Source: a bacterium | GTDB taxonomy: Bacteria; Hinthialibacterota; Hinthialibacteria; OLB16 | DNA: 32,714 bases | NCBI GenBank assembly: GCA_022072055.1 | Contig: JAJVIK010000032.1 | Span: 1-32,714 of the forward strand | Reading direction: 5' to 3' | Shown: piece after piece, positions 1 to 32,714 of the stretch | How positions within the stretch are numbered: the stretch's first letter is position 1 | How the letters are laid out: each line of letters opens with the position of its first letter | Notes under the pieces: model-generated | What the model was told of the DNA's origin: nothing | What the model saw: the letters and a program-made list of their open reading frames with translations, nothing else | The model's database searches: none | Translations under genes and position numbers: made by a program

Positions 1-1140
1 CTGACAGGGCCTGAGTCGTTTGGAGTCTTGATCGACGGGGGCGGCGGGAATGTGATCGGCGGGACAACGGTCGGAGCGGGCAACGTGATCTCCGGCAATG
101 TTTCCCACGGAATTGAAGTTTTCAGCTCATCCGGCAACCGCATCGAGGGCAACTTCATTGGGACCGATGCCTCGGGTCTCGCGGCGCTCGGAAATGGCGC
201 GAGAGGGGTGCAGCTCAACGACTCCTCCGACAACATCATTGGCGGAACGGAGCCGGGGGCGCGCAACATCATCTCCGGAAACTCCCGGAGTGGAATCCGA
301 CTCCTCAATCCCGGTTCGACCGGGAATCTGGTTCAAGGGAACTACATCGGAACTGATCTCCACGGCGTGGCGGACCTGGGCAACGGCAATGAAGGCGTGA
401 TCATCAATGGGGGATCGAACAACACCATCGGAGGGACCGAATCCGGAGCGGGCAATCTGATCTCGGGCAACGGCGGAGATGGAGTTTCAGTCATCGAGGG
501 CGCTGGGAATTCCATTCTCATGAACTCAATCTACTCCAATAACGGCTTGGGCATCGATCTGGGGGTGAGCTCGGTGACGCCCAACGACGACGGTGACGGG
601 GACAGCGGCCCGAACAACCTGCAGAATTTCCCGGTTCTGGATTCCGCTTCCACGAACGGGAGCCAGGTTTTGGTCGCGGGTTCCCTGTCGAGTCTTGCGA
701 ATACAATGTTCCGCGTCGAATTCTTCAGCAACTCCGGTTGCGACCCCACGGGCAACGGTGAAGGCCAAAGGCTTCTCGGCTTCAGTGAAATCGTTACTGG
801 TTCAACGGGCGTGGCGACGATCAACGTGACCTTGGATGAGACCGCCTCGGTGGGCGAATTCCTTACGGCAACGGCGACAGTGATCGAAGGACAAGGTGAC
901 TATGGGGACTCCTCCGAGTTCTCGGGATGCCGTGAGGTGGTCGCGGGGGGGTGCATCCCCCCGTTCCCGGATTTCGCGGACAACGGTCGCGCCGACGCCG
1001 GGGATGCACTGCTCCTGCTCAAAGGGATCCTCGACGGCAACGAGGCCTTTGATTTGACCTGCGATGAGTTGATGACTGGGGATGATCTGATCCGTTTTTC
1101 CCTGGAATGGTATCAGCTTGAAGCGAGCAAGACCCAGTAG
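1..1140 (+). CDS. Secreted parallel beta-helix repeat protein with C-terminal dockerin-like module (5' partial)
   Basis: The reading frame is open from the first base of the window, so the true start and any signal peptide lie upstream. The visible part begins with three copies of a 61-63 residue repeat built on NxIGGTxxGAxNxISGN and GNxIGTDxxG motifs, which is the signature of right-handed parallel beta-helix proteins. A beta-sandwich-like stretch follows. The last ~50 residues look like a duplicated dockerin: one half reads D-F-A-D-N-G-R-A-D-A-G-D before a Leu-rich helix, the other has Asp at positions 1, 5 and 12 of the loop. Cysteines flank this module. Dockerins bind calcium and dock onto cohesins in cellulosome-type complexes; many non-cellulosomal bacteria carry similar modules of unknown partner. 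No sortase or PEP-CTERM signal is seen at the end. The beta-helix call is firm; the dockerin call is tentative and the substrate is unknown. Confidence 0.8.
   Translation: MTGPESFGVLIDGGGGNVIGGTTVGAGNVISGNVSHGIEVFSSSGNRIEGNFIGTDASGLAALGNGARGVQLNDSSDNIIGGTEPGARNIISGNSRSGIRLLNPGSTGNLVQGNYIGTDLHGVADLGNGNEGVIINGGSNNTIGGTESGAGNLISGNGGDGVSVIEGAGNSILMNSIYSNNGLGIDLGVSSVTPNDDGDGDSGPNNLQNFPVLDSASTNGSQVLVAGSLSSLANTMFRVEFFSNSGCDPTGNGEGQRLLGFSEIVTGSTGVATINVTLDETASVGEFLTATATVIEGQGDYGDSSEFSGCREVVAGGCIPPFPDFADNGRADAGDALLLLKGILDGNEAFDLTCDELMTGDDLIRFSLEWYQLEASKTQ
49..471 (+). repeat. In-frame 183-189 bp beta-helix coding repeats
   Basis: Three copies of a segment coding for N-[VIT]-IGGT...GN-ISGN recur with a period of 61 and then 63 codons. 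The intervening part carries GN[FY]IGTD and LGNG motifs in two copies. These are rungs of a beta-helix inside the first gene and not a mobile repeat; the 5' end of the array may continue upstream of the window. Confidence 0.7.
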
Positions 1141-1275
1141 TGCTCCAAACCGCACAATTCTGGACCGTCACCCTCCTTGCCTCCGCCCTCCCAATCCGGT
1201 ACCTTCATGCAAATAAAGGCCGCGAAGGGTTGCGGTCCATGAGACGTATGGTCGATTCCGAGGGGGGGAGTCACG

Positions 1276-4101
1276 ATGCGCGTGCGAATGGTGTGTCTTG
1301 CGGTGGGGTTCCTGGCTGGGAGCCTTTTGAATCATCAAGCGGCTTTGGCCCAAGAGAGCGGAGGGCCGGCAGCGGCCACGGCGGAGGCGGTGGCGCGGGC
1401 CGAAGCGGTCGGCGCGGCAACCGGGGCGGCGGAGATCAAGCCGATTCTCACCCCGACCCCGACCGAAACCTCCACATCCACCTTCACCCCGACCCCGACA
1501 TTTACGGTCACCGACACCTTCACCCCGACAGAGACCTTCACCTCGACTCCATCCTTCACTCCGACCTCCACCTTCACCCCCACGCCGACCTTTAGCCCGA
1601 CCGCGACTTTCACGCCCACCCCGTTGGGCGCCGTCCACTTCCTGGATCGTTTGATCGACTTGGACCGTCTCGCGCTGCTCGATGAGGGCGTTTCCTGCAA
1701 ACAGTTCTCGAGTTATGACCGCAAGTCGCGCTATGACGCCGAAAAGAACGAGTACACCGATTGGGACGCCAATGGGGATGCCGGGAAATACCTCCGGGTC
1801 GAACCGGAAAGCGGCGAGGCGGTGATGGCCGAAATCGAGGGGCCGGGCTGCATCTGGCGCATCTGGTCCGCCAACCCCCAGGGCAAGGTTCGATTCTACT
1901 TCGATGGCGCGCAAACCCCCTCCTGCGAGTTCGAGTTCAACGACCTCTTTGACGCCAACAAGTCCCCCTTCCCAAGGCCGTTGGTCTGGCAACGTCGCGT
2001 GGACCTCGGCGGAGATAACCCCGCCTCGAACTGCTACATGCCGATTCCCTTCGCCAAGAGCTGCAAGGTCACCGCCGACAAAGCCCACAACCAGTACTAT
2101 CACATCGGCTACTCGACCTTCCCCCCGGAGACCCGTGTCACCACCTTCCACCTGGAGCGCTCCCAGGATGAGGAGGGCGCCCTTGCGCGAGTCACCAACG
2201 CCCTGCTGACCCCCGGCGCGGATCCCCAGCCGGTGGAGGGTCTCCAGTTCATCGAGAAGGCCGAGAACCTTCCCGCCGGAGAGTCGCTGACCCTGGCCGA
2301 AATCCAAGGCCCCGCGACCATTCGTCAACTGTTCGCCAAGCTCGCCTCGCCGGAGCGCTATGCCCGCCGGAAGGTCCTCCTCCAAATCTTCTGGGATGGG
2401 GCGGAGAAACCCTCCGTGGAGGCCCCCATCGGCGACTTCTTCGGGGACGCCTGGGACGAGGCCCAGTATGCGAGCCTGGCAATGGGCATCGGTCCCGACC
2501 TGAACTATTGCTTCTGGCGGATGCCCTTCCAGAAATCGGCCCGGATTGTGGCGACCAACCAGGGCGAACACGCCGCCGAGTTGAAGTGGAAGATCGGCTA
2601 TTTGAGCGGCCCGCTCCCGGAAGGCTCCGCCTATTTCCACGCCAAATGGCGGCGCGACCAAGCCAGCCGGGACTTTGACTACCCGGTCCTCGAATGCACG
2701 GGCAAGGGGCGCTACTTGGGGATGGTCCTGTTCCCCGACAACCTCGCGGGCGGCTGGTGGGGTGAGGGGGATGAGAAGGTCTATGTCGATGGAGAAAAAT
2801 TCCCCTCCACCTTCGGCACCGGCTCGGAGGATTACTTTGGGGATGCCTGGGGCATCCGCGCCTTCGCCAATCCCTATCATGGCTGTGTGACCGGCGCGGA
2901 TTGGAGCGCCGCGCGCCGTCAGTCGGTGTATCGCTGGCATGTGACCGACAACATCCCGTTCACACAGTCGTTCCGGATCACGATGGAGAACTACTCGGCC
3001 AAGAGCGACGCCGCGCGCAAGAACGACTACAGCTCGATGGCCTACTGGTATCAGGCGCCGGGCGGGGCCGATTGCTTCGAGACCACCGAGGTTGCCGCGC
3101 GGATTCCGCAAGGGCCGATTGTGCCGGATGCCGTCGACGCCGAGGCTGTGCTCGCGCGCGAGGAGCTCCCGGCTGGAGTGGAGATTGTCTCCGACTCGCT
3201 CCTGCCCAAGGAGGCCATGAACCACACCGCGGTGCGGATCGAGGGGGCCCCCGGGACCACAATCACTCTCAAGGTTCCGGTTCAGGAATATGACAAATAC
3301 ACCCTCGCCCCGATTGTCCTCGACAGCCGGAACAACGCCCGGCTTGTGTTCCATCAGGCCGGGAAAGCCATCGGGGAGTGGGTCCGACTTTCGCCCGGCG
3401 AGAACCGGATTCAGGCAACGCTGGAATCGGATGGCAAGGTGAACGCGCCGCTGGTCTTGGTTCTGGATGGCGTTGTCGTGCAGTCTTACCGCAATCTGGT
3501 CACCGACTGGATCGTGGCGGCCCCCTTCGCGGGCGGAATCGAGGACCAACAGGGACCCGAGGGGGCCGAGGCGCTGCTTGGCGCCACCTTCGAGGGGCGC
3601 GACGGTCCGGTGACTTGGCGTCGGATCAAGGCCGAGGATGGAGTGGTGCGGATGGAGTCCCTGTGCGGCCCGGGAGAAGGAGTCTTGTACTCCTCCTGCG
3701 CGGTGTTCTCGCCGGATGACCGGAGCGCCGTGGCGCTGTTTGCCTCAAATGTTCCCGCCAAGGTTTGGATCAATGGGGAGCCGGTTCACCATGTGGAAAA
3801 GCCGCGCGGGATGAAGCTCGACTCGGATCGCTTTGAGGTGAGGCTCCGGCGCGGTTGGAACCAGGTGATGGTGAAGGTGGCTCAAGCCAAGGGCGCGGGT
3901 TCCTTCGCGTTTCGGATCAAGGACCCGGATGAGGAGTTGTTCTTCCGCGCGCATCGCCCGGGCGCACGAGCCGAGATGGTGGAGGCCCCCGCTTCAAACG
4001 GGCCAGGGGCGAGTTCATGCGACTGCAACCTGGTCGAAGTGATCCAGTCCACGGTGGAGACCGTACTGGGTTGCCTCTGCCCGGGGCCGTGCTGCCCGTA
4101 G
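1276..4101 (+). CDS. Secreted DUF2961 / GH172-like glycosidase family protein with Thr-Pro linker
   Basis: A 941-residue exported protein. Residues 1-25 form a signal peptide ending in ALAQ. Residues ~59-116 are a low-complexity Thr/Pro/Phe linker. The DUF2961 body follows: two related beta-sandwich motifs, one near residue 207 (YFDGAQTPSCEFEFNDLF) and one near 371 (FWDGAEKPSVEAPIGDFFG), and the family hallmark GTGSEDYF at 514-521, whose Glu518 is a candidate catalytic residue. DUF2961 founded glycoside hydrolase family GH172, whose studied members act on difructose anhydrides and arabinans and use a double jelly-roll fold. Residues ~752-888 form a further beta-sandwich of the kind appended to planctomycete carbohydrate enzymes (VWINGEPVHH, RRGWNQVMVKV). 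The last 29 residues hold six cysteines. The ATG is preceded by a G-rich ribosome site. The substrate cannot be read from sequence. Confidence 0.85.
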   Translation: MRVRMVCLAVGFLAGSLLNHQAALAQESGGPAAATAEAVARAEAVGAATGAAEIKPILTPTPTETSTSTFTPTPTFTVTDTFTPTETFTSTPSFTPTSTFTPTPTFSPTATFTPTPLGAVHFLDRLIDLDRLALLDEGVSCKQFSSYDRKSRYDAEKNEYTDWDANGDAGKYLRVEPESGEAVMAEIEGPGCIWRIWSANPQGKVRFYFDGAQTPSCEFEFNDLFDANKSPFPRPLVWQRRVDLGGDNPASNCYMPIPFAKSCKVTADKAHNQYYHIGYSTFPPETRVTTFHLERSQDEEGALARVTNALLTPGADPQPVEGLQFIEKAENLPAGESLTLAEIQGPATIRQLFAKLASPERYARRKVLLQIFWDGAEKPSVEAPIGDFFGDAWDEAQYASLAMGIGPDLNYCFWRMPFQKSARIVATNQGEHAAELKWKIGYLSGPLPEGSAYFHAKWRRDQASRDFDYPVLECTGKGRYLGMVLFPDNLAGGWWGEGDEKVYVDGEKFPSTFGTGSEDYFGDAWGIRAFANPYHGCVTGADWSAARRQSVYRWHVTDNIPFTQSFRITMENYSAKSDAARKNDYSSMAYWYQAPGGADCFETTEVAARIPQGPIVPDAVDAEAVLAREELPAGVEIVSDSLLPKEAMNHTAVRIEGAPGTTITLKVPVQEYDKYTLAPIVLDSRNNARLVFHQAGKAIGEWVRLSPGENRIQATLESDGKVNAPLVLVLDGVVVQSYRNLVTDWIVAAPFAGGIEDQQGPEGAEALLGATFEGRDGPVTWRRIKAEDGVVRMESLCGPGEGVLYSSCAVFSPDDRSAVALFASNVPAKVWINGEPVHHVEKPRGMKLDSDRFEVRLRRGWNQVMVKVAQAKGAGSFAFRIKDPDEELFFRAHRPGARAEMVEAPASNGPGASSCDCNLVEVIQSTVETVLGCLCPGPCCP
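1450..1623 (+). repeat. Low-complexity Thr-Pro linker coding tract
   Basis: About 58 codons of ACC/CCG-type triplets code for repeated T-P-T-x-T-F units between the signal peptide and the catalytic region of the DUF2961 protein. Such linkers separate modules of extracellular enzymes and are often glycosylated. The tract also creates long spurious open frames in other phases. Confidence 0.8.
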
Positions 4102-4123
4102 TCTATTTCGTGTTTGTTCCTCC

Positions 4124-4190
4124 TGGGAGCGCGGACGTTTCGTCCGCGGTTTCAGCGTCCCGGGGTGCGGGCAAGATGCCCGCGCTCCCA
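4124..4190. repeat. Composite palindromic intergenic repeat (REP-like)
   Basis: An outer perfect 10-bp inverted repeat (tgggagcgcg at 4124-4133, cgcgctccca at 4181-4190) encloses two perfect hairpins, each with 7-bp arms and a 3-nt loop: gcggacg-ttt-cgtccgc (4131-4147) and gcgggca-aga-tgcccgc (4167-4183). The whole can fold as a three-way junction. From general knowledge, similar 'gcgggcaagatgcccgc' elements are scattered in genomes of Verrucomicrobia, Planctomycetes and relatives and give rise to false ORFs reading GKMPALP. It lies between two converging genes and could act as a bidirectional terminator, although no U-tract follows. Confidence 0.7.
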
Positions 4191-4206
4191 GCGCTTGCCC
4201 GCCGAA

Positions 4207-4635
4207 TCATGAACGGCTCTTGGGGGCTTGAACCTCGCGAATGCCATGCGCCTTCCAGGTTCCATCCCCGGCGCGAGCCGCGGTTGCCGTGTAGCGCCGC
4301 TCGGCCTTGACCTTTCCCTCCGCCAGCGCCTCTCCGGAGAAGCGAATCACATACTCGTTTGTGCCTGAACCCGGCTCGACCTCGGCCCGGCATACTCCGG
4401 TGGGGAGCTCCGCGCTGAGATTCCCCGTGCCTTGTCCAGACTCAAGGTGCGCAAGCGCCAGTTCAAGCCCCCCATCCGCGAGCGCCTCCGCGGAGCGGGT
4501 CCGGATCGCTTGAACCGCGAGGCGCCGGTTGGCGTCCAGCAGATGAAACATCGCGGGACCCAAGAGCGCGATCAGGGTCATCAACAACAGGCATTGGATC
4601 AGGGTCAATCCACCTTCCGAACGGCGCGCGGTCAT
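4207..4635 (-). CDS. Minor pseudopilin, GspK/PilX-like
   Basis: A 142-residue protein with an N-terminal prepilin-type segment: a short basic leader (MTARRSEGG) followed by a hydrophobic helix (LTLIQCLLLMTLIALLG). The likely cleavage is after Gly9, and position +5 is Gln instead of the usual Glu. Lack of Glu+5 is known for the tip pseudopilin GspK, but this protein is about half the usual GspK length. The remainder is a small polar domain. I chose the ATG at 4635 because it overlaps the stop of the preceding pseudopilin gene as ATGA and sits just before the helix; a longer frame upstream would be antisense-like filler. It is the last gene of the secretion operon. The assignment to K versus another minor pilin is uncertain. 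Confidence 0.65.
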   Translation of the reverse strand: MTARRSEGGLTLIQCLLLMTLIALLGPAMFHLLDANRRLAVQAIRTRSAEALADGGLELALAHLESGQGTGNLSAELPTGVCRAEVEPGSGTNEYVIRFSGEALAEGKVKAERRYTATAARAGDGTWKAHGIREVQAPKSRS

Positions 4636-5111
4636 GGTCCGGCCTCCAGATTCGAGCAAAACACGACGCGGGTCTTGCGCGGGGTTTCGACCTTGGTGAG
4701 ACGCAGGTGGCTGGTCACCTCTGTCGAGAGCGTGAGGTAACGCGCCCCATTCCCGACCTTGAAGGTGCACGAGAGGTTCTCGAAATGGAATTCGAGCGGC
4801 GCGCCGGCGGTCTGGAGAACGCGGACCACCTCTCGGGGCCCGGATCGGTACTCAATGGATTCGTCTCCAACCGAGATTCGCAGCCTTCCGGAGGCATCCT
4901 CGGTGATTGATTCCGCGCGGCGGATGTCGCGCGCGAGGTGACCGAGCAGCTCGCGCCGCTCCTGAGCGGTCTTGACCGTGTCCGCGAGCAGGGAGTGATA
5001 GCGGAAGGGCAGCAGGTACACGCTGATCAGCGGCGCGGCGAGGATCAGCATGATGGCGGTCACGATCAGCAGCTCGATCATGGTGAACCCGGCGGCTCGT
5101 GAGCGGCTCAT
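4632..5111 (-). CDS. Minor pseudopilin, GspJ/PilW-like
   Basis: A 159-residue prepilin with the classic leader-cleavage motif AAG^FTMIELL: cleavage after Gly8, Phe9 as the new N-terminus and Glu13 at +5. The hydrophobic helix runs to about residue 30. The body is polar and beta-rich, and ends with a predicted pairing of Cys residues. The ATG at 5111 overlaps the stop codon of the preceding gene as ATGA, and its own stop overlaps the next start in the same manner, so the three minor pseudopilins are probably translated in a coupled way and made in matching amounts. After processing by a prepilin peptidase (not in the window) it would join the pseudopilus in the periplasm. Confidence 0.72.
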   Translation of the reverse strand: MSRSRAAGFTMIELLIVTAIMLILAAPLISVYLLPFRYHSLLADTVKTAQERRELLGHLARDIRRAESITEDASGRLRISVGDESIEYRSGPREVVRVLQTAGAPLEFHFENLSCTFKVGNGARYLTLSTEVTSHLRLTKVETPRKTRVVFCSNLEAGP

Positions 5112-5515
5112 GGTCCGGCCTCCACCACGCGGAGGAGTGTGCAAAGCGAAAGGGACCGTTTCCCGGTGACCGACTTCCAGGTGAGGGTTGCCTGGACTTC
5201 CAAGAGGCCATGAACCCCTTTGGGAAGGACTGTGAGCGAGCGCTCGGCCTCGGGTAGGACATTCCCCTCCGGGAGCGGAGTGAAGTCTTCCGTTTTCGGC
5301 TGTTCATCAAGACGGATGCCGCGCGCCTTGAGTTCCGCGAGATCGGAGGCAAGGATCGAGCTCGCCACCTCCAGGTCGCGCGCCACCGAGGTGGAGCGCA
5401 CCGCGTGTCTCAGGACCGCCGCCTCGCCCGCGAGCATGATCAGCACAATGGCGATCACGATCAGCAGCTCGATCAAGGTGAAAGCGCGGGAAGTGGTCCT
5501 AAGATCCTCCTTCAC
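5108..5515 (-). CDS. Minor pseudopilin, GspI/PilV-like
   Basis: A 135-residue prepilin beginning VKEDLRTTSRA^FTLIELLIVIAI. The helix and Glu+5 (residue 16) are canonical, but the residue before the cleavage site is Ala instead of Gly. The start is a GTG at 5515 that overlaps the stop of the upstream membrane-protein gene (GTGA); no in-frame ATG exists close to the helix. An AAGGAGG sequence lies just inside the gene, where no suitable in-frame start follows it. Its place between the membrane protein and the J-like pseudopilin fits the I-J-K order of type II secretion operons. The class assignment rests on order and size and is moderately sure. Confidence 0.68.
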   Translation of the reverse strand: MKEDLRTTSRAFTLIELLIVIAIVLIMLAGEAAVLRHAVRSTSVARDLEVASSILASDLAELKARGIRLDEQPKTEDFTPLPEGNVLPEAERSLTVLPKGVHGLLEVQATLTWKSVTGKRSLSLCTLLRVVEAGP

Positions 5516-6084
5516 AGCACCCACCTCCTGGGACGTAGGAACCGGCGGAGCGAGATGTTGCTGGGGAAGGACAGAAAACAGAGGCTCATCAACCCGACCA
5601 GCATCGGCGTGGAGGCCGGACTGAGAAAGGCGCCGAGCCCGTAAAGCGTGAGGAAGGTGGTCGCGAGCCAGATGGGGACTGAGCCGAGGATGAAAACCGC
5701 GCAACCTGCCAGGATGCAAGAGAGAAGTTCGAACTCGTCATGCTTCCACCAATTCCCCCACACGAGGAAGACCAAGGCCCCCCAGCAAACCAAGCGTGGG
5801 AAAGTCGAGAACACACTGACTAAAGCCTTGGCCGCGATCGCGACCAGCAATGGGGATAGGATCAGGAGCCCGATGGCCGTTCCGCCGAACAGGATTTCCC
5901 AGACCAGTCGGAATGATCCGCCGGGAGGTGGGCTCTGTGAGCTAAACCAATAGATGATTGCCACCTCCAGCCCGATCAGGAGTCCGAGCGAACCGATCAG
6001 CAAGTCCCGCTTGAACGAGATCGAGCGCGGGGTTTCCCGCTTCTCCTCGACCTCCTCCATGACCTCCATCGGCTCCTCAGGCAT
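5512..6084 (-). CDS. Uncharacterised multi-pass membrane protein of the secretion operon
   Basis: I do not recognise this 190-residue protein. It starts with an acidic cytoplasmic segment (MPEEPMEVMEEVEEKRET), followed by about five or six hydrophobic segments: residues ~27-48, 62-90, 97-112, 120-157 and 160-175, ending in a basic tail (RRFLRPRRWVL). Its start overlaps the end of the GspE-like gene by 8 nt, and its stop overlaps the next pseudopilin start. It is therefore locked into the operon, at the place where an inner-membrane platform component might be expected. It shows no GspC, GspL, GspM or GspN-like layout (those are single-pass). No prepilin peptidase cysteine or GxGD motif is seen. 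An accessory platform or assembly role is only an inference. Confidence 0.75.
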   Translation of the reverse strand: MPEEPMEVMEEVEEKRETPRSISFKRDLLIGSLGLLIGLEVAIIYWFSSQSPPPGGSFRLVWEILFGGTAIGLLILSPLLVAIAAKALVSVFSTFPRLVCWGALVFLVWGNWWKHDEFELLSCILAGCAVFILGSVPIWLATTFLTLYGLGAFLSPASTPMLVGLMSLCFLSFPSNISLRRFLRPRRWVL

Positions 6085-7258
6085 CGCCGTTCTCCAATCG
6101 CGGCAGCACGCGGAAGATTTCCTCCGGCGAGGTCACCCCCTCGGCGAGCAACCGCGCGGCGGATTGCGCCAGCGAAACCGAAAGGCTCCCGCTTCCCACT
6201 CGCCGCAGGGTGCGCAGGTCGGCGCGCGACAGGATCGCCTCGCGCAGGTCATCCCCCACGGTCAGGCTCTCCCCGAGCGCGGTGCGCCCGAAATACCCGG
6301 AGTGCCCGCACTCCCGGCAGGCGGAGGGACCATGAAGGGAGGCTGAAGCCTCGACTCCAAGCTTGGCGCGGATCGCCTCCGGAACCTGGATCTCGGCCTT
6401 GCAGGTACCGCACAGCTTCCGCACAAGCCTTTGCGAAACCACGCCCACCACCGCCGAGGCGGCCAAATAGGCCTCCACTCCCATCTCCAACAGTCGCGGA
6501 AAGGCCTCGCAGGTGTCGCGGCTGTGAATCGTGCTGATCACCAGGTGCCCGGTCATCCCCGCGCGGACCGCGATCTGCGCGGTCTCCGGGTCGCGGATCT
6601 CGCCCACAACAATCACCTCGGGGTCCTGGCGCAGGAGGCTCTTGAAGGCATCCGCGAAGGTCATGTTGCGGCAACGCGAGAGCGGAGTCTGCGCGGCGAA
6701 GCCGAGGTCGCGCTCCACCGGGTCCTCCAGCGTGGCGATGTTGGTCTCGCCTCGGCTCTCACGGTGCAGTTCCTCCAGCAGGGCGTAGATTGTGGTGGTC
6801 TTCCCGCTCCCGCTCGGACCGGTGAAGAGCAGCACCCCCTGACGCGCCCGCGCCGCCGCGCGCAGATCCGCGAGGACCTTCTCGCCCAGCCCCAGCTGTT
6901 CGAGCGAAAGCGCGCACTCATCCCGCCGGAATATTCGCACCACCGCCTTCTCGCCATGAATGGTCGGGAGGATCGACAGCCGGGCTTGGATCGGGACCTC
7001 GCCGTTCTGAATCTCCACATGCCCCTCGAAGGCCATGTCGCGCTCATACACCGGCAACCCCGCGAGCACCTTGAGGCGCGCGACCACGCGCGGCAGGTTC
7101 TCCAGGGAAAAGACCTCATGCGGTCCGAGCAGTCCATCCACGCGCAGCATCACATGGCAGCCATCCCCATGCGGCTCGAAATGCACATCGCTCGCGCGGC
7201 GCTTGAGCGCCTCAGCGAAAACCTGATCCAGATACGTGTCGGCCTCAAAACGGGACAT
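6077..7258 (-). CDS. gspE: GspE/PilB-type secretion ATPase
   Basis: A 393-residue hexameric-type ATPase that powers pseudopilus or pilus assembly from the cytoplasmic face of the inner membrane. It starts almost at the N2 domain (RRASDVHFEP, 20-29). The Walker A motif is GPSGSGKT (147-154), the Asp box LEDPVE is near 177-182, Walker B is VIVVGEIRD (215-223) and the His box GHLVISTIHSRD is at 237-248. A tetracysteine zinc site typical of GspE/PilB is present (C283/C286 and C314/C317). The N1 domain that normally binds GspL or PilM-type partners is missing, making the protein 100-170 residues shorter than standard. The ATG has a GAGGAG ribosome site. GspE versus PilB cannot be decided by sequence alone. 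Confidence 0.93.
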   Translation of the reverse strand: MSRFEADTYLDQVFAEALKRRASDVHFEPHGDGCHVMLRVDGLLGPHEVFSLENLPRVVARLKVLAGLPVYERDMAFEGHVEIQNGEVPIQARLSILPTIHGEKAVVRIFRRDECALSLEQLGLGEKVLADLRAAARARQGVLLFTGPSGSGKTTTIYALLEELHRESRGETNIATLEDPVERDLGFAAQTPLSRCRNMTFADAFKSLLRQDPEVIVVGEIRDPETAQIAVRAGMTGHLVISTIHSRDTCEAFPRLLEMGVEAYLAASAVVGVVSQRLVRKLCGTCKAEIQVPEAIRAKLGVEASASLHGPSACRECGHSGYFGRTALGESLTVGDDLREAILSRADLRTLRRVGSGSLSVSLAQSAARLLAEGVTSPEEIFRVLPRLENGDA

Positions 7259-7267
7259 GTCCGCTCC

Positions 7268-8305
7268 TCAAAGACCGATCGCGCTCACAAGATTGAAGAC
7301 CGGGGTGTACAAGGCGGTGGCCAGGATCACCATCAGTCCCCCAACCACCAGGATGAGCAGCGGCTCCAGGATCTCCACGGTCCACAGCACGGTGTTTTCC
7401 ACCCGCGCCGCGTAGAAATCCGCCAGATGATCGAGCGTGGCGAGGAAATCCCCCTTCACCTCGGCGGCGGAGAGCATCCAGATCATGGTCGGCGGGAAAA
7501 GGGTTTCGGTGATCATCGAGGTGGAGAGGGTCTCGCCACGCTCCACGCTCCTCCGGACAGTCTCCACGCTGGCCTGGGCGCGTTTGTTGTTGAGCATCCC
7601 GCCGCACAGGCTGATCGCCTCCGGCAGCGGCACCCCGGCGCGAAGGAGGGTCCCCAAGGTCCGGGTGAGACGCGAGGCGAGGGCCTGGCGGGTGAAGTTT
7701 CCGAGAAACGGGCACTCCAGGTCAAACCAATCGAAAATCAGCCCGCTCCACCCTACCCGCGCAAACCGTCGCGCGAACCAAAACACCACCGCGATGATCA
7801 GGAGCGTCACCGAGAAGGCGGTGTAATGAAAGCGAATGAGGAACAGGAACGAAGTGGGGAGTTCCGCCCCCAACTCCTCATAGATGTTGGCGATCTGGGG
7901 CATGATGTAGGTCCCATAGAAGAACATGAACGCGCTCAGGAAAAACACCAGCGCGACCGGGTAGGCGAAGACCTTGCGCACCTTGCGCCCGACGACATAG
8001 TTCTTCTGGATCAGCTCCGCGAGCTGCTGGAGCGAGTCGGGCAGCGCGCCCCCTTCCTCACCCGCGCGCAGCACGCGGATGAAGTAATCCGGGAACACCT
8101 TGGGGTGCCTCGCGACCGCGTCCGCGAGATTGGACCCGGCGCGCAGCTCCCCCGCGATATCCACCAAGGTGGCGCGAAAACTCCTCCCCACCATCTCCCC
8201 CGCGAGCAGCTCCACGGTCTGATGCAGCGGCACCCCGGCCCTCACCGCCGAGGCGATGTGTTCGGTGAAGAGCACCAGATCATCAATAAAGACCCGTTGA
8301 AACAT
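7268..8305 (-). CDS. gspF: GspF/PilC-type inner-membrane platform protein
   Basis: A 345-residue polytopic protein with two copies of the T2SS F domain: FTEHIASAVRAGVPLHQTVELL near residues 13-34, and LTRTLGTLLRAGVPLPEAISLC near 220-241. Hydrophobic segments occur at ~110-133, ~160-178 and ~312-332, giving the usual three-helix pattern. It forms the membrane platform on which the GspE ATPase acts to push pseudopilin subunits. The length is slightly under the 400 usual for the family, mainly at the N-terminus. It lies 9 nt upstream of the ATPase gene and 12 nt after the major pseudopilin, so all three are clearly co-transcribed. An AAAGGA ribosome site precedes the ATG. Confidence 0.92.
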   Translation of the reverse strand: MFQRVFIDDLVLFTEHIASAVRAGVPLHQTVELLAGEMVGRSFRATLVDIAGELRAGSNLADAVARHPKVFPDYFIRVLRAGEEGGALPDSLQQLAELIQKNYVVGRKVRKVFAYPVALVFFLSAFMFFYGTYIMPQIANIYEELGAELPTSFLFLIRFHYTAFSVTLLIIAVVFWFARRFARVGWSGLIFDWFDLECPFLGNFTRQALASRLTRTLGTLLRAGVPLPEAISLCGGMLNNKRAQASVETVRRSVERGETLSTSMITETLFPPTMIWMLSAAEVKGDFLATLDHLADFYAARVENTVLWTVEILEPLLILVVGGLMVILATALYTPVFNLVSAIGL

Positions 8306-8317
8306 GGCGTGTCCTTT

Positions 8318-8923
8318 CTAAGGTCCGAGCAGAATCAAGTCCCCATCCGAGCGTGTGCCGTTTGTCGGGCTGTAGCCCACCCCTTCCGGAGGCATCTTTG
8401 CGGCGTACACATCCCCATCCTCGTCGGGAGCATAGCTCGCGAGGAGATACGCGGCGGACCCGATGGCGCCGAACCGCGCGCGCGGGATCGGGGCGCCGGT
8501 GATCTCCAGCGCGTTCACATAGTCGAACAGGTGTCGTCCATGATCCTCCGTGGGGAAGGGATCGCCGGGGAGGAGGGAGAGGATCGCCAGAGGAGTGGTC
8601 AGGATCGAAAGGGAACCTCCGCGCAGGCCATGGTTCGAGCGGTCTTTTCGATCCTCGCGGTTGGGGTCTCCGACAAGCCCCCCCTCCGGGGTCTTGGCGA
8701 CCCGATTGGGAGGATAGGCCCGGTAGGAGAGGTAATACTCCTCGATCGCGGCGGAGATCGTGGCCATGTCGGAAATCGCCGCGGTCACTCGCGCGCGAAT
8801 CTGCGCCTCGAGGAAATTCGGCAGGGCGATCGCCATCAAGATGCTGATGATGAGTCCGACCGTGGCAAGCTCCATCATGGTGAAGCCGCGGGGGGGGGGA
8901 AGGGGAGTTGGGGGGGAGGTCAT
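8318..8923 (-). CDS. Major pseudopilin / type II secretion GspG-like prepilin
   Basis: A 201-residue prepilin with cleavage site PRG^FTMMELATV (Gly13/Phe14, Glu18 at +5), a hydrophobic helix to about residue 35, then a helical and beta domain with the YYLSYRAYPPN segment and DPF...YVNAL features of GspG-like and DUF1559-neighbouring pilins. The C-terminus carries an Asp-rich loop (DEDGDVYAAK and RSDGDLILLG) that may bind calcium as in GspG. It heads the operon. An AGGAG ribosome site lies 6 nt before the ATG. The leader is unusually Pro-rich and is coded by C homopolymers of 7 and 10 nt, which could make the reading frame unstable. The prepilin call is sure; being the major subunit is inferred from position. 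Confidence 0.85.
   Translation of the reverse strand: MTSPPTPLPPPRGFTMMELATVGLIISILMAIALPNFLEAQIRARVTAAISDMATISAAIEEYYLSYRAYPPNRVAKTPEGGLVGDPNREDRKDRSNHGLRGGSLSILTTPLAILSLLPGDPFPTEDHGRHLFDYVNALEITGAPIPRARFGAIGSAAYLLASYAPDEDGDVYAAKMPPEGVGYSPTNGTRSDGDLILLGP
8890..8916 (-). repeat. C10 and C7 homopolymer tracts in the pseudopilin leader
   Basis: On the coding (minus) strand there are ten consecutive C (8890-8899) and seven consecutive C (8910-8916), both inside the first 12 codons of the pseudopilin gene and upstream of the cleavage site. Homopolymers of this length are classical sites of slipped-strand mispairing. In the given sequence the frame is intact. Confidence 0.8.
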
Positions 8924-8942
8924 GGCGCGCTCCTGTTGATGG

Positions 8943-9024
8943 GCGCCGGGATCAGGCCCGGCGGCGGTTGAGACATCGCCGGGCTTACGGCCGGCGCTGC
9001 GACTGTGTCGCCCACTCCGTGGGC
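8943..9024. repeat. Cluster of palindromes upstream of the pseudopilin operon
   Basis: An outer inverted pair gcgccgg (8943-8949) / ccggcgc (8991-8997) encloses smaller imperfect hairpins. Two more perfect hairpins follow: gcgac-tgt-gtcgc (8999-9011) and gcccac-tcc-gtgggc (9010-9024), which overlap by two bases. The cluster fills nearly all of the 123-bp gap between the anti-sigma gene and the pseudopilin gene. The sequence differs from the element at 4124-4190, but the architecture is alike. It may be a dispersed repeat, or a transcript processing or attenuation site between the two gene groups. Confidence 0.55.
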
Positions 9025-9046
9025 TTGGAGAATCCGCGAGTCCGCC

Positions 9047-9538
9047 CTAAGACACCGGGCGACTTGTCCGGAATCCCACGCTCTGCACCCGCGCGGAGAG
9101 CTGCGCGGTCTGCCAGGCCAGCTCCACGATGAGCGGATCGTTCAACTCCTTGGCCACCAGCTGCAGCTCCACGACCGCGGGTGGCGGATTCGGCGCGGTT
9201 GCCTTTGGAAGCGATGGCACTCGCAGTGTGGGGGCAAGCAGTCCCAGCACCAGACAAGCCGCCATTGCCGCTCGCAACCAGGGGCGAGACTCATCCGCTC
9301 GCCTTCGCTGGAGAATCGCCAGTACCGTGGCGGCGAATTGCTCGGAAATCCGCTCCTCCGGCTCAACAGTCGCGCGGTCCACCAGCTCGAGGGTCTCCCG
9401 CAAACGCGCATGCCGCTCACGGCATTCGGCGCAGTCCGCGAGATGCCTCTCCACGCGGTGGGTCCAAACCTCCTCCAGGTCCCGGTACACATGATCCAGA
9501 AGCAGCAAGGTCACGGTCCGGCAGTCTTCCCGAATCAT
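9047..9538 (-). CDS. Zinc-finger anti-sigma factor
   Basis: A 163-residue protein with the ZAS motif H32-x3-C36-x2-C39 (RHLADCAECRE), which typifies the N-terminal anti-sigma domain that clamps ECF sigma factors. A hydrophobic segment near residues 88-104 would anchor it in the inner membrane, leaving a C-terminal part of ~55 residues in the periplasm as the possible sensor. Its ATG overlaps the stop of the sigma gene as ATGA, the usual arrangement that keeps sigma and anti-sigma in balance. The signal and the release mechanism cannot be read from sequence. Confidence 0.85.
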   Translation of the reverse strand: MIREDCRTVTLLLLDHVYRDLEEVWTHRVERHLADCAECRERHARLRETLELVDRATVEPEERISEQFAATVLAILQRRRADESRPWLRAAMAACLVLGLLAPTLRVPSLPKATAPNPPPAVVELQLVAKELNDPLIVELAWQTAQLSARVQSVGFRTSRPVS

Positions 9539-10122
9539 CTCCGCGCCCTTTCGTCGACCTCGCCGGAACCGATAAGCGAGCCTTGAAGCTTCTGAAGCGC
9601 GTTGTGGAGCGTGGCCTTGACCGTGCCGAGGGGCGAATTCAACACCTCGGCAATTTCCGTGAGCTTTAGTCCCTGGAAGTGGCGCAGCACGAACACAAGC
9701 TTCTGCCGTGGCGGAAGCTCCTCGATCGCGCGCTCGATCCGCTCCACCTCGCGCGAACGCCGCAACAGTTCGCGCGGGCTTGCCGGCGAGGAGACCCGCG
9801 CCAAGTGGAGGACCTCGCTCCCGTATGATTCGAGTCCCTCACGCTGCCGCTCGCGACGCCGGAGGATGTCCAGGGCTTGGTTTGAGAGGATTCGATAGAC
9901 CCAGAGTTGGAAGGCGCGCACATCCGAGAGCTCGCGGAGGCGGTCCCACACGCGCAGGAAGGTTTCTTGCAGGCAATCCTCGGCATCCTCGCGTTGATGG
10001 AGGATGCGGTACGCGGTATAGAACATGCGCTCCTCGTAACGCTTCACCAAGGCCCCGTAGGCGCGTAGGTCACCTTGTTGGGCTCGGCGGATCAGCTCCA
10101 GTTCCAGCTCCGGATTCTCCAC
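9535..10122 (-). CDS. ECF RNA polymerase sigma factor (sigma-70 family)
   Basis: A protein of about 195 residues with region 2 (ALVKRYEERMFYTAYRIL, then EDAEDCLQETFLRVW, the core-binding and -10 recognition part) and region 4 (ELPPRQKLVFVLRHFQGL, then EIAEVLNSPLGTVKATLHNA, the helix-turn-helix for -35 boxes). I chose GTG at 10122 because it gives the usual short N-terminus (ENPELELELIRRAQQGD) and follows an AAGGAG site; an ATG at 10188 and a TTG at 10203 in the same frame would add 22-27 residues. It is coupled to the anti-sigma gene. Downstream on the same strand lies the pseudopilin operon, a possible target or part of the same transcript. I could not identify its cognate promoters in the window. 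Confidence 0.92.
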   Translation of the reverse strand: MENPELELELIRRAQQGDLRAYGALVKRYEERMFYTAYRILHQREDAEDCLQETFLRVWDRLRELSDVRAFQLWVYRILSNQALDILRRRERQREGLESYGSEVLHLARVSSPASPRELLRRSREVERIERAIEELPPRQKLVFVLRHFQGLKLTEIAEVLNSPLGTVKATLHNALQKLQGSLIGSGEVDERARR

Positions 10123-10244
10123 TCCGGTGCATCTCCTTGAAGATTCACTTGTTAAGACGCTCAGCGACCTCCAATGGTTTAGTCTCATTTGAGGTTCCTG
10201 CAAAGATAGAGTTTAAGTTGTGTTGGAAGGGTCACGGCTTTGTG

Positions 10245-10281
10245 TTGACAGTGAAAACCGGGAGGGTAATATCCCCTCCCG
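10245..10281 (+). promoter_or_regulatory. Near-consensus sigma70 promoter with -10 box in the loop of an inverted repeat
   Basis: TTGACA (10245-10250) and TAATAT (10267-10272) are separated by 16 nt. The -10 box is flanked by a perfect 8-bp inverted repeat, cgggaggg (10259-10266) and ccctcccg (10274-10281). This would drive the alpha/beta-hydrolase gene with a 5' leader of about 125 nt. The palindrome is well placed to be an operator. The remainder of the 281-nt gap between sigma and hydrolase genes shows nothing else that I can support. Confidence 0.6.
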
Positions 10282-10403
10282 CGTCGGCGATGAGGGGCGC
10301 CCCTTTCTGGGTTTCGGGCGACCGGCGCGATGGTTGCGCGGAGCACTTGTGTCCCGGGCCTCTCCTTGACTTGAAGCCACACAACAACAGGGGTGTTCAG
10401 CTT

Positions 10404-11159
10404 ATGTTTCTCGCTCGAGCCGAGGGTGGTGGCGTGGATGTTTCCATGGTTTACCTGCCGGGGATCGAAGGCTCCGGCGCTCTCGCATCCAAGTTCCTGC
10501 TCAAGGCCGAAGGTCATTTCCCCATCACCCGTCTGCACTATCCCGGCCACAGCCGTCTGACCATCGAGGAACTTGCGGATGGGTGTGTGTCGGCGCTCGC
10601 CGAACAGGGCAAGACCAGCGCGATCTGGCTCGGTGATTCCTTCGGATCCGCGGTGGCCCTGGCCATCGCCCTCAAGCACCCGCGCGCCACTCGCGGGCTG
10701 ATTCTCGCGGGCGGCATGACCAAGGCCCCCAGCCCGGTCCGCTTGCTGGCCGCCGCCCGAATCCTGGACACACTGCCCTCCAGCTGGCGCAAGAAGGCGT
10801 TGAGGCGAAGGTTGCAGCGAGTCGTTCGGAGGCACCCCACCCGCTTCCACCGTTCCGTGGTGGATGAGTTCCTGATCAACGGTCAGCTCGATTTCCTTTC
10901 CTGGCGGCTCCGCCTCCTTTCCGCCTTCAATGTTCGCTCCGAACTCCACAAGCTCGACTGCCCGGTCCTCTATCTCGGGGGTGAGGAGGATGGGCTGGTC
11001 AACACGCAGGAGGAATCACGTCTCCTGCGGGCCACCTTGCCTTCCTGCCGGACTTTCCTGTTTCCCGGGTGCGGCCACGCGGTTCTGGGGGAGCGCGCGG
11101 TCGAGTGCCTGGAGGTGATCGACCTGTTCATCCCCATGGCCAAACGGGTCGCGGCGTAG
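10404..11159 (+). CDS. Alpha/beta-hydrolase fold protein
   Basis: A 251-residue cytoplasmic hydrolase with the full catalytic triad visible: nucleophile Ser79 in GDSFGS, Asp196 in GGEEDGLV and His225 in GCGHAVLG. The oxyanion region LPGIEGSG is near the N-terminus, and a basic helical cap (SSWRKKALRRRLQRVVRR) lies between strands 6 and 7. This is the layout of esterases, lipases and thioesterases related to BioH/MenH; the substrate is unknown. The frame is open far upstream, but that part is antisense to the sigma gene. ATG 10404 follows an AGGGG stretch; ATG 10446 (MVYLPGIEG) is a good alternative and would fit the family better. It has its own promoter and is followed by a weak terminator. 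Confidence 0.85.
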   Translation: MFLARAEGGGVDVSMVYLPGIEGSGALASKFLLKAEGHFPITRLHYPGHSRLTIEELADGCVSALAEQGKTSAIWLGDSFGSAVALAIALKHPRATRGLILAGGMTKAPSPVRLLAAARILDTLPSSWRKKALRRRLQRVVRRHPTRFHRSVVDEFLINGQLDFLSWRLRLLSAFNVRSELHKLDCPVLYLGGEEDGLVNTQEESRLLRATLPSCRTFLFPGCGHAVLGERAVECLEVIDLFIPMAKRVAA

Positions 11160-11225
11160 GGAATCCCCCCCACTTTCCCTCTTTCCAACCCTTCAGATTC
11201 CCGCCCTATCCGCCGAAACTGAGAT

Positions 11226-11245
11226 GGGCGAATCCGCCCGTTTTT
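11226..11245 (+). terminator. Weak Rho-independent terminator
   Basis: A short stem gggcg (11226-11230) / cgccc (11235-11239) with loop aatc is followed by gttttt. The position, 67 nt after the hydrolase stop, fits transcription termination before the MCE operon. The stem has only 5 bp, so the site may be partial. Confidence 0.4.
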
Positions 11246-11273
11246 CTTGCTTGCAGAGGGCGGTGGGAAGTCG

Positions 11274-12089
11274 ATGTCCTCCAGTGTTTCACTTCCGGAC
11301 ATCCCGGGGCGGGAGCGGAGTCTGCTCGCGCCGCTGCGCTGGCTGGAGTCGGCCTGCCTCCATATCGGCGGGGTTTCCATCCTCTTCGCCTCCGCGCTTT
11401 CCCGGGTTTTTCAGCGACCCTTCCGGATGCGTCAGTGGATCGCCCAAATGGAGCAGGTCGGGGTCCATTCGATTTCGGTCGCGCTACTGACCGCCACCTT
11501 CACCGGCATGGTCATGGTCCTGCAAACCGGGGTGCAACTCAGCCGTTTCCAATCCGAGTCGATGACCCCCGGCATCGCCGGGATCGCCCTGTTGCGCGAG
11601 ATCGCCCCGGTGCTCACCGCGCTCGCCATCGCCGCGCGTGTCGGCGCGGGGATCGCCGCCGAGCTCGGCACGATGCGTGTCACCGAGCAGATCGACGCCC
11701 TGGAATCGATGGGCTCCGATCCGATCCATTATCTTGTGGTCCCGCGTTTGGTGGCCTGCGTGGTGATGGTCCCCGCCCTCACCATCCTTTCGGACTTAGT
11801 GGGAATCCTGGGCGGGTGCCTGATCGGGGTCACCAAGCTCGACATCACCCTCCAGGCCTATCTGGACACGACTTTTCGTTGGGTGAACCCGGAGGATTTC
11901 TATAGCGGCTTCCTCAAGACAATTGTGTTCGGAGGGATCGTGGCCACCATCGGCTGCTACCTGGGGCTCAAGTCCTCCGGGGGCGCCGAGGGCGTGGGGA
12001 CCGCCACCACCCGCTCGGTGGTGGTTTCGTTCATTCTGATCCTGGTCTCGGATTATTTCCTCACCGAGATCCTCCTCAAGGTCCTCTAA
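11274..12089 (+). CDS. mlaE: MlaE-type permease of an MCE lipid ABC transporter
   Basis: A 271-residue inner-membrane protein of the MlaE/YrbE family. It has the family pattern of an N-terminal amphipathic helix (FRMRQWIAQMEQVG), then FTGMVMVLQTGVQL, the highly conserved core AARVGAGIAAELGTMRVTEQIDALE, and PRLVACVVMVPALT, followed by three more hydrophobic helices. MlaE dimers carry phospholipid between the MCE ring and the ATPase. ATG 11274 follows a GGTGGGAAG site; a TTG at 11247 is possible but less likely. It is 1 nt from the ATPase gene, as usual for the E-F-D order reordered here as E, F, D. Confidence 0.93.
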   Translation: MSSSVSLPDIPGRERSLLAPLRWLESACLHIGGVSILFASALSRVFQRPFRMRQWIAQMEQVGVHSISVALLTATFTGMVMVLQTGVQLSRFQSESMTPGIAGIALLREIAPVLTALAIAARVGAGIAAELGTMRVTEQIDALESMGSDPIHYLVVPRLVACVVMVPALTILSDLVGILGGCLIGVTKLDITLQAYLDTTFRWVNPEDFYSGFLKTIVFGGIVATIGCYLGLKSSGGAEGVGTATTRSVVVSFILILVSDYFLTEILLKVL

Positions 12090-12090
12090 G

Positions 12091-12894
12091 ATGATCGCGG
12101 GAACCGAGACCACGGAGAGACGTCGCGCGCGGATTCGCCTGGCTGATGTCCATCTCGCTTTCGGACCGCAGCCGGTCCTGCGTGGAGTGTCCCTGGATGT
12201 CCATGAGGGCGAGACCCTGGTTGTCGTGGGGCGTAGCGGGGAAGGGAAGTCGGTGCTCCTCAAGACCATCGATGGGATCCTCAAGCCGGACCGTGGCGAG
12301 GTGTGGGTGGACCAGGAGCGGATGGACAGCCTTCGGGCGCGCGAACTCTCCCTGGCGCGACGTAAGATCGCGATGGTGTTCCAAGGCGCGGCGCTTTTCG
12401 ACAGCATGACAGTCGAGGAGAATGTGGCCTTCCCGTATGTCGAGCATGGGACTTGCCGAACCGCCGAGGTCCGCGAGCGCGTGGTGGAAAACCTGCGCCG
12501 GGTGCATCTGACCGATCCCGCCGTGTTTTCCAAGAAGCCCGCTGAGCTCTCCGGCGGCATGAAGAAGCGGGTCGGGGTGGCCCGGGCCTTATCGATGGAA
12601 CCGGAAATCATCCTTTGGGACGAACCGACAACCGGCCTGGATCCGGTCACCGCGGATGCCATCAACGATCTGATTCTCGAAACCCAGGCCTCCACTCGCG
12701 CCACCTCGGTGGTGGTGACCCACGACATGGCCAGCGCCTTCAAGGTCGGAAACCGGGTGGCGATGCTCCACCAGGGGCGCGTGGTCTACACCGGATCGGT
12801 GGAGGAAACCCGCGCGACGGAAAACCCGTTGGTCCGTCAGTTCGTGGAGGGGCGCGCCTCCGGACCGTTGACCGATGGAGCGCGCGATGGCTAA
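12091..12894 (+). CDS. mlaF: MlaF-type ATPase of an MCE lipid ABC transporter
   Basis: A 267-residue ABC ATPase with Walker A GRSGEGKS (47-54), Q-loop Gln98 (VFQGAALFDSMTVEENV), signature LSGGM (153-157), Walker B IILWDEPT (173-180) and H-loop His211. The FQGAALFDSMTVxENVAFP segment and the LSGGMKKRVGVARAL signature are characteristic of MlaF/TtgA-type proteins of the MCE system and differ from sugar or amino-acid importers. Its 3' end overlaps the MCE gene by 8 nt, so translation of the complex is coupled. It hydrolyses ATP on the cytoplasmic side to drive lipid transfer. Confidence 0.93.
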   Translation: MIAGTETTERRRARIRLADVHLAFGPQPVLRGVSLDVHEGETLVVVGRSGEGKSVLLKTIDGILKPDRGEVWVDQERMDSLRARELSLARRKIAMVFQGAALFDSMTVEENVAFPYVEHGTCRTAEVRERVVENLRRVHLTDPAVFSKKPAELSGGMKKRVGVARALSMEPEIILWDEPTTGLDPVTADAINDLILETQASTRATSVVVTHDMASAFKVGNRVAMLHQGRVVYTGSVEETRATENPLVRQFVEGRASGPLTDGARDG

Positions 12895-14674
12895 GAACCG
12901 CTCCGAGCTGGTGGTCGGAATCTTTGTCCTGGTGGTGCTGGCCGCCGCCGCCTACATGGTCCTTTCGATCCAGGGGAATCCCTTTCAAGAGACCTTCGAC
13001 TTGCGCGCCCACTACACTCGGGTGGGCGGGGTCAAGGCGGGCACGCCCGTGTCCCTCGCGGGACATCAGGTCGGCGAGGTGGTCGGGGTCGCGCCGCGCC
13101 CCGAGCTGCGCAAGGTCGAGGTTCGCATGGCCATCTCCGAGGAGTATGCGGGCGCGATTCTCACCGATGCCTCCGCCACCATTGTCCCGGTCGGTTTTCT
13201 CGGTGATGTTCAGATCGAACTCTCCTATGGCCGCCTTGGGGTCCCGGTGAAGGCCGGAGATGTGCTCCAAGGGGGCGAGCCGCTCGACTGGCAGAACCTC
13301 CTCAAGGGCGCCGCCGGGGATTTCAGCGCGGCCATGCGGTCGGTCAACACGGTGGTCGGAGATGAACAGCTCCAGCAGGATCTCACCCGAATTCTGGACA
13401 ACCTCTCGCGATTCACCGACACCCTCAACGAGATTGTCGTGCCCGATGACCGCGCGCAACTCCAGAGCATCTTCACCTCGCTGGAGGACACCAGCGCGCG
13501 AATTGGCGAGGCCGCGGAGAGCTTGCGGACCTTGGTCGAACAGAATCGAGAGAACCTTTCGGCCACCTTGGTGAACGCCCGGACCATCACCGAGCAGGTG
13601 AAATCCGAGGTCGCCCCCGGTTTCGCGGACGCCGCCCAGAAGTTCTCGGAACTCGGCGCGCGCATGACCACTCTCACCGAAAAGATCGACAAGTTTGTCG
13701 AGAGCAACTCCACCAACGCCTCCGAGGCCATCACCGGCATCCGCGACTCCACCAAGGCGCTACGGGAAACCCTGGACACCGCTCGCGCCTCGCTCGACCG
13801 GATCAAAGAGGGGCCCGGAACCCTGCACGACATCGTGTACCGCGAGGAGACCAGCCGCAATCTGAACTCCGCGCTGATTTCCGCCGGGCGATTCTTCGAT
13901 AGTTGGTCCGGGTTCACCTCCGGGCTGGAACTCAAGGTCTCCGCCGAAGCCAAGTATTTCTTTGATGACCCCGCCGACACCCACGGCCGCGAGGATTTCC
14001 GGACCGTGATCACCAACCCACCCCCCGGCGGCTCCTTCAGCGGGTATAGCGAGACCTGGCATGAGGGGGATGGCAATCGCGCCGAATGGGACCTGGCCGC
14101 GCAGCTTAATTTCGGCGACTACGGAGTCCTTGTGGGCGCGGATGATGTCGGAGTGGGGAACGATCTGGACCTGCTCTTCCTTGGCAAGGTTCCGAGCTCC
14201 GGCGGGCGACTTGTGGCGGGCTTCGGCGTCTTGGAGGGGGAAGCGGGGGCGCGCCTGGAGGCGCATCTGATTCCGGACCTGCTGTATCTGCGTCTTGAGG
14301 GCATCGGCTTCACCACCCAAGACCAGGAGCGCCTGGATGTCTCCCTGCGCGCTCAGCTATGGGAGAACCTGTACCTCATGGGCGGCGTGGAGAGCGTGTG
14401 GGGCAAATTGGATCGACGCACCTTTGCGGGGATTCGGTACGAGTTCGGAAAGAAGTTCGGACAGAAAAAAGAAACAGCGGAAGAGGCGGACTCCACCTGG
14501 GAGGACGACTACAAGTCCGAGGTCGAGAAGACGGGTTATGAGTCCACGATCAAACAGGCCGAACCGGGGGTCGATCCCTTCGCCGAGGATGAAGGGCTTT
14601 GGGGCAACCCTGACCACGAAGGGACAGTTCCAGCCGAGGAGGCCCCCGCGATTAAGGCGCCTTCCGGGTTTTAG
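12887..14674 (+). CDS. MlaD-type MCE protein with long helical and beta-rich C-terminal extension
   Basis: A 595-residue protein. Residues 8-27 form a signal-anchor helix and ~38-115 the MCE domain (YTRVGGVKAGTPVSLAGHQV, then VGFLGDVQIELS), which forms hexameric rings that conduct lipids. Residues ~150-330 are a long helical or coiled-coil region rich in heptad-like Leu/Ile, as in needle-type MCE proteins such as PqiB. Residues ~344-524 are amphipathic beta-strand-rich with alternating hydrophobic residues and end in RRTFAGIRYEFG, resembling the beta-barrel-like tail known from several deltaproteobacterial MCE proteins. An acidic tail follows. ATG 12887 was chosen for its GGAG site and short N-terminus; 12875 is also in frame. 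No MlaA, MlaB or MlaC gene is nearby, so this protein may itself span the periplasm. Confidence 0.88.
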   Translation: MAKNRSELVVGIFVLVVLAAAAYMVLSIQGNPFQETFDLRAHYTRVGGVKAGTPVSLAGHQVGEVVGVAPRPELRKVEVRMAISEEYAGAILTDASATIVPVGFLGDVQIELSYGRLGVPVKAGDVLQGGEPLDWQNLLKGAAGDFSAAMRSVNTVVGDEQLQQDLTRILDNLSRFTDTLNEIVVPDDRAQLQSIFTSLEDTSARIGEAAESLRTLVEQNRENLSATLVNARTITEQVKSEVAPGFADAAQKFSELGARMTTLTEKIDKFVESNSTNASEAITGIRDSTKALRETLDTARASLDRIKEGPGTLHDIVYREETSRNLNSALISAGRFFDSWSGFTSGLELKVSAEAKYFFDDPADTHGREDFRTVITNPPPGGSFSGYSETWHEGDGNRAEWDLAAQLNFGDYGVLVGADDVGVGNDLDLLFLGKVPSSGGRLVAGFGVLEGEAGARLEAHLIPDLLYLRLEGIGFTTQDQERLDVSLRAQLWENLYLMGGVESVWGKLDRRTFAGIRYEFGKKFGQKKETAEEADSTWEDDYKSEVEKTGYESTIKQAEPGVDPFAEDEGLWGNPDHEGTVPAEEAPAIKAPSGF

Positions 14675-14696
14675 GCCGACCGAGGCGGGACCCCTC

Positions 14697-15410
14697 TCAC
14701 ATCACCATCCCCCCATCCACATGCAGCACCTGGCCGGTGACATAGACGGAATCCGGACCCGCCAGGAACGAGCATACCCCCGCGACATCCTCTGGGGACC
14801 CGAAACGCGCCAGCGGAACCATGTCGCGCGCGGCCTTGCGAACCTCATCGGAAAGCCCCTTGGTCATGTCGGTCTCGATGAATCCCGGCGCGACCGCGTT
14901 AACCAGAATCTTTCGTGAGGCAAGCTCCTTGGCGAGCGACTTGGTCAGCCCAATGAGTCCCGCCTTGGAAGCCGAGTAGTTGGCCTGCCCCGCGTTCCCG
15001 ACCACTCCGACCACCGAGGTGACATTGATAATCCGTCCCCCTTCTTCGTTCTTCATCATCGGGCGCGCGGCCGCCTGGGAGCAGAGAAAAGCCGACCTGA
15101 GGTTGGCCGCCAGGACCTCATCCCAGTGCTCCGGTTTCATGCGCAAGATCAGGCCGTCCCGAGTGATCGCGGCGTTATTGACCAGGACATCCAGCCGCCC
15201 GGCCTCGCGAACGACCGTCTCGAAGAGCTCCTTGACCGCCGCCGGGTCGGAGCCATCGCAGACCCTGCCGATTCCCCCGGCGGCGCCGCTCACGCTCTCC
15301 TGGGACCGGCCCGTGAAGTAGACCTGGAATCCCTCTTGAAGGAATCGCTCGACAATCGCGCGCCCAATCCCCCTCGTCCCGCCTGTCACAATGGCAACTT
15401 TTTGTTCCAT
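14697..15410 (-). CDS. fabG: 3-oxoacyl-[acyl-carrier-protein] reductase (FabG-like SDR)
   Basis: A 237-residue classical short-chain dehydrogenase. It shows the nucleotide-binding GGTRGIG (10-16), NNAA (78-81), Asn103, and the catalytic Ser132, Tyr145 and Lys149 (YSASK), with the typical PG[FI]xxTDM and HVDGGMVM ending of FabG. FabG reduces 3-oxoacyl-ACP with NADPH in fatty-acid synthesis. It stands alone here, converging with the MCE operon with a 22-nt gap and without other fab genes, so a role in another 3-oxoacyl or polyketide-type pathway is possible. The start ATG follows GAGAGGG. Family call firm; physiological role moderately sure. Confidence 0.88.
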   Translation of the reverse strand: MEQKVAIVTGGTRGIGRAIVERFLQEGFQVYFTGRSQESVSGAAGGIGRVCDGSDPAAVKELFETVVREAGRLDVLVNNAAITRDGLILRMKPEHWDEVLAANLRSAFLCSQAAARPMMKNEEGGRIINVTSVVGVVGNAGQANYSASKAGLIGLTKSLAKELASRKILVNAVAPGFIETDMTKGLSDEVRKAARDMVPLARFGSPEDVAGVCSFLAGPDSVYVTGQVLHVDGGMVM

Positions 15411-15498
15411 TTTGCCCTCTCAGATTAGGAGTGGGTGGAGTATCCGGGGGAGGCGGGGATTGGGCAAGCTCTCCCGGAAATGGGTTTGAGACGTTTAA

Positions 15499-15528
15499 TT
15501 GACACTCCGCTCCCGATCTTCCTATACT
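15499..15528 (+). promoter_or_regulatory. Near-consensus sigma70 promoter of the giant secreted protein gene
   Basis: TTGACA (15499-15504) and TATACT (15523-15528) lie 18 nt apart, predicting a start near 15535 and a leader of about 58 nt to the ATG at 15593. It lies between the divergently read FabG-like gene and the 1,887-residue protein gene, and points at the latter. Confidence 0.65.
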
Positions 15529-15592
15529 TTCCCCCGGACAACACTGCTTTTTTCAGCCGAAAAGACAATCCTCGGAAGGGGTGCTCCACCTG

Positions 15593-18500
15593 ATGAGCTC
15601 TTCAATGCGTCGTCGTTCTATTCTTGCTTTGTGCCTGCTGATGCTCCCGGTCTTGCCGGGGGAAAGCGGGGTGCTCCAATCCTTGGAGGTCGTCCTGGCC
15701 GGTCCCACTGATTTGGGGGTGGCCGCCCTTGAGATTGATGGGAGCACCGACCTATCGGCTCTCGCCCCGCTTGGGGGGATCGAGGCGGATTTGGCGGGGG
15801 ACCAGATCTACCTGGCGGTGAACGCCGACCGGGCCACCCCCGGCGCCACCCGGATGATCCGGTTCGACAAAGCGACCATCACGCGAGCTCTGGGGACAGT
15901 GACGGAGGCTTCAGCCTCAACCACCGCCAATCCGTATCTGACCAACGTGAGACTTGCGGGGGACACCCACAACCCGAACAACCACGCGGGGGACTTCCTC
16001 CTTGGCATGAGCAGCGATCCCAACACCGGGGACATCTATCTCGCGGCCCAAGACGGGGTTGCAAGTAAGGCGCTCCTCCGGATCGCCTCCGGTATCGGCT
16101 CCGCGAGCGCGGTGGTCGAATTCGCCGCGACGGACACCGACACGGCGCAGATCCCCGCCGCGTACCGTCTCTCGCCCAACTACTGCCCCAGCTTTTCGAG
16201 CACCATGATGGGACCGGAGAGCGTGGCGGCTTACATCCTTCCGAGCGCCACCGACTTGTTCTTCTACGCGGATGGCTCGACGCTGGATTTCGCGCTCTGC
16301 TGGGCGGTTCAAGACCTAGTCCACCGGCGCGAGTCCACCACCCCTAATAAGGTGACCAACTTGGTCGGGATACCGGACAATGACCTCTTTACGGACGAAA
16401 TGAGGGTCCATGCCACCGCCCTTGCCGGGAGCCACTCTTTCAACCCGGCGGCCTCGACTTTCCATAGCGATGTGGTCCTGATTCCGCAGGCCGACCGGAT
16501 GGTGTTCATCTCCGGCAGGAATGGCCAGAACAACCTGTTTCTGGTCAACGATCTCAACGACAACACGGAAATCGGTGGGACCAATGTGGACACTCCGCAA
16601 CTCACGGCGGTGGCCACGAGTCGCACTCCGACCGCGCTGACCAATATCTTCCTGAACGGCCAAGTTGTCACCAACGCCATCTATTACGCCGCATACAGCC
16701 CTGGAGCGAACGACACGCAAATTGTCCGCGCGAACTTCAGCGCCTCTGGTTCTGTCTTGTCTCAACAGGTCCAGGATCTGGCGACGACGAATGACGTCCT
16801 CCCCGGGCGCATCTCCGAGCTCACCACCGACTCCGAGGGCACCATCTACGCGGTCGATGGAGCGAACGGAATCATCTACGCCCTGGCGCAGAATATCCCC
16901 CCGGACCCGACCCCCACGCCCACCCCGATAGCGTTTTCTTGCTTCGCCACCGACACCCTTACACAGGGGGGCTTCCCGCAGTTCACCCCCAATGACTCCA
17001 ATTCCCTGGTCACCTACGCCAAGAACTTCAGGGGACAAGATGATGTCATCACCGAGCTCGAACTATTCGGGATGGGTGACCTGGATGATTACACCGGGTG
17101 GTCAAGCATCACGGGGGCGAACCCGGATCCGCGCCGCTTCTACTATGTCCATCGCCCCATCGTGATCAGCCGGGGCGACCGCCTCACAGTCTCCAACAGC
17201 GATTGGTTCATCTTCCGCTCCGAGGGAGACCGTCGGGCTTTCCTGGAGATTAATGGGCGCTTGATCTGTAACACGGTCCCGGCGGATGTGGCCCTTGGAC
17301 CGAACCCTGGACTTTCAGACACAGACTACGAGGAATCCGCCGAGGTCCGCTTCACCTCGGTGGTGGGCTTTATCGCGTGGATGAAGGATCAGGGGGTGCC
17401 CAATTGGGCGGCCCTGAACTGGGCGCCGCCCCCCGGAGATACCGCCGCGCAGGAATTCGCGGCGTTTACGAGCTCGATCTTTGATTCCGTGATTCCGCCC
17501 GCCGACAATGTCATCAATCAGATTTCAGGGAACGTTTTTGGGGCCCGAACCGGCCGGTGGGGCGGGATCTACTTCAGCGATTCGGATGTGGGCGGGAGCT
17601 CCGCGACCGCCTCGCGGATCCAGTTTGCCCGCGTCGAATTCGCGGAGGTCGGAATCTACGCCCAAGACCGCACCCTGGACCGCAACCTGGTCCGTGACGA
17701 AAACGCCCTCCGGATTGTCTCCTCGATCCTGGAGCGCAACCTGATCGGACTCTCCATCGATGGCTTCTCCCCGGTGGTGGCCAACAACATCATCCGGTAC
17801 TCCAAGCGAGACCCCTCCTTCGATGCCCGCAGCTTCAACAACACAACGCCCCGGACCACCGCCTGCAACCTGACCTCGGCGCAACGCTTCCCCGTGGGCG
17901 CCAGCGGCGCGGGGGTGTTCGTCACCAAGCGCCGTTCGAGCAGCAGTGTGGCCACCGACCCGCTGTTCTTCCAGAACCAGATTACCGACAACGAGCTTGT
18001 CGGGGCGCAGGTGCAACAGAACGGGGTCGCGGTGTCCTATGGGACTCCCACCACCTTTAACCGTCCCAAGCCCCGCTTCGGACGCGCAGTGGCCCCCATC
18101 GATTCCGCGCATGAGTTCCAAAATGTCGGCCAGAACCAATTCACCAACAACGGGCCGAGCATGCTCGCGGCTCTCAATGTGATTTACAATGTCCGCGAAT
18201 CGCCCGCCGATAACGGAGTCGGCAGCCTGGACCACCCCGCCGACATGCCCGCGCAGAACAACGATTGGGGAACCCCCGATCCGAACGAGATCAACCAATC
18301 CATCCGGGATGGCTTGGATGAGTTTAACGACCTCGGCGAGGTGATCTTTGGGCCGTTCCTCACTCCGGCGCCGGTTCCCAGACCGCCGTTGGCAAATCGG
18401 ATTCCCGACATTCGCCACACGGTGGCCCCCGCGGGCGACGCCTTCGCAACCCTGGACCTCGATGACTACGCCTTGGACGCCGATAGCCGCGATCCGGTAA

Positions 18501-21256
18501 CCGGCGCGCAGGACCCGCTCACCTGGACCGAAACCGGGAGCAACACGAGTATCCTGGCGCCCTTCAACACCCTCGAGGTGACCGTTCCGGTCAGCGCCTC
18601 TCCGAGCGGACAGAATGTCAACCTCACGGTTGAAAACGGTAATCCCCCGAACCCGGTGAACGTCATCCGGGTTCACACCTCGAACATCCTTCTCGGCGAC
18701 CCGTTGGTGGACACTCAAATCGGCAAGGGCGACGGTAGTTCGATTCCGCATGGCTGGTGCCTCAAGGGGGGCGCGAACGGCACCGGACCGATCTCCATAG
18801 CCCAGCCTCAATCGGGCGCGGGGGGTGGGGTGCTCCAACTCACATTGACCAGCGGCCTGGGTGTGACCCCGCTGTTTCGGGATGACAGCCTGATCTCCTC
18901 CTCCGGCGAGTTGGCCAACCCGCTCGCCCCTTCCGGCTCAAACATCGCCCTCAAGGGACATGCCCTCGGGGCGCCCGGACCTGGGCCGGTCAACCTGACC
19001 GCCGTCAACCTCCAGGTGGATGCCGACCTGAACGGGGTGACCGTGACCCCGCAGGCGGCGTTCTCGGATTGGGTCCGTTTGAGCGTGACCCGGAAGCTGG
19101 CGGATGGCTCGGATGATTCATACAGTCTCGCCATCGCCGATTTGCTCCTGGGTCAGACCACCAACCTGGTGGGAAACGCCTTCGGCGCGGCCGCCATCAT
19201 CGGCGCCACCGAGAACCATGCCTTTGAGAACATCAATCTCACCCAGTTCCTTGGGGCCGTCTCCAGCACCGCCATGAATTCCCTCACTCCCGCCAATCGA
19301 AGGGCCGCGGTGATCAGCCAGCAGACCAGCTGGTCGGTGCTTGCGGTGGGGATGGGGACCGATGGGACCTTCTCGGGTGGAGGAAATTACCCCGAAATGG
19401 ACATCACCGCCACGGGGAAACCGGCGGCCACCTACCCGGGCGCCACTTCCGGGAACGCGCTCCGGGTGACCTTCAATAAGTCCGGCCTTCAGGGGGTCTT
19501 CCTCGGTCATAAGGGAATCCCGAACACGGCCTATAACGAAGGGGATGTTCTCACCCTGTCGCTGAACTCGTATGTGGATCTGGCTTATAACGGCGTGGCG
19601 GATGAACTGATCAACGAACCCACCGCCGGCTTGGCATTGGCCTTTACTCTGTTCACCCTGCCCGGCTCTGCCGCTCAAAGCATCAATTATGTCTTCTTCC
19701 CACCCGCTCAATCGCTCGTGGCCCCGCTTCGCAAGGGAGTCGCCGCGGGCACCCCATACGGTCGGGGAGGAAGCCAAATGGTCAACCCGCTGGCGCTGAT
19801 TCATGGCAAGTGGACCCGTCATGAGGTCTCCCTGCGCATCCCCCAGATCGGGCAGAACTATCAGGGACCGGTCGGCTCCGGCAATGTCGTGGATTCGCTG
19901 GGGGTCGAGGGCCTGATCATGCTTTCGCGCATCGATGCCCCTGCCGGTCTGCCCGATCAGAGCGTGTGGTTGGACAACATCTGCATCAGTCGCTGCCCCG
20001 GCTCGCTCGCGCTGGCTCAGGGCGCCATCAATGTCCCGATGGTCTCGGCGGGCTTTTCGCTTCCGTTCACAAACGGCGCGAACGCGGGCCCCGGGAGCTT
20101 CTTTACCGGTCCCAACGGGTTTGGAAGCGACATTGCCATGCCGGTGGCGCTCAATCGCGGTCAGACCATCTTCGGCGGATTCACCCAGGGCGGAAGCGGG
20201 GCCTCGCAGCCGGTCACTCCGGTGGCGGCCTCCACCTTCTGGGGAACCGCCGGCAACGCCGGCAAGACTGGCATGCTGGACCTCGCGTTTGCCGGGTTCC
20301 TTCGCGGCCCGGCCCAAGGGGGTGTGGGCGCGCCCGCGTTTGACTCGGCCGTGGTGGCCGGCGGCGGAGTGGATGTGGCCCTTAACTTCCCGACTCTCCC
20401 CGATGGAAATCGTGGTCTTGTCGTCGGTCCAGCCCCCAGCTCGGTCGGAGTGAACGCGTTCAGCTCCAACATCACCTCGGGTATCCCGGCGACGGGCTAT
20501 AACGGCGAGGCGGTGGTGAATACGCCCTACCTCGACATGCGCGCCGCGAGCGATTCGCTTCTTCCTGGGCTCCGTGAACAGGATGTGACCTTCGCCGGCG
20601 GCTCGGGAGGGAATCCGGACGGCGAGAATGGGAACCTCAATCCCAATCAGGTCCTGAGCAACATCGCGGGTGTCTTCGGAGTGCGCTGGTTTACTCGTAG
20701 CAACGCCGCGGAGGTGAGCCACAACCCGGTCCTCAATGTCCTGCTCACAAACGCCGATTTCGTGCTCGGACTTCAGGCCACCCGGAATCCCTCGGCCCTC
20801 CCCACGGGCGCGGACATCATCGCTCCGGATGGAGTCTGGGTGGATGACTTTATCAGCGGTTCGTTCATCACCTTCAACTCGTTCCAGAAGTATTACGACA
20901 TCGTGTTGAACAACCAGACCGGGGGCTTGGCTGGAATCACCGGTGAGGTGCCCGCGGCCCTGCTTGCGGACCTGGCCGCCACGAACCCCGGCGCGCAGCT
21001 GGCTCAAGTGTCCATCTTCAAGAACAACGGGTATTCCTTCGGAATCACCGTGCGGGACATCATCAACAACACCAACCTGAAGGGCTTCAGCGGAATCTTC
21101 GCCCCGGGTCTGGATGGACCGGTGACCCTCACCGACAGCCTCCCGGGACGCTACGGGACCGCCTGTATCTCGATCGACGAGATCAACCTGTATGGGGTTC
21201 GGGATTCCTCGGCCTTCTACGACGAGGACTTGCAGAGGTCGGACCTGCTGCCGTAG
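15593..21256 (+). CDS. Giant secreted multidomain protein with beta-propeller-like, parallel beta-helix and jelly-roll-like regions
   Basis: A 1,887-residue exported protein that I do not assign to a named family. The N-terminus is a signal peptide (MRRRSILALCLLMLPVLPG). Residues ~25-435 contain repeated segments such as TTDSEGTIYAVDGANGIIYA, suggesting a beta-propeller. A short Pro-Thr linker lies near 438-446. Residues ~640-880 have rungs like NVINQISGNVFG, RNLIGLSIDG and NNIIRYS, typical of right-handed parallel beta-helices. The remainder (~950-1887) is Gly/Asn/Ser-rich and beta-dominated, with two segments of lectin-like jelly-roll look (VWLDNICIS and CISIDEINLYG near the end). No transmembrane helix, sortase motif or dockerin is seen at the C-terminus. 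ATG 15593 fits the ribosome site best; GTG 15581 and ATG 15605 are alternatives. Likely a surface or released adhesion or glycan-binding protein. Confidence 0.8.
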   Translation: MSSSMRRRSILALCLLMLPVLPGESGVLQSLEVVLAGPTDLGVAALEIDGSTDLSALAPLGGIEADLAGDQIYLAVNADRATPGATRMIRFDKATITRALGTVTEASASTTANPYLTNVRLAGDTHNPNNHAGDFLLGMSSDPNTGDIYLAAQDGVASKALLRIASGIGSASAVVEFAATDTDTAQIPAAYRLSPNYCPSFSSTMMGPESVAAYILPSATDLFFYADGSTLDFALCWAVQDLVHRRESTTPNKVTNLVGIPDNDLFTDEMRVHATALAGSHSFNPAASTFHSDVVLIPQADRMVFISGRNGQNNLFLVNDLNDNTEIGGTNVDTPQLTAVATSRTPTALTNIFLNGQVVTNAIYYAAYSPGANDTQIVRANFSASGSVLSQQVQDLATTNDVLPGRISELTTDSEGTIYAVDGANGIIYALAQNIPPDPTPTPTPIAFSCFATDTLTQGGFPQFTPNDSNSLVTYAKNFRGQDDVITELELFGMGDLDDYTGWSSITGANPDPRRFYYVHRPIVISRGDRLTVSNSDWFIFRSEGDRRAFLEINGRLICNTVPADVALGPNPGLSDTDYEESAEVRFTSVVGFIAWMKDQGVPNWAALNWAPPPGDTAAQEFAAFTSSIFDSVIPPADNVINQISGNVFGARTGRWGGIYFSDSDVGGSSATASRIQFARVEFAEVGIYAQDRTLDRNLVRDENALRIVSSILERNLIGLSIDGFSPVVANNIIRYSKRDPSFDARSFNNTTPRTTACNLTSAQRFPVGASGAGVFVTKRRSSSSVATDPLFFQNQITDNELVGAQVQQNGVAVSYGTPTTFNRPKPRFGRAVAPIDSAHEFQNVGQNQFTNNGPSMLAALNVIYNVRESPADNGVGSLDHPADMPAQNNDWGTPDPNEINQSIRDGLDEFNDLGEVIFGPFLTPAPVPRPPLANRIPDIRHTVAPAGDAFATLDLDDYALDADSRDPVTGAQDPLTWTETGSNTSILAPFNTLEVTVPVSASPSGQNVNLTVENGNPPNPVNVIRVHTSNILLGDPLVDTQIGKGDGSSIPHGWCLKGGANGTGPISIAQPQSGAGGGVLQLTLTSGLGVTPLFRDDSLISSSGELANPLAPSGSNIALKGHALGAPGPGPVNLTAVNLQVDADLNGVTVTPQAAFSDWVRLSVTRKLADGSDDSYSLAIADLLLGQTTNLVGNAFGAAAIIGATENHAFENINLTQFLGAVSSTAMNSLTPANRRAAVISQQTSWSVLAVGMGTDGTFSGGGNYPEMDITATGKPAATYPGATSGNALRVTFNKSGLQGVFLGHKGIPNTAYNEGDVLTLSLNSYVDLAYNGVADELINEPTAGLALAFTLFTLPGSAAQSINYVFFPPAQSLVAPLRKGVAAGTPYGRGGSQMVNPLALIHGKWTRHEVSLRIPQIGQNYQGPVGSGNVVDSLGVEGLIMLSRIDAPAGLPDQSVWLDNICISRCPGSLALAQGAINVPMVSAGFSLPFTNGANAGPGSFFTGPNGFGSDIAMPVALNRGQTIFGGFTQGGSGASQPVTPVAASTFWGTAGNAGKTGMLDLAFAGFLRGPAQGGVGAPAFDSAVVAGGGVDVALNFPTLPDGNRGLVVGPAPSSVGVNAFSSNITSGIPATGYNGEAVVNTPYLDMRAASDSLLPGLREQDVTFAGGSGGNPDGENGNLNPNQVLSNIAGVFGVRWFTRSNAAEVSHNPVLNVLLTNADFVLGLQATRNPSALPTGADIIAPDGVWVDDFISGSFITFNSFQKYYDIVLNNQTGGLAGITGEVPAALLADLAATNPGAQLAQVSIFKNNGYSFGITVRDIINNTNLKGFSGIFAPGLDGPVTLTDSLPGRYGTACISIDEINLYGVRDSSAFYDEDLQRSDLLP

Positions 21257-21291
21257 GGCGGGTTCATCCGTTGGAGAATCGCGGGACCGGT

Positions 21292-21325
21292 AGGGCCGGG
21301 GATTTTTCCTCGGCCCTTCTTCATT
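21292..21325 (+). terminator. Rho-independent terminator after the giant protein gene
   Basis: An 11-bp stem, agggccgggga (21292-21302) / tcctcggccct (21307-21317), with one G-T wobble pair and a tttt loop, is followed by tcttcattct. It starts 36 nt after the stop codon. Confidence 0.6.
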
Positions 21326-21345
21326 CTCGTGGGACATGCACCAAC

Positions 21346-21375
21346 AAAAAAGGGGCGCGCCTGAGCGCGCCCCTT
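21346..21375 (-). terminator. Strong Rho-independent terminator of the glycine-zipper lipoprotein gene
   Basis: Read on the minus strand, a perfect 11-bp stem (21350-21360 with 21365-21375), rich in G-C and with a 4-nt loop, is followed by a run of at least six T (21346-21351 as A on the plus strand). It lies 28 nt past the lipoprotein stop. Confidence 0.85.
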
Positions 21376-21402
21376 GAAGACTGTCCTTCAGCTGTTTGAA
21401 TC

Positions 21403-21744
21403 TTACCAGGCGTTGTCCGATGGGGGTTCCTGGCGGCCGCCGTAGGCCATCGGCTGGTTCTGGTAATAGCCCTGCCCGTAACCCTGCTGGTAACCCTGGC
21501 TGTACGCCTGAGCGCGGGCGTTATCCTCGCTCTTCTGTACTTGATTCCCAACCAAAGCCCCGCCCAGGCCGCCGATTCCGGCTCCGATCAAGGTGCTCTT
21601 GGTGTCGCCGCCAAAACCCTGTCCCGCAAGGGCCCCGGCCCCGGCGCCCAGCAAGGCTCCGTTTTGGGTCTTATCGAGGTTGGCGCATCCCCCGGCGATC
21701 ACCGCCAGGACAAGGATGACCAGCACAATCATTGGCGTTTTCAT
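21403..21744 (-). CDS. Glycine-zipper outer-membrane-type lipoprotein
   Basis: A 113-residue protein with a lipoprotein signal peptide (hydrophobic residues 5-16, then AGGC with Cys20 as the lipidation site; the -3 residue is Ala, slightly off consensus). Two Gly/Ala-rich segments, GALLGAGAGALAGQGFGG and LIGAGIGGLGGALVGN, form the glycine-zipper 2TM domain found in SlyB/YmgG/OsmB-like envelope proteins. The C-terminus is a Gln-Gly-Tyr repeat (SQGYQQGYGQGYYQNQP). Family members relate to envelope stress or membrane integrity, but the function here is unproved. GGGAGG lies 11 nt before the ATG. The 249-nt divergent gap to the DUF1080 gene contains small palindromes such as cccatagtggg (21912-21922), but no promoter I can defend. 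Confidence 0.85.
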   Translation of the reverse strand: MKTPMIVLVILVLAVIAGGCANLDKTQNGALLGAGAGALAGQGFGGDTKSTLIGAGIGGLGGALVGNQVQKSEDNARAQAYSQGYQQGYGQGYYQNQPMAYGGRQEPPSDNAW

Positions 21745-21993
21745 GTTTTTTCAGTCCTCCCAACGGCTTTCAGGCCCGTTCCGATGATGTGACGCTTTCG
21801 GGTCGCAAGAAATTCATGGCCGCCCTGGCTGGGCGCGCCTTGCTTCCATTATCGACAATTCATTTTTAGCCTAAACCGTCTTGGATGTACATAGAGGCGC
21901 AAGCGGCGCAGCCCATAGTGGGGCCTCTTGCCGAATCCCTGGCCCCTAAGGGATGATAGTCATCAACCATCACACCAGCTCCGGAGGACTCCC

Positions 21994-22677
21994 ATGCCCC
22001 AGCCCCTAGGATTCATTCTTCGTCGATTGACCGGCCTTCTCCTGGCCGCCATCGCGCTTTTCGTGACCGTCGTGGCCCCCGCCGAGGAGGGATTCCAGCC
22101 CCTTTTTGACGGCAAGTCTTTGGAAGGTTGGAAGCCCTATTCAGGCCGAGGCCGGGCGGTTCCACCCGAGGAAAGCGCCTTCAGTGTTCAGGATGGAGTG
22201 ATCTATTGCTCCGGGCAGGGGAAGGACTATTGGCTGATTGCGCCCGGGACCTATGGGGACTGTGTTCTCCGTCTCGAATACAAGGTCGAGGGCGAGGCCA
22301 ACAGCGGGGTGTTCCTGCGCGCTCCGGAGTACGCCGAACCCGCGTTCAAGGGATTTGAGGTCCAGATCATCGGCGACCATGGCGAGCCGCCCTCGCATCA
22401 CGGCTGCGGCTCGATCTACGATGTGATTGGGACCATGCGCAACATGTCCCGTCCGTCAGGCGAGTGGAACAGCATGGAAATCACCTGCCGGGGGTCGCTG
22501 GTCAAGATTGTCCATAACGGGTTCAAGGTGATCGACGTGGACTTGAGCGAGCTGACCGAGCCGATTGGGAAGTTTGATTTCCCCTATTCCAAAATGCCCA
22601 AGGAAGGGTATATCGGGGTCCAGAATCACGGCGGCAAGGTGTGGTTCCGGAATATTGAGGTGAAGGTCCTCAACTGA
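21994..22677 (+). CDS. Secreted DUF1080 protein (3-keto-disaccharide hydrolase family)
   Basis: A 227-residue exported protein. The signal peptide spans residues 1-29 (basic RR, hydrophobic GLLLAAIALFVTVV, cleavage near APA^EE). The DUF1080 domain fills the remainder and shows its typical motifs: FQPLFDGKSLEGW at the start, LRLEYKVEGEANSGVFLR, GFEVQIIGDHG and GYIGVQNHGGKVWFRNIEVK at the end. The fold is a concanavalin/LamG-like jelly roll. Pfam names the family 3-keto-disaccharide hydrolase, and studied members cleave 3-keto-glycosides in the periplasm; it is greatly expanded in Planctomycetes and relatives. GGAGG lies 7 nt before the ATG at 21994, so the longer upstream frame is not used. 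A glycan role agrees with the sugar importer downstream, though a promoter separates them. Confidence 0.9.
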   Translation: MPQPLGFILRRLTGLLLAAIALFVTVVAPAEEGFQPLFDGKSLEGWKPYSGRGRAVPPEESAFSVQDGVIYCSGQGKDYWLIAPGTYGDCVLRLEYKVEGEANSGVFLRAPEYAEPAFKGFEVQIIGDHGEPPSHHGCGSIYDVIGTMRNMSRPSGEWNSMEITCRGSLVKIVHNGFKVIDVDLSELTEPIGKFDFPYSKMPKEGYIGVQNHGGKVWFRNIEVKVLN

Positions 22678-22725
22678 GGTCAAGACGGGGGGCGGACCCG
22701 GCCGCGCCCCTCTCCAAGTTTCCGA

Positions 22726-22761
22726 TTGACCTTTAGGGGCGGGATGCGAATACTTTTCGCA
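22726..22761 (+). promoter_or_regulatory. Promoter directly abutting a start codon; -10 box within an inverted repeat
   Basis: TTGACC (22726-22731) and AATACT (22749-22754) are 17 nt apart. The expected transcription start would be at or next to the ATG at 22761, giving a leaderless or nearly leaderless mRNA. No ribosome-binding sequence is visible before this ATG. A perfect 6-bp inverted repeat, tgcgaa (22745-22750) / ttcgca (22756-22761), embraces the -10 box. Confidence 0.45.
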
Positions 22762-24872
22762 TGTCCTTCCTCTACCCGCTATACCTCCTCGGCGCGCTGG
22801 CCGCCGTGCTGCCGGTGCTCATCCACCTGCTGACAAGACGTCAGCGCCACAAGATCCTCTTCAGCGACCTCAGCCTGCTCCGTCAGGTGGACGCCGAGGA
22901 GGCCGCGCGCTACAAACTCGAACACCTGCGCCTGATGATTCTTCGGGCCGTGATGTGCGCGATTCTCGCCTTGATCTTCTGCCAGCCGGTGCTCAAGCTC
23001 GGCCAAGGGGTTCTGCGCCGTCCGGGGCAAGGGAATGTCGCCGCCTTCGTGATCGACAACAGCCGGAGCATGGGGACCAGCGAGGGTGGAGTGGTGCGCT
23101 TCGAGAAGGCGCGCCAAGCGGCGCTTGAAATCCTCAATCAGCTACGCGGAGAGGATGAGGCCATCGCCATTTTCGCCTCCTCGCGCACACGGGCTTCACA
23201 CGCCCAGCCCACCGCCTTCCGCGAGGAGGTTAGCGAGGCCATCGAGGAGGCCGAAGTGACCCCATTCTCTTCGGCCTTCCCGCAGGCGGTGGAGCAGGCC
23301 ATTCAACATGTTCTCAAGTCCCCTTTCTCCAACAAGGAGGTTTACCTTTTCACGGACGCCCAGAAGACCGCCTTCAACTCCACCCCGGCCGCCTGGCCCC
23401 CAAACAGCAACACCATCAATGGGTACATGGGGTATCTCTCGGATTCCATCGATCTGCCGAACGTGGAACTCACCGAGATCACGGTCTCCCCGGTCTCGGC
23501 CAAGCCCGGGGAGCCTGTCGAGGTGCGCGCCAAGGTTCGTGGGCACGGTTCGCAGTCGGCGGGGGATGTGGAGCTGGACCTGGAGGTTGGCCCGACCAAC
23601 CGTTTGCACCGCAAGATCACCCTCGTTCCGGGGCGGGATGAGGAGGTGATATTTCCCACCTTCCAGCGCTCCTCCAACCCAGTGGACTCCGGAGTGATCC
23701 GGATGCAACCGGATGTCCTCGACACGGACAACCGCCTGTACTACGCGCTACCGGAGGGGCGGCCGCTGAGGGTCCTGATGTCCCAGGGTGGGGGTGATGA
23801 CCGTGTTCTGAATTTCATCCAGGTGGCTCTGCGAATCCTGGCCAAGATGCCGGTGATCCCCCCCCTGAGCGCGGAGTTTGTGAAGGTCCAGGAAATCGCG
23901 GCAAAGGCCGGTGAGCAGCCCACGGATGTGATCCTGATCGCCAACCCTGGTCGGGTGGAGGAGCAGGGAATTCAAGCCATGAGCGCGTGGATGCGGGATG
24001 GCGGGAACCTTGTGCTGGCGATGGGCGCGGTGGTTGGGGAATGGGTCAATCAGCTCCTGGTTCCGCAGTGGATTCCATTCGAGCTCAAGCGCTGGGAGAT
24101 TTCGAGGAAAGAGGCGACTCATCCGCGCGCCTTCGATTTCAGCAATCCCTGGATGGACCGCTTTGAGGAGGAAGACTCCTCCGACTGGCGTTCGGTCTCG
24201 GTTTGGGGCGGTTGGGAGTTCGCGTCCAAGGGCGACAGCGCGGTCTCTTCCCAAAACCTGATCACCCTTGATCGTGGTTCTCCGCTCTTGTGGCAGAGAA
24301 ACATCGGGCTGGGGACCCTGACCCTGTGGATGTCGAGTCTGGATGATTCCTTGAATGATGTTCCCCATGGCGGAATGTACCTTGCCCTTTGGGGGGAGTA
24401 CCTGCGGACACTCGCCGAAAAGAAGGGGCTTCGGGCTGAGTTCGCCGCCGGATCTCAGGTCCCCGTGGAGGTGGTCCGCGCGGATGACCGACCGGCTGAA
24501 ATTCGCCTGATTCCACCGGATGGAAAACCCCAGATCCTGGCGGTGGCCGGACCCAAATTGACGCAGACCCTTTACTTGTCACGCACCGATCAAGTGGGCC
24601 ATTACACGATTGAATTCAACCCATCCCGAGTGGAGCGAGTCACTCCCTCCGCGTTCGCGGTGAACATGGAGGCGGGGGAGGGGGACCTGACCGGGCACTC
24701 CCTGGAATCCTTGGAAAAACTGTTGCCGTTTCCGGTTGAGCGCTTCCGGCCAAGCGAGTCCATCGCCTCCCAGATCACTTACTCGCGCTATGGGTTCAGC
24801 CTCTGGCCCTTTGTCTTGCTGCTTCTCCTCGCGGCCATGACGCTCGAAACCTGGTGGAGTCGGCCCACATGA
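22761..24872 (+). CDS. BatA-like membrane protein with von Willebrand factor A domain
   Basis: A 703-residue protein. Residues 1-24 match the BatA N-terminal membrane helix domain (MSFLYPLYLLGALAAVLPVLIH), and a second helix lies at 57-76. A vWA domain starts at ~93 with MIDAS motif D99-N-S-R-S103 (FVIDNSRSMG) and continues through VYLFTDAQ. A beta-sandwich and a glutaminase-amidotransferase-like segment (DVILIANPGRVEEQGIQAM) follow, and a C-terminal helix (SLWPFVLLLLLAAMTL) anchors the end. Such proteins are common in Planctomycetes and Bacteroidetes, often next to MoxR ATPase and DUF58 genes, and are thought to act in envelope or stress complexes; neither partner is seen here. Its stop overlaps the next start as ATGA. 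The start lacks a ribosome site (see the promoter at this position). Confidence 0.85.
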   Translation: MSFLYPLYLLGALAAVLPVLIHLLTRRQRHKILFSDLSLLRQVDAEEAARYKLEHLRLMILRAVMCAILALIFCQPVLKLGQGVLRRPGQGNVAAFVIDNSRSMGTSEGGVVRFEKARQAALEILNQLRGEDEAIAIFASSRTRASHAQPTAFREEVSEAIEEAEVTPFSSAFPQAVEQAIQHVLKSPFSNKEVYLFTDAQKTAFNSTPAAWPPNSNTINGYMGYLSDSIDLPNVELTEITVSPVSAKPGEPVEVRAKVRGHGSQSAGDVELDLEVGPTNRLHRKITLVPGRDEEVIFPTFQRSSNPVDSGVIRMQPDVLDTDNRLYYALPEGRPLRVLMSQGGGDDRVLNFIQVALRILAKMPVIPPLSAEFVKVQEIAAKAGEQPTDVILIANPGRVEEQGIQAMSAWMRDGGNLVLAMGAVVGEWVNQLLVPQWIPFELKRWEISRKEATHPRAFDFSNPWMDRFEEEDSSDWRSVSVWGGWEFASKGDSAVSSQNLITLDRGSPLLWQRNIGLGTLTLWMSSLDDSLNDVPHGGMYLALWGEYLRTLAEKKGLRAEFAAGSQVPVEVVRADDRPAEIRLIPPDGKPQILAVAGPKLTQTLYLSRTDQVGHYTIEFNPSRVERVTPSAFAVNMEAGEGDLTGHSLESLEKLLPFPVERFRPSESIASQITYSRYGFSLWPFVLLLLLAAMTLETWWSRPT

Positions 24873-25594
24873 TTCCCTGGCTCTTCGAACCGCGACCGGT
24901 GGTCGAGTGGCGCTTCGGGGAGCACTCGAAGCTGGATCCTCCCCCGACTGGGCATGTCTACTCGTTTCCGGCGCGCGCAACGCGAGGGGAGCGATTCCCG
25001 CGCAACGACCTGATTCAGTACCGGGAATACCACGACTTTCACGGCAGGCATTCCGTGGTTGCCTTCCTCCAATGCGGCGAGGATGCGAAAAGCTGCGCGA
25101 ACCTGGTGGAGGAATGCTGGGAACGGGCGCTTCCGGTGGTGGTCTGGTTCGAGCGCCCCCCCAGGAGGGGATGGGCCGAGTATCGTGAAGTGATGCGACC
25201 GCGCTCCATCGAATCGGTGGAATGCGGGCGCCTGGTTTGGCGGCCGATTCTGGCCTGGAACTGCGAGAGCGAACGTCAGGGCGGCGCCGCTCTCACCGCG
25301 TGGCTGAACCGTCAGGACCCGCTCTTCCAGCCTCCGATTGTGCGCTTTGCTTTCGGGGATGCCTTTAGCCCGCGGGCCGCCGAGCAGATCCTTCGGAGGT
25401 TCCACGCCAACCCGCCCCCATGTTGGTTTAAAATATTCTCTCTTCAGTGGCGCGGAGCGGACCAGCTTCGAAACCTCGCCTGGGGGCATTACCTGGATGA
25501 TCTTGCGCGTAGCCAACAGGACAGACAACGCCGTGACCAAGTCATTCCGCTCCCGATAGGGAGTCGTTCGGCTACCGAGAAGCAGGCGTCATGA
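24869..25594 (+). CDS. Uncharacterised 241-residue soluble protein
   Basis: I do not recognise this protein. It has no signal peptide, lipobox or membrane helix. The sequence is rich in Arg, Trp and Phe, with clear alpha/beta alternation (HSVVAFLQCGEDAKSC, ALPVVVWFERPPRRGW, ESVECGRLVWRPIL), and ends in a polar, Gln/Arg-rich helix. Six cysteines occur at scattered places. It starts on an ATG overlapping the vWA gene's stop, and its own stop overlaps the cytochrome gene's start, so it is made together with both. The position suggests a cytoplasmic partner of the BatA-like protein, but this is only inferred from context. Confidence 0.75.
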   Translation: MIPWLFEPRPVVEWRFGEHSKLDPPPTGHVYSFPARATRGERFPRNDLIQYREYHDFHGRHSVVAFLQCGEDAKSCANLVEECWERALPVVVWFERPPRRGWAEYREVMRPRSIESVECGRLVWRPILAWNCESERQGGAALTAWLNRQDPLFQPPIVRFAFGDAFSPRAAEQILRRFHANPPPCWFKIFSLQWRGADQLRNLAWGHYLDDLARSQQDRQRRDQVIPLPIGSRSATEKQAS

Positions 25595-28500
25595 GAATCA
25601 CTCTTCGACGTGGGCGGGGGGGCCTCCGATTTGTGGCCACCCTCGTGATGACGGTTCTGGCGATTCATTCCCGAATCGTCCATGCGGAGCAGTCCGACCC
25701 AACCACAGAAGCCTTTCAAGACCTCCTGCGAAGCATTGAGGCGCTGGGTCTTGCGGATGGGGCGGACACCGGCGCGCTTGCCCAAAGACTGAAGGAGGAG
25801 ATCGATTCGATCGGCGCGGACCTGGAGTCGCTGGAGGGTGTCCTTGGCCGCCTTCAATCGGAGCTGCAAAGCGCCCAGCGTGTTTGGTCGCAGAAGAGGA
25901 CGGGAGGGGGTGGGGAATCAGGCGGTCTCTCCCTCTTCCGAGAACACATCCGTCCCGTGCTCGAATGCGCCTGCCTCAGTTGTCATGGCGGTTCCGGCGC
26001 CAAGGGGGGACTGGACCTCTCCACGCGAGAGAGGCTCCTGGCCGGGGGGGATTCGGGTCCGTCGGTCGTTCCCGGAGATCCGGAGGCGAGTCCGCTTTGG
26101 AACCGTGTCGCCCACCTCGAACAGCCCGGCATGCCCTACCTGAAACCCAAGTTGTCGGATGAGACTCTGGCGAGATTTGCCGAATGGATCAGGCAGGGCG
26201 CCGCCTACGATGCCCCCCTCCGCACGCATTCTTCCTCGAAAGAAGACCTTTGGTCGCTGAGACCGGTCGTTCGACCTGATATCCCCGAGGTGAATTCGGC
26301 CTGGGTTCGCAATCCCATCGATGCCTTCATCCTGGCCAAGATGCGGGAGAAGGGCCTGGAACCTTCACCGGAGGCGGACCGTCGCACGCTCATCCGCAGG
26401 CTGACCTACGACCTCCACGGCCTCCCACCCACGCCCGAGGAAGTGGAGGCCTTTGTGTCCGATCCGGCCGAGGACGCTTACGACAGGCTGGTGGAACGGC
26501 TGCTCGACTCGCCAAGGTATGGCGAGCGCTGGGGCAGGCACTGGCTGGATGTGGTCCGCTACGCCGACACGCATGGGTACGACAAGGACAAGCGCCGTCC
26601 CAACGCCTGGCCCTACCGCGACTATGTGATCGAGTCCCTGAACGCCGACAAGCCCTACGCCCTCTTCATCGAGGAGCAGATCGCGGGGGATATTCTGTTC
26701 CCCGAACTTCCCGAAGGGGTGGTGGCGACCGGCTTTATCGCGGCGGGTCCATGGGACTTCGTGGGTCATGTGGAGCTCCGCGAAGGGACCAAGGACAAGA
26801 TGATCACTCGGTCTCTGGACCGGGATGACATGGTGACCAGCACGTTTTCGACTTTCATGAGCCTGACTGTCGGGTGCGCGCGCTGTCACGACCACAAATT
26901 CGATCCGATCTCGCGAGAGGACTACTATTCTCTTCAATCGGTTTTCGCCGGGGTGGATCGGGCGGAGCGCTTCTATGATCCGGATCCCGGGCGCCACGCT
27001 CTCCGCCGCCGTCTCTCCTCCGAAAGGAAGGTCGCCGCGGAGAGTCTGGCCGCTTACGAAAGGGCGATACGCGAGGCGACCGGTGAAGAGCTTGCCGCCC
27101 TGGATGCTCGCCTCCGTCCGCTTTCCGAGCGCCTCGCGGCCCACACCCCCACTGAGAAAAGTCCGAGCAACGGCTACCACAGCGGGATCGAGCCCCAAGC
27201 GGAGGTGAGCAAGTGGGTTCAGGTGGTTTGGGAAACGGCCAAACCGATTGACAAAATCGTGCTGGTCCCCGCGCGCCCCACCGATTTCCCCGACACTCCG
27301 GGTTTTGGATTCCCCCGTCGATACAAGGTGGAGGGATCGCCCCGAGGGGATTTTTCCGACGCGGTGATCCTTGCGGACCATAGCCTTGCGGACTTCCCCA
27401 ATCCCGGAACCGCTCCGTTTGAGGTCCATGCGGATCGACTGGCGCTCCGAGCGATCCGAGTGACCGCGACCCGCCTGTGGGAGCGAACCAACGATTATGT
27501 CTTCGCGCTCGCGGAGCTTCAGGCCTTCTCCGACGGGGCCAATGCGGCCGCGCTGGGGACCGTGTCCGCTCAGGACAGCATCGATAGCGGTCGCTGGCAC
27601 ACCCGCTTCCTCGTGGACGGATATGATAGCCGCGCCTTGCTGAAATACCCAATCGAATCGGGGCCTTCCGCGACCGAGCTCGAAGCCCTGCGCGCGGAAG
27701 TCGAGACGGTTAAACAGCGGCGCCGGGCTCTCGCGGAGGGCTTGATCGGCGAGGAATTGAAGAAGGCCGGGACAGCGGCGGGCAAGCGGATGGAGGAGAT
27801 CGACCGAGAGCTCGCGAAGCTTCCGCAGCCGAGTAAAGTGTACGCCGCCGCAAACGATTTCCGTCCGGATGGTTCGTTTACCCCCGCGGGGGTTCCGCGT
27901 CCGGTTCAGGTGCTCGCGCGCGGGGATGTCACCCAGCCGGTGGCGGAGGCTTCTCCTCGAGCGATTCGAGCCATCCGCGAACCCAGTCCGGATTTCTACT
28001 TCTCGAACCCATCCGATGAGGGGCCGCGGCGCGCGGCGCTCGCCAAATGGATCAGCCATCCGAAGAACCCGCTCACTTGGCGGTCCATCGTGAACCGGGC
28101 ATGGCATTACCATTTCGGACGTGGGATCGTGGACACCCCGAATGATTTTGGACACATGGGGGGACAGCCCAGTCATCCGGAGCTGTTGGACTGGCTGGCC
28201 GGCGAATTTCTCGCCCAAGGAGGTTCGCTCAAGGCGCTCCACCGGCTGATCCTCAGGAGCGCCGCCTATCGCCAAGTCTGCTCGCATGATGAGGACAAGG
28301 CGCGCCTCGATTCGGATAACCGCTTCCTGTGGCGGATGAATCGGAGCCGCTTGGACGCCGAATCGATTCGGGACTCGGTCCTATATGTTTCCGGGAAACT
28401 CGATTTCACGATGGGTGGGCCGGGATTTGATCTCTTCGATTTCAAGGATGACCATTCCCCTCATTACAGCTACGAGACCTTTGACGTGGATAACCCGGGC

Positions 28501-28863
28501 GCGCTCCGGCGAACAGTCTATCGCTTCATCGTAAGGAGCGCGCCCGATCCGTTCGTGACCTGCCTGGATGGCGCGGACCCCTCGCAGAGCGTGCCGGCGC
28601 GGAACATCACCCTCACCGCGCTTCAGGCCCTTTCCCTGCTGAACAACCCCTTCATGGTCCGCCAGGCGAAACACCTGGCGGACCGTCTGGAGTCGGAGTC
28701 CGAAAAACCGGAGGACCGGATTCGCGCCGCTCACCAACTCACACTTGGCCGCCCACCAACCGAACAAGAACAGCGCCTCTTGGCCCAGTACGCGGAAGGC
28801 CGTGGCCTTCCGGCGGTCTGCCGCCTGCTGTTCAACTGCAATGAGTTCGTGTTCGTGGACTAG
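25591..28863 (+). CDS. Planctomycete-type cytochrome protein with DUF1549, discoidin-like and DUF1553 domains
   Basis: A 1,090-residue exported protein. Residues 1-32 form a signal peptide ending in HAE. A helical stretch (~63-100) precedes a PSCyt1 cytochrome domain with haem motif C128-L-S-C131-H132. DUF1549 covers ~241-455 (NPIDAFILAKMREKG, GERWGRHWLDVVRYADTHG) and ends with a second haem-like motif, C429-A-R-C432-H433. A discoidin/F5-8-C-like domain is inserted at ~536-647. A short helical part is followed by DUF1553 at ~811-1087 (RAALAKWISHPKNPLTWRSIVNR, FGRGIVDTPNDFG). This composite is almost confined to Planctomycetes, Verrucomicrobia and neighbours, where it normally precedes a DUF1501 gene; here it precedes a sugar transporter gene instead. 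The precise reaction of these proteins is unknown; periplasmic oxidation of glycans or sulfated sugars has been proposed from context. Confidence 0.92.
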   Translation: MRITLRRGRGGLRFVATLVMTVLAIHSRIVHAEQSDPTTEAFQDLLRSIEALGLADGADTGALAQRLKEEIDSIGADLESLEGVLGRLQSELQSAQRVWSQKRTGGGGESGGLSLFREHIRPVLECACLSCHGGSGAKGGLDLSTRERLLAGGDSGPSVVPGDPEASPLWNRVAHLEQPGMPYLKPKLSDETLARFAEWIRQGAAYDAPLRTHSSSKEDLWSLRPVVRPDIPEVNSAWVRNPIDAFILAKMREKGLEPSPEADRRTLIRRLTYDLHGLPPTPEEVEAFVSDPAEDAYDRLVERLLDSPRYGERWGRHWLDVVRYADTHGYDKDKRRPNAWPYRDYVIESLNADKPYALFIEEQIAGDILFPELPEGVVATGFIAAGPWDFVGHVELREGTKDKMITRSLDRDDMVTSTFSTFMSLTVGCARCHDHKFDPISREDYYSLQSVFAGVDRAERFYDPDPGRHALRRRLSSERKVAAESLAAYERAIREATGEELAALDARLRPLSERLAAHTPTEKSPSNGYHSGIEPQAEVSKWVQVVWETAKPIDKIVLVPARPTDFPDTPGFGFPRRYKVEGSPRGDFSDAVILADHSLADFPNPGTAPFEVHADRLALRAIRVTATRLWERTNDYVFALAELQAFSDGANAAALGTVSAQDSIDSGRWHTRFLVDGYDSRALLKYPIESGPSATELEALRAEVETVKQRRRALAEGLIGEELKKAGTAAGKRMEEIDRELAKLPQPSKVYAAANDFRPDGSFTPAGVPRPVQVLARGDVTQPVAEASPRAIRAIREPSPDFYFSNPSDEGPRRAALAKWISHPKNPLTWRSIVNRAWHYHFGRGIVDTPNDFGHMGGQPSHPELLDWLAGEFLAQGGSLKALHRLILRSAAYRQVCSHDEDKARLDSDNRFLWRMNRSRLDAESIRDSVLYVSGKLDFTMGGPGFDLFDFKDDHSPHYSYETFDVDNPGALRRTVYRFIVRSAPDPFVTCLDGADPSQSVPARNITLTALQALSLLNNPFMVRQAKHLADRLESESEKPEDRIRAAHQLTLGRPPTEQEQRLLAQYAEGRGLPAVCRLLFNCNEFVFVD

Positions 28864-28864
28864 C

Positions 28865-30361
28865 GTGCTGAACAGACCGCCACACCCATTCCAAATTCTT
28901 CGCGGCGCGATGCTCTTGGTTCTGGGGGTCGCCTCGAATTCGCTTGCCCAATCCCTTTCGGACCCGATCCGAGTGGATTTGAATGTGTACACGCCGGGAA
29001 CCATTCCCTCGGGCATCGGGGAGCCGGTCCGGGAGGCCGCGCGCCTCGCGGAGGAATGGGAGCGGCTTCATCCCGGAGAGAAGATCAAGTACCAGCAGAT
29101 TGTGACCACCGGGGGCGGGGAAGGGGAGTGGCTCAAGACCCAACTGCTTGGGGGGATCGCCCCTGAAATCATCCACCAGAACGCGGAAATCGCCTGGCAG
29201 GACACGGACAAGGGGTGGTATATCCCGCTCGATGAGTACCTTGAGAAACCCAATCCCTATGTGCCAGTGAACAAGCGTTGGCTCGACACGTTCACCAATC
29301 AGGCACTGGTCAACGCCAAGCGCGCGCCGGACGGGAAACTCTACTGCATCTCCCTGGACATCATCGAAACCGGTCTCTTCTACAACAAGGATCTGCTCCG
29401 AAAGCTCGGTTGCGACCGGATGCCGGACACCTGGGAGGAGATGCGCGCTATGTTTAAGAAGATCGACTCCCAAGGGGTGACCCCGATGGCCACCGCGATC
29501 TTCGGCCTGGGTTCGGATTGGGGCCAAGACATTCTCTTTGAGATGCTCTACCGAAAGCTCCTCCCGGACATGGACCTGATTCCCTCCAGCCCGGAATCAG
29601 AGGCGTATCTCGGCCACTACCTGGAGGCGCGCGAAGCCGGTTTTCTGTTCACCAAGGGGTTCTTCACACCCAAGGATCCACGGTGGCGGGAACTGAATCG
29701 TCTCCTCTATGAATGGAGACAGTTTTGGCCCAAGGAGCTCAAGAACAGCGATCCGGCGCGATTGTTCCTGACCGAACGAGTTCCGATCCTCTGGGACTCC
29801 TCGTTCCTGCTGCGACGGATGGAGACCGACCCGTACCGGACCTTTGATTGGGGGGTGGCCTATATTCCAAGGATCACCCCGGAAACAAGCCGTTTCGCGG
29901 ATGGCGGTCCCGCCACGGTGATCGGCGGGGCGGCGATTCAACTCCACCTCACCAATAGCGCCAGGAACAACAACCGGGTCGAGGACTGCATCGATTTCCT
30001 GATGTTCCTCAGCGCCCCCCAAAGCATCGAGCGCCTCGCCGCCGAGGCGCTGGTCTTCATCCCCAATGTAAAAGGGGCGAAGATGGCCTCGCAACTTGCT
30101 CCCTTCGCGGAGATTTTTCAGCGCCGCTATTGCGCCATCAAATGGCTTGACTCGATGGACGGGCAATACAAGAAGCAGTGGCGGCGGATGTTGGATTACT
30201 ACCTCAATGACGGCATGAGCCTGGAGGAGTTCCTGAGGACCCTGAAGTTGAATTTCGCGGCCTGGGTGGAAAGCCATCGCGCCGAGGCCGGTTGGGATTT
30301 TGAGGGGATGGAAAAGGTCTGGAGCGAGCGTTCCGCGCGGTTGCTCCCGGAACTGAACTGA
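28865..30361 (+). CDS. Sugar-type ABC transporter solute-binding protein
   Basis: A 498-residue exported protein of the family 1 extracellular solute-binding type (carbohydrate uptake CUT1 group). The signal peptide runs to SLAQ (~residue 29); there is no lipobox Cys, so it is probably free in the periplasm. Characteristic pieces are AARLAEEWERLHPGEKIKYQ, IAPEIIHQN, WYIPLDEYLEKPNPY, TGLFYNKDLLRKLGC with TWEEMRAMFKKI, and GGAAIQLHLTN. I chose GTG 28865, 1 nt after the cytochrome stop, because it supplies the basic n-region; ATG 28910 would leave almost no signal peptide start. At 498 residues it is longer than most members (~430). The sugar cannot be identified, but two cognate permease genes follow after one inserted gene. 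Confidence 0.88.
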   Translation: MLNRPPHPFQILRGAMLLVLGVASNSLAQSLSDPIRVDLNVYTPGTIPSGIGEPVREAARLAEEWERLHPGEKIKYQQIVTTGGGEGEWLKTQLLGGIAPEIIHQNAEIAWQDTDKGWYIPLDEYLEKPNPYVPVNKRWLDTFTNQALVNAKRAPDGKLYCISLDIIETGLFYNKDLLRKLGCDRMPDTWEEMRAMFKKIDSQGVTPMATAIFGLGSDWGQDILFEMLYRKLLPDMDLIPSSPESEAYLGHYLEAREAGFLFTKGFFTPKDPRWRELNRLLYEWRQFWPKELKNSDPARLFLTERVPILWDSSFLLRRMETDPYRTFDWGVAYIPRITPETSRFADGGPATVIGGAAIQLHLTNSARNNNRVEDCIDFLMFLSAPQSIERLAAEALVFIPNVKGAKMASQLAPFAEIFQRRYCAIKWLDSMDGQYKKQWRRMLDYYLNDGMSLEEFLRTLKLNFAAWVESHRAEAGWDFEGMEKVWSERSARLLPELN

Positions 30362-30379
30362 AGAGGAGGAGGCCGCGAC

Positions 30380-31204
30380 TTGCAGCTGCTCAATCTGAAG
30401 GCCCGCTACCCCGGGGCCGCTCTCATCACCGGCGCATCCAGCGGGATCGGCGAGGTCTTCGCCCGAAGGCTCGCCGCCGAGGGGGTCGATCTTGTCCTGG
30501 TGGCGCGTCGGAGGGACCGTCTTGCGGCGCTCGCCGCCGAGCTTACCCAAGCGCATGGAGTGGCGGCTTACCCGATCGGCATGGACCTCGCCAGGGCCGG
30601 ATCGGGGGCCGAAGTCAAGGGAATCGTGGAAACCCACGGCATCGAGGTCGGCATCCTGGTGAACAACGCCGGGTTTGGGAGTCTTGGGATCTTCACCCGC
30701 CTTGAACCCGACCGAGAGGCGGCGATGGTGGACCTGAACTGCCGCGCGGGGGTGGAGCTTACCTCCTGCTTCGCCCCGGCGATGGTCAAACGGCGAAATG
30801 GGGCGATTATCTTTGTTTCCAGCCTCGCCGCGTTCCAGCCGACCCCGTTCTTTTCCACCTATGGGGCCACGAAGAGTTTCAATCTCTTTTTCGCGGAGGG
30901 CCTGTGGGCGGAACTTCGACCACATGGAGTGGATGTCCTGGCCCTTTGCCCCGGCTTCACCCGCTCCGAGTTCCAAGAGGCGGCCGGACTCAAAACCCCT
31001 CAAAATGTTCGCTGGGATGAGCCGGAGGATGTGGTCGAAACGGGCCTTCTCGCGCTCGGAAAGGGGCCTTCGGTGGTGCATGGCCTCAAGAACAAGGGGG
31101 TCAGCCATCTCCACCGGTTTCTTTCGCGAAGGGCGATGGCGCGCCTTTCACACTGGATCCGACTCAAGGAACTGAACGGCAACTGGCGAACTCGACCGGA
31201 ATGA
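30380..31204 (+). CDS. Short-chain dehydrogenase/reductase (DltE/YqjQ-like)
   Basis: A 274-residue cytoplasmic SDR with coenzyme motif TGASSGIG near residues 18-25, NNAG, and the catalytic Ser148, Tyr161 and Lys165 (YGATK). The arrangement ALCPGFTRSEF after the active site and the ~25-residue basic C-terminal extension match COG0300 dehydrogenases; substrate unknown. The start is TTG at 30380, set by a very strong GAGGAGGAGG site 7 nt upstream; no nearby ATG is in frame. It lies 18 nt after the solute-binding gene and its stop overlaps the permease start (ATGA), so it belongs to the transporter operon. A role in oxidising or reducing the imported sugar or polyol is a reasonable inference. Confidence 0.88.
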   Translation: MQLLNLKARYPGAALITGASSGIGEVFARRLAAEGVDLVLVARRRDRLAALAAELTQAHGVAAYPIGMDLARAGSGAEVKGIVETHGIEVGILVNNAGFGSLGIFTRLEPDREAAMVDLNCRAGVELTSCFAPAMVKRRNGAIIFVSSLAAFQPTPFFSTYGATKSFNLFFAEGLWAELRPHGVDVLALCPGFTRSEFQEAAGLKTPQNVRWDEPEDVVETGLLALGKGPSVVHGLKNKGVSHLHRFLSRRAMARLSHWIRLKELNGNWRTRPE

Positions 31205-32157
31205 ACGCGTCAACCATCATTCCATCCGGGCCTCGACCGGCCAGGCGGAGCAACCGACCGCCTGGCTCCCCCCCGCTTGTTCTGATCTACGGGCTGCTCG
31301 CGCTCCCTTTACTTTTCCTCCTGGTCTTCAATTATGTCCCGGCTGCTTCGGCGCTGTATCATGCCTTCACCGAATGGGATGTGGGGGCCGAAAGCCGCTG
31401 GATCGGCCTCGGCAATTTCAAGGCTCTTTCGGTTGACCCGGTGTTCCGCCAGAGCCTCTGGAACCTCTTTCGACTTGGGTGTTTTGTCCTGATCGTCAAT
31501 CTCAGCGTGCCATTCCTGGTGGCCGAAATGATCTTCCATCTGCGCTCGGAGCGCGCCCGTTATGCCTGCCGGGTGGCGCTGGTGCTGCCCATGGTCGTCC
31601 CCGGCGTGGTGGTCTTCATGATCTGGAAGTACATCTATTCGGATGCCGGCCTGGTGACCGAGGGGCTGCTCGCGCTGGGGCTTCGGGATTGGGTGTATGG
31701 CTGGCTATCGCATCCCAAGACCGCGCTTTGGGCCGTGGCATTCGTGGGCTTTCCCTTCGCGCATGGGGTCCATGCGCTGATCTACTACGCGGGTCTGGCC
31801 AACATTTCTCCCGACATCCTCGAGGCGGCTGAGGTCGATGGTCTCGGACCCATCGGGCGAATCGTCCGGATCCATGTTCCGTTGATCCTGCAGCAGGCTA
31901 AGCTCCTCCTGATTATCACGGTCATCGGGGTGGTCAACGGTTTCGAGGCGATCCTGATTCTGACCGAGGACGGCGGTCCGGGTTATGAAACCCTTGTGCC
32001 CGGCCTGTACATGTACCAGAACGGATTCACTTATCAGCGGATGGGCTACGCCTGCGCCATCGGGCTCCTGATGCTCATGTTCCTTCTGGCGTTCACCATC
32101 TCGCTCAATCGCCTCCTCAAGACCGAGCGCTTTGAACCCGGAAGGAGAGGGACATGA
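31201..32157 (+). CDS. Sugar ABC transporter permease, MalF/UgpA-type
   Basis: A 318-residue inner-membrane protein with six hydrophobic segments, the first at ~26-46 (LVLIYGLLALPLLFLLVFNYV). The EAA loop, which docks on the ATPase, begins at Glu208 (EAAEVDGLGPIGRIVRIHVP), and the TEDGGPGYETLV segment after it is typical of CUT1 MalF/UgpA/LacF permeases. The N-terminus has a Pro/Arg-rich cytoplasmic tail of ~25 residues. The start overlaps the SDR stop as ATGA and the end overlaps the next permease as ATGA. It pairs with the following MalG-like protein to form the channel. No ATPase gene appears in the window. Confidence 0.93.
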   Translation: MNASTIIPSGPRPARRSNRPPGSPPLVLIYGLLALPLLFLLVFNYVPAASALYHAFTEWDVGAESRWIGLGNFKALSVDPVFRQSLWNLFRLGCFVLIVNLSVPFLVAEMIFHLRSERARYACRVALVLPMVVPGVVVFMIWKYIYSDAGLVTEGLLALGLRDWVYGWLSHPKTALWAVAFVGFPFAHGVHALIYYAGLANISPDILEAAEVDGLGPIGRIVRIHVPLILQQAKLLLIITVIGVVNGFEAILILTEDGGPGYETLVPGLYMYQNGFTYQRMGYACAIGLLMLMFLLAFTISLNRLLKTERFEPGRRGT

Positions 32158-32714
32158 GGATCGCCGCCGTTTCCTGGCGCCTCGCGCTTGTCTTGATCTT
32201 GCTGTTGACCTTCTACCCCTTTGTGTTCATGGTCGTGACTTCGTTCAAGGACACGCACCAGTTTTACCACTCCTTCTGGCTGCCGACCCTTCCCCCGCAC
32301 TTCGAAAACTACACCTGGGCCGCCACGGACTTGGCCCGCTATCTTCTCAACAGCCTGTTTATCACCGCCACGAGCATCGCGGGAGTCCTGGTCAGTTCCT
32401 CAGTGGCGGGATTCATCTTCGCCCGCTACGACTTCCCTGGTCGGCAGCTCCTCTACCACGCCATCATCGCCATGATGATGATTCCGGGTGTGTTAATGCT
32501 GGTCCCGGCTTTTGTCTGGGTTCAGCGCCTGGCCCTGATCGACACCTACTGGGTCCTGATCCTGCCGTACATCGCGGGAGGCCAGGTTCTCGGGATCTAT
32601 CTCATGCGCGGATTCTTCAGTGAGATCGACAACGATCTCTTCGAGGCGGCGCAAGTCGATGGCTCCGGCCTTTTCGGGCAGCTTCTGCATGTCGCGATCC
32701 CGCTTGGATTGCCG
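32154..32714 (+). CDS. Sugar ABC transporter permease, MalG/UgpE-type (3' partial)
   Basis: The frame starts at ATG 32154, overlapping the previous stop as ATGA with an AGGAG site just upstream, and runs open for 187 codons to the window edge. It begins MRIAAVSWRLALVLILLLTF, then FVFMVVTSFKDTHQF (the usual first-helix pattern of MalG-type permeases) and FENYTWAATDLARYLLNSLF. The EAA loop starts at Glu164 (EAAQVDGSGLFGQLLHVAIP). About 80-90 residues are missing at the C-terminus. It is the partner of the upstream permease. Confidence 0.93.
   Translation, partial: MRIAAVSWRLALVLILLLTFYPFVFMVVTSFKDTHQFYHSFWLPTLPPHFENYTWAATDLARYLLNSLFITATSIAGVLVSSSVAGFIFARYDFPGRQLLYHAIIAMMMIPGVLMLVPAFVWVQRLALIDTYWVLILPYIAGGQVLGIYLMRGFFSEIDNDLFEAAQVDGSGLFGQLLHVAIPLGLP

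Follow-up and report, generated by a model that had tools for sequence, protein, structure and literature searches.

The window analysed here is a stretch of 32,714 nucleotides, the minus strand of which carries a predicted operon in the order ECF sigma factor, anti-sigma factor, prepilin, GspF, GspE and then further prepilins. The ECF sigma factor (9535–10122, with a start at 10203 also allowed) was matched by PF08281, PF04542 and TIGR02937 (116.9 bits), and the anti-sigma factor (9047–9538) was assigned from an HxxxCxxC motif recognized by eye and a match to NF052375 of 28.5 bits, below the cut-off of 100. The prepilin under study (8318–8923, 201 aa) gave no Pfam match and is GspG-like by its match to TIGR01710, with an E-value of 5e-10 and a score of 39.5 bits that does not reach the curated GspG cut-off of 88.85. 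It is followed by a GspF/PilC-like inner membrane protein (7268–8305; PF00482, E 7e-48; TIGR02120, 227.7 bits, below the cut-off of 424) and by a short form (393 aa) of a GspE/PilB-like ATPase (6077–7258; PF00437, E 2e-96), for which the TIGR02533 match of 365.3 bits, below the cut-off of 630.25, spans profile positions 114–485 of 486. An operon with GspE and GspF is thus present, with Pfam matches above and NCBIfam equivalogs below their cut-offs. The run of genes continues with a membrane protein recognized by eye (5512–6069), two minor prepilins (5108–5515 and 4632–5111, each matched by PF07963 and TIGR02532) and a last gene (4207–4635) which may encode a minor component; neither the membrane protein nor the last gene had a family match in Pfam and NCBIfam searches.

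Family matches and synteny indicate that the operon would be a minimal type II secretion/type IV pilus-like one linked to an ECF sigma factor, with the gene at 8318–8923 supplying its first prepilin. This gene resembles GspG of type II secretion in its class III leader with G-1, F+1 and E+5 and in its operon with GspF and GspE, but differs in scoring below the curated cut-off, in the ECF/anti-sigma pair in front and in the short GspE. The first-pass annotation had called the product the major pseudopilin, a name which is reasonable but which the sub-threshold GspG score leaves unproven. Related prepilins are abundant in the genome, with at least 53 matches counted when 52 of 99 candidates were scored. 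Two families of the class have an ECF sigma/anti-sigma pair ahead of this operon of prepilin, GspF and GspE (window 9047–10203, and 10325–11589 of locus L119), and its retention in front of the operon suggests that the secretion/pilus-like machine may be under ECF control. Between the anti-sigma gene and the prepilin lies a short GC-rich palindromic element (8974–9029), of which at least 8 similar copies were found elsewhere in the genome when 40 of 101 candidates were scored. The 5' leader RNA of the prepilin gave a folding z of -0.87, which is not notable for a structured RNA.

The 5' end of the prepilin gene reads ATG ACC TCC CCC CCA ACT CCC CTT CCC CCC CCC CGC GGC TTC ACC on the minus strand, with a Shine-Dalgarno motif AGGAG (8930–8934, minus strand) located 6 nt 5' of the ATG. 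Translation gives an N-terminus of MTSPPTPLPPPRG followed by FTMMEL (FTMMELATV when read further), in which the class III signal peptide features G-1, F+1 and E+5 are present. The leader peptide is accordingly taken as the 13 codons at 8885–8923, with predicted cleavage after G13, following the class III rule described in the accessible text of PMC4471445. On the plus strand the region reads G10 (8890–8899), AA, GGGG, AGTT and G7 (8910–8916). The two C runs reported earlier within the first 12 codons were confirmed: in the sense direction the C10 tract occupies codons 9–12 (8890–8899, minus strand) and the C7 tract codons 3–5 (8910–8916, minus strand). It had also been remarked that the proline residues of the leader serve no known need, which is a fair comment; proline accounts for 9.1% of residues in 27 prepilin leaders of this genome versus 1.9% in 117 others. 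With respect to codon usage, CCC makes up 38% of Pro codons, and 3 of 134 PPP windows were all-CCC where 7.5 were expected.

The 27 distinct leaders from this genome were drawn from approximately 1.2 Mb plus short loci, and the 117 others include those found in all 80 GspE-relative loci described below. A PPP was found once among the 144, in this leader, and besides this gene the longest C-run was 5 in the 26 other leaders of the genome and 4 in the 117 from elsewhere. A pattern search over 14 genomes of the class, with this genome covered in full, for a C-run of at least 7, up to 10 nt and then G-F-T-x-x-E returned none but this gene. The idea that a C-run in the prepilin leader is a conserved family trait was consequently rejected, since both pattern and leader comparisons find it here alone. 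As far as the compared genomes show, the tract appears private to this gene.

No close relative or second strain was found on scanning genome contigs, in a collection which may omit very near records. Among the matches listed from the 14 class genomes, a clear GspE orthologue was present in G004 only (49% identity over residues 5–362, in an open frame of 411); the next ten GspE matches listed by score had at most 41% identity, in open frames of at least 563. A second orthologue scan took the best 80 of 546 GspE relatives, and neighborhoods were examined for 8 of the 80; the syntenic locus there (L211) carries the same prepilin as G004, and neither scan yielded a closer orthologue. In G004 (L119) the gene order is ECF, anti-sigma, prepilin, F, F, E and prepilins, and its prepilin, 41% identical to the one studied here, is the one syntenic orthologue found; its leader, MMRHKERSG, contains neither Pro nor a C-run. 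This absence of the tract from a single, distant orthologue would weaken a contingency reading without refuting it, and is weak evidence because tracts of the contingency kind are frequently restricted to particular lineages; the accessible text of PMC5953494, for example, describes phase-variable pilC as confined to the pathogenic Neisseria.

The effect of a change in tract length was predicted by translation. A C9 version yields a 15-residue peptide and a C12 version stops after 16 residues, and the C11 and C8 versions enter shifted frames of 213 and 212 codons respectively, the former a nonsense product; the earlier claim that a one-base slip abolishes the pseudopilin thus held at the level of translation. 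This is also the level at which a feature of contingency loci, an in-frame tract whose length change switches expression, was found here. Since the shifted C11/C8 frame crosses the pilin stop and terminates 23 nt into gspF, polarity may be asymmetric: loss of one base could lower translation of the downstream genes, and gain of one base might not. The polarity on the operon suggested earlier fits the one-base loss better than the gain, the frame of which runs into gspF.

Long G/C runs were then considered across the genome (5.86 Mb, 62% GC). The window holds 15 G/C 7-mers, fewer than the mean of 23.6 in shuffled sequences. In 1.10 Mb, runs of length 8, 9 and 10 were seen 40, 3 and 3 times against 108.5, 34.8 and 11.1 expected from a first-order Markov model. 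The whole genome contains 26 runs of exactly 9, 9 isolated runs of 10–11 and one four-run cluster on contig C7. The pilin tract is rare in the genome, yet shows no excess over base composition. When the 36 run sites of at least 9, with the C7 cluster taken as one site, were placed on gene models, 26 lay inside called genes. Two of these are a G10 in hisA (L091, PF00977; C2:237409) and a run of 11 in a penicillin-binding protein gene (L136, PF00912 and PF00905; C13:34807), both in frame and mid-gene. The mismatch repair protein MutS is present (967 bits, above the cut-off).

A gene-start zone, reaching from 40 nt before a gene to 60 nt into it, held 5 of the 36 sites of at least 9, where 2.5 were expected from a base rate of 7.0% (P 0.10), and 4 of the 10 sites with runs of at least 10 (P 0.0036, post hoc). 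Besides this prepilin, the genes concerned encode a glycosyltransferase, a protein with FG-GAP repeats and a DUF192 protein whose start, as judged by eye, is lipoprotein-like. Gene starts were taken from our own small gene caller, trained on the present genome or, for each relative, on its pooled stretches, and distances may be off accordingly. In 13 other genomes of the class, 4 of 50 examined runs of at least 10 fell in the zone, one of the four (L334) being a weakly called gene of 37 codons close to the end of its contig; the 7.0% base rate is that of the present genome. These 50 came from a total of 55, the 5 left out all lying at most 250 bases from a contig start, and two L337 rows duplicating L336 places were removed from the set. 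Taken together (4/10 at 10 or more, 5/36 at 9 or more, 4/50 in relatives), a genome-wide 5' concentration of long runs was not established. In the accessible text of a survey of 99 genomes (Orsi 2010, PMC2831843), poly-A/T tracts are biased to gene starts and poly-C/G tracts are not.

Several individual runs were recorded in the course of this survey. The run most like the pilin tract is a C10 in codons 4–7 of a group 1 glycosyltransferase (MNRPPPLIAHFVSGFPVLSETF; L092 1501–1510, G000:C3:340103). A G10 lies 8 nt before the ATG of the 719-aa FG-GAP repeat protein, at the expected ribosome site (L135 ~10108, G000:C16:140107), and a G9 run precedes a further prepilin gene (MRVSPINGRKGFTLIELL; L201, G000:C19:113228) by 99 nt. 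In a relative, a C11 in codons 5–8 of a 699-aa gene forms another poly-Pro start (MRNIAPPPAKTAFKITMILC; L309 5001, G007:C107:32415); this gene had no Pfam match. The cluster on C7 consists of runs of 11, 10, 11 and 38 (L095 1501–1589, G000:C7:211471–211559) towards the 5' end of a Gly-rich open frame of 569 aa, which has a signal-peptide-like start and no Pfam match; the cluster either slips extremely readily or is an artefact of the assembly.

One pair of loci differs in run length within the genome itself. Contigs C19 (run at 126081; L206 8213–10165) and C5 (run at 3187; L178 1308–3270) carry two 650-codon paralogues of secreted type, 62% identical, the C19 protein of which matches GSDH and had no match in the 13 other class genomes. 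Their 5' ends share a block that, with the G-run set aside, matches at all but 2 of 247 nt, and the whole BLAST alignment is 345/377 (92%). In the C19 copy, with G9, a GTG behind AGGAGG reads a start which is signal-peptide-like by eye, VKRNGSRTKQSLGRNPALVCLLVCMGGGAFG, into the 650-aa protein. In the C5 copy, with G10, the signal-peptide-like frame reaches a stop after 49 codons; the 650-codon frame begins at an ATG lying 10 nt further downstream, and its start is not hydrophobic. The pair apparently resembles an on/off pair, with assembly error as an alternative, and is a better candidate than the pilin tract for a test of switching. On/off length variation may accordingly occur in this genome, which does not imply it for the pilin tract.

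Three further readings were weighed for the pilin tract. Translation of PPP depends on EF-P, and the proline codons rather than the DNA run could be what matters, with PP/PPP near the start lowering or tuning pilin output in an EF-P-dependent manner. The solitary PPP among the prepilin leaders, and the presence of PPP in the first 20 residues of 8 of 885 called genes, would be in keeping with this, but the Pro codons are not conserved in the orthologue and we consider such a role very unlikely. The G-rich template strand might alternatively fold as a four-tetrad G-quadruplex (8890–8916, plus strand) affecting transcription or replication of the prepilin gene: as a pattern, G10-AA-G4-AGTT-G7 fits four runs of at least 4 G, and 4 such motifs occur in 1.10 Mb on both strands. 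The motif, however, follows automatically from the C-rich leader, of which it would be a by-product, it would be carried by the template strand rather than by the mRNA, and the orthologue leader has no such run, so that this effect is highly improbable. As the evidence base is the assembly alone, and as one run in the genome reads G38, the true pilin tract might differ by one base or be a mixture. Against this, C10 yields an intact 201-aa gene, and no frame change was seen across 102 decidable coding G/C runs of at least 7 (72 + 21 from the 1.10 Mb, and 9 of the 35 loci whose run is 9 or longer). The upper 95% bound on the frame-change rate is 2.9% overall and 28% for the 9 decidable runs of at least 9 alone, and the background of the test, from short G/C runs of 4–6, was 90 apparent frame changes among 5,865 decided runs. 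Long out-of-frame runs, which would point to genes in the off phase or to errors of assembly, were not found among the 102. With all of these in frame, slips are not widespread in the assembly; the pilin run, located at a gene start where the frame test is undecidable, falls outside this result, and we give a wrong length there only a slim chance.

The first-pass annotation had proposed possible phase variation. As a true contingency locus, the tract would switch the pseudopilin and its machine between on (C10) and off (C9, C11) at high frequency by slipped-strand mispairing, and selection would maintain it. No feature examined outright denies it a place in that class, of which length variation at the locus itself is the defining mark. 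The elements of the proposal which stood are the position of the tract in codons 9–12, where a one-base slip removes the protein, its length, which passes the G/C cut-off of 9 used in Neisseria phasome screens according to the accessible text of PMC5953494, and the membership of the pseudopilin gene in a surface apparatus. The G9/G10 pair (C19:126081, C5:3187), with its apparent on/off effect, and the post hoc excess of runs of at least 10 at gene starts also speak in its favor. However, the tract is known from one assembly and at one length, the lone syntenic orthologue has no tract, housekeeping genes elsewhere in the genome contain runs of equal length, those in relatives are not concentrated at 5' ends, and poly-C/G showed no gene-start bias in the survey cited above; on balance we think a selected switch unlikely. 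A wider form of the idea, a small phasome in this uncultivated, MutS-positive bacterium in which G/C tracts of 9–10 at gene starts switch surface or secreted products, including the whole ECF-linked machine, is more doubtful still. Its proposed members would be the pseudopilin C10, the glycosyltransferase C10, the DUF192 lipoprotein-like G10, the FG-GAP G10 and the secreted GSDH-like G9/G10 pair.

Two known systems offer partial likenesses. In pilC of gonococci and meningococci (PilY1-type) the tract lies in the signal peptide. As here, it is a G/C homopolymer in a pilus gene at which a slip abolishes the protein, and pilC is phase-variable by a genic G/C tract 9–20 long (accessible text of PMC5953494). 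The Neisseria gene differs in that many genomes document both its changes in length and its on/off states, whereas one assembly and one length are available here, and in that its product is a pilus-associated protein rather than a prepilin. The poly-G tracts of Campylobacter are likewise extended G/C runs within coding sequence, and some of them belong to surface genes; the sense base there is mostly G (poly-Gly) and not C (poly-Pro), as given in the accessible text of PMC539331. In contrast, the sense base is C in the present gene, and the mismatch repair protein MutS is present.

The pilin tract is probably an incidental, mutable and unselected homopolymer and not a switch. It lies in what would be the least constrained part of the prepilin, a cytoplasmic leader cut off before assembly. 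Three of its Pro codons are CCC, probably by chance, since this codon is often used for Pro here, and with the Arg codon CGC directly behind them they give C10. As long as the leader stays largely hydrophilic and has Gly as its last residue, its sequence should matter little, and selection may for that reason have left the run in place. Slippage, which by translation would cost the cell its pseudopilin, is then most likely a mutational burden. Within titles and abstracts, a literature search returned no report of the randomization of a whole secretion/pilus machine through a prepilin leader. If the pilin tract does switch, this bacterium would randomize its whole secretion/pilus machine in that way. 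If it does not, the case calls for caution, in that a leader C10 in a 62% GC genome mimics a contingency locus while equal runs occur in hisA and in a penicillin-binding protein gene.
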